DNA from: Bradyrhizobium icense
GTDB taxonomy: Bacteria; Pseudomonadota; Alphaproteobacteria; Rhizobiales; Xanthobacteraceae
Direction of reading: 5' to 3'
Length of the DNA stretch: 64,000 bases
NCBI RefSeq assembly: GCF_001693385.1
Contig: NZ_CP016428.1
Coordinates: forward strand, 5,022,001 to 5,086,000
Shown here: positions 1-64,000 of the stretch, piece by piece
Numbering within the stretch: position 1 is the first letter of the stretch
Layout: each line of letters opens with the position of its first letter
Made by a program: the position numbers and the translations under genes
The notes under the pieces: generated by a model
The model's database searches: none
Told to the model about the DNA's origin: nothing
What the model saw: the letters and a program-made list of their open reading frames with translations, nothing else

Positions 1-25
1 GCAAGGACGGCAAATTCGGCAAATG

Positions 26-1915
26 CTAGCGATCGCCCACGATTGCGCGGGCCATCAGTACATCGAGAACGGCTTCCGCCAATTGCTCCGGCGTCTGCCC
101 CATGGTCCTGAGATGAATTTCGGGGCTTATCGGCATTTCGTAGGGCGCATCGATGCCGGTGAAGTTCTTGAGCTTGCCGGACTTCGCCTTGGAATAGAGA
201 CCCTTGGGATCGCGCCGCGCGCATTCTTCGATCGGCGTGTCGACAAAGACTTCGATGAACTCCTCCTTAGCAACCAGGCTGCGCACCATGTCTCGCTCGG
301 CCCTGTAGGGCGAGATGAACGAGCAAATCACGATTAAACCGCTGTCGGCCATCAACTTGGCGACTTCGCCGACACGCCGAATATTTTCAACACGGTCGGC
401 CTCTGTGAAGCCTAGGTCCCGGTTTAATCCGTGCCGCACGTTGTCGCCGTCGAGCAGCATGGTGTGGCGCGACATTGCGAACAGCTTTTGATCGACAACG
501 TTGGCAATTGTCGACTTGCCCGCGCCGGACAGGCCGGTGAACCAGATGATGCAAGGCTTTTGATCCTTCAGCGCGGCGCGCTCCCTCTTACCCACAGAAA
601 GCGGTTGCCAAGCGATATTGGTAGCCCGCCGCAGCGGGAACGCGATCATCCCGGCGCCGACCGTCCGGTTGGTGTAACGGTCGACGACGATGAATGATCC
701 GGTCTTGCGATTGACCTCGTAAGGATCGAAAGCCGCGGGCAGTGCGGTCGCGACATTGCAGAATCCAATCTCGTTGAGGCTAAGCGTCCTAGCTGCCAGG
801 TGCTCCCGTGTGTTGACGTCGATCCGATACTTGATAGCGGTAATAGTACCGGCGGCAAAAGTCTGTGTTCCAATGCGCAGGATGTACTTGCGTCCAGCAA
901 CGAGCGGCTCCTTGTCCATCCAGATCAGATGAGCGGCGAACTGGTCGGCGACCTCCGGCCGCTCGGTCGGACGCGCCAGAAGATCGCCGCGGCTGATATC
1001 GATTTCGTCTTCGACGACAATGGTGACGGCATCGCCGGCCTCAGCGCGGGTAAGATCGCCATTTTGGGTCACTATGCGCTTGACACGCGTAGTCCGTCCA
1101 GACGCCGCGACAACGATCTCATCTCCTGCCGAGATGCTCCCGGAAGCCACCGACCCGGCATAGCCGCGGAAGTCCAGGTTGGGCCGGTTCACCCACTGGA
1201 CCGGAAAGCGGAAAGTCTGGCTCGCGGTGTCGGACTGGATATCGATGCTCTCCAAATAATCGAGCAGGCAAGGTCCTTGGTACCACTGGGTGTTGCCGGA
1301 GCGGTTGATGACGTTGTCGCCGTACCGGGCGGAGATCGGGATCGGAACGATCGAGGTGAAGCCAAGACCGGCAGCAAAGGCAACATAGTCCCCGACGATC
1401 CGGTCGAACACATCCTTCTTGCAGTTAACGAGGTCGATCTTGTTCACTGCCAGCACGACATGGCGAATACCGAGCAGCGAACAGATGAAGGAGTGACGCT
1501 TGGTCTGGACCAGCACGCCCTTGCGGGCATCGATCAGGATGATGGCGAGCTGGGCGTTCGAGGCGCCGGTGGCCATGTTGCGGGTGTACTGCTCGTGGCC
1601 GGGCGTGTCGGCCACCATGAACGAGCGGCGCAGGGTGGTAAAGAAGCGGTAGGCCACATCGATCGTGATGCCTTGCTCCCGCTCGGCTTCAAGCCCGTCG
1701 ACTACCAGCGCAAAATCGATATCATTGCCGGTGGTGCCGTGCTTGGCGCTATCGCGTGCCAGTGCAGTCAGCTGATCCTCGTAGATCATCTTGCTGTCAT
1801 GCAGCAGCCGGCCGATTAGCGTCGACTTTCCGTCGTCTACCGAGCCGCAGGTGATGAATCGCAGCTGGTCCTTCGTTCCGGCCTGGACAAGCTCGGTTGT
1901 CGCTTTCGAAGGCAT
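26..1915 (-). CDS. cysNC: Bifunctional sulfate adenylyltransferase subunit 1 / adenylylsulfate kinase (CysNC, NodQ type)
   Basis: This 629-residue protein joins the GTPase subunit of ATP sulfurylase to APS kinase. With CysD it makes APS from sulfate and ATP, then phosphorylates APS to PAPS, the donor for sulfotransferases; it acts in the cytoplasm. The GTPase part shows a P-loop (GSVDDGKST, near residue 24), DTPGHEQY and NKIDLV. The kinase part begins near residue 455 with its own P-loop (GLSGAGKST) followed by LLDGDNVRHGLN. Length and motifs match full-length NodQ/CysNC. Its start overlaps the cysD stop by one base, so the two are translationally coupled. In rhizobia this gene pair is called nodPQ when it serves Nod-factor sulfation; no sulfotransferase is in the window, so the role in Nod-factor or polysaccharide sulfation versus cysteine synthesis is undecided. 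Confidence 0.93.
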   Translation of the reverse strand: MPSKATTELVQAGTKDQLRFITCGSVDDGKSTLIGRLLHDSKMIYEDQLTALARDSAKHGTTGNDIDFALVVDGLEAEREQGITIDVAYRFFTTLRRSFMVADTPGHEQYTRNMATGASNAQLAIILIDARKGVLVQTKRHSFICSLLGIRHVVLAVNKIDLVNCKKDVFDRIVGDYVAFAAGLGFTSIVPIPISARYGDNVINRSGNTQWYQGPCLLDYLESIDIQSDTASQTFRFPVQWVNRPNLDFRGYAGSVASGSISAGDEIVVAASGRTTRVKRIVTQNGDLTRAEAGDAVTIVVEDEIDISRGDLLARPTERPEVADQFAAHLIWMDKEPLVAGRKYILRIGTQTFAAGTITAIKYRIDVNTREHLAARTLSLNEIGFCNVATALPAAFDPYEVNRKTGSFIVVDRYTNRTVGAGMIAFPLRRATNIAWQPLSVGKRERAALKDQKPCIIWFTGLSGAGKSTIANVVDQKLFAMSRHTMLLDGDNVRHGLNRDLGFTEADRVENIRRVGEVAKLMADSGLIVICSFISPYRAERDMVRSLVAKEEFIEVFVDTPIEECARRDPKGLYSKAKSGKLKNFTGIDAPYEMPISPEIHLRTMGQTPEQLAEAVLDVLMARAIVGDR

Positions 1916-2814
1916 CAGAAGTAACCTTCCCGCTTCTTCTTCTCCATCGAAGCGGCTTCATCGCTATCAATCAAGCGTCCCTGGCGCTCAGATACCGTCG
2001 CAGTCTGCATTTCCGCGACAATATCCTCGATCGTGGTCGCGTCGGAATCGATGGCCCCACTCAAGGGATAGCATCCCAGCGTGCGGAAACGCATCATACG
2101 CATCTCCGGCTTCTCGTTCGAGAGAAGCGACAATCGCTTGTCGTCGACCATGATCATTGCGCCGCTTCGCCGGACCACGGGTCTTTGCTTTGCGAAGTAG
2201 AGCGGGACGACCGGAATCTTCTCGAGCATGATGTATTCCCAGACGTCGAGCTCGGTCCAGTTCGACATTGCGAACACACGCATGGTTTCGCCCTGGTTGA
2301 TTCGGGTGTTGAAGAGGTTCCAGAGCTCTGGTCGCTGGTTGCGCGGGTCCCACACGTGTCCGGCCGAACGGAAGGAGAAGATCCGTTCTTTCGCGCGGCT
2401 CTTTTCCTCGTCACGTCGTGCTCCGCCAAACGCAGCATCGAACTGATAGAGATCGAGCGCTTGCTTCAGGGCGTCTGTCTTCATCACCTGCGTATGAAGA
2501 GCTGAACCCGAATCGATCGGGTTAATCCCCCGCTCGATGCCGTCCTTGTTCACGTGGACGATCAGGTCGACGCCGAGGCGCTTGGCCGTCTCATCCCGGA
2601 AAGTGATCATCTCGCGGAACTTCCAGGTCGTGTCGACGTGAAGCAGGGGAAAGGGCAGCTTCGCGGGATAGAATGCCTTGATGGCAATGTGCAGCATGAC
2701 GCTCGAATCTTTGCCGATCGAATAGAGCATGACCGGCCGCTTGAACTCGGCGACCACATCACGCATGATTTCGATCGATTCAGCTTCGAGGCGACGCAAA
2801 TGTTTCGGTAGCAT
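1915..2814 (-). CDS. cysD: Sulfate adenylyltransferase subunit 2 (CysD, NodP type)
   Basis: This 299-residue PP-loop ATP pyrophosphatase is the catalytic adenylyl-transferring subunit of ATP sulfurylase and pairs with the downstream GTPase subunit. The PP-loop motif ([10 protein letters not shown]) lies near residue 30, and the conserved [16 protein letters not shown] and the C-terminal KKKREGYF are present. The frame is open further upstream to 3039, but the ATG at 2814 gives the standard family start ([10 protein letters not shown]) and usual length; the upstream extension lies over the cysQ remnant. It is second in a minus-strand order cysQ(broken)-cysD-cysNC. Its promoter may lie before cysQ, where a 14-bp palindrome is found. 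Confidence 0.92.
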
Positions 2815-2844
2815 ATGGTCTTCTTTGATGCAGATCTGTTCGTT

Positions 2845-3335
2845 AGCTGCCGTTTGACGCAGCGCGTCCGCCCCAAGCGACAAAGTCACCGTTGCGGAAG
2901 TCGGGCTTGCCATAGCGTATGTTCTGTCCACCGGGTCCAACAACCCTGCCGCCGGCCGCGAGCAGGACCGCATGCCCGGCAGCCGTATCCCACTCCATCG
3001 TTGGTGCTCGGGGGTAGACATCCGCCTCGCCTTCCGCAATTAAACAAGGGTATATTCGGGAATTCCCCTGAACGAATTCCATGATTCCGTCGAGAGGATC
3101 GACGAGCACGGCGCTCGCTTGCAAGCTTCGAGCCGCATGTTTCTTCGGTGACGATCGACGATTCGGGAAGCGTTCGCGCAAGACACGAACGGATGATCTG
3201 GTCGGCTTCAAGGTCCGCGACTGTCACTGGCGAACCATCGTCCTTTTGAGCAGAGGCGCGGACATTCATGATCGCATCGCCGGCGCACACCGCGATGAGG
3301 CCAAAAAGCCGCGCAAGCCTGTCGAGCTCATCCAA
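2845..3335 (-). pseudogene. cysQ: Broken 3'(2'),5'-bisphosphate nucleotidase (cysQ)
   Basis: CysQ removes the 3'-phosphate from PAP, the by-product of PAPS-dependent sulfation. The N-terminal part is readable from 3335 (FGLIAVCAGDAIMNVRASA, then DGSPVTVADLEAD). Further on, in a second frame, comes the metal-binding motif VDPLDGIMEFVQGN and then, directly, the family C-terminus ([22 protein letters not shown]). Family members are about 260-270 residues with roughly 90 residues between those two motifs, so this copy has lost its middle and carries a frameshift. It cannot make a complete enzyme. It lies just upstream of cysD in the same direction and was probably the first gene of the sulfation operon. 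Confidence 0.8.
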
Positions 3336-3424
3336 AGTAGGTTTTCCTCCTTATCGGACTAGGTGGGGCCCTAGCTCTACATTGCCGCCATCGCGCCAGC
3401 CCTTTCCTAGCCGCTCGAAATTGA

Positions 3425-3438
3425 CCATTTGCAAATGG
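3425..3438. promoter_or_regulatory. 14-bp perfect palindrome upstream of the cysQ-cysD-cysNC operon
   Basis: CCATTTGCAAATGG is a perfect palindrome about 90 bp before the cysQ start. The rest of the roughly 330-bp gap between 3336 and 3663 holds no gene. It is an operator candidate by position only; the binding protein is unknown. Confidence 0.35.
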
Positions 3439-3663
3439 TAGCAGACGGCGCGCCTCGTTCAATTTTGAGGCCCGTTCATAGTATAGCTCGGGTCGAAGCG
3501 AAATGGTTGGTAGCGTTGAATACTTTGGAAGCCATTTAGTCCTTGGCCCTTTGATGTGTCCCGGTGGGCTTGCGGGGCGGCGCTAAATGTTTGGCGCTCA
3601 TTCGGCGGCTGCAGGTTCACGAGAACGGGTGCCCCGCCTTTAGGGGTCCGATGGCAATCCAGA

Positions 3664-4197
3664 TCACGATAGAAGCTTCTGAACTTTTTGCGTCAAAAGC
3701 GGATCATGCAAACATACCGCCCATTCCAGCAGCATCTGGCGCACCGTGGTCGCCAAGATGCCATGAAGCGCCATCCGATCCAACGCAAGTGATCGATCCG
3801 CATCGACACGCGTCGCGATAAGGTCCGACAGGAGGCGTACGTCATATCCACGCTCGGCGGCTTGCAGCGCGGCAATGAAGACATCCTCTTCGAGCCAACC
3901 TCCTCCAAAGAAAATGATACCGGTTTCGCGTGAAGCCAGATTGTCCGTAAACCGCCGATCGTGCCAAATGGAAAGAGCGTCAACGTCCAGCTGCGCCATC
4001 GAGTGCACGAGTTGCTGACCCTTTGTCCCGAACGGCTGGCATTCGCCGATGAGGGTCGACGCGACGGCGAACATCTCCAGGCCCGTCTGCAGCAATGAGA
4101 AACCGACATGCCGCGGGGCAAGTCCGGCCGAAGCCGGCGTCTCGCCGCGCGTCATATTGATCAAAACCACCCGACTATGTCGTGGGTCTGCGAGCAT
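3664..4197 (-). CDS. Isochorismatase-like hydrolase family protein without the catalytic cysteine
   Basis: This 177-residue protein has the isochorismatase fold signature. The strand and helix that normally carry the nucleophilic cysteine read GGWLEEDVFIAALQAAERGY, followed by DVRLLSD, matching the family pattern G-x-W-x-x-x-C-V-x-x-x-A-L-x-A-x-x-x-G-Y except that Asp sits where Cys is expected. It is slightly short for the family (about 180-210 residues), and the N-terminal acidic residue region (VVLINMTRGETPAS) is also atypical. Some members, such as PhzD, work without the cysteine, so activity cannot be excluded. It follows luxI by 37 bp on the same strand and may be co-transcribed with it. 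The substrate is unknown. Confidence 0.6.
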   Translation of the reverse strand: MLADPRHSRVVLINMTRGETPASAGLAPRHVGFSLLQTGLEMFAVASTLIGECQPFGTKGQQLVHSMAQLDVDALSIWHDRRFTDNLASRETGIIFFGGGWLEEDVFIAALQAAERGYDVRLLSDLIATRVDADRSLALDRMALHGILATTVRQMLLEWAVCLHDPLLTQKVQKLLS

Positions 4198-4234
4198 TTA
4201 CGTATTACTTTTGCTGGATGCTGCTCGCGGGGCA

Positions 4235-4873
4235 TCAGGCGGCCGCGTCAACAAGGTCCGCTGGCACAAGCACGGGGCCGTTGACGTCGGCTTGTTCGTA
4301 CATCCTGTGAAGCGTTTGTTCGGACATGTCGAGAAAGCCGGCGACCGCCATGGTCGATCCGACCTGCTGCGGAGCAGCGATCCGTCTCAATGGCCAGCCC
4401 GCTCGCCGGAGAATGCGCTCCATACGTGTATCAGTGACTGTCACGATGCTGTCTGCGCGCGCGCCGCGTGCTGCCTCCATCATGGCGGCAAAAAGGATAA
4501 ACGTTGCGCGGTTGAGACTATTGGCCGCCTGCTCCGCGACAAGACTGGTGTCGACGCAAAAGCGTGAGCTTTCGAGAATTCTTTCGTCATGCGGCGCTGG
4601 CGTCTCGCCGAGCAGAACGGGAAAGGTATCGGCCAACATGTTTGGTCCGGTCGTCGGAAGCAGACGAACCGAACCAACCGGCTCTCCGGCGTCTGCCACC
4701 AGAATGAGATAAGTCGGTCCGAGAGTGTCATACACATCGAGCTCGAATTCACCCGAGACCGACACTGACCAGTCGAGCCTATCCTTGAATACGCGGCGCC
4801 GCAGCCGGTACATCGCCGCGAGCAACTCCAGATGACGACCAAATTGAGAGGTGTGAAGTGCGATGGCATGCAT
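4235..4873 (-). CDS. Acyl-homoserine-lactone synthase (LuxI family)
   Basis: This 212-residue autoinducer synthase makes an N-acyl-homoserine lactone from S-adenosylmethionine and an acyl donor. Conserved family positions are visible: RRRVFKDRLDW near residue 27, ELDVYD near residue 45 and ESSRFCVD near residue 100. These cover the invariant Arg, Phe, Trp, two Asp, Glu and Arg residues. Length is normal for the family. The gene lies downstream of the luxR gene on the same strand, with a canonical lux box in the gap. The acyl group used cannot be told from sequence; the protein could belong to the TraI/BjaI/BraI-like rhizobial groups. Confidence 0.9.
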   Translation of the reverse strand: MHAIALHTSQFGRHLELLAAMYRLRRRVFKDRLDWSVSVSGEFELDVYDTLGPTYLILVADAGEPVGSVRLLPTTGPNMLADTFPVLLGETPAPHDERILESSRFCVDTSLVAEQAANSLNRATFILFAAMMEAARGARADSIVTVTDTRMERILRRAGWPLRRIAAPQQVGSTMAVAGFLDMSEQTLHRMYEQADVNGPVLVPADLVDAAA

Positions 4874-4929
4874 AGCGACCTCCTGAAATTATCGGGAGGC
4901 CTCAAAACCAGAAAGAGAGTTGCTAATCG

Positions 4930-4947
4930 CCTGTCAAATTTTACAGG
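4930..4947. promoter_or_regulatory. lux box upstream of luxI
   Basis: CCTGTCAAATTTTACAGG has the canonical CCTGT-N8-ACAGG layout of LuxR-type operators. It lies 57 bp before the luxI start, where an activator could contact RNA polymerase. The LuxR gene just upstream is the obvious binding partner, which would give positive feedback on luxI. The site is read directly; function is inferred. Confidence 0.75.
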
Positions 4948-5064
4948 TACCTCTTGTTCAGTTTGATTACGTTAGACCATTTTGGACAGAACACAATACA
5001 ACATGCCCGGCGCGACGAGCGCCAGGTCTCTTGTGCATCTCGCGAAATGAGAGGGTGTGGATGA

Positions 5065-5784
5065 TTAGGACAGCAAACCGCGCCGCAGCGCCTCGGCGAC
5101 GCATTGAGCAATAGATGCTGCACCTAGTTTGCGGCGCGCGTTATCAAGATGAAACACGACAGTTCGCGGTGCAATTTGGACCAGCACCGCAATATCGGCG
5201 ATAGTTTTTCCGCGCGCGGTCCATGCAAGGCATTGGAGCTCGCGCTGAGTGAGTTCGCTTGCGGCGAGTTTACTGGCAGAGAATACGTCAAGTCTGGCGG
5301 CGACATAACAATGAAAGTGCAACCCGACGAGTTGTACGAGATCCTTCCCGTCGGCCACGAGCCGCTCGGGGTGAAGATCGCGGTCACCCGTCGCCAGCGT
5401 AAATGCAGCCATCCGCCCAAATCCGCCCCTGATTGGCACAGTGATGCCTGATCTAATCCCGAAGGTCGTCGCTTCATCGAAGAACCGGCGCTGTTCGCGA
5501 TTTCCGGCCAGGGCTGACGCCTCGCCTCCCCAGCTGAATAGCGCGTGCTCGGCACGCGCGCGGCGCACCACAGGATCGAGCTGCTGATATCCTAGTTGGA
5601 AGTACCGGCTGGTCCAGGATTTGGGATAGGACGAGATCAACATCGGCGTCTCGCCGGTCAGGCGCAGATAGGCAAATCGCTGGAAGCCAAGCCTCTGTGT
5701 TAGCCGCGTTGCGACGCGCTCGAATTCATCCGCGTTTGTTGCGGTTTGGATGGCATCAATAAATTCCTGGAAGATGCTTTCCAC
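5065..5784 (-). CDS. LuxR-family quorum-sensing transcriptional regulator
   Basis: This 239-residue regulator has an N-terminal autoinducer-binding domain (about 15-160) and a C-terminal LuxR helix-turn-helix (about 175-235; LTQRELQCLAWTARGKTIADIA). The ligand-pocket residues conserved in the family are present in SYPKSWTSRYF, QLDPVV and ALFSWGG. It precedes luxI in the same direction with a 191-bp gap that holds the lux box. It is expected to bind the AHL made by the neighbouring LuxI and to activate luxI and the adjoining gene. No lesion is visible. Confidence 0.9.
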   Translation of the reverse strand: MESIFQEFIDAIQTATNADEFERVATRLTQRLGFQRFAYLRLTGETPMLISSYPKSWTSRYFQLGYQQLDPVVRRARAEHALFSWGGEASALAGNREQRRFFDEATTFGIRSGITVPIRGGFGRMAAFTLATGDRDLHPERLVADGKDLVQLVGLHFHCYVAARLDVFSASKLAASELTQRELQCLAWTARGKTIADIAVLVQIAPRTVVFHLDNARRKLGAASIAQCVAEALRRGLLS

Positions 5785-6209
5785 CGGGATCCTTCCGGCT
5801 CTACCATTTGAACATAATCGACGTGCTTCCTAATGACCTCACCCTCGCCTTTGGCGAGGAAGCTGCTCGGCCTACCAGGTCGCGCGAGCTCGCTAGAAGA
5901 GCCACGCGCTCGAGACCGAGTGGCCGAGCTGGAGGCGCACATGAAGACCCTGCCCGTCGATGTACCGGCATCATTCTATGCAACCCATTCGGACAGGGTT
6001 TCGGCAAGCTCGGAAAAGCGAACGGCGAGCCCCGCCAAGAGAGTAAATTGCCCATCTAATCCTTATTTTAAGTGAAAACCTGCAACGCAGCCTTAGAAGA
6101 GCTAGAGAATCTCTTACAATCAACGCTATCGTCGTTCTCCTTGAAGACTTTCAATCGCCCGAATTAACGGCGTTTCCGTCATCTTGAAAGTATCATTTCT
6201 TGAGATCCA

Positions 6210-6226
6210 TGTTAGAGAATCTAACA
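6210..6226. promoter_or_regulatory. Palindromic operator directly before the LysR-family gene
   Basis: TGTTAGA-GAA-TCTAACA is a perfect 7-bp inverted repeat with a 3-bp spacer. It ends 7 bp before the start codon at 6234, so a bound protein would block translation initiation or transcription start. Autorepression by the downstream regulator is likely but inferred. The rest of the 449-bp gap from 5785 holds no convincing gene. Confidence 0.5.
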
Positions 6227-6233
6227 GCTAGGC

Positions 6234-7112
6234 ATGCGCAAAATTCCACCTTTCACCGCTCTTCGTGCCTTTGAGGCGGTGTCACGCCATGAAAGCGTCA
6301 CGCAAGCTGCCGCTGAACTGAATGTCAGCCACAGCGCTGTCAGCCAACAGTTGCGGCTGCTGGAAGGATATTTCTCCCGCAAATTGGTGCGGAAGGTTGG
6401 CAACCGCATTGAATTGACGCCTGCAGCACGTTCTTACGCTCATGATGTACGCAAGAGCCTCGATCTGTTGGCCGTTGCTTCGGAGGACTTTGCCAGCTCC
6501 GGCTCCGCACACTGCATCCGCATCAACGCGACGCCATCGTTTGCGATGCGATGGCTCATCCCCCGTATCGCGGCTTTTCAGCGACTGAATCCGCGTATCG
6601 AAATCCGACTTGAAACCTCTAACACCGATGAGTTCGAATCGAGCGTCGACCAAAGTGATCTTGTCATCCGACGCCATCCTATGAAAAAGGCCGGACTAGC
6701 TTGCCGTCATCTTCTCGATGACGAAGCCGTGGCGGTCGTCTCGCCGGTGCTGCTGTCGGAATTGAAAGTACGCCATGCTAAGGATTTGACGCGGTGCCCG
6801 CTACTGCACATGAAAAGCCGTATCTCGGCCTGGCCGGACTGGTTCCGCAAGGCTGGTATAGATATCAGTCAGACGCCACGTGGCCAAGTCTTTGACCACT
6901 TCTTTCTCTGCATAGAGGCAGCGATCAACGGCTATGGTATTGCTCTTGTGCCGGAGGCTCTCGTTTCGCTGGACATTGCAGAACGGCGCCTTGGAATACT
7001 TTTTCCTCAATCACGCATCATTGGCTCTGGGTTCTACGGCCTATTCAACCCCTCAGCGCGCAAAGCAAGAAGCGTTGAACAGTTTATCACATGGCTGACG
7101 CAAGAAGACTAA
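6234..7112 (+). CDS. LysR-family transcriptional regulator (GcvA-like)
   Basis: This 292-residue regulator has an N-terminal winged helix (FTALRAFEAVSRHESVTQAA and NVSHSAVSQQL, residues 8-45) and a substrate-binding domain (about 93-290). The N-terminal pattern and spacing resemble the GcvA subgroup. The ATG at 6234 gives the usual LysR start. The next gene cluster lies on the opposite strand and ends at 7268, so the two converge; its target is not indicated by the neighbourhood. A palindrome overlaps the likely promoter. No lesion is visible. Confidence 0.88.
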   Translation: MRKIPPFTALRAFEAVSRHESVTQAAAELNVSHSAVSQQLRLLEGYFSRKLVRKVGNRIELTPAARSYAHDVRKSLDLLAVASEDFASSGSAHCIRINATPSFAMRWLIPRIAAFQRLNPRIEIRLETSNTDEFESSVDQSDLVIRRHPMKKAGLACRHLLDDEAVAVVSPVLLSELKVRHAKDLTRCPLLHMKSRISAWPDWFRKAGIDISQTPRGQVFDHFFLCIEAAINGYGIALVPEALVSLDIAERRLGILFPQSRIIGSGFYGLFNPSARKARSVEQFITWLTQED

Positions 7113-7267
7113 CTCCACGTGAAGACGTCGACTGGGGTTGAGTGAGCTCTGCCTGTCGCGCCCCGGCATTAAAAACTTCGCAGCAAAGCCGGGCACGTCA
7201 GGTTGAAGAGCCCCCACATGGACCCGGATCCCGGGGGTGCCGCTTTCGTCCACATCTTCTAGAGCAG

Positions 7268-9154
7268 CTAGAGCGGCCCCCTGCTCCCCGCACCACTGCC
7301 TCGTCCCTCCGATAGGGGCACGCGGATAATAAACCAGAACCATGCTCCGAGCTGAACTGCAAGGTTGATTGCAAAGGCTGTCTGGTAAGCAACTTCCGGG
7401 TAGTGGCCCTGCTGAGGCGTCCAGTACTGAATCACGAAGCCCACCAGATACTGGACCAGAAACGCGCAACCGATGTGAAAGACATTGAGCGCCGCGGTGG
7501 CACGTCCAGCAAGCTCTTTTGGGAAAAAATCGGCCAGAATCGCGTAGCTAAGGACGGTCGCCGCTCCGCCGGCAGCGACGATCATCCACGGAACAGATGA
7601 TGGCAAAGGTACTCGCAGGATCACTGCCAATTGGGCTACGAAGAACGGAACTGCGACCAAGCCCAAGAGCGGTCGTGGACCTATCCCGTATCGACGAAGC
7701 TTTTGAGCCGCAACGCCTAGAACCAGGGCGCCCGCACTCGATGCGATTGCCATGGCAAAGAGATTGCGAAGCAATTCCGATCGGTCCAGGCCCTCGACAT
7801 CGGAGAACCACTGGGCAGCCCACAACCCTTGTAACGCCCAGGCCGTACCAATGCAGGTCGCAGAGAGCGGAGCCAAACGCCAGAAGCGAGGATCTGTATA
7901 AATTATTCGTAGTCCAACGGTAGTCCCCTTCGCTGCCAATGACCACCTGCCCTTTGGCACGAGAACGAAAATTGCAAGGGCGCATCCAACCGATGCGATG
8001 GCTAGGAGCTCAAACAATCCCCGCCAGCCGATCGACACGAGCAGGTATTCGGCCGGCAATGTTGCCGTCACGGCGCCAAAGGACCCTAGCATGATCATCA
8101 GGCCATTGAGCAGTGGCACCTGCTCGGCGGGAAACCAGAGAACGACGGCTTTCAATCCGGCCGTCAATGCTGCAGAAGCGCCAAAGCCGATTAACGCCCG
8201 GCCGAGAAGAAGAAGCCAAAAGTTGTCGGCGACGGCAAATAGCGCTGCCCCGGCGGCTGCGGCCATCAGCACGACACTCTGAATTTTCCCTGGACCGTAT
8301 CGGTCCACTAACACCCCGATAGGAATCTGGGCGGCTGCGAAGGTCAGGAAGTAGATGGACGTCAGGAGACCGAGGTCATCGGCACCCAGACCAAACTCAT
8401 TGGTCAGTGGTGCAGCTATGGTCGCGTTGATGGTACGAAAGAGAAAAGAAAGGTAGTAAGCTGCGACGAAGGGTAAGAAGACGCGCAAAACTAAAAGCCA
8501 ATCTGTGGAGAAGGCTCGTGACCGCTGCGGCCCCGTAGCACGCCATGGCGCCAGAAGCGGCCGCAATATCGCGCCAGCCATTGTTTGATCTGCTCTTGTA
8601 TCGGGTTCGCGCTCGAAGGCTGCGCCTCGAGCATCAGGCGGAGATTGTGGTTTGTTGCCCGCGACAGTCGCCGCAACGCCGTTTGGTTCCTGGTGTGTGG
8701 AGCGGGTCGCCCCTTCTTGCCTCACCGGTTGTGTTGCAAGATGCGCCGGATCAGTCGAATTCACCCGCTCGATTGTTTCCTTGATGAGCGACGTTCCTAG
8801 ATGGACCCGCCTTGTCACCTGTTCAGCAAATTCGTCGAAGCGCGCGAGTCCCAGGGTACAGGCGGCAGGTTGGTCGGCGGCTGCAAGCGGAGGCGTGACG
8901 GCGAGAAGAAATCGAGCCTGAAGTGCAACAGCCTCGCTCACAATCCGCAACTCTTGATGAAGCTGTTCGAGGTTCCGGTTGATGGCGCTCAGCCGGCGAT
9001 CTACCGAGGGCTCTTCGACGTCATGGTCTGGCTCGAAGAAATGAGCGAGGGCAGCCTCAATGATCGCCGATTTGGTGGCCCCGGGACATTGCGCTGCGAC
9101 TGCGAGCCGCGCGGCGACGGGCTCGGAAAGGTAGACACCGATCCATGGCTTCAT
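7268..9154 (-). CDS. Chimeric protein: ribbon-helix-helix conjugation-type regulator fused to an MFS transporter
   Basis: One uninterrupted frame encodes 628 residues. Residues 1-130 (MKPWIGVYLSEPVAARLAVA, then GATKSAIIEAAL) are the CopG/ribbon-helix-helix protein found upstream of trb conjugation genes in rhizobial islands. Residues 192-628 form a standard-length MFS carrier of about 12 membrane segments with the loop motif GVLVDRYGPGK after the second segment. Residues 130-190 are a linker rich in Pro, Thr and Gln. An internal ATG at 8581 would make the transporter alone at normal MFS length, so the natural product may be either form. The start overlaps the stop of the upstream alpha/beta hydrolase by four bases. 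The transported substrate is unknown. Confidence 0.8.
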   Translation of the reverse strand: MKPWIGVYLSEPVAARLAVAAQCPGATKSAIIEAALAHFFEPDHDVEEPSVDRRLSAINRNLEQLHQELRIVSEAVALQARFLLAVTPPLAAADQPAACTLGLARFDEFAEQVTRRVHLGTSLIKETIERVNSTDPAHLATQPVRQEGATRSTHQEPNGVAATVAGNKPQSPPDARGAAFEREPDTRADQTMAGAILRPLLAPWRATGPQRSRAFSTDWLLVLRVFLPFVAAYYLSFLFRTINATIAAPLTNEFGLGADDLGLLTSIYFLTFAAAQIPIGVLVDRYGPGKIQSVVLMAAAAGAALFAVADNFWLLLLGRALIGFGASAALTAGLKAVVLWFPAEQVPLLNGLMIMLGSFGAVTATLPAEYLLVSIGWRGLFELLAIASVGCALAIFVLVPKGRWSLAAKGTTVGLRIIYTDPRFWRLAPLSATCIGTAWALQGLWAAQWFSDVEGLDRSELLRNLFAMAIASSAGALVLGVAAQKLRRYGIGPRPLLGLVAVPFFVAQLAVILRVPLPSSVPWMIVAAGGAATVLSYAILADFFPKELAGRATAALNVFHIGCAFLVQYLVGFVIQYWTPQQGHYPEVAYQTAFAINLAVQLGAWFWFIIRVPLSEGRGSGAGSRGPL

Positions 9155-10065
9155 GGAAGCGCTCCGTCGAAATGCAATCGAGCGGCCGTTGACTTCTCAT
9201 GTCCCGAGACGGACTGTTTCCGTCGGTCGATATGACCCCAGCTTCCTCGCTCGACGGCGCTGAAGAACGCTTCAACTTGCGCGTTGAAGGCCGCAGGTTC
9301 TTCGAGATTGATGGCATGGCCCGTATTGGGGCACACCCAAATGCCAGCGGCGGGAATTGTGGATTTGAGCAACAGGCCGGTTTCTAAACATGGCTTGTCT
9401 TCGTCACCCACGGCGAGCAGCACCGGGACCGTCATCCGTGAAAATTCATCGGGGAAGTTGTGCAAAGACGGTCGCACGGCTTGGCACTGGAGCAAAGTAT
9501 TGGCCATCCCCTGCGCTGAATGCTGCTTGAGCCGGTCTACAAACTCTTGCCAGCCCTTCGGATCCTTGTGTTTCAGTTGAATTCGCGTGAAGTGGCGCGC
9601 CATTTTCTCTGCCATGGCATCCATACCTCGCGCCGCCAATGCGCGCGCGAGAACAGACGTGTTCTTCAACCACCTTTCACGATCCGAGGCTGGAGATCCC
9701 GCCCCTGCTCCGGCTGCGACGATCGCGCTGCTCCTTTCGCGGTACCGCAACCCAAACAGCAGAGCAGCATAGGCGCCCATGCTAGATCCAACCATGTGGG
9801 CGCGCCCGATCGAGAGGTCGCGCATGACGATGCCGATGTCTTCCACGGCGACCTCCCAGCCGTACATGGCAGGATCATCAGGAACGTCGCTCGGTGGATA
9901 TCCACGCGCGTTGTAAGCGATGCACCTATAGCCGCGCGAAAAATAACGGATCTGCGCTTCCCAGCTGTGCAGGTCGGATTCAAATTCATGAACGAAAATG
10001 ACTGGATAGCCCCGCCCATATTCCTCGAAATACAGCCTTATTCCACCTGAATCGATATAAGGCAT
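9151..10065 (-). CDS. Alpha/beta hydrolase
   Basis: This 304-residue protein has the alpha/beta-hydrolase fold. The oxyanion region reads PVIFVHEFESDLHSW, the nucleophile elbow is GSSMGAY (near residue 100), an acidic residue lies in VGDEDKPCL, and the catalytic His is in PNTGHAINLE. The ATG at 10065 (MPYIDSGGIRLYFEE) is preferred to the longer open frame to 10275, because the extension has no family resemblance. The C-terminal 30 residues after the catalytic His look like read-through into foreign sequence, where the frame meets the chimeric RHH-MFS gene. The substrate is unknown; coupling to the MFS gene suggests a shared task. Confidence 0.8.
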   Translation of the reverse strand: MPYIDSGGIRLYFEEYGRGYPVIFVHEFESDLHSWEAQIRYFSRGYRCIAYNARGYPPSDVPDDPAMYGWEVAVEDIGIVMRDLSIGRAHMVGSSMGAYAALLFGLRYRERSSAIVAAGAGAGSPASDRERWLKNTSVLARALAARGMDAMAEKMARHFTRIQLKHKDPKGWQEFVDRLKQHSAQGMANTLLQCQAVRPSLHNFPDEFSRMTVPVLLAVGDEDKPCLETGLLLKSTIPAAGIWVCPNTGHAINLEEPAAFNAQVEAFFSAVERGSWGHIDRRKQSVSGHEKSTAARLHFDGALP

Positions 10066-10257
10066 CGCCACCCCTTTTCTTGGAGCGCCGGCAAGACGCT
10101 GCCGCGCATCGAGTGGCGTTGTGGATGAGCAGGGATAAGAATGGAGGTGTCGATTACCGGCGGATCGGATTTCGACACACATCTCTTGTCTGACGCGCCT
10201 CGGCCAGGCCCTCAGGTCATATCGGGAGCAACTCCTAAAGCTTTCCTGAGAGCACGA

Positions 10258-10335
10258 TGTGGCCAAGGCGTTCAACTATTTCCTGGAGCGATAGGAGGCG
10301 AGCTTCACGCTGTTCCTCGAGAATGAGTGCGTGTG
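10258..10335 (+). mobile_element. Short IS66-type transposase (TnpC) remnant
   Basis: The translation contains AKAFNYFLER, a stop, then EASFTLFLE. This resembles the C-terminal region of IS66-family TnpC proteins. Only about 25 codons are recognisable, so this is a relic. Confidence 0.35.
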
Positions 10336-10339
10336 TCTG

Positions 10340-11327
10340 TTGAATAAGCCCGCCGAAAAGGGGGCTTAGACGCGTCGCGCTTGGCGCCCTAGCCGTGCTG
10401 CCGACCCAAGCACGATTCCCGCATCACGAGGGCAGTTGATGCTTGCGATCGCGTCGTGTTATGCGGGGAGGAATGGCGAGATTCTTAGTGGCTGTCTCCA
10501 GGGTGGGGGTAGCCTTTCGCCTGAAATCCCCGACCCGACATGTTTTGCTCTCGCTGATGAACAGCGCGGAGTCGCTGGCGTCGGCTCGCGGTGCGAGGGC
10601 TGGCTCGGTGAGCCCCATTCCGGACCATATTAGCGGGCGGCCTGAAGACATCACTTCACTTACGACCGGACTGATCGCCTTCGACCATAGCGCCAAGAAC
10701 GACCTCGACCTGTGTCAGTGTGGGCGACCGTGATCGATGTCAGTCGAATATGGGAGTCCTACATCGCCTTACATGGGCTGTCCGGGCCGACTCGAACTAC
10801 ACATTCTAGCACGATTAAACAAAGTACATCCGGTGCTTCTATATCCGAATGAACGCCGCGGGCTTCCGAGCTTCTTGCCTCCCGAGGCGCGCGACATTGC
10901 CGGCAAGAAGCCGCACCATCGTCATCTGCCGGGCCATCAGCAGGCAGCAGATTTCGGCCCATTGAACCACTCTCCCGAAGTCACAGGTGCTACAGCTAAT
11001 AGCTCAACACAGTTGTTTATTGCACAGTTGCGAGGAGGCTGGAGCAAGAGACGAGCTCTTCGCAGGAGCGTTCACCTATTCAATCCGCCAGAAATGCCCT
11101 GCGTGCGGCATGCCCCGTGTGTCCGACCTCAGACGCGCGGCTTGTTTCAAAATCCACCGGTCTTGTTGCGAAGACAACATCGCGATCGAAAAACCTCAGG
11201 GAATGCGCATCGCGTCCGCTGGCCTAGATCCTGCACACCACAAGCGACGCCGTGGAAGCGGCGCCAACAACGTCGGCCATTAGGCCTTCGTTGCAAGTTG
11301 GCGCGCGTCATGTGTTCGTGAGGTGAA
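10340..11327. other. Gene-poor stretch before the outer-membrane protein gene
   Basis: About 990 bp without a gene I can support. Open frames here are short and lack family signatures or sensible start sites. A ribosome-binding sequence (GAGGTG) lies just before 11328. Confidence 0.5.
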
Positions 11328-13052
11328 ATGCGATCTGAACTTCCTTTTTGCGGTGCCGCAACAGCGGCGCTCGTTGCAAGCGGTGCCGTCAATTCGGCCG
11401 ATCTTAAGCCGGCGGTAAAGGTCCCGCCGGCCCTCTGGAGCTGGACCGGCGGGTATATCGGCGGGCACGTCGGCGGCGGCTACGGGCTGACATCATTCAG
11501 TGATCCGTATGGTCCGTCACTCTATGGGGACGTTGTCGACACCCCTGTGTTCCTGGCCGGAGGTCAGATCGGCTACAATTGGCAGAGGGAGCGTTGGGTT
11601 TTCGGCGTTGAATTGGATGCAAGTGGCGCTGTCTCGCACGGTACAAACACCTGTCTTGCCGTTTCCGGCTTTGTCGTGAGCGCAAACTGCAACACCAGTC
11701 CAAGCGCCTTTGTCACCGGGACGGGTCGCCTGGGGTTTACGTTTGGCCCGCAGGGCCACACGCTGGTTTATCTCAAGGGGGGCGTGGCCTGGCAACACAA
11801 TCGCGGCGATGTCGCCAACAACCACGAATTCCCTATCAAAAGGCGCCGTGGCTGGGCGCCACAGACCCATTTCGATTATGGTGATGTCGGTGGCACAATC
11901 GGCGTGGGCGTCGAGCAAGCGCTCACGCCTGCATGGTCCGTAACACTTGAGTACGACTATTTGAGGTTCGGCGGACCAAGTGTAGCAACCCCTCCGACCC
12001 TACGGTATCCGCCCTTGGCAACGGTCCCGGCCAACATCACTAGCCTATCCAGCAGCTATCACGTCGGAAAGATTGGTCTGAACTACCATTTTGACGCCGC
12101 CCCATGGACACGGGCATGGTCAGATACGCCGCTATACGCGACAAAGCCGACGGTCAGCGGATCGCCGATTGCCTTCGCTGATAGGTGGTCGTTGGAAAGC
12201 GGCACACGGCTCTGGTTAAGCCGAGGAAAGTTTCAATGGGACCACGGGGGTAGTCATCTCGTATCAAGACTCACCTATCATGGGCTGGATGGGATTTCCG
12301 GTGAGTTGTTCGAACGGCTGGACAGCCCCTGGGGGATCTTCCTGAAGGGCAATATCGGGTTCGGGCGCTTCAACGACGGAAATGAGAATGATGAAGATTG
12401 GGGCATGGCCGATACCTCCGGGAGACCCCGCATCGCCTACGCCAACACGATATCGGGTCAGGGCAACGGAAGGTTTACCTACTACACCGCCGATGCCGGC
12501 TACAATTTCCTGCGCGGCAGCACCTATAAGGTCGGTGGGTTTATGGGCTGGAGCTACTACGGCCAGAAGTCTGATTCGATAGGCTGCGTTCAGATCGCCT
12601 CCCCCAAGTCTGCTCCATGCCTTGTGCCGGGCGATAGAAGGACTGTCGGCAGCCAAGACACTGATTGGAATGCGCTGCGCATCGGCCTCAGCGCTGAGAC
12701 CATGTTGCTCGATCGTTGGCGCGTGAGTGCCGACGTTGCTTACCTGCCGTGGACGGATTTCCACGGGCGCGACAACCATCTGCTGCGCCCTTTCACGACT
12801 TTTGACGATCAACGCGGGAGTGGTGGCAATGGTGTGCAGGTCGAGGCAGTCCTATCCTACTTCATCACTGAGAACTTCAGCGTTGGCATCGGTGGCCGTT
12901 ATTGGGCCATGTGGACTCCAAACCAGCGTAAAGAACTCGCCACCGAAGCCAAGACGGCGCGCAGCTTTCCTGTTACCGAGGGGCCCTATCCTGCGAACTA
13001 TAGCATGGAACGATGGGGCACGTTCCTGCAGGCCTCCTACAAGTTTGACTGA
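11328..13052 (+). CDS. Outer-membrane protein with two beta-barrel domains
   Basis: This 574-residue protein begins with a secretion signal (MRSELPFCGAATAALVASGA) and a mature start like rhizobial Omp25/Omp31 porins (ADLK, then WSWTGGYIGGHVGGGYG). Residues about 35-260 form an Omp25/31-like barrel, ending in KIGLNYHF. Residues about 280-574 form a second barrel with alternating aromatic strands and a terminal Phe-Asp (ASYKFD), the latter close to the usual aromatic end of outer-membrane proteins. Most Omp25/31 proteins have only the first barrel (about 210-280 residues), so this is roughly double length. It probably inserts in the outer membrane. Function of the second barrel is unknown. Confidence 0.75.
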   Translation: MRSELPFCGAATAALVASGAVNSADLKPAVKVPPALWSWTGGYIGGHVGGGYGLTSFSDPYGPSLYGDVVDTPVFLAGGQIGYNWQRERWVFGVELDASGAVSHGTNTCLAVSGFVVSANCNTSPSAFVTGTGRLGFTFGPQGHTLVYLKGGVAWQHNRGDVANNHEFPIKRRRGWAPQTHFDYGDVGGTIGVGVEQALTPAWSVTLEYDYLRFGGPSVATPPTLRYPPLATVPANITSLSSSYHVGKIGLNYHFDAAPWTRAWSDTPLYATKPTVSGSPIAFADRWSLESGTRLWLSRGKFQWDHGGSHLVSRLTYHGLDGISGELFERLDSPWGIFLKGNIGFGRFNDGNENDEDWGMADTSGRPRIAYANTISGQGNGRFTYYTADAGYNFLRGSTYKVGGFMGWSYYGQKSDSIGCVQIASPKSAPCLVPGDRRTVGSQDTDWNALRIGLSAETMLLDRWRVSADVAYLPWTDFHGRDNHLLRPFTTFDDQRGSGGNGVQVEAVLSYFITENFSVGIGGRYWAMWTPNQRKELATEAKTARSFPVTEGPYPANYSMERWGTFLQASYKFD

Positions 13053-13150
13053 AACTGTTCGCTCGTCGCTCTAAGCCTCGGAAGCCGAACTATACGTGAC
13101 GAAACCGCGGATCCTGTGGGCTCGATTCACGCGGAGACCGGGAATAAAGC

Positions 13151-13187
13151 TGCAAGCTTTTGGGCCGTTCAAGCCCGAAAGCTTGCA
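13151..13187. other. Strong 15-bp hairpin downstream of the outer-membrane protein gene
   Basis: The arms at 13151-13165 and 13173-13187 pair along 15 positions with one G-U, around a 7-base loop (CGTTCAA). It starts 98 bp after the preceding stop codon and lacks a T-run, so it is not a standard terminator. It may stabilise the mRNA 3' end or belong to the adjacent tRNA-like array. Confidence 0.45.
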
Positions 13188-13374
13188 TCGATCTAACCGA
13201 AGGCGAAGGCCAGGCGCCTCGGAAGTGGTGCAACGTTCGATCCCGCCAGGCTTGAGGCGTAACTCTGGAAGTGGACGTCTGAGGCAGTTCCGCCATTCGG
13301 AAGTTCGATCCCTCCGCTACAGCCAGCCAACCCCTAACCATTAAGAAGGCTGTCGGCCGGGGGATTGGTCAGCG

Positions 13375-13436
13375 ACTGTATCGCCCGTAGCACAGGGGAT
13401 CAGCCGGTCGACGCCGGTTCGAGTCCGGCTGGCAGT
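13375..13436 (+). pseudogene. tRNA-like remnant lacking an anticodon arm
   Basis: A perfect 5-bp T-stem (GCCGG/CCGGC) encloses the loop TTCGAGT, and flanking bases pair partly as an acceptor stem. A D-arm-like GTAGCACAGGGGAT is present, but the distance to the T-arm leaves no room for an anticodon arm. It is a deletion relic. Confidence 0.45.
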
Positions 13437-13444
13437 GCCGACGT

Positions 13445-13521
13445 CTTCCCGTAGCTCAACCGGATGAGCAGCGCTCTACGAACGCGAAGGTATGCAGGCT
13501 CGGGTCCTGCCGGGAGGGCCA
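13445..13521 (+). tRNA. tRNA-Arg(ACG)-like gene, best-preserved member of the array
   Basis: The 77-base unit shows a 7-bp acceptor stem (CTTCCCG with CGGGAGG, one G-U), a perfect D-stem (GCTC-N8-GAGC), the anticodon loop CTACGAA with anticodon ACG, a 5-bp T-stem (GCAGG/CCTGC) with loop CTCGGGT, and an encoded CCA end. The anticodon stem pairs at only three of five positions, so it may be inactive. Confidence 0.6.
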
Positions 13522-13524
13522 ATT

Positions 13525-13594
13525 TCAGGCGCAGGGTAGCGGCTGTCCCGCCGGTTGTGGGATATTGTCGGTTCGAGTCCGACCGCCTTCACCA
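13525..13594 (+). pseudogene. tRNA-like gene with encoded CCA, possibly His-type
   Basis: The T-arm is perfect (GTCGG, loop TTCGAGT, CCGAC), the acceptor pairs at five of seven positions, and CCA is encoded. The middle reads GCCGGTTGTGGGA, which resembles a His (GTG) anticodon loop, but the stem does not close and the total is only 70 bases. It is probably decayed. Confidence 0.45.
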
Positions 13595-13786
13595 AAACAT
13601 CCGTTGACTAAGTTCGAGCGTCATTGTCGAAGCGATCAGCGGTGTGAGTCAAGAAATCGCCTGCACTGATTGGTTCGGATACTTCAGCCATCATACCAGT
13701 AATGCGCCTGACGCCGCGTCGTCCGAACCAGACACTTGCCAGGCGACTACGGCCCTATTGCGGGATCGGTGCTGAAGAAGGTTTAC

Positions 13787-13833
13787 TTCGCTTTGGGAGC
13801 GAGAGGTCGCTGGTTCGAATCCAACTCGGGAGA
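13787..13833 (+). pseudogene. 3' part of a tRNA-Pro(TGG)-like gene
   Basis: An anticodon arm pairs fully (TTCGC with GCGAG, one G-U) around the loop TTTGGGA, giving anticodon TGG. A 5-base variable loop and a T-arm (GCTGG, TTCGAAT, CCAAC; four of five pairs) follow. No matching 5' acceptor or D-arm precedes it and CCA is absent. Confidence 0.5.
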
Positions 13834-13835
13834 AA

Positions 13836-13890
13836 TCCCAGTAGCTCAGTGGTAGAACGCTTGCCGTTCCGGTTTCGATACTTGCCCGGT
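13836..13890 (+). pseudogene. 5' part of a tRNA-Gly(GCC)-like gene
   Basis: TAGCTCAGTGGTAGAAC is a typical D-arm with one mismatch, followed by CGCTTGCCG with a Gly GCC anticodon. The T-arm and 3' acceptor are not convincing. Confidence 0.45.
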
Positions 13891-14061
13891 CCTGCAATAG
13901 GGCGACCTTTTCGGCATCGTGAGCATGACGCTGACGGAAAGCGGTTACTTCGTCGGTTCGATTCCAATCGACCCCGCCTTATGGGGTCGACGCCCAGTTG
14001 GTCGGGCATACCAGCCCGGCCTCGTAGCTCTTCACAACCGGCAAATCCCCCGGAAACTGCT

Positions 14062-14433
14062 TCAGTTCCTCTGTGAGTTCTGCGACCTCCATGGCTTGTC
14101 CGCTGTTCACGAGGTGATCGCAGCAGCCGTGCTCGCTTGTTTATATCCACCTGTTTGAGGACGGCAATGGACGTCTTGACGTCCACGTCGCTTCACAGCA
14201 CCGCCGGCACACCGAAATTCCACGCAGCTGTAGGTCAAGGGATTACCTCACGGACGAGGAGATCTAAAGGGCACTGCGCAAGGGGCGATTTGGCCGAGAA
14301 GGCAAATCCGTTCACCTGAAGCGGTTTAGAGAGCCTGACATCCTCGACCCATTGCGGCACGCACTGATAGTCCACCCAGAAAACGATGACGCTTCAAAGC
14401 CCGAGCTAACAGCTCGCTGAAAGTTTGAATACG
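14062..14433. other. Gene-less gap after the tRNA array
   Basis: About 370 bp with no supported gene. A short imperfect inverted repeat around 14159-14190 (GGACGTC and GACGTCC) is the only structure seen. Confidence 0.4.
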
Positions 14434-14922
14434 CTACTGCAACACGGCCGGACGTATCTCTATAGAGCGCATTGATGTCCCGGCAATTTGCCCCTTACAC
14501 GTGATTAAGTCATTCTCCTTGAGAGACAAGACGTATTGCTTGGCTGCGTCATCGGAGAGCCTCACATAGCAGAAGGTGCTAACGAGGCCGGGACGCGATT
14601 TGGTTTGTACTACATAGTAACCGTGGCGCTCGGAGACGTTATAGACTGGTAACCTCCATCGAACGATTTTGCCCTTGATCTCGCGCTCTTTTTCGTCTCG
14701 CTGAATTTGGGTGGCATTTGAAAAGAACGAAAACATTTCGGCAAGCTCGCCTGTCGGTGCAAGGTCGGAAGCGTTTTCCGAAGCTAATCTTGCATCCGAG
14801 GCTACAGTAGCTCCGTCAACACCGCTTTGCTTTGGCAAAATTGTGTAAATCAAAGCCGCGAATACGGGGACGCCGATCAGTACGACTACGCACCAAAAGA
14901 CTACCTCAAGCGTTCGTTTCAA
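14434..14922 (-). CDS. Membrane-anchored protein with an OB-fold-like domain
   Basis: This 162-residue protein has one N-terminal membrane segment (residues 7-29) and a soluble C-terminal domain. The pattern in residues 75-162 (EKEREIKGKIVRWRLPVYNV, later LITCKGQIAG and IEIRPAVL) resembles the tRNA_anti-like OB-fold family, often found in periplasmic or envelope proteins. It is the last gene of a four-gene minus-strand operon, and its start overlaps the preceding stop by four bases. Function is unknown. Confidence 0.6.
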   Translation of the reverse strand: MKRTLEVVFWCVVVLIGVPVFAALIYTILPKQSGVDGATVASDARLASENASDLAPTGELAEMFSFFSNATQIQRDEKEREIKGKIVRWRLPVYNVSERHGYYVVQTKSRPGLVSTFCYVRLSDDAAKQYVLSLKENDLITCKGQIAGTSMRSIEIRPAVLQ

Positions 14923-15266
14923 GCTGACTGAGCCGCCGCGCGGCCACCCCCGATTGTGGCAAGCACGCCACCGATGAAGGCGAGTAACATAAATATTGCG
15001 ACTAACGTGCCACCTAGGATGGCTCCAGCAATAGACGCGAGTACCAAAAGCATCCCGGGGATACGACTGTTGGAGCCCATTGCGACGGCCCCGAGCACGA
15101 TAACCAAGAATGAAAAGCCGACCCCACCCCAGCCAAGGCCAACAACTAACTGGGCGTCATTTGCCTGAACCGCCGAGCCCACACCACCTACTAAAAGTGT
15201 AATTCCGGCTGCAAAAATCCCGAATATTCCAGCTATAAGCGCCACAATCCCACCAGCTTTGCGCAT
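14919..15266 (-). CDS. Small integral membrane protein
   Basis: This 115-residue protein has about three membrane segments (residues 5-30, 42-65 and 70-108) that are rich in Gly, Ala, Ile and Val. The pattern resembles DUF4064-type small membrane proteins. It is third in the operon, 15 bp after the 64-residue gene, and overlaps the next gene by four bases. Role unknown. Confidence 0.65.
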   Translation of the reverse strand: MRKAGGIVALIAGIFGIFAAGITLLVGGVGSAVQANDAQLVVGLGWGGVGFSFLVIVLGAVAMGSNSRIPGMLLVLASIAGAILGGTLVAIFMLLAFIGGVLATIGGGRAAAQSA

Positions 15267-15281
15267 GCTTTGGTCCCCTTT

Positions 15282-15476
15282 TTACCGTCTAGCTACACCT
15301 TGAACGAACGTTCCAAACAGCTGCATCATCTGCTGCTGATTAACTCGATTGATGCGAGCCTGATTGACCTTTTGTAGTTCGAGTTCGTACCCTCTTTGAG
15401 CTCCCGAATGCCCCAACTGCGCTGCACGGTTCAAGAGAGCTAGCTTCGTTTGCTCTGGATCGGGAGTTTGCACCAA
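15282..15476 (-). CDS. Hypothetical small protein
   Basis: This 64-residue protein has a Sel1/TPR-like start (ALLNRAAQLGHSGAQRGYELE) and a Gln-rich middle. It starts three bases after the stop codon of the large upstream gene, so it is clearly in the same operon. It could be a split-off extra repeat of that gene, whose C-terminus also carries TPR-like helices. Confidence 0.55.
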   Translation of the reverse strand: MVQTPDPEQTKLALLNRAAQLGHSGAQRGYELELQKVNQARINRVNQQQMMQLFGTFVQGVARR

Positions 15477-15479
15477 TCC

Positions 15480-16919
15480 CTATTCGATCAAATCGACAAG
15501 ACTAACCATTGAGTCGGCATCATCCAGCGCGCTACCGCGCTTAAACAACTGAATAGCGCTGGCAGCATCCTTGCGGTCATAAAGATACATGCCACCGAGG
15601 TTATCGAAGGCAGCCGCATAGTTTGCTTGGACCAGCCGCGTGAAGATATCGAACGCCTGCTTCTTGTCCTTGAACTGCGCCGCGCGGCCAAGCTGATACT
15701 GATACCGAAGCTCGGATGGGAAGGTCTGCGTCGCGCGCACGCACGCATCGAACGCTTGATCAGCTTGGCGCTTCAAGAGATCGAAGGATACACCCTCCCC
15801 GATCTTCCTCGCGTCAGTAGGATTTGCCGCTAGCCGATCGCATTCGTTCGCGCTTTGCTGCTGTTGTCGCAAAGCTTCAGCAGCAGCTTCCCTTGCAAGC
15901 CGTTCGCGCTCGGCGACTTCTCTTGCCTGCTGCGCTTCACGTTCGGCGCGTTCCCGGGCTTCCTTCTCCCGTTGCTCCTGCTCCGCCCTCTTCTTCGCTG
16001 CAACATCCTCCTGCTGCTGGCGCCATTCCGCGATGACGTCGCGAGTGACGATCTGGAATTGATCGCCGGATCGAGGATGAAAGCCGGGGCCGTCGTAAAA
16101 TTCATATTCTCCGTTTGCGCTGCGCCAGTACCAAACTTTGGCCGATCCAGTGGTGGGATCAAAGAACCCAAACTTCTCAGGATCATCAACGCGAACCGGT
16201 ACTCGTCGGATTATCTTTGCGGCCTGTTGCTTCCAAGTGTCAACGATCGGTCGGGTGATTGGAATTAGCTCCTCACCAGTTTGCGGATGAAATCCCATCA
16301 AATTGAATAATTCGATCTCATCGCGCGTGTTTTTGGAGTACCACACGACCGGCTCACCGGTCGTCGGATCGAAAAACGTCGGGTCAGTAGAAGTGATCTG
16401 CTTCGGCCGGTGACCGCTTCTATACTCCGCTATCTTCTCGACAATTTGGGGCGTGAGCGGGCGGCATTCACGACCAGTTTCAGGATCAATGCCAACGCGA
16501 TTGAGCGTCTTGATGCTTGTACGGGTCATCACGTAGCATTTTTCGGCTCCGCTTTTCGAAAAGTTCGTTTCGATCCTTCCCAACAAAAGCGAATGTCCGA
16601 TGATGAGCGAAAGGAGACCCGCATACCCAATTCGGCGCTTCTGTTTCGAAAAAGAAAACAAAAAGCCGGCACAAACGGCGATAGCTGCAAAGCTCGCCCA
16701 AAGGATTGCTCGCGTAATACCGCGATTTAGATCGTAGGCGTCCGCAAGCTCTTCGGCGTAACTGCGGGCAAGATAGTAATAGACAAGCTCATTGCAGAGC
16801 CAAAAAAACAACCCGCCCACGAGAATGCAGGCGACGATGACTATGGCGATCTGGGTCACGGTATGAAGCCGACCCAGCGTTTGCGAAGCTACGCTTCGCA
16901 CCTTCTCGATTGCTTGCAC
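15480..16919 (-). CDS. Membrane protein with coiled coil and TPR/Sel1-like C-terminus
   Basis: This 479-residue protein has an N-terminal membrane segment (about 20-45), more hydrophobic segments at about 70-110, a soluble domain with repeated FDPTTG-x(3)-VWY units (three copies near 180-270), a highly charged coiled coil (about 300-350) and TPR/Sel1-like helices at the end. The repeated FDPTTG-VWY unit suggests a small beta-rich domain repeated three times. It is the first gene of a four-gene operon, directly after a 20-bp palindrome. I do not recognise a named function; an envelope-associated role is inferred. Confidence 0.65.
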   Translation of the reverse strand: MQAIEKVRSVASQTLGRLHTVTQIAIVIVACILVGGLFFWLCNELVYYYLARSYAEELADAYDLNRGITRAILWASFAAIAVCAGFLFSFSKQKRRIGYAGLLSLIIGHSLLLGRIETNFSKSGAEKCYVMTRTSIKTLNRVGIDPETGRECRPLTPQIVEKIAEYRSGHRPKQITSTDPTFFDPTTGEPVVWYSKNTRDEIELFNLMGFHPQTGEELIPITRPIVDTWKQQAAKIIRRVPVRVDDPEKFGFFDPTTGSAKVWYWRSANGEYEFYDGPGFHPRSGDQFQIVTRDVIAEWRQQQEDVAAKKRAEQEQREKEARERAEREAQQAREVAERERLAREAAAEALRQQQQSANECDRLAANPTDARKIGEGVSFDLLKRQADQAFDACVRATQTFPSELRYQYQLGRAAQFKDKKQAFDIFTRLVQANYAAAFDNLGGMYLYDRKDAASAIQLFKRGSALDDADSMVSLVDLIE

Positions 16920-16933
16920 TTCCGACGCCCCCG

Positions 16934-16953
16934 CATCCGTATTTATACGGATG
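16934..16953. promoter_or_regulatory. 20-bp near-perfect palindrome in front of the four-gene operon
   Basis: CATCCGTAT-TT-ATACGGATG has 9-bp arms and lies 14 bp before the start codon at 16919. That position fits an operator covering the promoter or leader. The regulator is unknown. Confidence 0.5.
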
Positions 16954-17498
16954 TCGACTCTTCAACCCAGCATTGACGTTAGGAACTAAACTTCGGAAAT
17001 GTCAAAGCCGTGTAAATGAGACGAACGACTAAATTTGCGGAAAACGGGTTTTCCAAACCCACGACCTGCCATTCCTCTCGGGGTGATGTGCCTCAGCTGT
17101 CTTGGCAGACAGGAGCCGATACCCAACGTGGTGGACAACCGGCAAGATCACGAAAGATTTTTTCGGGGCCAAAGCAATCGAAAAGCGGGGTATCAACTCG
17201 GGGTACGGCGAACGGCCTTCGCATTGTTCCGCAACAATATCAAATACTTATCTCGCACCGATGGCTCCAGCCCGGGGATCCATTTCAAGATATCCCTTTT
17301 GATTTCTCATGCTTTAGGATTGCGAGCGACCATTCGGGATTACGGCGCAGGCGGGTCACCGTCCGAAGCACATGTTCCTTAAGCGGCCGAAGCTCCTACC
17401 GCGATTGTGCGAGATCGTGACGCCGTTATAGAAAGCGGTCCTAAACCGGCCTGTGATGATTTCATCCGCGAAATTTGCGATTTCCGTTCCGGCGCAGG
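16954..17498. other. Gap between divergent-looking blocks
   Basis: About 540 bp with no gene I can support; open frames are short and lack family features. Confidence 0.4.
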
Positions 17499-18161
17499 CT
17501 ATGCCGCCGCCCGATCTTCCTTATCCGCGCCGCGCATGAAGATCTTGAGCGCATCATCCGGCAACGGGCGTTGCAGGACCTTCGCCTCGTCCCATGGCGC
17601 GCGCATCCAGACGTCGCGTTCTTCATCGGTCGTAAGGATCACTGGCATCGCCTTCGGATAGATCGGCGCAACAACTGCGTTCGCCTCAGTGGTGAGGAAG
17701 CCGTAGACAAGGTGTGGACCCGGAATCGGCTTTGACTTGATGCCTCGGTCGCCCTTGAACTCGGTCCAGATGCCCCCGAACGCGAACAGCGGCCGGTCGT
17801 CGTTGAGTGCGAACCAGACGACGTCCTTTTTGTTCGTCTCCGGATTCGGCTCGGAGGCATACTCAGCAAAGCCGTTGACCGGGACCGGGCATCTGTTCTC
17901 CGGCTTGAGCCACATGCGCCAGTGTGGCGATGACGTGTTGCGGATGTTCGTGACCGGCGGACCGCCAGTGCGCGGTGGTGGCGGCATGCCCCACCGCATC
18001 ATCGCAATTTCGCGCTCTTCGTCGGCATTCCGGATCACCGGAGCCGGATAGTCCGGGAACACACCTGGCATCGGCGGTAGGTTGCCAACATAGCGGTTGA
18101 TCACGTCGGAACAGCGCGCGAATGGCTTCTGGTTGGACGTGATCGAATAGAGATTACACAT
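17499..18161 (-). CDS. SRAP-domain protein (YedK/HMCES family)
   Basis: This 220-residue protein belongs to the SOS-response-associated peptidase family, which crosslinks to abasic sites in single-stranded DNA through a cysteine exposed after Met removal. The start MCNLYS gives that Cys2 and decides the start at 18161 over the longer open frame. The conserved [19 protein letters not shown] and a late AMPVIL segment are present. It follows a 57-residue hypothetical gene by 43 bp. It is common as an accessory gene in Bradyrhizobium. Confidence 0.88.
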
Positions 18162-18204
18162 TTCAGCCGGGCCGATTATTCCAAAACTCAACGCCGTCCG
18201 GAGA

Positions 18205-18378
18205 TCACAGGCTCGGTGTACGAACTTCGCCGATGATCACCGGGTATTCAAACGCGACGCCTTCCCGATCGTACTCTTCTAGCCAAGCATCAGCGACCTC
18301 GCGCGTCGCAAACACCCTAAGATGATCTGCGTCGCCGACCTGCTTACTGGTGTCGACATAAATCCAGACTGTTCTCAT
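18205..18378 (-). CDS. Hypothetical 57-residue protein
   Basis: The ATG at 18378 gives a compact alpha/beta-looking protein ([20 protein letters not shown]). The longer open frame to 18516 includes remains of the adjoining broken gene. The same small gene accompanies SRAP genes in related genomes as I recall. Function unknown. Confidence 0.6.
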
Positions 18379-18399
18379 TTGACCATCCTCACATTGAAA

Positions 18400-18622
18400 G
18401 CTTGCGCGTGCCCAACGTGGCTCTTTGCCCTTGGGTTGTATTCGCGAATGTGGTTGCGGTTCAATGCCCGCATGATGCCGATCCGTGCGAACATCGTGAG
18501 CCCGCCCCACCCGCAAACCAGGATCAGCGCCTCAATGGCCGCCTACCATTCCGGCAGTTCGGCCTCATCCTTCGGCAAACCGGTGATGTAGTTTGCGGCG
18601 TCGCGCAGGTCGTAGTTTCCCT
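18400..18622 (-). pseudogene. Broken small conserved hypothetical gene
   Basis: The minus strand reads GNYDLRDAANYITGLPKDEA, then ELPEW, an amber stop (18543-18545), then AAIEALILV and FARIGIMRALNR. This resembles a short Bradyrhizobium hypothetical protein in which Gln follows the Trp, so a CAG-to-TAG change is likely. The C-terminal frame is also shifted. Confidence 0.55.
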
Positions 18623-18759
18623 GCCGTCCGGCAACGGGCTCGGCTCGTCGAACTCATCGGCCCCAGCCTGATGAACGCTCTGGCATCTCCGCGTCCCGGG
18701 ATATCCAACCCGACGCGGCTGGGCGGGGCAAGGCCTAGGCCAGATCCCGAATCTCGAAG

Positions 18760-19023
18760 CTATCTGGTAAGGTGCGCCAACATGGCTTCACAGGCCTTCT
18801 CGGCTTCGGCAAACGTCTGAAAGGGTGATCCACCGACTCTGATCGCAGGCCTGTTGATATTGACGGGGCGCCAAGAGGCTACAAAGCCGGGCCGCCCGTG
18901 AAGTCCAGGACCGCTGGTACTCTCGTTACTGATTACAAATGAGAAGCCGCGCTCGCTCGCGCTCCATATCTCCAGCTCCTCTGTCGCGGGAGCAACGCGG
19001 CTGAAGTGCAGGGCCATTGCCAC
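18760..19023 (-). CDS. Hypothetical 87-residue protein
   Basis: An open frame with normal codon use encodes a small soluble protein ending in a helix (FQTFAEAEKACEAMLAHL). No named domain is recognised. It stands alone on the minus strand between broken genes. Confidence 0.5.
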   Translation of the reverse strand: MAMALHFSRVAPATEELEIWSASERGFSFVISNESTSGPGLHGRPGFVASWRPVNINRPAIRVGGSPFQTFAEAEKACEAMLAHLTR

Positions 19024-19402
19024 GATCCACCGAATCCCTAAATGGCCCCGTCATGGGCGACATCGGTCCATGTTGCCACTTTTTCTCTAATCTTAACATA
19101 TGTGAAGGCAATGAAGATCGTGCGGCGTAACCTCGAAAATCCGGGGAGGCTAATTCATACTTTGTAATCGATTGTAACCCGGGGGCCGCTGGATCTACGA
19201 TCGGCGGCCTTTCGCTGGGCTGATGAGCATGACCCGTCACGACGTCCCATTCGTGGTCTCGCTAGTCTGGCTGGCCGCCCTTAGCGGCGGACTGATCCTC
19301 CTGCTTTTTGCGTGAATGCCTTGACCAGCGAGTCCCTTTCGGTGGCGCTGTAATCGTCCGCCATCATCAGGAAAAGCCGGGAGGTAATCAGGGGTGGTCG
19401 CA

Positions 19403-19651
19403 TTATGGCCGCTGAATACGCGCCAGAGGCGCCCGGCGGCGGTGCCGCCGGCCCACTGCTCGTGTGAGCAAACGCGGCATCGTGCCAATACGGCGCCGCG
19501 TTGCTTTTGAACAGTAAGCGAACCTGAGACCGTTAATCGGGTCAGGTGGATCGACGGCTTCCACCATGGCCATGATGTCGTCGGCGCTATAGTAGAAGTC
19601 ATGCTCGGCGACCAACCGCTCGACGTGAGGGCGCATTTCTGCCCTGGTCAT
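19403..19651 (-). pseudogene. Truncated or frameshifted hypothetical gene
   Basis: The first 45 codons look coding (MTRAEMRPHVERLVAEHDFY, DDIMAMVEAVDPPDPI). The rest is Arg-rich and looks out of frame. Its ATG overlaps the stop of the preceding reading frame (ATGA arrangement), suggesting a former two-gene unit. Confidence 0.45.
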
Positions 19652-19859
19652 AGGAAGAGCGCGGCGAAGTCACGACAGAATGCGATCTCTTTTTCAGCGA
19701 TCTGGCGCCCGACAATGCTGCCGACAGCCTCATTCCAGATTTTGCTGACGCGAGCTTTGGTTCTGGATTCAAGAGGCTGCGCAGATCGTCGGCCGGCGGA
19801 TGCCAAATGACGCGCTTCACTCTTTCGGCCTTTTCGTCGATCACTTCTTGCCGGATCAT
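19648..19859 (-). pseudogene. Frameshifted hypothetical gene
   Basis: The start (MIRQEVIDEKAERVKRVIWH) is in one frame and the continuation (ESRTKARVSKIWNEAVG, then IAEKEIAFCRDFAALFL) is in another, so a single-base lesion lies near 19755. The product would be about 70 residues. Function unknown. Confidence 0.45.
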
Positions 19860-19931
19860 CGGCTTGCCGTCCGGCGTGTATTGGTCTCAGTCATAGCTTT
19901 CCCGGCGTTGCGCTGGAGACATTTCAGGCAC

Positions 19932-20258
19932 TTATCGGCAGGACCAAAGAGTCTGCCAGTTCTCGTCCATCGAGGCCGTGCATTCCTTTATCATGGTGCC
20001 GTGGAAGAGGCCGCCGAGGCTTTTCAGTTCCGCCAAGGCCTCGATCTCCAGCTTCACAAAGCCGACCAGCTTTCGATCGTTCTCTCGGATCAATTGAACG
20101 TCGATCACCTTGAGACCGTCACGCTTGCTAAACTCAGTCCGGATGTCTTCCTTGATCTTGTCGACGTCCTTCTGGGCGAAGGCGGCCGGCTTGGGCCACA
20201 AGACCCAAGCTCCAACAGCGACGATTGCCGCCACTGTGAAAAATCCGCCGTTCGTCAT
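19932..20258 (-). CDS. Small exported or membrane-anchored hypothetical protein
   Basis: This 108-residue protein has a hydrophobic N-terminus (residues 4-22, ending in an Ala-rich AAFAQ that may be a signal-peptidase site). Its mature part is about 80 residues with a Cys pair (KECTASM and the terminal WSCR) that could form a disulfide. It resembles small periplasmic proteins of unknown function. It stands alone. Confidence 0.55.
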   Translation of the reverse strand: MTNGGFFTVAAIVAVGAWVLWPKPAAFAQKDVDKIKEDIRTEFSKRDGLKVIDVQLIRENDRKLVGFVKLEIEALAELKSLGGLFHGTMIKECTASMDENWQTLWSCR

Positions 20259-20690
20259 CGGACGCTCTTGCTGTAGTTGGTAAGTATAGCGGTGATCATG
20301 TCCCCTGCCTTAACCTTCGACCGGAATCGGTCGCGGCCGAGAGATATAGGATGTGGGTCCTGATGGTAGTGGGCCGCCAACGCGATTCCTAAATCGTTGG
20401 CGGCCCCTGCTAATCACTTCCAATCGCCCTGCCATCGACAGAAGCGGTGAGCAGCATTCGCGCGAACGTATTCAGAAATTCCGCCCTATCAATCCGGGGG
20501 ACTACGGAAGCTGTTGTAGTTCATTGGTCGGCCTTCAGTGCCCCGAATGCCGCGCACAACGCGTGGCCGACTTTGAGCGCTGATGGCTGCCTGGAGACGC
20601 TGGAAATCGGCGTGGCGCCCTGACGGGCTCGTTCGGGTCACCGCTTGCGTCGCTTGAACCGGGCGGTTGGTTGGAGCGGCGGCGTTGCAT
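20259..20690. other. Gene-less stretch before the solo IS21-type terminus
   Basis: No supported gene. Only short, unconvincing open frames. Confidence 0.4.
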
Positions 20691-20810
20691 CGGGGTAGAT
20701 GCGGATTCCGATGATCTCGCCTGGGTGTACCGATTTGATCTCGCCCGGGATTCCGAGCTGATCTCGCCCACCATTCCGATTTGATGTCGCCCGGGGCGCG
20801 AGGCGTTCTG
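20691..20810 (+). repeat. Solo terminus of an IS21-type element
   Basis: Four spaced copies of a GATTCCGA/GATTTGAT-plus-TCTCGCC-type unit lie here. IS21-family ends carry such multiple terminal repeats; compare the left end of the complete element at 43312. No istA or istB sequence adjoins it, so it is a leftover end or the scar of a deletion. Confidence 0.5.
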
Positions 20811-21054
20811 ACTGGCTCGTTTCTGGCATCGGCGAAGCCGCATGGTCAATCTTGAATCGCGGCGTGAAGGACCGATTTTTTTGCTGCTGCTCCTGCTGTG
20901 GGCATGCAAGCAACACGCTTGCGTTGTCCAAGCGCAGCGGCATGTCCACAGCCCCACTTGCTCAGGCCTTCGGCTGGGTTTGCAAGGCGCGACTTGGACG
21001 AAGATGGTGGCACGGCTTGAAGACGCGCCTTTGCCCCAGCCTGCAGTCTCCCCT

Positions 21055-23361
21055 TCAGATGAACAAGAAATCGCTCGCGTGGAGCTGATCCACGGTCGTA
21101 TTCTTGACCTCAATCGTGCTGTTAGCGTCTAAGGTGATCACGACGCTGGTGCCAACCTCGGCCATGTGCGATTGCAGCGCGCTGAAGTCGGCAAACACGG
21201 TTTTGCTGAACTGAATGATATCCTGCACGCCATCGGTGTTCTGGAAATCGGCGACGGTGTCCTTGCCGAGGCCGGGGGCGAACACGAACGTATCGTTGCC
21301 GGTGCCGCCGGCCAGATAATCGTTTCCGCCACCGCCGATGAGCCGGTCGTTGCCGCTGCCGCCATACAGGAACTCGCTGCCGGTGCCGCCGTGCAAGCTG
21401 TCGTTGCCGTCATCTCCAAACATTTGGGTTGCCGCCGGGCCGCCTTTGAGCTGGTCGTCGCCGGCGTTGCCGTGCATCGTATCCAGTCCGCCGCCGCCGG
21501 AGAGATAATCATTGCCGTCACCGCCATTCAGGACATTGGCTACCCAGCCGCCATAGAGCTGGTCTTTGCCGCTGCCGCCGTCGAGCAGGGCGCCGGTATC
21601 GCCGGTGCTGGCCTTGATGACGTCGTTGCCGTCGTCGCCATAGAGCTGATCGGTCGCCGTGGTGATGCCGGCGCCGCTGTTGATGGTGTCGTCGTCTGCC
21701 CCGCCGCGGATCACATCCGCACCGGGACCACCATTGATGCTGTCGTTGCCCGCGCCGCCCTGGATCGTGTCTGTCCCGGCGCCGCCGTTAATCACGTCCT
21801 TACCTATTCCTCCGTCGAGACTGTCATTGTCCGTCGATGACCCGAAGAACAGGTCCTGGCGGCCGGTCATGTCGTAGTGGATGGACTTGTTCTGGTAGAG
21901 GTTCCACGTCCCCGGCGAACTCGGATTGACCCCTTCCGACACGGCAAGGTGCTCGCCGTTGACGGTGATGTCCTTGATGTAAAGGTTGCGGTCGCCATTG
22001 GCGTTGGCGATATCGTTGATGAAGGCGAGATCGAGGCTGGAGACGGTAGCCGGGTTGGCGAATGTAAATGTGAAAGTCTGGAAACCCGATGGATCGGTCG
22101 CGCCGCGGAATTCGACCGTGCTGCCGATCTGCTGCCCGTTGATGAGGAGCTGCATTTTGGCGCCGATGCCGTCGACGACCGAGCTGTAGCCCGTCACCGT
22201 GACTGATGTTTCCGTGAGTTTCGGAATCGTATCGGGGCCGCCGGTAATGGTGTCGTCGCCGCCGCCTGCCTTGATCGTGTCGTTGCCGACCCCGCCCGAC
22301 AGCACGTCATTGCCGCCGCCGACATCCATCAAATCGGCGGATGGAGAACCCGTTAGCGTCTGGCCGGGCGGCTGGTGCTGACCTCCATACCATTGGGTAA
22401 TCAACTCCTGCGCAGGCTTGCCTTGGGGCGAGTAGCCGATCGGCGAGTATTTGTTGTTCGTGTCCCAGTTCCAGATCGACGCGCCCCTGAACCAGCTTCC
22501 GCCTTCGGATCCCCACACCTGAAAGAAGGCGTTGAAGGCATCGTATTGCTCCTGCACATCCTGCGTCGTGCCTTCGGCCCAGCCGCCCGGGCTGATATTG
22601 GTTCCGTCGAGGCTGCGGTAGCCGGTTTCGGTGAAGAACACCTGCTTGTCGTACTGCAAGGCAAGGGAATGGAAGAAATCGACCGGCGACATGTGATTCA
22701 TCACCTTCGCCCAGTAGTCGTCCGTGGACATGCTGTTCCACGCATTGACCATCTCCTCGACGGTCGGATCGGTTGTCGTCGTCAGCGGCGGATAGGCATT
22801 GATGCCGATGACATCAACCTGGTCCCAAAAGCTGACATTGATGGCTTCGTCGGTTGCGGCCGCATAGGTGATCTCGCCGTGGAACACGGCGCGTACGGAA
22901 TCGATGAGGTCGACCCAGTAGCTTCGATATTGGGGTCCGGAGAGTTTGCCCAGCTCATTGCCGATCACAAACATGCTGACGCCTGCTTGTTCGGCGAGTT
23001 CCGCCATATGAACCATGTGGCTCTTGTAGGAAGCAAAGAAAGCGGCGGGATCGCTCGGATTGAGCACGTATGCAAGCGAGCCATCGAGGGCCGAGACCAT
23101 GGGCTTCAGCGTGACCGAAAGGCCGAGCGCCTGCGCATTTGCCATGGCCTTAAGAATATTGGCGTCGCTCTCGGTCTTGTTGGGATCGGCGAAGACGTCA
23201 TTCGACGTCCTGGTTTGCATGAAGAGCCGCGGCGCGAGCTCGATCGAGTTTGCATTGGTGCCCGAGATCGCCTGCATCGCGGCCAGCGCGGAACTGGCGA
23301 CGAATGCACCATTATAGTTGGAGAGGAACCCAAACCCTTGAACAGGAAACACGCCGGCCAT
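21055..23361 (-). CDS. Secreted glycoside hydrolase (GH113-like) with carbohydrate-binding module and RTX repeats
   Basis: This 768-residue protein has three parts. Residues 1-330 form a TIM-barrel-type hydrolase with VIGNELGKL near 155 (probable acid/base Glu) and [10 protein letters not shown] near 268 (probable nucleophile Glu), as in GH113 endo-mannanase-like proteins. Residues about 380-480 match the Ca-dependent xylan-binding module pattern ([22 protein letters not shown]). RTX nonapeptides (GGxGxDxxx) occur at about 345-375 and in a longer block at 500-700. There is no N-terminal signal peptide, so type I secretion through the C-terminus is expected. No secretion genes are nearby. The substrate may be a plant or bacterial polysaccharide. 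Confidence 0.85.
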
Positions 23362-24180
23362 CGTACAGCTCCTCTTTCTTCTTTCGCAGTTTCTCTTGCT
23401 GCCTGGTGACCCGGTTGCTTGCGCCAGACGCGGTCTGCGTGTTCCGCGTATTCAACGCAGCAGAGCATTCCACTCGCGCGCAGCGATGCAGCACGCCGCA
23501 GATACGCGCTCAACGTGAGCGTGTTGTGACAGAATAAAGTTGATCTTGCGATTGTTGCTGTGCGTCGTTGCAATGTGAAGTGGATCTCAACTAAAACTGG
23601 AAACGACTTACTCAAAAATTCGACCCCCTTCACGCCCCACGCCAGGTCAATGGCTTTGGTGATTCCGATTCTCACACCCACGACAACGTGGACGTCTTGC
23701 GGGCGTGCATGGAGCGAGAACGGTGCCTGATCGAGCGGCAGCGCGTTGTGCTCAACCGTGATGCCGAGCGCTTGGCTGCCCGCTCAATGCACAGCGCCAA
23801 ATCCAAAGGTTGCGGCACTGAGCAAGATTGTCTTGCCATCCCAGATGGACTTACATCAGCTCGGCGACGGTTTCAGCCGCATCGTTTCCATGCCGGACAG
23901 GCTGGTCCGCTGCGCTGGACCAGTGCTCGGACCGCCTCAGTTCGCTTCCGAGCCGCATCAGGCTGTACTGCAGGCAGATCCTTTCCTGCTTATCGCGCTT
24001 GCTGCGCTGAAACAACGCCTCAGCATAGATGCCCCATCGCGGTAGAAATACCTAGCCATGTCCCACTCCGATGCCGCTTCGCCGAATTGAGATGGGTTTG
24101 ACCGCGCGATTGTCTTTGCCGACACCCAAGACAGTCGGGCTGGTGAAACAGGGTTACGCTTGACCCTGCATAGTAACGAG
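23362..24180. other. Upstream region of the RTX hydrolase and gene-poor gap
   Basis: About 820 bp without a supported gene. The first 250 bp must hold the promoter of the minus-strand hydrolase gene; no clear operator was seen. Frames from 23688 to 24100 look like noise. Confidence 0.4.
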
Positions 24181-24186
24181 ATATCG

Positions 24187-24261
24187 ATACTGATCAATGC
24201 AATGTGTCCCGCGTCGGCGCTCAAATTCTCCGGTCCCGCGCTTTTTTCGACCGATTTCACC
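24187..24261 (+). repeat. Dispersed 75-bp repeat, copy A
   Basis: It starts TGATCAATGCAATG and continues through GCGCTCAAATTC to CGATTTCA. Related copies are at 33411-33484 and, inverted, at 40913-40984. This copy lies about 195 bp upstream of the MarR gene. Confidence 0.5.
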
Positions 24262-24454
24262 ACACCGAATTGTCCATTCTTGCTTGCGGCAACCCGCCAC
24301 CGCGGCGGTTTTCGATTTCAGTGACGCCAAGGTGATCCGGAGTTCGCCGAGTGCCCGAACGATCTGAGCGCGCTGTGGGTTCGCGCGGACAGCATTGTCC
24401 GTATTTTTAATCTGAGGTAGGGACACGACCCAAAGGATGAACTGCTGACATACG

Positions 24455-24970
24455 ATGCCTCAGGATTTACGCAGCCCAGCACGAGCGGTCGACAGTAGCT
24501 CTGCTGAGAGTCAGGAGGTGGTCCGGCGATTCATGTGGGACATAAGATCGATCAATTTATGTCTGGAGGAACTTCGCCAATTCCGGGCCGATGTACTTGG
24601 CATTACTGGGCCACAGTGGATGATCTTGATGGCCTTGACGGAGTTGGACAGAGAAAACGGTGTTCCGGTCAACGTGGTGTCGAAATTTATGCACGTGGAC
24701 CCTTCATTCATCACGACCCAATCAAAGCTGCTGGAGAAGAAGGGCTTCCTGCGGCGTAGGCCCTCCACAAGCGACGCCCGGGTCGTCCAGATGTCACTGA
24801 CGGACAAGACTTACAAGCATCTCGCTAGCGTCGCTGCACAACAGGAAGCACTCGATGATTTTGTTTTTGGTGATTTCGGTCTTCACGAACTGAGTGAGTT
24901 AGCTAATAGGCTCACTGCACTCAGGCATCGTCTAGAGAAAGCTCGCTTGAAAGTCGCTCTGGAGTCCTGA
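24455..24970 (+). CDS. MarR-family transcriptional regulator
   Basis: This 171-residue protein has the MarR winged helix (about 45-120): LGITGPQWMILMAL, VNVVSKFMHVDPSFI and the wing RRRPSTSDARVVQMSLT. The N-terminal helix (SQEVVRRFMWDI) and C-terminal helices would form the dimer. It stands alone, so its target is not indicated. Confidence 0.85.
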   Translation: MPQDLRSPARAVDSSSAESQEVVRRFMWDIRSINLCLEELRQFRADVLGITGPQWMILMALTELDRENGVPVNVVSKFMHVDPSFITTQSKLLEKKGFLRRRPSTSDARVVQMSLTDKTYKHLASVAAQQEALDDFVFGDFGLHELSELANRLTALRHRLEKARLKVALES

Positions 24971-25160
24971 GGACCAAAACGCATAATCCTCATGGCGCGC
25001 TGTCTTGATCATATCTGAACGAATTCCAACCTTCAATGTTCCTTAAAGCAGCACGGGCAAAGTCCGAAGGATAGCGATCCCGCTGTGTTGCGGGCGAAAG
25101 TGGCGTCTTCTCGGGCACAAGGAGCCACGCTCACATTGCAGAATCCCTGTTACACCGATC

Positions 25161-25606
25161 TCATGCTGCATCGCTTGTGAACGCTTGCGTCGGATTGTGT
25201 TGAAGAAGTCCGCGAACTGGCGATTTTGGATCGGACAATGCGACCGGCGCACGGGGTGCTTGACTGCGCCTAAGCGGGTGGAGCGCGGGGATGGGGACCA
25301 ACTTTGCGAGCTTCCGGAGGTTCTGGGCGGTGGCAGCAAAGAGGTACTCGTCTCGAGCGCCCAACGGGCCTCTTAACCTGAGACAGTCGAGGCGCAGGAT
25401 GCGCTTGAGGTGCGCAAAGAGCATCTCGATCTTCTTCCGTTCGCGCCGGGACGTGACATAGGCATCAGTCTTGGCGATTTAGCGCGCAAGGTCCCGACGT
25501 TTTTGTGGATTGAACGTGAGACCTTGCGGGCGGGCATCTTTGGACAGCAACTATGCTTAAGCTCGCAGGCGTCGCAATCATGTTTGACGGCACGATAGAG
25601 CAGTGC
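25161..25606 (-). pseudogene. IS1182-type transposase, 3' part (separated by the IS3 element)
   Basis: The minus strand encodes the Cys-rich C-terminal region (ALLYRAVKHDCDACELKHSC) and, after a frameshift, MLFAHLKRILRLDCLRLRGP and the family end (NLRKLAKLVP). It continues the 5' part at 26883-27727 across the inserted IS3 element. Confidence 0.8.
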
Positions 25607-25673
25607 TGCCTGACCTGCCACTGAGTATTTCCTCCAGAAGGAGTTAGAGTCCGGCCCGAAGAAGGACGGACAG

Positions 25674-25940
25674 ATGAAGCGAGCAAGGTTCACGGAAGAG
25701 CAGATTATCGCGGTATTGAAGGAGCATGAGGCTGGGGCGAAGACAGCTGACCTGGCTCGCAAGCATGGGATCTCCGAAGCAACGATCTACAATTGGAAGG
25801 CCAAATTCGGCGGCATGGACGTTTCCGAGGCGAAACGGCTGAGGGCCTTGGAAGAGGAGAACGCGAAGCTGAAGAAGCTTCTGGCCGAGCAGATGCTCGA
25901 CGCGGCCGCCCTTCGCGAGCTGCTTTCAAAAAAATGGTAG
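25674..25940 (+). CDS. IS3-family transposase OrfA
   Basis: This 88-residue protein has an N-terminal helix-turn-helix ([16 protein letters not shown], then [15 protein letters not shown]) and a C-terminal leucine-zipper-like helix. It ends in LLSKKW just after a run of seven A residues (25928-25934). A -1 shift there enters the OrfB frame, the usual way IS3 elements make the fusion transposase OrfAB. Confidence 0.92.
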
Positions 25941-26860
25941 GGCCCGCCGCCAAGCGCGCTGCGGTCGCGCATCTGCAGGCCGTCATGAGCCTGTCGGAAC
26001 GGCGGGCCTGCTCGATCGTGGGCGCGGATCGGAAGTTGATCCGTTATCGCTCCAGCCGCCCTGCGGACGCGGCTCTGCGCGGCCGGTTGCGCGATCTCGC
26101 CAACGAGCGGCGGCGGTTCGGCTACCGCCGGCTATTCGTCCTGCTGCGACGGGAGGGAGAGCCCTCGGGGATCAATCGGATCTACCGGATTTATCGCGAG
26201 GAAGGGCTCACCGTCCGCAAGCGGCGGGCTCGGCGCAAAGCTGTGGGGACCCGTGCCCCGATCCTGATCGAGGCGAGGCCCAACGCGCGCTGGTCGCTGG
26301 ACTTCGTCCACGACCAGTTCGCCAACGGCCGGCGCTTCCGCATTCTCAACATCGTCGACGACGTCACTAAGGAATGCCTGGGCGCCATTCCGGAGACGTC
26401 GATCTCAGGACGGCGCGTCGCCCGCGAACTGACGGCAATCGTCGAGCGACGCGGCAAGCCAGAAATGATCGTGTCCGACCATGGCACCGAGTTCACCTGC
26501 AACGCCATGCTCGCCTGGAGCAAGGAGACGGTCATCGATTGGCACTTTATCGCGCCGGGAAAGCCGATGCAGAACGGCTTCATCGAGAGTTTTAATGGCC
26601 GGATGCGCGATGAACTGCTCAACGAGACCCTGTTCTTCGATCTGGATGACGCCCGCGCCAAGATCGCCAACTGGGTCGCCGACTACAATATCCGGCGGCC
26701 TCACTCGTCGCTGAAATACCTGACCCCCGCGGTCTATGCCGCCCACCTCACCGCAACGGACGATCGGCTGCGCAACCCCGACCAGCTCCGCCGATCGTCC
26801 GTTGCTCCACCCGCGCCACTTGGCGTACAAAACCCCGAGACTCTAACCGCTGCTGGATGA
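25934..26860 (+). CDS. IS3-family transposase OrfB (DDE integrase)
   Basis: The catalytic protein is read from the -1 frame beginning near [14 protein letters not shown]. Its DDE residues are visible in [17 protein letters not shown] and MRDELLNE, with the HTH_21 region ([17 protein letters not shown]) before them. The frame is open upstream to 25793, but that part overlaps OrfA and is unlikely to be translated. It looks intact, so the element may be active. Confidence 0.9.
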
Positions 26861-26882
26861 AAATTCAGTGGCAGGTCATGCC

Positions 26883-27727
26883 CCATCATTCACCAGGGTC
26901 CTCGTGGAGGTCAGCACCTTGCCAGCCGGGCTGATGTAAACGTCGTTTTGTTGATCGTAGGCGAAGTCTTCCCGCGAGAACGTCCCATCGGCCTGGCCGA
27001 CTTGTCGAACACGGGAATGTCCGGCTCGATTGCGCGCGCGTTGACCAACCAGCCCAGCATCTCGGCTGACCCGTAGGCACTGTCTGCGGCCAGGCGCTCG
27101 GGACATTGCGCGGCCGGATCCGACTTCGAGATGAACTTCGGTACCGTTTCGCTCGCCGCGCCCCAGGCAGCCTCATCCAGAGTGTCGAGATACTCCCGGA
27201 CGGATCGACGCATCCCGGCAATGGTCTTCCAGTCAACCTCATCAGAACCAGCAGCAGAAGGCTGCTTGTTGGCATCAGCGGCAATCAGGCTGGCATCGAC
27301 CGCAAAAGCCGCCCCGTCGACCAACCCTTCTGCCATGCAGCGGCGGACCACGGCTCGAACAGTTTGCGCAGCAAATCGCAATCACGGAAGCGGCCATGCC
27401 TATTTTTGGGGGAAATCGAGTGGTCCGGCACCTCGCCGCCCAGCCCGAGCCGACAGAACCAGCGGTAGGCAACATTCAGGTATACCTCCTCGCACAACCG
27501 CCGTTCGGAACGAGTGCCGTAGCAGTAGCCAACCAGCGGCATCCGGACGAGCAGTTCGGGATCAATCGAAAGCCAGTTGAGCTGTAAAATGGCGCCAAGT
27601 GGCTCCGAACTCGGACAAATCGACGACCCCGGTCGATCGCCCACAGCAAGTGAGCGGCCGGGACATGTCGTTCAAGTGAGAAATCGTAGAACAGCGCCTC
27701 CTGATCGACCTGCCGCGGACCCATCAT
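26883..27727 (-). pseudogene. IS1182-type transposase, 5' part
   Basis: The start (MMGPRQVDQEALFYDFSLER), the RSERRLCEEVYLNVAYRWFC block and VDASLIAADANKQ are recognisable, but in at least three frames. Several frameshifts had thus accumulated besides the IS3 insertion that separates it from its 3' part. Confidence 0.82.
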
Positions 27728-27940
27728 CAATTCAAGTCTCCCGCCCACACAGACAGAATGAGTCAGCGATCTCCTTCGGCTTCAACTGTCGCGTTTTTCA
27801 ACACAATCGTCGCAAAGAAGACAGTCGACAGAGGGCTGAGCTGACCAATTTAGGCTGCTCTTTTCTTTGAGCCATTTCACAAAACTGTGTGCCCGAGCGG
27901 TGTAGCTGAAGCGGGGGCGGTTTGATCGAAGGTAGATCAG

Positions 27941-28135
27941 GTGATGCCGGCACACCAGGAATTGTCGCCGTTGGAAAAGCAAGCTGCGGACGCTCTTCGT
28001 CGCGCAAGACGGCAGCCCATTGGACCGAGTCGAAACGATCTACGCCAGCTCGCAAGGGGGCTTCTTTGGCTGCATCGAAACGGTATGGAAGCTCTGGAGC
28101 AGGAGCGCTCCAAAACGGAATGTGGACCGAGATGA
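27941..28135 (+). CDS. Hypothetical 64-residue protein
   Basis: A helical, Arg-rich small protein (LSPLEKQAADALRRARRQPI, then NDLRQLARGLLWLHRNGM). The pattern matches a small family of unknown function I associate with Bradyrhizobium genomes. No operon partner. The gap from 27728 to 27940 holds nothing else supported. Confidence 0.5.
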   Translation: MMPAHQELSPLEKQAADALRRARRQPIGPSRNDLRQLARGLLWLHRNGMEALEQERSKTECGPR

Positions 28136-28522
28136 GATGAGTTGCTGGAGTCTGCGCTGACGGTTACTCGATGGCTAGGAATGGCGTCGGCTCTGGTCAG
28201 GCTCGAACACGGAGGCGCCTTCGGCGCCCTTCTCTTCGCGACGATCCATTCCAGCAAATCGTCGAGCCGGTTTGACGACGAAAAAAGCACGGCGATGCCT
28301 TGGCGGAGCAAGTAAAGGCAAACTCGCGTCGCCGACGCCCGCCCCGCCCTGAACGTGCTGTACAAAGGGCAAAAGAACTCGAAGACATGGCCTTGCAATT
28401 ACAGCAAGGCTGAGGGCGCAATTCTTTGATGAGAAGAGCTCAAATCATTGCTGACGCGAACCACCTCGCTAAGATCATCCCAGTCGGTAGCGCTTAGATA
28501 GATTAAACTTTTGCGACATCAT

Positions 28523-28597
28523 TCAGCGCAAATCAAAAACGGCGCCACCAATGATAACAACGACGACAATGGCAAGGGCCGCTAGAAGCCACGGCAT
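28523..28597 (-). CDS. Possible 24-residue membrane peptide
   Basis: The peptide is a single hydrophobic segment (MPWLLAALAIVVVVIIGGAV) ending FDLR. It is divergent to the broken gene at 28610. No clear ribosome-binding site; low support. The gap 28136-28522 holds no supported gene. Confidence 0.3.
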   Translation of the reverse strand: MPWLLAALAIVVVVIIGGAVFDLR

Positions 28598-28609
28598 GTC
28601 TCGACGTTC

Positions 28610-28930
28610 GCAAGGCGTCACAGCGACCGACCTAGACACGGTGATCCGAGATCTCCTGGCGGGGCAACACTCATCGAGCTCGTCGTCTCGAAGCATCCGG
28701 GACCGATCCGCGTGGTCGCTTTCAACACCGCAGAATGCTGATCGGAAGAGGTTGCAGAGGATGTGGCCCACAAGCTGCGCCGACGCTGCGATTTGCAGCT
28801 ACCGTCTTCGCTCTGTGACTTCGTGGAACGCCATGACAGGTTGATAAGCGCCAATTGGCGTTGCGATTGGCCTGAAAGCATTCGCGTTTCGACGCCAGTG
28901 CAGACCCGGTCGCCTGCCATCAAAACCTGA
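28610..28930 (+). pseudogene. Broken conserved hypothetical gene
   Basis: The frames join as DTVIRDLLAG, then TLIELVVSKHPGPIRVVAFN, an opal stop (TGA near 28738), then EDVAHKLRRRCDLQLPSSLC and DWPESIRVSTPVQTR. The 28739-28930 stretch is clearly coding-like. At least one frameshift and one stop break it. Function unknown. Confidence 0.55.
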
Positions 28931-28992
28931 CGGCACTTTCCCCGGTTCCATTGATTGTCTATGGTGGCTTGGGGCCCTAGACGGGTGCGTAG

Positions 28993-29163
28993 ATGACAGG
29001 AAATGGTCAATTGGCGGAGACACCACGGGACCGCTTTCTAGAAGCGGCCAAGATTGAACTCGCGGCCTTCGAGCATCGCGAGCGCGAGTTTCTCAAACGG
29101 GATCGCGACGAGCGGAAAAGACAGCTATTGCGCAGCATGCCAAAGAGCGAGAAGCGTCAATAG
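28993..29163 (+). CDS. Hypothetical 56-residue charged protein
   Basis: ATG at 28993 opens a small helical protein dominated by Lys, Arg and Glu (FLEAAKIELAAFEHRERE, then FLKRDRDERKRQLL). It ends before a terminator-like hairpin at 29241. No family is recognised. Confidence 0.45.
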   Translation: MTGNGQLAETPRDRFLEAAKIELAAFEHREREFLKRDRDERKRQLLRSMPKSEKRQ

Positions 29164-29240
29164 CACGGCCGCAATCAATCCGTCAGAGACAAGCGCTAAA
29201 TTCTACCAACCACCCCGTGATGGCACATCAAGAGGTAACT

Positions 29241-29268
29241 TTAGGCCGTCCTTCAGCGGGCCTTTTTG
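29241..29268 (+). terminator. Rho-independent terminator followed by a tandem 19-bp repeat
   Basis: An AGGCC/GGGCCT hairpin is followed by TTTTTG. Immediately after, a 19-bp unit (TTTTTGTTGGACTTCGAT type) is present twice in tandem, at 29262-29280 and 29281-29299. Confidence 0.5.
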
Positions 29269-29587
29269 TTGGACTTCGATTTTTTTGTTGGACTTCGATT
29301 AATGACCTGCCTAAGCAGATCGACTCCTAGGTAAGCTTGACCTGGAGGCTGCGGCCCGTCTTGATCGCGGACCTCAATTGCCGTCCGAGTCCTTTGGGGC
29401 TGTCGCTCGGGCTGGCGCGGCTTCTTGTATCTGCACATCGAACCAGCCTAGGTCCCTTAGCTCGCGTGCTTTCTTTTCGGCTCCGTCCCGACTATCTCGC
29501 TTCAATACAATGCGGCTTGCACCGTCGCGGGCAAAGATCAAATAGGCCATTCTTCAGTTCATATTTGGTCTGAGTCCGAGCGAAAAG

Positions 29588-29616
29588 AGGTCGCAGGCAT
29601 TTTCGCGCTGCGACCT
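29588..29616. terminator. Perfect 9-bp hairpin, possible minus-strand terminator
   Basis: AGGTCGCAG and CTGCGACCT close an 11-base loop. On the minus strand it is followed by a short T-run (CTTTTCG). It lies about 200 bp past the stop of the minus-strand membrane gene at 29821. No gene was seen between 29300 and 29820. Confidence 0.35.
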
Positions 29617-29820
29617 TCGGGGTTAAACAATCCGTTATAAAAACGCTCGATCCGCCTGCCCGACATTTGGATACTGATCTCCGCAATAAGGACTGTGGAG
29701 TCATATTTGCTGTTCCTAATGAGGAACAGAACGGCTGTTGCAGCACTGAGACACGATTAATGCAGAGCCCATTTACCGTGGGGCTTATTTAACAAGGTGG
29801 CGTTCGGGAATGGTCATCGA

Positions 29821-30120
29821 TCAGATGACACTTAACAGGATCATTCCGGCAACCGTACCGATGCGTGCGAGGCCGGCCCAATGGCGCTCGCCCTCGTAAC
29901 GTGCGGCCGATCGCCAGACGCCGACCGTTGCGAGGATATTGTAGGGTACTGTAAGTGCGTAACCGACGACAAAGGCCGCTACAATACGATCGCCCATGAT
30001 CAGTGCCAGAAAGAAAATTGACGTGAGCACGTTGACCGCAATTCCGCCGGCCACCGCCCAGTTCCAGAACGCCTGCCGCAGCGGCAGGTCCCCTTTCCAA
30101 AGGCGACGCAGGGCGTTCAT
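29821..30120 (-). CDS. Small integral membrane protein
   Basis: This 99-residue protein has three hydrophobic segments (about 15-40, 45-68 and 78-98). The ATG at 30120 (MNALRRLWKGDLPLRQAFWN) is chosen over the open frame to 30147. Similar small membrane proteins occur widely in Bradyrhizobium. Function unknown. Confidence 0.65.
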   Translation of the reverse strand: MNALRRLWKGDLPLRQAFWNWAVAGGIAVNVLTSIFFLALIMGDRIVAAFVVGYALTVPYNILATVGVWRSAARYEGERHWAGLARIGTVAGMILLSVI

Positions 30121-30770
30121 GTGGACCAATCCGGTATGGGACGGCAATACCTCGAAGGAGGCTGACGAAGACTCAGTAGATCAAACGCCGGATGTCAGCC
30201 TCGCGCTACCAATGCAAATTGGAATATTGCCCGACTATTGGCTTCCCATTTCCACGCGTCCGAAGATTGTGACCTCCAGGTCGGCGCAATCAATAAGTAT
30301 GGCATTCGCCCTTGTGGATTTCCGTGTCGGAAGACGTCGGTCGGCCTGGTTCAACGTTTAAGGAGACGAAGCGGTTTATCCCACGCATTGGCGATCTGGC
30401 GCACAAAAAAGTCCACGAACCGCACGGCAGCCTAAACGATCCCAGTAATTATACGGATCTATTAGAACGTGGACATTTGGTTCGGAGGTCAGGCCAAGAA
30501 GGCACGGCACCGTCGCAGAGTCCCCTTTAGGGTATTTCGCAGGTTGCGGCGCGCGACCCAGCATCATCTCGCCAACCTGGAAGTGGGTTGTCCGACTCAC
30601 CAGAAAGTTGTTTAATTCGACTACGCCCGCGACGGGCGGACGAGCCGTGTGCCTGTGCATTGCTAGTAACCAGTTATTGCGTGCTCCCCTATTTCGACAG
30701 CAAGAGTGATAGAGCCCGGTCAGCGGCAGGGCAAAGTCTGATTAGCCTTGCTCACTCGCAGAGCGCCGGG
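30121..30770. other. Gene-poor gap
   Basis: About 650 bp with no supported gene; only short out-of-context frames. Confidence 0.35.
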
Positions 30771-30959
30771 ATGAGACACACACGTCCCAAAGAGTGGACA
30801 CCGCAAGAGCTGGACCGGCTGCGGCGCATGGCCAAGCAGCGGTACAGCGCGGATGCTGTTTCAAAGAGACTGGGCCGTCCGATCGCATCGATAAGGACAA
30901 AAGCCCGGGCATTAGGTTTAATTTTATTTAAGAAGATTCCCCGAAGCACGCAACTATGA
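30771..30959 (+). CDS. Small SANT/Myb-like helix-turn-helix protein
   Basis: This 62-residue protein reads KEWTPQELDRLRRMAKQRYS and AVSKRLGRPIASIRTKARAL, a pattern like a SANT/Myb or GcrA-type helix-turn-helix. It could bind DNA. The ATG at 30771 opens the family-like start. It lies 40 bp before another small gene on the same strand. Confidence 0.6.
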   Translation: MRHTRPKEWTPQELDRLRRMAKQRYSADAVSKRLGRPIASIRTKARALGLILFKKIPRSTQL

Positions 30960-30999
30960 GCAATCATTGAGCACTGCAACACACCGTGAGCGACAGTTT

Positions 31000-31179
31000 A
31001 TGCAGCACCTTCGCGGTCGCGGCTGGGTGAAGGCGTTTCTTTTGCCATCGAGCGAGAAACTCAATCAGAACCTGCTCGGCAAAGGTTGGATCGAGCAGCA
31101 TAGGAACGAGAGCGATGTAGCATATAGAATTACGGAAAAGGGCCTAGACGCGAAACAGGCTCCAGTTCGGCTTTTGTAG
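31000..31179 (+). CDS. Hypothetical 59-residue protein, possible winged helix
   Basis: The pattern LLGKGWIEQHRNESDVAYRI, then TEKGLDAKQ, resembles the wing of winged-helix proteins. The start at ATG 31000 is preferred over an upstream TTG at 30967. The gap 31180-31483 holds nothing supported. Confidence 0.5.
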   Translation: MQHLRGRGWVKAFLLPSSEKLNQNLLGKGWIEQHRNESDVAYRITEKGLDAKQAPVRLL

Positions 31180-31483
31180 CCTTGTTTCACCGCCGCTTCC
31201 GCTGGGATAGCTGTGTTTGTTGGTCCCCGCACGTGCCCTTCCACATCCTGGACCTCGTCGAATATTTCTCTTCCGTGCGAACCTCGAAAAGAGCGGCGGG
31301 CCGACGATTTGCCGGGATCGTTATCGTGCGCACGTTGAACCGGTTCGTTTTGAGCAACGACGCGAAAACCCGGCCGCCAAATAAGCAGCCGGGCGAACGC
31401 AAATATAGATTTCATGGAAGCCGCGATTATGCAACGCTCTAAGGCGCTTCTATCCGGCCAATACGGAATTAGACAGGCGGTGC

Positions 31484-31657
31484 TCAGGCGTGCCCGGCGT
31501 CTCGCGCCAGCATCGGTTCCCGCCGCACCACCAATCGCAAAGTAGTTTGGCATACCGGGCATTCAAACGACCGCATGTCATATTCTTTGGTGATAAGTGC
31601 AGTGGCTGTGAGCCTTCTCTCCACGTTGCAGGCGGAGCATATCGGTAACCTCGTCAT
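31484..31657 (-). CDS. Small zinc-ribbon protein
   Basis: This 57-residue protein has two CxxC pairs (PICSACNVER and ECPVCQTTL), 26 residues apart, typical of a zinc ribbon. The ATG at 31657 (MTRLPICSACN) is the natural start. Role unknown. Confidence 0.6.
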   Translation of the reverse strand: MTRLPICSACNVERRLTATALITKEYDMRSFECPVCQTTLRLVVRREPMLARDAGHA

Positions 31658-32520
31658 GGCGCTCTCCATTCGCTTTGAGCGAGGCACGCGATCGTATCTT
31701 CGTCCGGCAGCGCTGCGGTTAATTTTGTGAACGTAGTAACACCGTCTCCGGCAAGGGCCGTGAGTGTTTGCCGGTTGTGCTGCCCAGCGCTTCCAGACTC
31801 CATGTACCAAGCACATAGCCTCAACAGCCGACGGTGGGCTGTTCGGGTACAGCGCTTGTGTAGCGCGATAGGCAAACGCGTTCCTGACGAGCGCAAAGGA
31901 ACTGCGCCTCTCGGCGAGTAGCGCGGTCGATGGCGCTCGCGATCGAATTTGGTAACGAAAGCTCCGGCGACCAATTAATCAGTCAGAGACCGCCGCTCGC
32001 CGGTAGACAACACGGCGCAGGTCGCGGATAGCCAAAGGTCATCAAAGACCGCTGTTGTCAAAACAGCGCTCGCGCTGGTGCCAGGTTTTCTAGGCCGGGA
32101 TGCGCCTCAGGATATCGGCTGGGCGCCGTTGCTGGGCAGCAGCAACGTCAATCACGGGCTGCTGCTCCTGCTGCACAGTCACGAGCATCAGGGATGTTCG
32201 TTACTGGGACCGTCGCGAAGCAGTCGTGAGACCGGGGGACCTTCTCCGCATCGCCCACGTTGATTTCCCAACAGCCGTGAGGCCTTGCGCCAACTGGATG
32301 CCGATCCGCTATCCGCGCGCCCGCCGACCCCAGCGGACGTGGGAGCTCATACCAATTACACCTAATTGCGCTAGGCCATTTTCGACAGTATCGTTCCCGG
32401 ACGCATATGTCTGCGCAGGTCAATGCGAGACGGGCAGACAACACTGCCGTCGGCAGCTCGTCTGCAAGATGCACTGAACGCCTGGGCGATTTGCTAACCG
32501 CCCGCTCTTTTGTGAGGGAC
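31658..32520. other. Gene-poor gap before the Crp/Fnr gene
   Basis: About 860 bp with only weak, unsupported frames on either strand. Confidence 0.35.
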
Positions 32521-33324
32521 TCAGACAAGGGCATAAGCGCTTGAAAGAAGCTTGTAACAACCACATGCCTTTTGCTCGAGACCCTTGCGTTCATGGATCT
32601 GCAAGACGCCTCGCATCTTGCGAATTAACCTTTGTTCTTCGAATCGGATTAGCGTCTCGGTTACGCCAGCGCGGCGCAACCCCAACGCGAACGAAAGGTA
32701 GTCATGGGTGACTGGAAGCACGTGAGAGCCCAGAGCATCACTCGCCAAACAGAGCCAGCTCGCGAGACGCTGTTCACGATCGTGCCGAACCCCGCACAAT
32801 CCCGTCTGAGCGCAATGCAAGGTCAGCGCTTGAACGTACCGAAAAAGATGTTCTCGGATTTCAGGACGCTCCTTCGTCACCCGACGCAAATCCTCGACAC
32901 AGATCCTGTGCGCAGTTCCGGGAAAGAGCACAACAGATTGGTGCGTCGAAAGATGCCCTACCACTAAGAGCGAAGCGCCGACCGCACCCCAATGTCCTAT
33001 CACCGCCGTTTCAATGATGCTTTCCGCCGCGACAATTCTCAGCGAGACGAGGCCCGACTCGATAAAATAGACGTAATCAAGATGCCTTTTCGGCTCCTGC
33101 AGGATCATGCGTTCTCTCAGCACGATCGGCTCAAGGAACTCCCCTATTGCCGCGAGGTCTTGCAGAGAAAGACTGGCGAGAATCGCATTTTTGACAAAGG
33201 AGCGCGTAGGAGCACGCACCTTAACAGGCCGGTCAAGCGTCGGCTGTGTGCCGGACACCTGCGTGAGAGCTGCATCTCTGGAGCCGTCAAGCGCTTCGAG
33301 GACGGCGGGCACGTGGTCGGTCAT
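32521..33324 (-). CDS. Crp/Fnr-family transcriptional regulator
   Basis: This 267-residue regulator has a cyclic-nucleotide-binding-like domain (about 45-170; FIESGLVSLRIVA, VIGHWGAVGASLLV) and a Crp-type winged helix (about 190-255; LPVTHDYLSFALGLRRAGVT, then ETLIRFEEQRLIRKMRGVL). No N-terminal Cys cluster for an iron-sulfur centre is seen. It belongs to the group often annotated as Crp/Fnr helix-turn-helix proteins with unknown effector. A dispersed repeat copy lies 87 bp upstream. Confidence 0.85.
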   Translation of the reverse strand: MTDHVPAVLEALDGSRDAALTQVSGTQPTLDRPVKVRAPTRSFVKNAILASLSLQDLAAIGEFLEPIVLRERMILQEPKRHLDYVYFIESGLVSLRIVAAESIIETAVIGHWGAVGASLLVVGHLSTHQSVVLFPGTAHRICVEDLRRVTKERPEIREHLFRYVQALTLHCAQTGLCGVRHDREQRLASWLCLASDALGSHVLPVTHDYLSFALGLRRAGVTETLIRFEEQRLIRKMRGVLQIHERKGLEQKACGCYKLLSSAYALV

Positions 33325-33410
33325 AGTGCGGCCCCCTCTCCTGACATGCGGCAGTCACCCCCGCTGACCGTAACGAAAAATTGATTGGGACTGTAACAAC
33401 ACTTTCATCC

Positions 33411-33484
33411 TGATTAATGCAATGAGCCTCGTGTTAACGCTCAAATCCCGCGCTCCAGCGCCCTTTCCCGATGGATTTCAACAC
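33411..33484 (+). repeat. Dispersed 75-bp repeat, copy B
   Basis: It starts TGATTAATGCAATGAGC and runs through CGCTCAAATCCC to GATGGATTTCAAC. It matches copies at 24187 and 40913 (inverted). It lies in the divergent upstream region of the Crp/Fnr gene. The gap from 33485 to 33914 has no supported gene. Confidence 0.55.
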
Positions 33485-33914
33485 CTCCCCTGACCGTGCT
33501 CGTAGGGTGCGCGCAGGCACTCGCCTTGGAGTCGTCAGCGTCACCTCGTTGCCTTTTCGCGCATGCCGTCAGATAAGCGCGCCAGCCGTTTCAGCCTGGT
33601 GCGGGCTGCGTGAGGCGATGACAGCGCCATTGCGGCAAGCGCCCTCCGCAGAGAAAGTTTCGGACGTAACACGAGATGTTTGATCATGTGCCGTTTGTCG
33701 CGAAGTTCGTTTTCGCCACACGACATTGATTCTGATGTTTCGCGACAATCAAACAATGCTTACTCAACAACTCATTCCATGAAGGAATGCTATTCTCTCG
33801 TCGCGAGCCCGATGGGCGGCAACTGGCCTATCCCCCCGTGTCGCGACGCATCGAGACGATCCGTTCACCCCTCGTCGAACTGCTCCTCAAGTGCGGTGGC
33901 GGCCAGGCGGCCTC

Positions 33915-34202
33915 AGCGCGCCAACGCGAGCGTTGCCCGGAGCCACCGCTCGACGGATCCCACCAGCGGTTGACTTTTCTGTTGCCGAAGGAGACGGCGC
34001 TCCTCGGCGCTACAGCCACGGATGTCCTTCTCGATGGCATAGAACTCTGCGATATGCTTGAGCGCCTCGCCCGCAATGGGCGCAGGACCAGGGGCGGCAA
34101 GTTCGGAGAAGTTACGCCGCATGCCGATCAGCAGAATGCAAGCTGAACGTCGTCACGTCGGCCAACTTGCCATAGCCGGCGTAGCCATCGACCTGCAGGA
34201 TC
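33915..34202 (-). pseudogene. IS66 transposase TnpC, 3' part (separated by the RIT element)
   Basis: Next to the insertion the minus strand reads GILQVDGYAGYGKLADVTTF. In another frame it reads FSELAAPGPAPIAGEALKHI, then SAEERRLLRQQKSQPLVG. Both are TnpC signatures. The C-terminal end is lost near 33915. Confidence 0.75.
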
Positions 34203-34291
34203 CCCTTTAATCGCGAGGTGGCGGTAATGTGAAGGAACGCCGCCGGATGCGGGATTGATACCGTTTTTGATTGACGTTCCTTCGCATTATT

Positions 34292-35297
34292 TCAGAGCGT
34301 GTCGAGCCAGGCGAGCAGGCTCGTCTCCCGCTTCCATGACGGGGGATGTCGTGCCGTTTCCGGAGGGCTGACCCGTTCCAGTGCCTTGCGTTTCGTATCG
34401 AGATTGGCCCTGGCGTAGTGATTGGTGGTGTCGAGGCTCACATGACCAAGCCAACTACGGATGACGGTAACGTCGACGCCTGCCGAGATGAGGTGTACGG
34501 CGGTGGCGTGTCGGAAGCTGTGCGGCGTCACATGTTTAATCCGCAACGTTGGCGTGGTTTCGGCCGCCGCCTTCACATAGGCCGCAAGCCTTGAACCGAA
34601 CGCCGGATGCGCTGAGCGGCTTGCCATAGCGGTTGACGAACAGCCGCTGGTCCAATGCACGCGGCTGTCGCTCCAGCAGCTTTTTCAGTAACAGCACAGT
34701 TTCTGGCCAGAGTGGGCAGATGCGTTCCTTGCGGCCCTTGCCGGTCAGACGAACGCAACTTGGGCTATCGAACCGGACCGCCCTGGGACACAGATCGAGA
34801 GCCTCCTGTATCCGTGCCCCACTGTTGTAGAGGAACGAGAGCAGTGCGTGATCGCGCATGCCTTCGAGTGTGGAGCGGTTTGGCTGGGCGAGGATCGCTG
34901 CTACCTCAGCTGGGTCCAGATAACAGGGTTCCGACACCGGCGCCCGCTTGACTGGGATATGAAGGATTTCCACGCACTGAGCGATCGATGCGGGATCCTT
35001 GGTTGCGACGAAGTTGAAGAAGCTGCGGATCGCGGCAAGCCTGCAGTTGCGCGTGCCGATCGTACCGCCGCGGTCGTGCTCGGCGTGACCGAGGAAGGCA
35101 GCCACCCCGTCGGCAGTCAGATCGGCCAGCGTGATCACCGCCACCTTCTTTTCCGCGCGTTGTGCGGCGAACCGCAGGAACAGCCGCCAGGTGTCACGAT
35201 AGGATCGGACCGTGTGGATGGATGCGTTGCGTTGTTCGACGAGCCATTCGTAGAAGAACGCACGCATCAGATCCGGGAACGCATTCGCCTTGCTCAT
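34292..35297 (-). pseudogene. Third RIT tyrosine recombinase, frameshifted
   Basis: The N-terminal SAM-like domain and the first catalytic block (LLSFLYNSGARIQEALDL) are in one frame from ATG 35297. The second block (HSFRHATAVHLISAGVDV, WLGHVSLDTTNHY) is in another, so a one-base insertion lies near 34590. Corrected length is about 334 residues. R, HxxR, H and Y are all present. Its start overlaps the preceding stop by four bases. Confidence 0.85.
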
Positions 35298-36656
35298 GGC
35301 CGCACCTCCTGCCTCAGATCGAGGCATGGGACGCCCAGCGCCCGGAACCGCTCGTTGGCGTGATGAAGCAGGTCCTGTGTAACGGTGATGTAGGTAAGGG
35401 TGGAATGGATATCCTTATGGCCAAGATATGTCGCGAGGAACGGCAGCCGATCTTGCAGATTGATGCCCGAGCGGTACCATTCGAGGATACGGTGCACGAC
35501 CATCGAGTGCCGCAGGTCATGAAGACGGGGACCCGTTCGCCCTTCTGGCGGCTTTAGCCCTGCTCGACGGATCACGTCGACGAGCAACAAGGCAATGACC
35601 TGCTTTGTGTAGCGGGCGTTGCGCCCCTCATGCCAGAACAGGGCGGAGTGCGGGTCCTGCGGTGCACCGGCCTGCCGCCGCGCATCGAGATAAGCCCGAA
35701 GCTCGGCGATCACGCTGACGGGCAACGGCAGGATCCTCGTCTTATAGAACTTGGTCTGCCGGATTGTGATCGTACCGCCGCGGAAGTCGACGTCGCCGAG
35801 ATCGAGACGCGCAAGTTCGCCACGCCGAAGACCCGCGCAATAGGCCAGCAGAAGCATGGCATGAATGCTCGGCGCACGCAGCGGGGCCCGTTGCGAAGGA
35901 TAGGAACGGGCAATATCGAGCATCTGCCGTATGTCGGTCGGTGTATAGATATAAGGCTTGCGCCACTGCTTCGCTAATTCCGTCTGCGGTCGCGGGTCCG
36001 GGCGGCGCGGCGGGAGTGACGGATTCTTGTGACGCAAGACCCTCGCAAGGATCCGCTTCAGTCTCTCACATTCCGCAGCGTGATTGAGGGTCGGCTTTGC
36101 CTTTCTCCAATGCTCCAGCATCACCTCAATCGATTCATCCTGCAGCGCAGGGTTCAACTGCAGGAAGCGGTCGAACCGCAAGAACCACACGGGCTGCGAG
36201 GTGTATTTGTATCCTCTGTTGCGCAATCAGCGCGACGTGCTCGGCCATGATCGCGCCCAGCGTGCTGCCGAACGGCTTGGGCTGGCGGAGGTCGACCAAG
36301 GCCTGTTCGGGGTCATGCGTCGCCAGTGCGCGCCAGACCGGCCGACATCGCTTGATATTGCATGCCTCGCACAAGGCGGTGACGGGATTGCGCTCGATCG
36401 CTCCGGTTTTCACAAGATGATCGAGGAACCGATCGATGATGCGGGTTCGGTTCAGCAGTGTCGTCGCCATCCAATGGTCGGACAATGCCTGCAGCCATGC
36501 AATCAGAACATCCTTGCCGAGTTCGGCATGGCATTCAGCGGCGTCCTGGAAGCTGCTCAGCACCTGCTTGTAATAGGCGCAGCTTGCACGGCGCAGGCCA
36601 AGGCTCGCCAGATAGCGCACGATCAACCGCCGTTCGGGATCAGGCCATGTTGTCAT
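35294..36656 (-). pseudogene. Second RIT tyrosine recombinase, frameshifted
   Basis: The N-terminal half (from MTTWPDPERRLIVRYLASLG) and the C-terminal half (from RNRGYKYTSQPVWFLRFDRF) are in different frames because of one extra T near 36226. Corrected length is about 453 residues. The catalytic region shows AYCAGLRRGELARL, HDLRHSMVVHR and YLGHKDIHSTLTYI. Confidence 0.85.
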
Positions 36657-37884
36657 GACAGCACCTCCGCTTCCGGCACGTCGAGCGCGATGGCCCTGAG
36701 GTCCTCGGTGGCAAGCTTGAGATAGGGCACCGTCGACTCCGCGGACCGGTGCCCGAGCAAATCGCCGATGACCTTCTGTGGAACCGATGCGCGCAGCATC
36801 TCGACCGCGCGTGCATGTCGGAAGACATGGGCGCCGCTCTTGCCCCGTGGCTTGACACCGGCGTGGCGCAGCCGGCTTCGTACCACGCTGTCCAACATCC
36901 TGAGCTTGCGATAGGGCGCACGCGCGCGGATGAAGATTTCCCGAGCGTCGTTCGCCGGCCGCCCCGCACGTAAATAAGCAAGCACCGCTTCGCCAACCGG
37001 CTCCATCAGGGGTAGGAAGGAACAGGCCTTGGTCTTGGTGTGCCGGATGCGGATTGATTCCGCCCGCCAGTTGATGTCCTCAAGCCGCAGGTTGCAGAGT
37101 TCGCTCGACCTCAGGCCATAGGTCGCGAGCAGTTGCAGGATCGCATGGTCCCTCAACCCCCTCGGTGTCCTGTCCTTTCTCACAGCCTTCAGGACGGCGG
37201 CAACCTCGTCTCGCTCCAGGATCGAGGGTACCCCCTCATAGGCGTAGATCAGCGGACCGATGACATGCGGCGACAGGTCGATCGCGGTGCGGCCGATCCG
37301 GTGTAGATGCCGCAACAAAGAACGCAAGCGGTTTGCGACGGCGCTCAACGATTTGCGCGTCAACTTCGGTGCGCGCATATCCATATAGCGATCGATGTCG
37401 TCCACCCCCAGGCTCGTCAGGCTATTGTCACCGTTCCGCTCGAACTGCCAGGTCAGGAAGTGCCGGGCCTCCCAGATCAAATCCTTGATGCTGGCGGGGC
37501 GAGGCCTCGCGCCTCATGAAGCCAGATCTCGTATTCGTCGCAGATCGCAAATCGCGCCGCCTCGGCGGCGCAGGCTGCTTTTGGAGGAGGCGGCCACTGG
37601 CCCTGCGCAAGCCGCAGCACCGCATGGATTCCGGCGCGCGGGATCGGGTGCTGGTATTGCCCTGATTGACCATGGTGTTTGCGGACCGTCTCACTCGCAT
37701 GGCCTATGTATGTCGATACCAGCGCCTCGGTCACGTCCTCAACCTGGATCTCCCGCCGTTCGAGATAATCGAGGAATCTGCGCGCGCACCTGCAGTAGTT
37801 ACTGATCGCCCTTGAGTGATAGCGCTAGCCGGCCAGTACGGCCTTGAGCTCGGCGATCAGTTCTTCATTGGATTTCAGCATCAT
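36653..37884 (-). pseudogene. First RIT tyrosine recombinase, amber stop and frameshift
   Basis: From ATG 37884 (MMLKSNEELIAELKAVLAG) codon 20 is TAG (37825-37827), then RYHSRAISNYCRCARRFLDY continues. A one-base deletion near 37498 shifts the rest, which from 37480 holds the catalytic domain (TYGLRSSELCNL, HVFRHARAVEML, LLGHRSAESTVPYL). The stop at codon 20 is at a position usually Gln in such proteins, so C-to-T mutation is likely. Confidence 0.85.
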
Positions 37885-38058
37885 CGACTCCTCTGCTGGT
37901 CAAATGACCGCAGAGGTCGCAGAGAAATGAAATAATGCGGAGCAAAGCCGGTACCGAATCAGCAGAATTCCTCGATATCCTCGTGTCGAACCGGCGTTCC
38001 TTCACATTACCGCCACCTCGCGATTAGCCGGCTAATGCTCACCTCTCCATTAGCCCTT

Positions 38059-38485
38059 GAAGCCCGGTAGATGGGCGATTGGTCGGTCGGCTTTGCGATC
38101 GGGGGCATAGACACAGACGACGCCGGGCGGATCGGCGCCGCCCCGTGGGCCGGTCGTCCGCCGCATAAGCCCAGAGCTGACCGGTCTTGGTGCGCCCTCG
38201 GCCGGGATCGAGCACCCGGGATCGTCGTCTCGTCGGCGAAAAATTTAGCCGTTGCCTGAGCTTGCCAAGGAGGCGCTCATGCAACGGACGTAGGCGGAAG
38301 GCTGCCTGCCCCGCCCAGTCTGCCAGCGTCGAACGATCGAGCTGAATGCCTGGCGGCCGTAATTTCTTGAAGATCTGACGCAGCCGTTCGCTCGCACCGC
38401 TCGGCAAGCAGCATCGCTTTTCAGAGTCTCGGATCGTCAGGCAGGGCGTCGCTCCCACCCGATTCAGAGCATATTCGCCGCCATC
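38059..38485 (-). pseudogene. IS66 transposase TnpC, 5' part
   Basis: The minus strand reads PPGIQLDRSTLADWAGQAAF and RVLDPGRGRTKTGQLWAYAA, typical of the TnpC catalytic domain, with frameshifts. It ends at the RIT insertion at GFKG. It pairs with 33915-34202. Confidence 0.8.
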
Positions 38486-39235
38486 TGGCGACGCGTTCGA
38501 TGCTCCTGATTCACTTCGGCGCAGCGAAGCCACCAAAGAAACGAAATGGACAAGCGATTTTTTGTAGGAAAGAAAAACTCGTCGACACGTGGCCCGCAAG
38601 TCCATTCTTTTGTTCGACCGCACCGCCGGCAATCTTCCGTCCCACCACCCATCTCGCCGGCCGCCGCGCGCAGGGCGGTCAAGGCTGGCCGAATTTTTGC
38701 ACCACCGAAAGGCTTGGCCTTGGCCGGGCCCGAGCACGGCGGCATCCTGGATCGGGGCCAGTAAAGACACAATGGTTCACCGGGCCAGTGTCCGATCGGA
38801 CAACTGGCGCTAGTCGCGGCACTGATCCGTCTGCTCAAAATCTCGCCGCTACCAAGTGCATCAGTCATGCGAAGTCTGGCGAACGGGTTTCAGCTTGCAC
38901 TTCAGGTGCTTGCCTTACCGAAAATCGAAAGGATGCGAATGGTTCAGGGGAATCTATATCCGACTACACCGCCTTGACCGGGGCTGATTTCCGAGGTTCG
39001 CACACACGCCGTCACGAGCGCGAGGGAGGTGAAGCCCGAGGTGCCCGGATGGAGATGCATTACTCGTCCGGGATCGGGAGAGAAGGCGGAGAACGATGAA
39101 GCAGCGTCGGCCAGCATGATCAAATTGAACGGAAGCGAGATTGAAGTACGACCATCTTTGGTGAAGCGAACGCCACCATCAACTCGTCGTCGGGCCGATG
39201 CCCTTCCTCATGCTCTCTAAGCTGGGTAACACCTG
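38486..39235. other. Transposon-derived debris before nopT
   Basis: About 750 bp with no supported gene. Frames here lack family signatures; the upstream part may be further IS66 debris. Confidence 0.35.
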
Positions 39236-39236
39236 C

Positions 39237-39272
39237 CCGTCAGCTCGCCGTCAGCTTGCCTGAGTATTAATC
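39237..39272 (+). promoter_or_regulatory. tts-box-like promoter element before nopT
   Basis: CGTCAGCTCGCCGTCAGCTT followed by GCCTGAGTATTAA resembles the tts box bound by TtsI, which drives type III secretion genes in rhizobia. It lies about 70-100 bp before the nopT start, the usual position. Confidence 0.6.
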
Positions 39273-39339
39273 GCAGCAGGGCCTAAGCAACCCGAACTCA
39301 CTGCGACGCAACCTACGCCGAAGGGAAACGCGAATCGCC

Positions 39340-40176
39340 ATGTATAATCGAATCAGTGGCTCATCCACACGCGCTAGCCAAGGTGACGAACTGAGTCAGT
39401 CGGTCGACAGCGACAGTTTTACGGAAACACTTGCGGATCTCGCGCTGCGGAGGAACCTGCCACCTGGAGAGTTGCCCGACAAAATGGGGCACTGCTGCAG
39501 CAAGCCACATACCTCGGATGCAAATTTCTACAGTTCAGACGCCTCCAATCCCAGTACATCCTCTTCGTCCTCGGACCCCAGTACATCCTCTCCAGCGAGG
39601 CCGAGCACCTCCCTGTTCCAATACAGGACGGCCGAATTGCCTCAGGCGAATGTAGACGGCATCTGCGTTGGGTTAACTGCGGAGTGGCTCGGCAATCTCA
39701 GCAACAGCCCGTCAACCCGAATGAATGCGCTACTGCCCGGATCGGAAAGTCACGCCTCAGCGGCTGGGCGGCAGCGGCAGTATGAGGGTCTCAAGCGTCT
39801 GTTGCGAAGGGAGGGAGCAGGAGCTTCTCAGGCCGACCTTCAGGCACAAAACACTATGCTGCAGGAAGCAGGCTTGGCACCGTCCGGAAGAGAGAAGAAA
39901 TACAGTTTCGGCGAGCCTTCGAGCTTCTCGCGCATGCTGGACAAAATCACCGAAGACGGGTCGAACTATTTGCTCAGCTTGTACTTCGCCGGAGGTGACG
40001 CACACACAATTGCGACGACGGCGTCGAATGGAATGACCACGCTCTTCGATCCTAACTATGGAGAATTTACTGTTCAATCAGACCAGATGGCTGGATTGTT
40101 CCAAAGCCTCGCCAATCGTTACAGGAACCCCAACGGACAGCATTTGTCGACGGTCACCACACAAAAAATGTACTGA
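39340..40176 (+). CDS. nopT: Type III effector NopT (YopT/AvrPphB-type C58 cysteine protease)
   Basis: This 278-residue effector is expected to be injected into host plant cells. The catalytic triad is visible: Cys109 (VDGICVGLTAEWL), His222 (GGDAHTIATT) and Asp237 (LFDPNYGEF). The sequence DKM-GHCCSK places Gly50, Cys52 and Cys53 just as in characterised NopT, where self-cleavage after Met49 exposes a myristoylation and palmitoylation site for host membrane anchoring. A Ser/Pro-rich stretch with short direct repeats (residues 66-90) separates this from the protease domain. A tts-box-like element precedes it. No lesion is visible. Target proteins in the host cannot be told from sequence. Confidence 0.92.
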   Translation: MYNRISGSSTRASQGDELSQSVDSDSFTETLADLALRRNLPPGELPDKMGHCCSKPHTSDANFYSSDASNPSTSSSSSDPSTSSPARPSTSLFQYRTAELPQANVDGICVGLTAEWLGNLSNSPSTRMNALLPGSESHASAAGRQRQYEGLKRLLRREGAGASQADLQAQNTMLQEAGLAPSGREKKYSFGEPSSFSRMLDKITEDGSNYLLSLYFAGGDAHTIATTASNGMTTLFDPNYGEFTVQSDQMAGLFQSLANRYRNPNGQHLSTVTTQKMY

Positions 40177-40559
40177 GTGGGGCCTGCAGGCCGCCGGCGA
40201 TTGGCGTCTTCTGTGAAGGCGAGATGCGTCCTCGACCCGATACTTTATCAAGCGGCAAGCAAACCATGCTATCCAAAATACGAGCTTCAGCCCCTTGCGA
40301 GTCTGACCTCTTCCGCCCGAGGCGCGAAAGCGGCAACCGCCGCACCGGAATCGAATTCCTGGAACAGCCTCGTGCCGCCTAGAACGCGACATTTATTCCC
40401 CGCGTCCAGCACACTTGCCGGTTGCGGAAGGCGGAAACCGCGGGCGTCGGGTGAGAGGCGGCGCTGGCTGCGAGCTTGGGCGATGCAATTGGGATAGCCG
40501 GTACGGGCGATTATCATTGTCGTGCGCGGGCGACCTCGTGGCGAAGATCGGCGCGTCGG

Positions 40560-40737
40560 CGGATTGAATCGAACTTCGTACTGAGCTTAGTGCCCTACCC
40601 CGTTCACGGCTTGCAGCGATAGCATGCGAGATATCCGCCATCATCAACCCGTATTCTATGGCGGTAGCTCCAGACTGATCGCGTAAAAAGCGAATAACTA
40701 GCGTTTCATAGTGCACTCCTTCCATCAAGACGACCAT
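40560..40737 (-). pseudogene. Flp/Fap-type pilin remnant
   Basis: The core RFLRDQSGATAIEYGLMMA is a Flp pilin processing site and helix start. After ADISHAIAA the family continuation (LQAVNGVG, then LSTKFDSI) is found only in other frames, so it is frameshifted. No tad assembly genes are near. Confidence 0.55.
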
Positions 40738-40912
40738 GATCCTAGGAAATGTAGGAGAGTGAGCATTTCTATGGTTCCGTAATGAAACATGAAGGCCGAG
40801 ATCTCACAACTCGCCGGTAACAAGGGGCTCGTCCGTTGAAGCTTGTTCGCGTGGCCGTATTGGCACTGGCGACTTCACGAGTGCTGCTACACGCGCCCCA
40901 TCGGTCCAGGCG

Positions 40913-40984
40913 GTTGAAATCCATCGAAAAAAGGCGCCAGAACGCAGAATCTAACCGAAAATGCGCTGCTCATTGCATTAATCA
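40913..40984 (-). repeat. Dispersed 75-bp repeat, copy C (inverted)
   Basis: Read on the minus strand it starts TGATTAATGCAATGAGC and ends TTTTTTCGATGGATTTCAAC, closely matching copies A and B. The surrounding 40738-41405 holds no supported gene. Confidence 0.55.
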
Positions 40985-41405
40985 AGATCTAGATATCCGT
41001 TAAAATCGGCCATCTGCGCGAAGCACTCCGATGGAGCGAGCCGCTTCGCCAAGAAGGCACATCAGACTTGGCATCGCTGCACCTCACCTGCGGGCATGGT
41101 GAAGCGGTGAAGACAATGTAAGGAGGCTATCGACGTAATGCCGACTGGAGGCGAACATGCGCAAAGCTTCCATTTTGGCTCGATTGAGAGCATATGATCT
41201 GTGGTGGCTCGAGATCGGCGCGCGAGGCTTGCATCCATCGATGCTACCTTGGTGGCATGGATGCCACTGTCGGTCCTGATCTTCCGGTCATCCCAACACA
41301 CATCTGAAACATTCGTGATGAAGCCGCGAGTCAGTGTGTGGCTTCGCCGAAAGACGACACTGTTGATAAGTTTTCGAGGGTTAGTTCCACACTGTGTCGG
41401 CATCC

Positions 41406-41630
41406 ATGAGGACTTCGATTGATGATAGCTTAAGTGAGATCAGATCAGTGCGGAACGAAATTTGGCGCTGTCGTAAGTTGCTTCAAAGCGAGTTGCCTGA
41501 TGAGCAGCGAAAAATCATCGAGCAACGCCTGGTTGAACAGTGTTCTGCCTTCGAACGGCTCTTAGCGACCACATTTCCTTTCGCGTTGAGGCTCAAGTCA
41601 ACTTCAGTGCCTGTGCCGCTCAACACGTAA
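41406..41630 (+). CDS. Hypothetical 74-residue helical protein
   Basis: The sequence (SEIRSVRNEIWRCRKLLQSE, then IIEQRLVEQCSAFERLLATT) is mostly amphipathic helix, like a small coiled-coil protein. ATG at 41406 is preferred over one 12 bases upstream. No family is named. Confidence 0.5.
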   Translation: MRTSIDDSLSEIRSVRNEIWRCRKLLQSELPDEQRKIIEQRLVEQCSAFERLLATTFPFALRLKSTSVPVPLNT

Positions 41631-41754
41631 CTAAGTCTAACCGCCATGAGCCCCTCACCTCCTTATCCTTCTCACCTGCGGTCCAGCCTAGACTGAGTTG
41701 ATCAGTGGAGGTGAAACGGTGGCAAACGCGATGCATGATACTAGGCAGGAAGTT

Positions 41755-42010
41755 GATTCCTATCGTCGCATCGAGGTGATCGCCCGGGGGCGCGGGCAGC
41801 AACGCGGCAACGATGGATAGGCGAGAGAAGGCCCGGATCGTGGAGCAGCGTTTTGAGAAGGGTGCGAACATTGTAAGCGGTCTTTGGCGCAATCGCGTTG
41901 CCCGCGGAAGGCCGAGATCGGCCGCCAGCTTGAACAAATCGTCAGCAAGTCAGAGCCGAGAGGCCGCAACCTCCGGAAGCCAAAAGCCTCGCAAGAAAAA
42001 GCAGAGCCAG
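41755..42010 (+). mobile_element. IS66-family TnpA (orf1) remnant
   Basis: SYRRIEVIARGRG, then in a second frame REKARIVEQRFEKGANIVSG and LWRNRVARG, match the helix-turn-helix region of IS66 TnpA-type proteins. It is broken by stops and a frameshift. No other part of the element adjoins it. Confidence 0.55.
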
Positions 42011-42312
42011 CTTGAAATTTGACCATAGGCGCTCCTTTGAAAACGAACGGTCTTTCGCGCGGGGGAGCAGCAGGTGATCGCACTAACACCTCATACCATT
42101 CACACGTCGACGTTAACGTTCACTGGCTGCTCTTCATCCGGCAGGATGATCCGCTCCTGGCGGAGCAGACTTACCACCAGCGGCCAGGATGGTGCGATCG
42201 CCCACGCGGTCATCTGTTGAAATCATCGCATGCATTTGGGATATTTTGGACGATTTCCTGCGCCACGCAGGCATTTCGGGATAAAGTTCACCTCAAGGCC
42301 GGGGAGCCGATT

Positions 42313-42786
42313 ATGCAATACGATCGGATAGACGCCCGCATCCTCGAGATCGTGCAAAAGAACAACCGCTTAACTTCCGAGGTGATCGGCGGACTGGCAG
42401 GGCTTTCTGCTACCGCGTGTCAACGACGACTGAAGAGGCTTCGTTCGGAAGGCATCATCGAGGCCGATGTCTCAATCGTTTCGCCGAAAGCGGTGGGCAG
42501 ACCTATTCAAATGCTTGTGCTGGTGACCCTGGAGCGAGAGCGTTCAGATATAATCGATAGATTCAAGAAGGCCATCAGATCGTCAGTTGAAGTCGTCAAC
42601 GGCTTCTACGTCACCGGCGACGCGGACTTTGTCCTATACGTTACCGCGCCCACCATGGAAGATTATGAGGAGTTCACTCGGCGATTCTTCTATGTGAACC
42701 CGGACATCAAGAGCTTCAAGACGATGGTCGTATTGGATCGCGTAAAAGCGGGCTTTGCTGTTCCAGTTGAGACACCAGCCGGGTGA
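42313..42786 (+). CDS. Lrp/AsnC-family transcriptional regulator
   Basis: This 157-residue protein has the Lrp helix-turn-helix (IDARILEIVQKNNRLTSEVI, ATACQRRLKRLRSEGIIEAD) and the RAM domain (about 70-150; VVNGFYVTGDADFVLYVTA). ATG at 42313 gives the normal family length and start, so the open frame to 42019 is not used. It stands alone next to IS21. The gap 42787-43311 holds nothing supported. Confidence 0.87.
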   Translation: MQYDRIDARILEIVQKNNRLTSEVIGGLAGLSATACQRRLKRLRSEGIIEADVSIVSPKAVGRPIQMLVLVTLERERSDIIDRFKKAIRSSVEVVNGFYVTGDADFVLYVTAPTMEDYEEFTRRFFYVNPDIKSFKTMVVLDRVKAGFAVPVETPAG

Positions 42787-43495
42787 TGCATTCATATTTT
42801 CTGCCGGCTCAACGAGAAACGTTTTGTCTTCAAGTCGATGTTGCATCCGCCCCCTCAGAGTAAAAATGAATTCCGTTCCGGGATGCTGAACCGCGAATGA
42901 CTATCGCTCTGCTTGTCCACATTGATGAGGAAGGGTTCGAAAAGCTTTCGTACTCCCTTTCGGTACGACAAAAAGCGATACGTGTGCCCGTACCTAAGCG
43001 GACGACCTCTATTTGATCAGAGGCCTTGATAGATCGGGCGCACCTTTGTTCTTGGGAAGTGTGAAGCTGCAAATCTGAGCTCGCTTTATGGTAGCTAGCC
43101 TGAGATCGCAGGCCACTCAAGGCCCGCAGCGTCAGAGACGAAGTCATGCTCTGCGACCTCGATATTCGACGGGGGGATCGGTCCGATCGAGCGTGCATCG
43201 GACGAGCTCTGCGCTCGACGCGACCGCCTTAGAGATCGACAGCGGTTGACTGATCGACGCCGCGGCGCGTTGCCAGAAATGGATCGATTAGGCGCAGTCC
43301 CTCAATTCCGGTGCCGATTCCGAGATCATCGTGCGCAACGTACCGATTTGATGGCGCGCGGGGTTCCGAAATGATCGCGCGCAGCATTCCGAGCATTCTC
43401 CGCGCAGCATTCCGATTTGATCGCGCGCAGTTTCGGATGGTGTGAGGCCTGATCGTTGGTCCATTTCTCCGGTTGGAAACAGCTTGGAGAATTGG

Positions 43496-45040
43496 ATGCC
43501 GACGAGGAGGGTTATCATGCGCCAGGTGCGCGAGATTGTGAGGTTGAGCCTTGAGGCTGGGCTCTCGACGCGCGCGGTTGGCGAGCGTGTCGGCGTCGGG
43601 CCGACGACGGTACGCGACACGCTGAAGCGGTTTGCGGGCGCGGGTCTGACCTGGCCAGTCCCGGAAGCGATAAGCGACGCCGAGCTGGAGCAACTGCTGT
43701 ACGGGGTGCCTGGCGTGAAGCCTGGTCGCCGCAAGGTGGCCGAGCCTGACTGGTCCGTTATTGCCCGCGAGCTCAAGCGCAAGCATGTGACCTTGCAGGT
43801 GCTGTGGGACGAGTACATTGCGGACCATCCGGACGGGTACCGGTACAGCCGTTTCTGTGAGTTGTTCCGCAACTGGGAGGGCCGGCTGCCGCTGGTGATG
43901 CGCCAGCATCACGGCGGGGGCGAGAAATTGTTTGTCGACTATGCCGGCGACACGGTGGCGGTGGTTGACCGTAAGACTGGCGAGGTGCGTGACGCGCACA
44001 TCTTCGTCGCGGTCATGGGCGCATCCAGCTTGTCGTTCGCGCTGGCGACGTGGACCGAGCAGCTCGACGACTGGATCGAGGGACATAACGCGGCCTTCAG
44101 CTTTTTTGGCGGCGCGACGCAACTGCTGGTGCCTGACAACGCCAAGGTCGCGGTGATCAAGGCCTGCCTCTATGAGCCTATGGTCAACCGCAGCTACAGC
44201 GATATGGCGCAGCATTACGGCACGGCGATTTTGCCGGCACGGCCGCGTCGCCCGAGAGATAAGGCGAAGGTTGAGGCCTGCGTCGGAATCATCGAGCGCT
44301 GGCTGCTGGGGCGGCTGCGCAACCGAACTTTTTACAGCCTGGCCGAACTCAACGGTGCGATCGACGAGTGGCTGGCCAAGCTCAATGACGGACGGGTGCT
44401 GCGCCAGTATGGCCGCACACGGCGCCAGCTGTTCGAGGAAATTGACGCGCCGAATCTTAAACCGCTTCCCGGCGAACCGTGGGTCCATGCCGAATGGCGC
44501 CGATGCCGGGTCGGGCTCGACTATCACGTCGAGATCGAACGACACTACTACTCGGTACCCTATCGCTTCGCCCGTCGCGAGGTAGAAGCGCGGGTCTGTG
44601 CGCGAACGGTTGAAATCTTCCTGGGGGGCGAGCGTATCGCCGCGCACATGCGCGGCAGTGGCAACGGGCGGCACACGACGATCAGCGCCCACATGCCTTC
44701 CAGCCACCGGCGCTATGGCGAGTGGACGCCGGCAAAGATCCGCAGCGAGGCAAGCCGGATCGGCCCGATGTTGCGCCTGCTGGTCGACCGGATCATCGAG
44801 GATCGGCCGCATCCCGAACAGGGCTATCGTTCGTGCCTGGGTATCATCCGGCTCGAGAAGCGCTTTGGCGCCGAGCGCCTCGAGGCGGCCGCGCTGCGCG
44901 CGATTGAGATCCAGGCTCGCAACTACCCGAGCGTCAAATCGATCCTCGAGAAGGGCCTCGATCGCGTCCCAACGCCTGCGTCCCCCGAGTGCGAGCCGAT
45001 CATACACACCAACATCAGAGGCTCGGGTTATTACCACTAA
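43496..45040 (+). CDS. istA: IS21-family transposase IstA
   Basis: This 514-residue transposase has an N-terminal helix-turn-helix (IVRLSLEAGLSTRAVGERVG) and a DDE integrase core (FVDYAGDTVAVVD near residue 143, LVPDNAKVAVIK near 213, then KAKVEACVGIIERW). The family start MPTRRVIM at 43496 is used; a GAGGAGG sequence before ATG 43517 makes the shorter start equally possible. It looks intact. istB starts nine bases after its stop. Confidence 0.93.
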   Translation: MPTRRVIMRQVREIVRLSLEAGLSTRAVGERVGVGPTTVRDTLKRFAGAGLTWPVPEAISDAELEQLLYGVPGVKPGRRKVAEPDWSVIARELKRKHVTLQVLWDEYIADHPDGYRYSRFCELFRNWEGRLPLVMRQHHGGGEKLFVDYAGDTVAVVDRKTGEVRDAHIFVAVMGASSLSFALATWTEQLDDWIEGHNAAFSFFGGATQLLVPDNAKVAVIKACLYEPMVNRSYSDMAQHYGTAILPARPRRPRDKAKVEACVGIIERWLLGRLRNRTFYSLAELNGAIDEWLAKLNDGRVLRQYGRTRRQLFEEIDAPNLKPLPGEPWVHAEWRRCRVGLDYHVEIERHYYSVPYRFARREVEARVCARTVEIFLGGERIAAHMRGSGNGRHTTISAHMPSSHRRYGEWTPAKIRSEASRIGPMLRLLVDRIIEDRPHPEQGYRSCLGIIRLEKRFGAERLEAAALRAIEIQARNYPSVKSILEKGLDRVPTPASPECEPIIHTNIRGSGYYH

Positions 45041-45049
45041 GGGAAGAAA

Positions 45050-45790
45050 ATGCTGACACACCCCACACTCCACTTGCTTACCCGGCTCGGCCTTACCGGC
45101 ATGGCCGAGGCCTTCACGAGCCTCACCGACAACGAGGAGGTCCAGGGGCTCGCTCACGCCGAATGGCTGGCGTTGCTGCTGGACCATGAGGCAACTTGGC
45201 GTAACAATCGGCGCCTGGCGCTTCGTCTTCGCAAGGCAAAGCTGCGTCATCATGCCGTGCCCGAGGATATCGACTACCGCGCTCCCCGGGGGCTCGACCG
45301 CCGCTTGTTCGACATGCTGCTCAAGGGAGACTGGATCAAGAACCATGAGAATTGCGCCATTGTCGGGCCAACCGGCGTCGGGAAAAGCTGGCTTGGCTGT
45401 GCGCTTGGTCACAAGGCTTGCCGGGACAACCACTCTGTACTTTACACCCGGCTGCCGCGGTTGTTCGAAGAACTGGACCTTGCCCGAGGCGATGGCCGAC
45501 TCGCTTCGCGGATGAAGAGCATCGCCGCCGTCGAGCTCCTAATTTTGGACGATTGGGGCCTCCAGGCCATCGACGCCAATGCCCGTCATTATCTGCTCGA
45601 AATCCTTGAAGACCGCTACGGCCGTCGATCAACACTCGTCACCAGCGAGCTTCCAATTGCCAAATGGCATGAGCTCATAAATGACCCAACTTACGCTGAC
45701 GCCATACTTGATCGCCTGCTTCACAACGCTCACAGGCTCGAACTGAACGGTGACTCCATGCGTCGCCCGCCGGTTCTTCCTCGGCCTTGA
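45050..45790 (+). CDS. istB: IS21-family helper ATPase IstB
   Basis: This 246-residue DnaC-like AAA+ ATPase assists IstA. The P-loop (GPTGVGKSWLGCAL) is near residue 107 and the Walker B (LLILDDWGLQ) near 168. It begins right behind istA as in all IS21 elements and looks intact. Confidence 0.95.
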   Translation: MLTHPTLHLLTRLGLTGMAEAFTSLTDNEEVQGLAHAEWLALLLDHEATWRNNRRLALRLRKAKLRHHAVPEDIDYRAPRGLDRRLFDMLLKGDWIKNHENCAIVGPTGVGKSWLGCALGHKACRDNHSVLYTRLPRLFEELDLARGDGRLASRMKSIAAVELLILDDWGLQAIDANARHYLLEILEDRYGRRSTLVTSELPIAKWHELINDPTYADAILDRLLHNAHRLELNGDSMRRPPVLPRP

Positions 45791-46057
45791 TTAATCGTCG
45801 GCCGATGAAGACTGAGACTGCAGCCCGCGAAGCTGACCGGCCGCTACGGCACTGTTGGGGGTGCGCGTCCAGTCAGCTTCGCTCCGTCGAGCGACACGAT
45901 CAAACATCAGACGTGATCTCTTCGTCAGCCGCTTGACCACGGGCTAACGATAGTGCCAATTGCATTTAACGATCGGGTGCTTCACATGCGCGCGATCAGA
46001 TTGGAACGCTGCGCGGCATCAGATTGGAATAACTGCGCGCGATCATTGGAATCCGCA

Positions 46058-47242
46058 TTCGGCAAGAAGCCCGATGCGCTTCATCGTCTCGCCTGGAATC
46101 GCCGGCATCAAGACGACTTGTTATCTGAGGTACCAGCTCGGCTGGCTGACTCCATCCATGGCCGAACTCGTCAGCATCGTACGTGATCCAATCGGGCTCT
46201 TGATGCTGCGCCGGCTCGGCCGCGGCTGCGATCGCAGCGGCCGGATCGACGTGTGGCGATGAACGTCTATGCGGCATCAGTTTTAGGCCCGGCGGCCTCC
46301 GACTCGAAAGTCGACAGTGTGCCGATCGCCGAACGTGATCGAGAACCGGCGCCGGATTCTTGGCCACTCTCGCCGACGGTTTCTCGCTGCCGGCCCTTCT
46401 CGCGCCACACCTGGCGGACCGAATTGCATCACAGTTGTTGGGACTGTCGCAGAGTGCTCGGAGTGTACGGGTACGGCCTTCGAAATTCAGGTGAGGCAGA
46501 GGTCGGGGGCGGATCGGTACCCCGCTTGTGTAAGTCGAGCAGAAATCATGGAGTCTATGTGGACCTAATGTGTGGGTCCGACACCCTATAATGTCGATTA
46601 ACGAGGGGTGACTTCGTGCTGCGCGCGCGCGAGGAGTTTCGTCCGTTCGCTCACTGTATTGGACCCGTGCCGCGACCGATGAATTCGAGCACCGACTGCG
46701 CCTTGTGGATCTTACGTGAGACGCACTTGAAGATCCGGATCGCAGATGCAAGCGTGACGATAAGTCCAACCCTCTCGCATGATAGCTCAAAATGATGTGC
46801 AACCTGTTCGTTAGTGGGTGCAATGCCACTTTGCAGCGAGCTGATCGTTAATGAAGCGAGCATGTGCTCGACCACGTCTTTTTCGGCCTGAATCAAGACC
46901 TGCTTCCTTCTGAATATTGGCTCGCCTGTAAGAGTCAGGCCATTGATCTTCGGCGAGTTGTGGTCGCCGTTGAAAGACCGGCCAAAGCCATTCCGCCTCG
47001 GCGCCTGTGTTGCCACGACGGTCACATCATGCGGGCTCACGAAACGTGGCGCGAGACAGCTTCCGTCGACTTCCATACTCTACTTCTGGGCTGCGGCTCC
47101 ACATCAACTTCGATGTTGCCCGACTTGAACTTGGATGACACCACATTTGCGTCTCGGGCACTGCATCTACCGGAAAGGATCGCTATTTTCGTTACCGGGG
47201 AAAACCGCTTCACACTATCCGGATCTGCTCAAGGCTTCCACG
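46058..47242. other. Debris between IS21 and the alpha/beta hydrolase
   Basis: About 1.2 kb with several open frames on both strands but no family signature. A 141-residue minus-strand frame at 46651-47076 is the longest and is not supported by start site or domain. Confidence 0.35.
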
Positions 47243-48097
47243 TCAGTGTCTGCACCGGTGAAGGCCGACGGTTAGGAAGCGATCGAGCATGGCATTGACC
47301 TGATCTGCAACCTCGATTGTGTTGTAATGTCCGGCGAGCATCGTCTTCGCTATGACCAGCTGTGGACAGATCTCCTGGAGCCGGTCGAGGTCGCGCGCCA
47401 TATTCACCAGCGGTACATCGGCTGAAATATAAGCCATGGGAATCCGGCAGGCCTCTGCAGCCGGGACCGGATCATAGTTCAGGATCGCGTTCCGCATCAT
47501 CGAATGGGCCACATGCTGTGGCGTTCTCTCGCAAGGCGGAAGTACATACGTTTCGTAGATCATCTTTCGCCGGGCAGGATCTTCGAAATTGCAGCCGAGC
47601 TCCCACGCGTTCGCCTTTACGATCGCCAGATAATCGGGCCCGCCGATGCCTTCCAGCAGCGCTCGAACTTCGGGAGATTCGCGCAAGATCGGGGGCGGCA
47701 TGACAATGGTATCGATCATCACCATGCCTGAGGCCAGATCCGGATAGCGGCCGCACAGTTCGAGCGCGATCCGGCCTCCCATGCTGTGACCGATCACAAC
47801 CGGGTTGCGCAGTCCCAATTGATCGCATTGCCAGGCGATGTCGTCCGCAAATCCTGCGATGGTGTAGTCTTGCTGGGGTGCATCGCTGGAACCGTGACCG
47901 CGAAGATTGACGGCCACGACGCGACGGCTTTGAGCGAAGTGGGCGATCTGGGGCGTGAAGATGCCGTGGTCACCTGTCCAGCCATTGACAAAGAGCAGCG
48001 GAGGGACTTGCGCGGCTGCGGGTCCGGCCTCAACATGTGCCAAACGTACACCGTCGCGGCTCAACAGAACGGGATTCAACCTTTCATAAGAGATCAC
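47243..48097 (-). CDS. Alpha/beta hydrolase
   Basis: This 284-residue protein has the hydrolase fold: LLFVNGWTGDHG (oxyanion), GHSMGGRIA (nucleophile elbow, near 95), AYISADVPLVN and GHYNTIEVADQV (catalytic His region). A GTG start at 48097 with GGAGGA eight bases before it is chosen; the longer open frame is the tail of the broken MFS gene. It closes a minus-strand series GT1, MFS (broken) and hydrolase. Confidence 0.82.
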   Translation of the reverse strand: MISYERLNPVLLSRDGVRLAHVEAGPAAAQVPPLLFVNGWTGDHGIFTPQIAHFAQSRRVVAVNLRGHGSSDAPQQDYTIAGFADDIAWQCDQLGLRNPVVIGHSMGGRIALELCGRYPDLASGMVMIDTIVMPPPILRESPEVRALLEGIGGPDYLAIVKANAWELGCNFEDPARRKMIYETYVLPPCERTPQHVAHSMMRNAILNYDPVPAAEACRIPMAYISADVPLVNMARDLDRLQEICPQLVIAKTMLAGHYNTIEVADQVNAMLDRFLTVGLHRCRH

Positions 48098-48111
48098 GGT
48101 ATTTCCTCCTG

Positions 48112-49226
48112 AGGTGAGCTGGCCCGAAGCGGCGCCGATCATTTGCACGAAAGCTCTTGCGGCACTGATGGACCCCACGATTTCCGGTATCTGCCGCACT
48201 GCCTCGTTCAGGGCGTGCGGAGAGATCAAGCCGAACGACAATGCGACACCGACCATTACCAACATCACGACAACAGCCGGTTTGTCGCCCGCGAGCGCCA
48301 TAAGAAGCAGAGATGCGGCCAGGATGGTTGAGAGTGCGAGCCCCGCCGCAATTGACTTGCGCGGGCGATAGCCCCACACCGCTGAGCTTCCTGCTGCCCC
48401 GGGTGCCGGCCATGACCGACAGCGAACTTGCTCCGAAGGCCACGCCATATTCATACGGCTTGAGAACCAGAGCATTGATGAAGAACAGGGATGAGCCGGT
48501 GAAATAAGCAAACATGGCTCCAGCAGCTGCTGGCATTGCAAAGGATGTTGCCCGCGCAGACGGGATGCCGCAGAATGCGAAGATAGTTCCGGACGATCGC
48601 CGCAGGGCTGATCCTAAAGTTTGGATCAATCCTCGCGCTCTCGCTGAAGCCTGACATTGCCATAAGCAGCACCAATCCTCCTGCGATTGGCACAAGGTAG
48701 ATGGCCCGCCAGCTACTGAGCGCGAGGAGCGCCGCGCCGATGGTTGGTGCAATCGTCGGGACGACGTAGATCGCCAAAACCACGTTGGCCACTTTGCGGC
48801 TGCGGCCTCGCCGTCGGAGATGTTCCTGACAATTGCAAAGGCAGCAATTGCAGTAGCGGAAGCACCGGCGCCCTCGAGCGCGCGAAAAATCAGGAACTGC
48901 GGCAGCGAAATGGACAGCATGCAGCCCAAGCTTGCGACGACAACAAGTACACAGCCAAACAGAACGATCTGCTTGCGGCCGACGCGATCCGGTATCGGTC
49001 CATAAGCGAGAGGGGTCGCTCCCAAGCTCATGAGATAGACGCTCATCGCCAAACCCACTTCGGCCGAGGTCGCTCCGAGATCGTCTCCTGTCGCCGAAAG
49101 GCTTGGGAGGATCGTGTCAATCCCAAACGTCGGCAACGAAGCCATAAGACCAAGTAACAAGGTGAAGGCGAACGAATCCGGAGGAATGCGCACGACCAGG
49201 ATTTCTCTTTGATTAGCGCGCGCCAA
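48112..49226 (-). pseudogene. Frameshifted MFS transporter (Bcr/CflA-like)
   Basis: The N-terminal part (LPTFGIDTILPSLSATGDDL, YGPIPDRVGRKQIVLFG) matches drug-efflux MFS proteins such as Bcr. After about residue 148 the frame shifts to IAPTIGAALLALSSWRAIYL, shifts again for MFAYFTGSSLFFINALVLKP and once more for the end. At least three lesions; it cannot make a carrier. It lies between a glycosyltransferase and a hydrolase on the same strand. Confidence 0.8.
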
Positions 49227-49326
49227 GGTTGCGCCATGCCGCGGGAGATGTTTTCACCAGCGCGTGGCAATTCATCGCACAGTTGCCGTTTCGCTGATCG
49301 TCAGGCCAGTCCACGGCGGACTCAAT

Positions 49327-50586
49327 TTATGAGTGGCGACGTCGCTGACGTCCGACAGCGGCGAGAAGCTCCATCTCGTTGACAAGGCCAGATGTATCGA
49401 TATCGGCCTTAATAGCCTCGCCAAGCTTCCGGGCTGCGACTTTAAATTGCGGTTCCGTGATGAGCCGGTTTATCGCTGCCGCTATCTCCTGTTCGGAAAC
49501 CGTCGGTCCCAATCGAAGTCCCACACCCCTCGCCTCGACTCGCGCAGCATTGGCCAACTGGTCTCGTGCGATTGGCAGAATGAGTTGCGGCAAAGCGTTG
49601 ATCAGTGAACGGGTGACGGTGCCGTGGCCGCCTTGTGATATGACCAGAGAAACGTCCTTCATGACGGAGTCATGGGGAACACCGCGCACCAAATGCACGT
49701 TCTGCGGAGCGCGAAAGTCGGCCACATCCAGATTCGGACCTATTGTGAACACAGCATCGATTTCAACCATTCCGACCCCGTCGATGACGCGCTGGAACAG
49801 ATCGCGCTGGTTCTGCGCACCTGTGCTACAGGCGATTAGCGCGCGGGGACGATCAGACTGCGCTGGCCATGGAGCCTGCCACGACTTGGACCAATTCGGC
49901 ACATCGAGCAACGGTCCGATATAGCGGAAGTTGTCCGGAAGAGAGGTGGCTTCAAAGTCGAAGACCCGACTGGTCGCGAGCAGAACTCGGTCAGCCCGGT
50001 CGAACAGATCCATAACGTCCGGAAGAACGGGAAGTCCGAAATCAACGCGGGCCCGATTTAGGATAGGAAGAGACGCATTCATCGCGCCATCGAGAGCGGC
50101 ACAGGCTGCCGCCACCTCGGCGCGCTCCTCTGGCGTTTTCGGCTGGCCCAATCCGGAGGTAGCTGGCGGCATTCCTGGCAGGATGCGAAGGCTGACGTGA
50201 GGCGAAAGAAACGCGAAAGGCACGCCGGACGCTTCCGCCCCAAGCGCCGCTCCGAACAGAAAATCGAGGCTAAGAACGGCATCCGTTGGTAGGCGGCCAA
50301 TTTCGTCCCGAATATCGGCCGCGTAAGCAGAGCAAGGCTCAAAGATGACCCTGCGCATACGATCTCGGAGGTTGGAGAGATCTGCCGGATCCGCAGCCTC
50401 ACCGATTGGGGCGCGTCGCCATGACACGAACTCGAAATCGGCGGCGTCGACTTCTGCACGCATGGCGGGGTCCGCAATTACCCGAACGTGGTGACCAGGC
50501 CGGCGCAACCGCCGGGCCGCGGTGAGCAGAGGACTGAGGTTTCCCAACGTGCCCCACGAGGCGAGGAGAAAGCAGTAAGACATCAC
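49327..50586 (-). CDS. GT1-family glycosyltransferase (MGT/UGT-like)
   Basis: This 419-residue protein has the GT-B fold seen in natural-product glycosyltransferases. The N-terminus (CFLLASWGTLGNLSPLLTAA) is the acceptor domain, and the C-terminal donor motif reads SQGGHGTVTRSLINALPQLI followed by LPIARDQLANAARV. The family aromatic or steroid acceptors are not predictable. It is first in a minus-strand series with a broken MFS gene and a hydrolase. A 16-bp palindrome lies upstream. Confidence 0.85.
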   Translation of the reverse strand: MMSYCFLLASWGTLGNLSPLLTAARRLRRPGHHVRVIADPAMRAEVDAADFEFVSWRRAPIGEAADPADLSNLRDRMRRVIFEPCSAYAADIRDEIGRLPTDAVLSLDFLFGAALGAEASGVPFAFLSPHVSLRILPGMPPATSGLGQPKTPEERAEVAAACAALDGAMNASLPILNRARVDFGLPVLPDVMDLFDRADRVLLATSRVFDFEATSLPDNFRYIGPLLDVPNWSKSWQAPWPAQSDRPRALIACSTGAQNQRDLFQRVIDGVGMVEIDAVFTIGPNLDVADFRAPQNVHLVRGVPHDSVMKDVSLVISQGGHGTVTRSLINALPQLILPIARDQLANAARVEARGVGLRLGPTVSEQEIAAAINRLITEPQFKVAARKLGEAIKADIDTSGLVNEMELLAAVGRQRRRHS

Positions 50587-50729
50587 AGAAGTTCAGCTCC
50601 TTCGCAGTCGTACCGCACTTCCAAAGAATACGGCGCGCTCGACACTTGCATACCAATATCGGCTGCGCGTGCGCGACCCTAAGAGAAGACCGCAACGTGC
50701 CACGCGGCCCAGCCAGTGCGGCGCAGGCC

Positions 50730-50745
50730 TCACCCACATGGGTGA
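50730..50745. promoter_or_regulatory. 16-bp palindrome upstream of the glycosyltransferase gene
   Basis: TCACCCA-CA-TGGGTGA has perfect 7-bp arms and lies 144 bp before the glycosyltransferase start. It may be an operator for this gene series. Confidence 0.4.
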
Positions 50746-51040
50746 CTCTGCCTTACGGGAAGCCGGCCGCCCCAAGCGCTTGCACGGACTGATCTACCTC
50801 CACGGTGCACCTGTACGAGCCCTCTTGGATTGTAGATCTTCGATCCTTGACTTCGATCTGTTTCGACCTGCTATCACGCGAAGTGACTCAGCCTCTCGAA
50901 ACGCACACTGACTGAAAGCGTCACGAGGGTGCTCGCGAAGACACGAATCTCTCAATGCTAACGTTGCGAGGCACTCAAATTTGAGTTGCCAATGAGCAAT
51001 CGACGCCTGGGTGGGTGTGGCTTTTGTCAACATTTTTTCA

Positions 51041-51071
51041 AGCCTACAACCTGACGCCACGTGAGATTCAA
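51041..51071 (-). promoter_or_regulatory. MerR-type promoter, copy 1
   Basis: On the minus strand, TTGAAT and TAGGCT are separated by exactly 19 bp containing the interrupted dyad CTCACGTAGCGTCAGG-type sequence (here CTCACGTGGCGTCAGG). The over-long spacer is the mark of MerR-regulated promoters. No intact gene follows. Confidence 0.45.
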
Positions 51072-51369
51072 GCTGTTTCTGTTGGTCTCCCAGAACCTCA
51101 TTCGATTCCGCCGCGAGCAAGGTGCATCTCCTCGCACTCTCATAAGCTGCCAATGCAAGCCATCGCGATCGCCGGACCAACTCCGCTGCGTGGGCTGGTC
51201 CATTCCAAAACCATTTTTCAGCAGCGCTGCGCGCTCAACATTGCTAGGCTTTCCGGAAACTCGCGTTGAAATGCGATCGTCCACGACAGGGAGTTACCGG
51301 TGAGGCAATCGGCAAAAAGGGCCGGCCAATCGGATGCGATTGTGCCAGGTTACATGTAACCAAACATGG

Positions 51370-51591
51370 AGGACAGACGGTGACGGCCCAAGCGTGGTCG
51401 GGTGAAGGTGCGGGGAACATCGCGAAAGGCTGCGGGCACAGGGCTTGCGGCCCATCGAGATTTGGGTACCCGATGTGCGGTCTCCATCCTTCCGCAAGCA
51501 GGCTCATCGTCAGTCACTCGCTGTTGCGGCCAGCAGCCATGCGCGCGAGGATCAGACTTTCATCGACGACGTGTCCGACCTAGACGAATGA
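51370..51591 (+). pseudogene. Antitoxin of a MazE/PemI type, frameshifted
   Basis: The C-terminal part is clear: HRERLRAQGLRPIEIWVPDV, then RSPSFRKQAHRQSLAVAA and DDVSDLDE, ending in an ATGA overlap with the toxin. The N-terminal part (RPKRGRVKVR) is in another frame, consistent with one extra G near 51416. It matches the DUF3018-type antitoxin pattern. Confidence 0.65.
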
Positions 51592-51940
51592 GACGCGGCA
51601 AGATCTGGACCGTCGCTGGCGGCAAGGATTATGCAGGCAAGCCGCGCCCGGTCGTCATCATGCAGGACGACAGTTTCGATGCGACCGACTCCATTCCCAT
51701 TTCTGCGTTCACCACCGATCCAACGGATGGCCGTTGTTCCGGCTCATTGTCGAGCCGAATGAGCGCAACGGCTTGTTCTCGACATGCCGGCTGATGGTAG
51801 ACAAAATCACAACCGTTTCCAACGCCAAGGTCGGCAGGCGTGTTGGTCGTTGCGACGACGAGGTTATCGTACGGATCAATCAAGCGATGATGGTGTTCCT
51901 CGGCATGGCCGTATCACCTAGGGGCGAAAGAATGAGGCCG
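51588..51940 (+). pseudogene. MazF/PemK-family toxin, frameshifted
   Basis: From ATG 51588 the start (MRRGKIWTVAGGKDYAGKPR, PVVIMQDDSFDATDSIPISA) is a PemK/MazF endoribonuclease. Near 51734 the frame shifts; FRLIVEPNERNGL and TCRLMVDKITTVSNAKVGRR follow in the next frame. Corrected length is about 113 residues. The toxin is probably inactive. Confidence 0.75.
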
Positions 51941-52024
51941 CGGCCGCTGCCAAAAGCGCCGAGCTGCCCACATGGATTGCCATTTCCCAGAGGGATGGAC
52001 ACCTCAACACGAAAATCAGGATAG

Positions 52025-52839
52025 CCTCGTGCCAGTCAACCTAATCTAAGCTAATGTTCAACCATGGCTTTAAGAAACCATCTCCAAAGAAGGGCAAGCG
52101 GCCGGGTCTGTAATTGGCAGCGGCCGATTCAGGAAATCAAGTGCGGTGGAAGGGATCCACTATTCCCCCAAGATGAAGGGCAGCTCCGCAATCTCGAAGA
52201 CCAATGCTCTTACCCCTGAAGAGCGCCGGACGACCATTATCAAGGGCTATCGCAAAGCGTAGCCCGGAATTGTATGCCGCTGTTGCCGACGGCTTCTGCT
52301 ATCCCCGCACAACTGTCCTGAAGAAACAAGCGCGATCTCCGAGAGCCCCAAGAGTTCGCGGCCTTCGAAGCCGAAGTCAGCGACACCAGGGCGATGAAGA
52401 ACTGCCGGCCGGCGAACAGGACTTCAAGCACTTCATTCAAAGCGATTCACCGACACCTATTTTAGGGTGTCTACAACTGGGCGGGAGAAATAATACCGTC
52501 CGCATATCGAAGGACAGCAGCGTGTTCTGCTATCCATTCAAAAGCGGCGAAGAGCCTTCGCGAGTTCTTATCGAAGAGCTGATCGCAGGCCAGTGAGGAT
52601 TCATCGCCGGAACCGTGGCGTCCATCTCTCGATCAGGTCTGTTCATCCTCTTCGTCGTGATCCTGCTCGCCGACCGAACTGCAGGTAAGCACGGTCAGCG
52701 TCCGCCCATATTGCCCGACGCCGACTGCCTCTTCGGCGACCTTGTACATGCGCTCACCACGCCTAATCCGTCTGCTAATGGATTCTACAATAGAGGCTGG
52801 GTAGACCTGCAGCAGGAGAGAAGCAGAACTGAGCTCCTT
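52025..52839. other. Gene-poor gap
   Basis: About 800 bp. A plus-strand frame (52204-52596) and a short one near 52140-52260 (LTPEERRTTIIKGYRKA) look partly coding but I do not recognise them. Confidence 0.3.
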
Positions 52840-53496
52840 CTACAGGCTCGTGTTCCTAAGCAAGACATCACCCTCGACTCCGTGGGGATACTGGGTCACG
52901 ACCTCGAACGAAGGTAACAAGTCAAGAATGGCTTGCAGGGACTGCTGCCCTTCATAGAGCTCCTGGTCGCTGTATTCCGTGTAGATGAAGCGCGTGTTGG
53001 TCAAGGTATGCCTGCCGCCAGCGATCACATCGGACTCGGCTCCCTGCACGTCCATCCAGATGAAATCGATGTGTTTTAAGTTCGCCTCGCTGCACCAGTC
53101 ATCCAACCGTCGAGTTTCAACTGAGATGGGATTATCAAACCGAACCCAGTCATATTCCACGAGATGATTCTTGGGTCGGCGTATTGAGCCGGAGAGATCC
53201 CATTCCTTTGCATCTCCATTTCCATTGCTTGGATGGAAGTCGATCCTGCCATTTCGATCACTGATCGCGATCTCAAATAGCTTCACCTTGTTGAGGTACA
53301 GATCCATATTTTTCTTGAAGCGAGCAGCCGCTCGGGGATCTGGCTCAAAGCAGTAGAGCTGAGCCTGCGGGCAGAGCTCGAGAAACTTTCGCGTATCGGT
53401 TCCGTCGTTGCAGCCGATATCCAAGATAACGGGATCCGGCTTTTGAAGAAGAGAAACAATCTGCCGATGTACTGTTAAGGAAGATGTTGGTTCCAT
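52840..53496 (-). CDS. FkbM-family SAM-dependent methyltransferase, NoeI-like
   Basis: This 218-residue enzyme has the SAM motif (VILDIGCNDGTDTRKFLE), then YCFEPDP and FIWMDVQGAESDVIAGG, typical of FkbM methyltransferases. NoeI, which 2-O-methylates the fucose on Nod factors, belongs to this family. It lies near noeL and nolK, which make GDP-fucose, though on the opposite strand. Assignment as noeI is an inference from family and neighbours. No nod box was found before it. Confidence 0.75.
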   Translation of the reverse strand: MEPTSSLTVHRQIVSLLQKPDPVILDIGCNDGTDTRKFLELCPQAQLYCFEPDPRAAARFKKNMDLYLNKVKLFEIAISDRNGRIDFHPSNGNGDAKEWDLSGSIRRPKNHLVEYDWVRFDNPISVETRRLDDWCSEANLKHIDFIWMDVQGAESDVIAGGRHTLTNTRFIYTEYSDQELYEGQQSLQAILDLLPSFEVVTQYPHGVEGDVLLRNTSL

Positions 53497-53967
53497 GGAA
53501 ATATGCGGTCTCTCAGAGAAGGCCTGCCGAAGCCTAGACAGCAGTCCTGTCGAGAACTTCTGGAGCGCTCGGCAGCTACCTTCTTACATGGCCTCGCGGA
53601 GGTCCGTTGAACTTTGTCCTCGAATTCTCACGCACGCCCTCCCTGCGCAATGTATATCAATGTATACATAGTGCATGCGCCTGCGTGACGATAAACGGAC
53701 GGATTATGCGCGCCTCTCGATCAACTCGTGGCTTTTTAGGATACGGCCGCCGGCGTATCTCGGGCTCTTCAACAGGCGCGTCGTACCATGTCATTGCTGC
53801 CGAAATGCAAAGTAGCTCGTCGCAATCGCACCACAGCACAAGGCAAAGGGCGGGCTCCAGCAATTCATTGCCCGGGCCGATGCTGACTCTACGGCGGCCT
53901 GATTTGAATCGGCCTTCAGTTAGACTTCGCAAATGACGGCCTTCGCTTGCGCGTAACCGGAGAGAGA

Positions 53968-55053
53968 ATGACGGCTCTGGACTCAAAACAGCGCGTCGCG
54001 CTGATCACCGGCGTCACCGGCCAGGACGGCGCCTACTTGGCCGAATATCTGCTCGGCCTCGGCTATGAGGTTCACGGCATCAAGCGGCGGTCGTCCTCGT
54101 TCAACACCGCGCGGATCGACCACCTCTACCAGGACCCGCATTCCCGCAAGCTGCCATTCCTGCTGCATTACGGCGACATGACCGACTCGACCAACCTGAT
54201 CCGGCTGATGCAGCAGATCAGGCCAACCGAGATCTACAACCTCGCCGCCCAGAGCCATGTCGGCGTCAGCTTCGAAAGCCCGGAATACACCGCCAACGCC
54301 GACGCCATCGGCGTGCTGCGGCTGCTGGAGGCGATCCGCATCCTCGGCATGGAGCAGGAGACGCGGTTCTACCAGGCCTCGACCTCGGAGCTCTATGGCC
54401 TGGTCCAGGAGGTGCCGCAGAGGGAGACCACGCCGTTCTACCCGCGCTCGCCGTACGGCGTCGCCAAGCTGTACGGCTACTGGATCACGGTGAACTACCG
54501 CGAGGCCTACGGCATGTTTGCCAGTAACGGCATCCTGTTCAACCATGAGAGCCCGATCCGCGGCGAGACGTTCGTCACCCGCAAGATCACTCGCAGCGTC
54601 GCCCGCATCGAGGTTGGCCTCGACGAGGCGCTCTATCTCGGCAACCTCGAGGCCAAGCGCGACTGGGGCCATGCGCGGGACTATATCGAGGGCATGCACA
54701 AGATCCTGCAGGCCGATGCGGCGGACGATTTCGTGCTGGCGACCGGCGAGACCCGCTCGGTGCGCGAGTTCGTCGAACTCGCCTTTGCCGAGGTCGGCCG
54801 CCGCATCGAGTGGCGCGGCCAGGGCGCCGACGAGACCGGCATCGACGCCCAATCTGGCAAGACCGTGGTCCGCATCGATCCGGTCTATTTCCGCCCCACC
54901 GAGGTCGATCTTCTGGTCGGCGACGCCAGCAAGGCGCGCGAGAAACTCGGCTGGAAGCCCAAGACGTCGTTCGCCCAGATGGTCAGGGAAATGGTGGCGA
55001 ACGATCTCGACGAAGCGCGGCGGGAGATCGCCAATGGCAAGCCTGCCGTTTGA
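53968..55053 (+). CDS. noeL: GDP-mannose 4,6-dehydratase (NoeL type)
   Basis: This 361-residue short-chain dehydrogenase converts GDP-mannose to GDP-4-keto-6-deoxymannose. The NADP-binding motif ([20 protein letters not shown]), the catalytic Thr/Ser-Glu region (STSELYG), the YxxxK pair ([15 protein letters not shown]) and [17 protein letters not shown] are present. ATG 53968 follows a purine-rich ribosome-binding sequence. It overlaps nolK by 20 bp. The gene is clearly more GC-rich, with strong third-position G/C bias, than its neighbours, so it may come from another genome compartment. Confidence 0.93.
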
Positions 55054-55987
55054 ACTGAAGGGCAAGACGGTCTACGTCGCCGGCCACCGCGGCATGGTCG
55101 GCGCCGCGCTGGTGCGCCGGCTGGCTGCGGAAGGTGTCGAACTGCTGACCGCGCCCCGCAGCGAAGTTGATCTGCGCGATCAGGCCGCGGTCAATGCGTG
55201 GTTTGCTGCCAACCGGCCTCAGGTGGTGTTTCTCGCCGCCGCCAAGGTCGGCGGCATCGTCGCCAACAACACGCTGCGCGTCGAATTCCTCTACGACAAT
55301 CTGGCGATCGCTTCCAACGTGATCCATGCCGCGCATGTCCACGGCGCCGAGAAGCTGATGTTCTTAGGCTCGTCCTGCATCTACCCCAAGCTGGCGCCGC
55401 AGCCGCTGCGCGAGGATTCGATGCTGACCGGGCCGCTGGAGCCGACCAACGAGCCCTATGCGATTGCCAAGATCGCCGGGATCAAGCTGGTGGAGGCCTA
55501 TCGCAGCCAGTACGGCGCCGACTTCATCAATGTGATGCCGACCAATCTCTACGGAAGCGGCGACAATTACCATCCCGAATACAGCCACGTCGTCGCCGCG
55601 CTGATCCGCCGCTTCCATGAGGCGAAGCAATCCGGCGCCAAGGAGGTCGTGGTATGGGGCACCGGCACGCCGCGGCGCGAATTACTCTATGTCGACGACC
55701 TGGCGGATGCCTGCATCCATTTGATGAAGACCTATTCGGATGACGAACTGGTCAATATCGGCACCGGCGAGGACATCACGATCGCCGAATTCGCCCGCGT
55801 CGTGGCGGCAACCGTCGGCTACACCGGCGAGATCAGTTTTGACACCTCGCGCCCGGACGGCACGCCACGCAAGTTGCTCGACGTCAGCCGGCTGGCCAAG
55901 CTGGGCTGGCGGGCCAGCACCAGGCTCGAAGATGGCATCAAGCTCGCCTATCAGGCCTTCCTTAGCGAGCACGCGGTGAACACCTAG
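55034..55987 (+). CDS. nolK: GDP-L-fucose synthase (NolK type)
   Basis: This 317-residue epimerase/reductase makes GDP-L-fucose from the NoeL product. [18 protein letters not shown] is the NADP-binding motif, [15 protein letters not shown] holds the catalytic Ser, and [15 protein letters not shown] the Tyr and Lys. ATG 55034 lies within noeL, so the two are translationally coupled. GDP-fucose is the donor for Nod-factor fucosylation by NodZ, which is not in the window, or for surface polysaccharide. Codon use is high-GC like noeL. Confidence 0.93.
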
Positions 55988-56037
55988 CTCGCCGAGAGGC
56001 TTTGTCGGCCGTATTTGTCGCGCCAACGTTTCACTCC

Positions 56038-56080
56038 TTTCGGCGAAAACCGGTATCCATTTTTCCAGATCATGCTTTAG
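56038..56080. repeat. Palindromic-type intergenic repeat of Rhizobiales
   Basis: The stretch from TTTCGGCGAAAACCGG to CCAGATCATGC matches one arm of a repeat seen in many rhizobial intergenic regions, whose translation often appears as an artefact in short reading frames. Confidence 0.5.
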
Positions 56081-56084
56081 GATG

Positions 56085-56365
56085 CTCGCGTGGTGCGCCC
56101 GCCGCGCGAGCGAGCCGGTCAACGCGTAGAGAATATTGCTCCACACGCCTTGGCGGCTCCAGCGGTTGAAGCGGTTGTAAATCGTTGTGTACGGCCCGTA
56201 GTCTGGCGGACAGTCTCGCCAGCGTGCACCCGATCGCAGCATGTGGAAAATCCCGCTGATCACGCGCCGGTCATCCACGCGGTGCGCCCCGCGTCGCCCG
56301 CGTGGCAACAGCGGTTCGATCCGCTTCCACTCCAACTCGCTCAGCCAGCACAGTTGCTTCGCCCC
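56085..56365 (-). pseudogene. IS5-family transposase N-terminal fragment
   Basis: LSELEWKRIEPLLPRGRRGA, then SGIFHMLRSGARWRDCPPDY and YNRFNRWSRQGVW are the N-terminal domain of IS5/IS427-type transposases. The catalytic part is missing. It ends in the nearby palindromic repeat. Confidence 0.75.
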
Positions 56366-57076
56366 CTTCGCTTGGGAGCTTGAATCACAAATAAGGCCAG
56401 ACCGGAATCTTATTGAGTACAGACCCTAGTCTAGTGGCGGTGAGACTGCCCGGCGGGGAGCTCGCCCTCCATAGGCTCTCCGGAGCGATGACGTGCCCTC
56501 GCTTCGGCAGCGCCAGGCGGATCGTCGACGCGCACCGCCCTCGTAAGGGCCAAAGATCGAAATTTAGGCGCGTTCCTACGCCCTCGGTTACGTCGCGGCG
56601 CGCGCTTCGTTCGGCGAGCCTGCCGTTGCGGCGACACGCGGTCACCGGGGCCTTGCTCGAAGTGGCTTCGACCAGCTCGGGTTGCTCCGGCTCTTCCGCT
56701 TGCGGAAGTTCTAGCGCCTCCAGAATCGCTCGACCGTCGTCCATGATGCGCTACTCTTCAGCTTGGCGGGACGTCCAAATGCTGACTGAAGGTGTCGAGA
56801 TCTGGCGCGAAAGCAGTCAGACGCTTCATGCGTGCGACCCAATCCGATCCGCTCGTGTAGAAGATCTCGAGATATTGCTTTATGACCTGGATCGTGGCGT
56901 GCCCCTCGTGCTGCCGGCTAATATCTTCAGTACGGATAATTGAAAACTCACGCGCCGCTCAGCATGAGATGAGCGTGCACAGTAGGGCTTCCTGACCTGC
57001 GGCGCGCGACCTATGTGCCGTCAACGTCGAAGAGTAAGCTTAACCTCACCCCCGCGACGCAGTTCTGCAAAAATAT
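56366..57076. other. Gene-poor gap between IS5 debris and hipA
   Basis: About 710 bp of debris. Frames on both strands are compatible with decayed transposase but I cannot name them with confidence. Confidence 0.3.
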
Positions 57077-58441
57077 TCAAGAGAATCCTGGGGGACGCGT
57101 GGCGGCCTCAGGATCCGGGTCCTTTTCGGGCTCGTCCTCGGCATCGCTTTTCAGATTCCGCAGCATGTCGCGGCAATAGCCGGCGACGTAGTCCGAGATT
57201 TGCTGGTAGACCGGAGACTTCTTCAGCGCGTTCAACTCTTCGAGGACGGACGGCAGTGCATCGAGGACAGCCTGAGACAATTCGCCGACGCGGCGCCTCA
57301 CCTGCGCGCCGGAAAGCTGGTTTTCCTCCGCCATCCGATCCCAATGTCGGGCGTAGATGTAGTGACCGCGGTTCTTGCCGGCGATCTTCATCGCCAGATT
57401 TCGCGTGACGTCCGGATAGATGTCGCCGTTCATGACGTCGTAGAGCGGCGCCATGGAGACGGCGCCGCTCGGCTGCAGCAGCAGCGAATAGTTCTTCGAA
57501 TGCGCATCGACGTTTCCACAGAGAACGTTGAAGACAAAGAAATCGACGAAACGGGCGGCGTTGAAGGCGCCTGCCTGCGTGTTCCGCAGAACGTCAAAGC
57601 AGTCTTTCAGGGTCGGTCCACGCAGCTTGGTCGCCGGATTGGATTCGTATTTGGTCGACGGGATGTGCCCCGTGGCCTGGCAGAAATCCTCCTGATGGAT
57701 TCTGCGGAGGCTGCGCCCGTGGGGCTCGCGGTCGTAGCGCTTCACCAGCAGGTAATCGAGATCCTCCGCCTTTCCGATCGTACATTCGGCGACGGGCAGC
57801 TTCACCTTGGCCGCCAAGCGAAGACAGAAGGCCTCGTTCTCGACGGCGTTGCTGAAGTGCTTGTTGGCCGGCTTGAGGATATGCGTCGTCGGCGCGCCGT
57901 CGAGCGCGAGGCCGACGCCGCCGTCCGGATACTGGACTACAGGAAGCTTGTCCTGCGCGCCGGCCAAAGACATGTGGATGCCCTCCTCGCCGACGAGAAG
58001 CGGCTTCTCCGGAAGGCGCCGAATGGCGGCGGCGAGCTCCGCTTCGGTGAGCCGCTTATAACGCGGCGTCCGCTTCGGTCGCTGGTCGGCGGGCCGGTAG
58101 ACTTCGAGTGCGCCCGGGAGATCCTCTCCCAACTCCTCAAGGAGCGCGAACACGTTCGCCTCCGGAATCTTGAGGATGGTGCCCACCGTCCTCAGCGTCC
58201 GGCCTTCTGGGAGTAGGTTCAAAAACCATCGGTACACGACGTCCGGCTCGTGAACGCGCTGAGCGAGCGGCATCCGGATCGAGACGGCGAACGCCTGAGG
58301 ATCCTTCACCCACGCTTCATCGTAGACGAACTCGATGTCCTGAATTTGCTCCGAGCGCCGGCGCAGCAGCCCGACGAGCTTGTCGCCGCGCCGGACTTCC
58401 AGGGTCTCGCCGGCGCCGCCCGCTTTCGGCTTGCTCGTCAT
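57077..58441 (-). CDS. hipA: HipA-family serine/threonine kinase toxin
   Basis: This 454-residue kinase has the N-terminal HipA domain, a kinase core with the phosphate-loop MSLAGAQDKLPV, ATP-binding ILKP, the catalytic NVDAHSKNYSLL (HipA-type N-x-D-x-H-x-K-N) and the metal-binding APLYDVMN. HipA toxins phosphorylate a translation factor such as glutamyl-tRNA synthetase and cause dormancy; the target here is not known. Its start overlaps the hipB stop by four bases. The last 30 residues are acidic and Pro-rich. It looks intact. Confidence 0.92.
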   Translation of the reverse strand: MTSKPKAGGAGETLEVRRGDKLVGLLRRRSEQIQDIEFVYDEAWVKDPQAFAVSIRMPLAQRVHEPDVVYRWFLNLLPEGRTLRTVGTILKIPEANVFALLEELGEDLPGALEVYRPADQRPKRTPRYKRLTEAELAAAIRRLPEKPLLVGEEGIHMSLAGAQDKLPVVQYPDGGVGLALDGAPTTHILKPANKHFSNAVENEAFCLRLAAKVKLPVAECTIGKAEDLDYLLVKRYDREPHGRSLRRIHQEDFCQATGHIPSTKYESNPATKLRGPTLKDCFDVLRNTQAGAFNAARFVDFFVFNVLCGNVDAHSKNYSLLLQPSGAVSMAPLYDVMNGDIYPDVTRNLAMKIAGKNRGHYIYARHWDRMAEENQLSGAQVRRRVGELSQAVLDALPSVLEELNALKKSPVYQQISDYVAGYCRDMLRNLKSDAEDEPEKDPDPEAATRPPGFS

Positions 58442-58716
58442 GACGGCGTGAAGTTATCAGGGTCGAAGGTTTCGGATTCCTCGCTGGCCGACCGAGCCGC
58501 CGGCACAGGGCTCATTTCCGCCGCCAACCGAATGCCCAGCGCGTGCAGCAGGCGGAGGACCAGACCGACCTGGCTTGTCTCCTTGCCATTCTCGATGTCG
58601 ACGATAAACCGGACGCCGACGTTCGCTGCCAAGGCGAGGTCCTGCTGCCGAAGACCTAAGGAGGTCCGCCGGTTCCGGATCGTCTCGCCGAGTTCTGAGG
58701 TGGTCGTGATGGTCAT
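58438..58716 (-). CDS. hipB: HipB-family antitoxin (XRE helix-turn-helix)
   Basis: This 92-residue protein has a Cro/C1-type helix-turn-helix (ELGETIRNRRTSLGLRQQDL, VGVRFIVDIENGK) and a C-terminal tail that should contact HipA. ATG 58716 is chosen because the longer open frame to 58950 runs through the operator array. It is expected to bind HipA and the four palindromes upstream for autorepression. Confidence 0.9.
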   Translation of the reverse strand: MTITTTSELGETIRNRRTSLGLRQQDLALAANVGVRFIVDIENGKETSQVGLVLRLLHALGIRLAAEMSPVPAARSASEESETFDPDNFTPS

Positions 58717-58723
58717 GTCATTT

Positions 58724-58884
58724 TTCCCGAGCGGGAATATTAGCCTTGAAAGCGTGTTCCAGCAAGCTGAATTTACCGAGCGGGAAAACCACTGCCCAAA
58801 TGGGGGTTCCGCAAGCAAAATTTCCCGAGCGGGAAAATATCTACTCAGAGCCGCTGCGACACGATCCAATTTACCGATCGGGAA
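58724..58884. promoter_or_regulatory. Array of four hipB operators at a 49-bp period
   Basis: The palindrome TT(c/a)CCGAGCGGGAA occurs at 58724-58737, 58773-58786, 58822-58835 and 58871-58884 (the last has CGATCGGG). Each start is exactly 49 bp from the next, separated by 35 bases. The first lies 7 bp before the hipB start. Spacers 1 and 2 share a GTTCC-GCAAGC-type sequence, suggesting tandem duplication. It is the natural HipB target. Confidence 0.8.
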
Positions 58885-59067
58885 ATCTGATCCAAGTCTA
58901 TCGGCGTTGAGTACCGCCACGATCATGATCGCAGGTTCCGCGGCAATCATGCCTCACCACAGCGGCGTGGTGCGGGCCAGCACATGCTTCTTCGGACTAT
59001 GAGCGATTTCCTCGGTGGCTCGGCCACTAACCAACCCGCCCATTCGGGCAGATCCCTCGTGGTGCTA

Positions 59068-60381
59068 TCAGTCGACATCGGTCGACTTGGCGAAGGACTC
59101 GCGTGAAGCCATCGGAATGGCGCCGCCGCGGGTCGGATCCGCGAAGGTGCCACCCGCCGTGGCGTAGTCCTTACCTGTACAACGCTCGAGGACGATGCCA
59201 ATCGCCTCGACATTGGGGATGTCCGACTCGCTCAGCTCGGGCATCGAGTGCTTGCGGGCAAGTGCCGCCTCTACGTAGGGAGCGAGCTCCTCTTCTTTAC
59301 GTCGGACGCGCTCGTCTTCCCCTTCTTTGAGAGCAGGCATGACCTCTTTGGCGAACAGCTCGAGTGCCTCACAGATATGCTCGTGCTTATTCATGCCGCA
59401 CTGCTGGATAAAGATCATCTGGTCGATACCGACATCAGCATACCCCATGAGATGCTCGCGAACACTCCTGGGCTGTCCGATGCTGCCTGAGCCTGGCGTC
59501 TCCTTCATCTCGTCCTTGATTGCTTGGAAGCGCCGCCACAAATTCGTGCGCCCAGGACGGTGTTCGCCATATACCGCATAATGCGCGATCGAATAACCGA
59601 AGAACTTGAAACCATCGAGTCCTCGACGCATAGCTTCTTCGGCGTTCTCATGAACCATCATACCGTTGAGAGTGGCGATATTCGCGTTTACCGAATGCCC
59701 AATGGGCACGCACTCATCGGACTTGATGATCTGATAATACTCGTCGCGCCAAACTTTCGCTTGCGACGCCTCCACAAATCCAAAAACCAGCGCCCCTACC
59801 CCGTGACGCGCGGCACGCAAAATACTGTCGCGCCGGGAACACGCCATCCAGATCGGTGGGTGCGGCTTCTGGACCGGCTTTGGTACGATGTTACGGGTCG
59901 GCATTGTGAAGAATTGCCCGTCGTACCCGGGATACGGCCGCATCGTCATCATATTGGCGGTCTGCTCGACCCCTTCCCGCCACATGGCACTTTTCTGCTC
60001 GGGCTCGATCCCAAAGCCATGCATCTCGATCAGCGACGCGGATTCTCCGGTCCCCCACTCGGCGCGCCCCCCAGAGATCAAATCGAGCGTCGCCAGACGC
60101 TCCGCCACCCGCGCCGGATGGTTGTAATTCGGGGACGACAGGCAAATACCGTGACCAATGCGAATAGTCTTTGTACGCTGGGAGACGGCACCCAGAAAGA
60201 CCTCGGGTGCGGATGAGTGGGAGTATTCCTCGAGGAAATGATGCTCAACCTCCCACATGTGATCGAATCCGAGCCGATCGGCCAGTTCGATCTGCTCCAG
60301 CGCATCACTGAACAATTTTCGCTCGCTGCCGTCCTGCCAAGGCTGCGGCAACTGGTGTTCATAAAACAGTCCAACCTTCAT
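59068..60381 (-). CDS. Luciferase-like flavin-dependent oxidoreductase (LLM class)
   Basis: This 437-residue protein has the bacterial-luciferase TIM-barrel pattern: MKVGLFYEHQLPQPW, FDHMWEVEHHFLEE, IRIGHGICLSSPNYNHPARV, LDLISGGRAEWGTGES and PPIWMACSRRDSILRAARHG. It would use reduced FMN and oxygen; the substrate is unknown. ATG 60381 is chosen over 60399 because MKVGLF is the family start. It stands alone, downstream of hipB on the same strand by position but with no shared operon. It looks intact. Confidence 0.87.
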   Translation of the reverse strand: MKVGLFYEHQLPQPWQDGSERKLFSDALEQIELADRLGFDHMWEVEHHFLEEYSHSSAPEVFLGAVSQRTKTIRIGHGICLSSPNYNHPARVAERLATLDLISGGRAEWGTGESASLIEMHGFGIEPEQKSAMWREGVEQTANMMTMRPYPGYDGQFFTMPTRNIVPKPVQKPHPPIWMACSRRDSILRAARHGVGALVFGFVEASQAKVWRDEYYQIIKSDECVPIGHSVNANIATLNGMMVHENAEEAMRRGLDGFKFFGYSIAHYAVYGEHRPGRTNLWRRFQAIKDEMKETPGSGSIGQPRSVREHLMGYADVGIDQMIFIQQCGMNKHEHICEALELFAKEVMPALKEGEDERVRRKEEELAPYVEAALARKHSMPELSESDIPNVEAIGIVLERCTGKDYATAGGTFADPTRGGAIPMASRESFAKSTDVD

Positions 60382-60399
60382 CCGCTTTCTCCTGGGCAA

Positions 60400-61034
60400 C
60401 GACGGTCACAAACCCGCTTCAAATTTGCTAGCCACGGCGCAGCACCACGCTGTGGCAGTTGGCTTGGCACCATGTGTTCCGTTCTCTCCGTTCAAGAATC
60501 CTGCGCGCCGATCGGAGCTCTCTGTCTCACCTCGACACGCCCGATCTGCTGGAACGGCTCGCCGCCCCCCACGCAGGTAGTGCGCAGCGCCTCATACGCG
60601 ACCATTCCGGACAAGGCCGACTGAAGGGCGGGCTCGCCAGCTCGCCGCCAAACCGAAGCCCCACCTGGATGCGCCTCTCTGTCGACGATCAGACGCGATA
60701 GGAACACTGCCGCTGCTGGCCGAGTGACAGCGGCACCACGAAGGACGTGGCTTCAATTGTCGTGACCGCACTCGAAAGTGCAGCAGTCATGGCGTTGATT
60801 TGGATCAACTGAGCAAGTCTCATATAAACTCCCGGGCCGGTGCCTGCGATATCGCCATCGTCGATTCCTCACCGTCGCCGAGCAATCGGCGTGCCACAGA
60901 CCTTCTGTGCGAAGCTGCTTGAAGAAGAAAAACCATGTGCTTCGCGTCGCGCCGACGGACTACTACCTGCTCAGTGTCGGACTCTGGAAATTGACGTCTT
61001 CAACCGGACACGGCTGAACACGACAAAACGTGCG
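60400..61034. other. Gene-poor gap
   Basis: About 635 bp with no supported gene; the promoter of the oxidoreductase gene must lie near its start. Confidence 0.35.
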
Positions 61035-62497
61035 TCAAACAAAGACCGTCGGTCTCGTGCCGAACTCAAATGTCTGCTCGAGGATCATGTTCCCTATGGC
61101 GACTTCACGTCCGGGGCGCGCTCGGCATCGGAGCATGACTTGGTATCTTGCAGTAGGCGACGTGGTGATCTCAGGCATTCTTGGCTCGGCAGCTCGCGGC
61201 CGAAAGGCTGTGCTTGCGCTACGTCGAATACCCATTCGGCTACCCGATGGCGGATGTCCTTGACGGTGTGCAACCTCGTTGCTGATCTTTCGCAGGCGCT
61301 GCTCGAGCTCCTCGGCGTGCGCTTGATCCAGCGTATCTCTGCTCCCCTGCTGCGACTCTTTGTGGGCATCGTGATGGAACTCTTGACCTTGTAGCTCTCT
61401 GGCGATGTCCGCTATCGCACGGTGGCACACCGCCTCTTCCGGCCATGTACTGAAACCGTTCACCAGGTTCGCCAGTCCCTGCTGGCTAAACTTAGAGAGC
61501 CGGGCTGCGCGAAGGACCTCACCTGCGATCGCGACTGTGGCTTGGCGACAGGCCGCCTCTTTCCGCCACTTGCTGAAACCGTCCACCAGGTTCGCCAGGT
61601 CCTGCTGGGTGAACCCAGAGAGCCGGCCGGCGCGGCGAAGGACCTCACCCGCGATGGCGACTGTGGCCTGACGAGAGGCCTCCTCCGGCCATTTACTGAA
61701 GCCGTTCACCAGGTTCGCCAGGTCCTGCTGATTAAAATGAGAGAGCCGATCGCCGCTTGCTGATTGAAATGAGAGAGCCGGTCGCCGCGGCGAAGGACCT
61801 CACCCGCGATCGCGACTATGGCTTTGCGAGAGACGGCCTCTTTTGACCACTTGCTGAAACCGTTCACCAGATTCGCCAGTCGCCGCGGGGCAAACTCAGA
61901 GAGCCGGGCACGGCGGTCTGCGCGGCGCAACACCTCACCCGCGATTGCGATCGTGGCTTGGCGAGAGGCCGCCTCTTCCGGCCACTTGCTGAAACCGTTC
62001 ACCAGCGATGCTAGGCTTTGGCTGTTCAACTCCTGAAGCGCTCCGCTTTCATCGCAACAACATTCGGCGATTCTGATCGTTGCATTACGGCATTCCGCCG
62101 CCCTTGAGTGTCGACCGAATGATGATGCGAAGAACGAAAGGGCTCTGAGCCCGACTTCCTTAATCAGAGCGCTATCAAGCCGCGACATACATGCAGCTAT
62201 GCGCTCGCAAGCTTCGATACCTGCCTGACCTCCGGCCTGCCGGCTCACCGCGTTGCATGTCGTGGCGTACTCCCACGATTTACCAGCGCAGATGTCTTCT
62301 TCGAAGCATGCCACAAATCTAAGTTGGAAATCCGCGGCGGCCTTTTGCAGGAACATTGCGTGGTCCACCATCCGCAGCTGCTTGCCGTGCTTCAGCACTG
62401 CAGTTGAGAATTCACCGATGTGGCGAGTGCAAACAATCTCGCTTAGCGCTTCACTAAGTGTCATCAGAACGTACACAACGTCATTACGAGACCGCAC
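61035..62497 (-). pseudogene. SKWP-repeat (RipS/XopAD-like) type III effector remnant
   Basis: About 485 codons in two frames. The N-terminal 160 residues are helical. Then come repeats of LANLVNGFSKWPEEAASRQA and TIAIAGEVLRRADRLS-type sequence, 38-45 residues each; two lie in the first frame (62497-61706) and three in the second (61709-61035). The frame changes near 61750 at a repeat boundary, where a partial unit was lost. This SKWP pattern defines Ralstonia RipS and Xanthomonas XopAD effectors, which have many more repeats, so this is a shortened, broken relative. No clear tts box was seen upstream. Confidence 0.72.
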
Positions 62498-62898
62498 CAG
62501 GGGCGCTCTGCGCGGCTACACCGTCGGAGCGTCGCCTTCCCCGGGCCGGAATCTCGTCCGGACACAATTGCCTATGCAGCGGGAGCGCGTCTGTTCGCGC
62601 GCTTCTGGTAACTTGATCGCGGCGCGGGAGGTGCGCGACCTGCACAATTGCAACTTACATCACCAGGCATTCAGCATTCGTATCATTCGACACTCCCAGG
62701 CCACATTGCGACTTTGCTCGCTTTCAGTGTCATTTCAATAACCTGCGAGAGCGCTTCCCATCCTGGCACAAGATGTACCTGAATGATCGGTCATCATCCG
62801 CAAGCGAGAAGGTCGACTTCGCAAGCCATGCCGCTCGAATTGATTTCTCAAATGAGCCATAGACGCCTGCGTGGTTAGCCTTGGTCATCGTTCTTCCA

Positions 62899-62929
62899 AG
62901 CCTACAACCTGACGCTACGTGAGATTCAA
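62899..62929 (-). promoter_or_regulatory. MerR-type promoter, copy 2
   Basis: The same TTGAAT-19 bp-TAGGCT layout as at 51041, with CTCACGTAGCGTCAGG in the spacer. About 90 bp around it (62852-62940) is homologous to 50994-51082. Downstream on the minus strand is only a short frame starting MTKANHAGVYGSF. Confidence 0.45.
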
Positions 62930-62939
62930 GCTGTTTGAT

Positions 62940-63197
62940 GCTCATCGATATAACGGCGATGTACTGCTGATGATCGTCGCGTTGATCATCGCCGCAGTGG
63001 GCTTTTTTCGAGAACAGACTCGTTCGCATGTTCACAAACCTGACGTGGAACACCGCTCACAGCAACTAGTCGTGCCTATCCCAACGTCACTGATGGCTCG
63101 CATTAAGAAATCCCCACCAATTCGCATTGGTGACGCGGCAAAGATTCCACTATCCCTTGTTTCTGCCATGTTCGCATCCAAAGCAGAGATTTGCTGA
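62940..63197 (+). other. Possible small membrane-protein frame before the ParA-like gene
   Basis: An open frame with one hydrophobic segment (LLMIVALIIAAVGFFRE) followed by a soluble tail. It ends 46 bp before the ParA-like gene. No good start site; weak support. Confidence 0.25.
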
Positions 63198-63243
63198 TTG
63201 CACACGTCGCGGTCGGCGGTAGCGAGTGCTTTAAGGGGATTCC

Positions 63244-63993
63244 ATGACAAAGCCAGTTGTGATTGTGGTGGGTGCGGACAAGGGTGGGGTCGGCAAGACG
63301 ACCGTATCCCGAACGCTTCTGGACTATTTCAATACCAATAACGTGCAGACACGCGCATTCGATACTGAGTCGCCGCGAGGAACGTTGAAGCGATTCCACC
63401 CCGAGATCACCGAGATCGTCGACATGACCACGACTCCGGATCAGATGAAGATCTTCGACACACTGAACTCAGGGCTATCCGTCACGGTGATCGACGCCCG
63501 CGCAGGCTTGCTGTCCCCGGCGCTGGCATCCTTGCGCGACATCGGATTTTTGGATGCCGCGCGGTCCGGCCAGATCACCTTTGCCGTATTCCACATCTTG
63601 GGATCATCCATTGCTTCCCTGGACGAGATCGCCGAGACCTCCAGTTTCATGACTGGTGCAAAGTATTTTCTGGTCAAGAACTTCATCAACGACACTCAAT
63701 TCTTCCAGTGGGACGAGTCGACCTACAACTCCTATTTCCACCGAATCAAGAACGCGACCGAGCTGACGATCCCCAAGCTCAACCAGATGGCCTATGAGCA
63801 GGTCGAAGTTGCTTCCGTCCCGTTCGTCAACTTTGTAGCCAATAAGGGCCGGAACGAGGATGCCGCGAACCACTCCTTCGTGCTGCGCGGCTATGTTCGG
63901 CACTGGCTCGCGAATGTATGGCGCGAATATGATCGCATTAACTTGACGGACTTGGCCGGCGCCAAGTCAGTGACCCGCGGTGGTGAAAAATAG
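63244..63993 (+). CDS. ParA/MinD-like P-loop ATPase
   Basis: This 249-residue protein starts with a deviant Walker A (VVGADKGGVGKTTVSRTLLD) and has a Walker A'/switch-type VTVIDARAGLLSP near residue 82. It belongs to the ParA/MinD superfamily that positions DNA or protein complexes on membranes or nucleoids; VirC1-like conjugation proteins are in the same group. AAGGGG precedes the ATG at 63244. No parB partner lies within the window, which ends 7 bp after the stop. Confidence 0.75.
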   Translation: MTKPVVIVVGADKGGVGKTTVSRTLLDYFNTNNVQTRAFDTESPRGTLKRFHPEITEIVDMTTTPDQMKIFDTLNSGLSVTVIDARAGLLSPALASLRDIGFLDAARSGQITFAVFHILGSSIASLDEIAETSSFMTGAKYFLVKNFINDTQFFQWDESTYNSYFHRIKNATELTIPKLNQMAYEQVEVASVPFVNFVANKGRNEDAANHSFVLRGYVRHWLANVWREYDRINLTDLAGAKSVTRGGEK

Positions 63994-64000
63994 TCGATCG

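Follow-up and report, generated by a model that had tools for sequence, protein, structure and literature searches.

A decayed tRNA array with two Y RNA-like genes in Bradyrhizobium icense, probably left by a phage

Here we show that positions 13367-14037 of a 64-kb window of the Bradyrhizobium icense genome (G000; the labels G and L denote the genomes and loci compared, and the window is the whole stretch analyzed) are genuine, decayed tRNA-type sequence, lying on a single strand and beyond chance. Judging from sequence comparison, the remnant is a composite, with tRNA-Glu(CTC), tRNA-Arg(ACG) and tRNA-Pro(TGG) on the left and a tandem pair of predicted Y RNA-like (YrlA-type) genes on the right. 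Very probably, it is what is left of a tRNA array like those of large (about 90-130-kb) Bradyrhizobium phages. The array would have arrived with a phage downstream of an outer-membrane protein gene before G000 and G028, which holds the stretch at the same locus, separated, and the subsequent decay would have left Glu(CTC)-Arg(ACG)-Pro(TGG) and the two Y RNA genes, Y1 and Y2. The homology, the order of the members, the left junction and one intact array beside phage structural genes (in G088) are observed directly. Most of the array tRNAs, the HNH gene and the Ro60 gene are missing from the window copy, which is a fossil of modest interest in itself.

Of five occurrences of the strict T-loop pattern in the 64 kb, four fall in 13417-13965 and the fifth outside it (either strand), compared with 1.36 occurrences expected in the whole window. 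The first-pass annotation had described seven T-loops within 13225..14060 and taken all members for tRNAs; decayed tRNA sequence on one strand is indeed present, but it is smaller and more mixed than claimed, with only four strict T-loops. The segment 13225-13366 is older flanking DNA that also occurs in genomes without an array at this place, and recognizable sequence ends at about 14037. Three genomes, G067, G068 and G179, have all or most of 10765-13366 in common with the window and then diverge, without an array at this place; BLAST colinearity ends at 13366 in all three, which puts the left boundary of the remnant at 13367. No attachment site is visible at 13366. The right end falls within 14037..14108: homology to the viral locus L191 stops at the former position and colinearity with G028 at the latter.

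The older left flank contains, on the plus strand, a 3' fragment of tRNA-Gln(TTG) with its T-loop and CCA (13288..13327), which matches the tRNA-Gln(TTG) of the same genome at 90% and is not an array member. In G067, G068 and G179, this fragment likewise follows the corresponding outer-membrane gene, and it looks like an integration scar. Matches to 13288-13327 are present in 33 of 36 genomes of the genus (the own genome included; some are the tRNA gene itself), with six in G017, as if integrations at the tRNA-Gln(TTG) gene had been repeated.

The only tRNA gene called by ARAGORN in the window is Arg(ACG) at 13445..13521 (plus strand), the best preserved tRNA of the remnant. It is the only member that exceeds the gathering score of RF00005 (35.3 bits, compared to 29); with this covariance match, and with intact arrays in other genomes, the refuting condition set in the first-pass annotation does not hold. 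Its score is below those of the intact Arg(ACG) genes of L024, L086 and L088 (51.0-53.4 bits). Sub-threshold RF00005 matches lie at 13525-13591 (17.9 bits) and 13769-13833 (15.0 bits). Isotype HMMs derived from related arrays give 73.0 bits for Arg(ACG) and 31.8 bits for the 3' half of Glu(CTC) at 13400-13439. Two segments match Pro(TGG), 13790-13826 with 20.4 bits and 13530-13594 with 11.5 bits; the strongest match in the rest of the window, a chance match, reaches 14.1 bits. The tRNA-Glu(CTC) remnant (13381..13439, plus strand), also aligned with intact arrays, has a recognizable 3' half and a degenerate 5' half. The tRNA-Pro(TGG) remnant (13526..13594, plus strand) lacks 4 nt of the anticodon arm but retains its CCA end; because its 11.5 bits are fewer than those of the chance match, it is identified by alignment with Pro(TGG) of G088 and L191 and by gene order. 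The G028 homolog of this piece is the sole ARAGORN call there, as Pro with anticodon agg, and Arg is not called; that the Arg call is confined to the window and the Pro call to G028 is what independent decay would predict. With one ARAGORN gene, the window falls outside the density of array units, 2-9 tRNA genes per kb, as given for Mycobacterium in an excerpt of PMC5966550. The Glu-Arg-Pro order of the remnant is that of L024, L086, L087, L193 and L195.

In the right half, 13752-14037 aligns with the Y RNA pair of L191 at 85.4% identity over 295 columns (E = 1.7e-74) and carries the GTGnTGAAGA..TTACTTCG lead of the Ro60-side copies. Y1 (13767..13865, plus strand) is a predicted Y RNA-like gene, a putative circularly permuted tRNA mimic that is partly decayed. 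Its anticodon-like arm (13787..13803, plus strand), a 5-bp stem with the 7-nt loop TTTGGGA, has the same letters as in L191 and five of five pairs. The second, canonical-type copy, Y2 (13929..14014, plus strand), is colinear with Y2 of L191 and has a T arm, a hairpin and a D-like arm, with the basal stem lost (by eye). Its score with the covariance model R1 described below, 20.1 bits, is within tRNA-junction noise, and its assignment as a Y RNA is backed by colinearity alone, below the score threshold. A 24-base piece of Y2 matches only the L191 contig in the viral collection, and among the 265 genomes of the genus, the L191 Y pair is matched, over 6-266 of its 376 bases, by G000 and G028 only. 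Hence the right half does not appear to consist of tRNA genes as originally proposed, with the first Y RNA-like copy clear and the second recognized by colinearity. If we infer correctly which letters had been meant, the Pro(TGG) loop reported earlier would be explained by the TGG in the intact arm of Y1, although a true Pro(TGG) remnant exists at 13526-13594; the supposed Gly(GCC) letters near 13862 come after the D arm of Y1; and the His-like GTG sits inside the true Pro(TGG) remnant.

The Rfam YrlA model (RF02553) was rejected as proof by itself because 8 of 14 control genomes also give matches. The window reaches 25.7 bits with this model, short of the gathering score of 69 bits; in the genus, 102 of 265 genomes have a match (E<=0.01), none of them at the gathering score, and some of these matches will be tRNA junctions. 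For this reason, we built R1, a covariance model from 30 Ro60-side copies, with array tRNA junctions as the control. In 440 kb including many tRNA-tRNA junctions, Y1 of the window is the top of 137 matches (63.1 bits), followed by G148 (54.0), G028 (51.9) and an Armatimonadetes copy (48.1 bits). The best matches assignable to tRNA junctions are 36.7 bits in this set and 40.6 bits in another. TROVE is present in 77 of the 265 genomes, and R1 matches 30 of 30 loci from these genomes at E<=1e-5, 29 of them above 40.6 bits, a partly circular result given that the training loci overlap the Ro60 set; the exception is the G164 array copy. The matches in the window, G028, G148, phages and Armatimonadetes are outside the training set.

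Segment 13783-13866 also resembles loci in G021, G019, G016, G029 and G014, in which ARAGORN finds one tRNA at most and the Rfam YrlA model two matches each (34-42 bits; a third of 22 bits in G021), situated upstream of Ro60 (TROVE) genes. The own genome, G000, has no TROVE/Ro60 match. The Armatimonadetes copy (L181 9563-9669, in a contig of a metagenome-assembled genome) lies shortly before a Ro60 gene, with one tRNA gene in 21 kb; the other Armatimonadetes Ro60 locus, L182, has one tRNA as well.

Intact relatives of the array were found in other Bradyrhizobium genomes, as the first-pass annotation had anticipated, which bears out its reading of a decayed array. The L024 array has 25 tRNA genes in about 5.6 kb, and a piece of it finds a match at E<=1e-20 in 28 of the 265 genomes of the genus, counting G000 and G028; among 21 regions read, 15 have at least 16 tRNA predictions in a permissive intron mode that counts some stray ones. 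In a search of 60 relatives, the whole stretch was found only in G028 (83%), with strong partial matches in G001 and G024, both with ARAGORN arrays. Window segment 13400-13526 has the same order as G001, G024, G133 and G179, at 89% identity. The shared consensus order, from which individual arrays lack some members, is Thr Leu Val Ile Lys Leu Asp Pro(CGG) Met Arg(CCG) Met Tyr Gly Phe (Ile or Ala) Asn Glu(CTC) Arg(ACG) Pro(TGG) Gln(CTG) Cys Arg(TCT) Ser Gly(TCC) Glu(TTC) Gln(TTG) His Trp. An HNH gene (178 aa) lies inside the array, usually directly before Arg(CCG); over 28 sources, it is full length or nearly so in 18, partial in 3 and absent in 7, including the window and G028 (some of these seven are 3-kb views). 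No HNH gene was detected in the window at 1e-3. Searches for TROVE and HNH sequence at or near the remnant gave best E values of 0.95 and 0.030 (1.2-kb subject), and the L191 Ro60 compared with the whole window has E = 0.54, none of them above noise.

The intact array of G088 lies beside terminase, portal and tail genes, which makes the array phage cargo: the adjacent 60 kb (L232-L234) encode terminase, portal, tape measure, tail fibre J, DnaB helicase and primase. The capture from a mobile element suggested earlier is thereby supported, the element here being a prophage family. A scan of the viral collection with HNH yielded 40 loci, the best 9 of which are G164, G148 and seven with 30-37 tRNAs each; the G148 and G164 array contigs are also listed as viral in IMG/VR (132 and 102 kb, respectively). 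In G088, G164 and G165, about 3-7 kb at most separate the Trp end of the array from a tRNA-Lys(TTT) gene, a possible attachment site; in G148 the distance is ~20 kb. Among the G088 array tRNAs with a host counterpart, 15 of 29 differ from it in the 7-nt anticodon loop and 14 are the same, a comparison made with no null model; 2 further array tRNAs have no counterpart among the 42 host loci read.

The closest relative of the window is L191, a locus from a 108-kb IMG/VR viral contig, with 70.6% identity over window 13400-13595 and the order Glu (14917), Pro (15080), Y1, Y2, Ro60 gene, Gln(CTG) (17007). Its Y1 scores 85.1 bits with R1, and its TROVE gene (61.8 bits, 450 aa) is located between Pro and Gln(CTG). 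The Y pair of the remnant would correspond to the pair directly before Ro60 in L191, in the slot between tRNA-Pro(TGG) and tRNA-Gln(CTG). The arrays of G148 and G164 also contain a Ro60 gene (TROVE and Ro60 vWA) between Pro(TGG) and Gln(CTG), with an R1 match of 54.0 bits ahead of it in G148 and only 29.9 bits in G164. Two distant Ro60 types thus occupy the Pro-Gln slot, one of 450 aa (L191) and one of 540-552 aa (L180 of G148 and L179 of G164), as if Ro60 cassettes were exchanged at one site; with the G148 Ro60 as the query, the L191 TROVE protein is undetected at 1e-3. Viral contigs L185-L189, which have Ro60, show at most one tRNA in the stretch covered.

Three intact arrays, L086 (G133), L024 (G001) and L087 (G179), stand alone and have flanking host-like genes in common, of siderophore type by eye. 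Among 8 ORFs flanking the G133 array, there is no structural phage gene beyond a terminase-small-subunit match of 0.00047 in an ABC-transporter ORF. Such arrays may have been kept or domesticated, and one of this kind may have been the donor of the window remnant.

Comparison of 10 window ORFs with PHROGs returned one transposase (the transposase-like ORF 25793-26857, 5.9e-51) and two families of unknown function, and no phage structural gene. No second clear gene of the phage family was found in the window by comparison with 17 array and phage pieces. The SRAP-family gene at 17499-18191 is 80% identical to genes upstream of the L095 array and 75% to those of L193 and L195, but was rejected as a second phage relic because equally close copies are scattered through these genomes, the own one included, which has seven more full or partial copies at 74-80% identity. 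Minus-strand ORFs 55682-56335 (37.8% over 74 aa) and 28618-29010 (60.9% over 46 aa) weakly match DNA flanking the L193 array, and the outer-membrane ORF has a weak protein match to L094/L190. Two same-strand ORF pairs of equal sizes, 26-3039 (629+374 aa) and 7268-10275 (628+374 aa), the latter an MFS transporter and an alpha/beta hydrolase, suggest a possible duplication.

Window 13367-14040 and G028 are identical in 598 of 666 columns, with 16 gap columns. Third-position change relative to G028 is 5.4% in the MFS gene, 7.5% in the hydrolase gene, 4.1% in a 194-codon ORF and 11.9% in the outer-membrane gene, and the stretch diverges from G028 at about the neutral rate. With L191 as the outgroup, changes in the window and G028 lineages number 7 and 12 of 99 columns in Y1, 0 and 2 of 62 in the linker, and 0 and 4 of 86 in Y2. 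The zero window-lineage changes in the 148 columns of the linker and Y2 (13866-14014), compared with 7 of 99 in adjacent Y1, are poorly explained by neutral decay. Relative to shuffles, the fold of Y1 is no better in either sequence (z of +0.87 in the window and -0.52 in L191), and that of Y2 has z of -2.40 in the window and -4.57 in L191. The basal stems seen in the L191 folds are absent from the window folds (by eye).

Could all the members nevertheless be tRNA genes, with the Y RNA match merely reflecting a tRNA-tRNA junction? Such junctions do trigger the YrlA models, as in the control genomes, R1 matches many array junctions, and the Pro(TGG) HMM reaches 20.4 bits within Y1. However, the 63.1 bits of Y1 stand against 36.7 and 40.6 bits for the best junctions, the alignment of 13752-14037 with Y1-Y2 of L191 runs from end to end and includes the Ro60-side lead, and none of the 265 genomes has an intact array with two ordinary tRNA genes here at >85% to this segment, which makes the all-tRNA alternative highly improbable. 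An origin on a plasmid or conjugative element, which we regard as unlikely, gains some plausibility from the Mycobacterium arrays, described on plasmids as well as phages in the accessible parts of PMC5966550 and PMC12803027, and from the stand-alone chromosomal arrays of G133, G001 and G179. Against it, the full arrays are on viral contigs, and although 24 plasmid records match the L024 array, none covers 80% of it; the longest match among the best 20 of the 24 covers 9% and corresponds to the HNH gene.

The remnant might also still be functional, with host selection maintaining it as an orphan Y RNA or, as the first-pass annotation suggested in part, to supply tRNA fragments. The unchanged linker and Y2, the fold of Y2 and the intact anticodon-like arm are in line with this reading, but the genome has no TROVE match, the basal stems are unformed and the divergence is near neutral, so that continued function is quite improbable. 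The z-score of Y1 in the window carries little weight here, given that Y1 of L191 does not fold better than shuffles either. If the stretch is a decaying stump of a phage array, no function is expected in the window because the parts needed are gone or damaged.

A hairpin ahead of the T arm is seen in the Ro60-side Y RNA copies. A fixed-motif script retrieved 60 distinct copies in 43 loci, 38 with a long segment before the T arm and 22 with a short one; in each of the 38 long copies, four or all five pairs of the stem form, enclosing a 7-nt loop whose second position is T. By comparison, at least 4 pairs with that T occur in 1.6% of random 17-mers from the same loci, a figure that yields no probability because the copies are related. 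An anticodon arm (5 bp), T arm (5 bp), acceptor (7 bp) and D arm (4 bp) were scored on an alignment of 35 copies (34 long ones and L191; the window is outside it). Paired cells amount to 97.6%, compared with 92.9 in shuffles and at most 53.1 when the structure was slid, and 43 cells changed on both sides, compared with 13.0 in shuffles. The innermost anticodon-like pair is CG in 17 copies, AU in 11 and UA in 7, and is never broken. Two other counts do not favor the structure, namely pairs changed on both sides (5 compared with 3.4, a value reached by 41 of 500 shuffles) and further pair types (11 compared with 13.2, reached by 500 of 500), and RNAalifold by itself, on alignment A6, omits the anticodon-like helix. 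All 35 copies follow the loop rules of pyrimidine 32, U33 and purine 37, with 16 different triplets, and N-CCA is found at the discriminator and CCA position in 19 of 35 copies, L191 and the window not among them. On this comparative evidence, the Y RNA that comes first next to Ro60 genes in Bradyrhizobium is a putative circularly permuted whole-tRNA mimic, opened between the D and anticodon arms. By eye, arms of varying completeness can also be made out in phages Sixama and BeanWater, in L197 and in the Armatimonadetes contig.

Phage tRNA arrays are suspected, without proof so far, to counter host nucleases that cut tRNA. In the intact phage, the array would replace host tRNAs destroyed by defense nucleases, and Y RNA and Ro60 would take part in RNA quality control or serve as a tRNA decoy; the array and the Ro60-Y RNA cassette might then form a single RNA counter-defense module, of which the window keeps the ruins. 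A related proposal, in the part of PMC10264068 that is available, is that phage tRNAs resist anticodon nucleases, and a portion of PMC7790460 proposes YrlA as a possible competitive inhibitor of anticodon nuclease. More speculatively, and with less than an even chance in our estimation, the Y RNAs ahead of Ro60 genes in Bradyrhizobium and in tRNA-rich phages could include a class that is an entire tRNA opened between its D and anticodon arms, with an origin in a tandem tRNA-tRNA junction as in phage arrays. The layout would be an anticodon arm with a variable triplet, a variable loop, a T arm, a 7-bp acceptor (about half of the copies having N-CCA ahead of the cap) and a D arm; such RNAs would be held by Ro60 as decoys for anticodon nucleases, and arrays and decoys would make up one counter-defense cassette, with the window as its fossil. 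The presence of a Ro60-Y RNA cassette inside alphaproteobacterial arrays, in one slot and with two distant Ro60 types, joins two RNA systems that are both poorly understood. The decoy idea becomes directly testable with a class of Y RNAs that carry an anticodon arm and differ in the triplet, and this class suggests a route from adjacent tRNA genes to Y RNAs.

No paper pairing 'tRNA array' with Bradyrhizobium was found, and in a study of soybean Bradyrhizobium phages (PMC10127595), tRNA is mentioned once, in a table. The titles and abstract starts among the matches listed include mycobacterial arrays and genome notes on actinophages that encode Ro-like proteins, with no rhizobial arrays with Ro60 or Y RNAs and no Y RNA with an anticodon arm; the novelty is open to correction. 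The Bradyrhizobium arrays resemble the tRNA array units of Mycobacterium, which, according to excerpts of PMC5966550, PMC12803027 and PMC9569102, comprise dozens of tRNA genes, representing many isotypes, within a few kb, with HNH inside or beside them, and, in M. avium, anticodons redundant with those of the host. Unlike these units, they have alphaproteobacterial hosts, a conserved isotype order of their own and, in some cases, a Ro60 and Y RNA cassette, and the window copy is a remnant.

The tRNA-rich actinophages, including Gordonia phage Sixama, Mycobacterium phage BeanWater and the McGee and BE2 phages (the Ro-like genes of the latter two as described in the available parts of PMC9583779 and PMC13191466), similarly combine a Ro-like gene with 31-44 tRNA genes. 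In Sixama, the Ro-like gene directly adjoins a tRNA array with HNH genes, and R1 matches BeanWater at 57.0 bits before Ro and the Sixama array at 45.0 bits. However, the gene order differs, and among the best 30 of 347 phage records, all of which are <60%, identity to the G148 Ro60 does not exceed 49.7%. The YrlA family (RF02553) shares the succession of elements (T arm, then capped acceptor-like stem, then D arm) and the location beside Ro60 genes, whereas the first copies of Bradyrhizobium have, in addition, an anticodon-like arm that the Rfam consensus structure lacks; a passage of a review (PMC8394870) names the likeness to tRNA for D, T and acceptor only. Finally, the rsr-yrlBA-rtcBA RNA repair operon of Salmonella, as presented in part of PMC7790460, likewise joins a Ro60 ortholog with Y RNAs and is tied to damaged tRNA, whereas the Bradyrhizobium cassette sits in a phage tRNA array.
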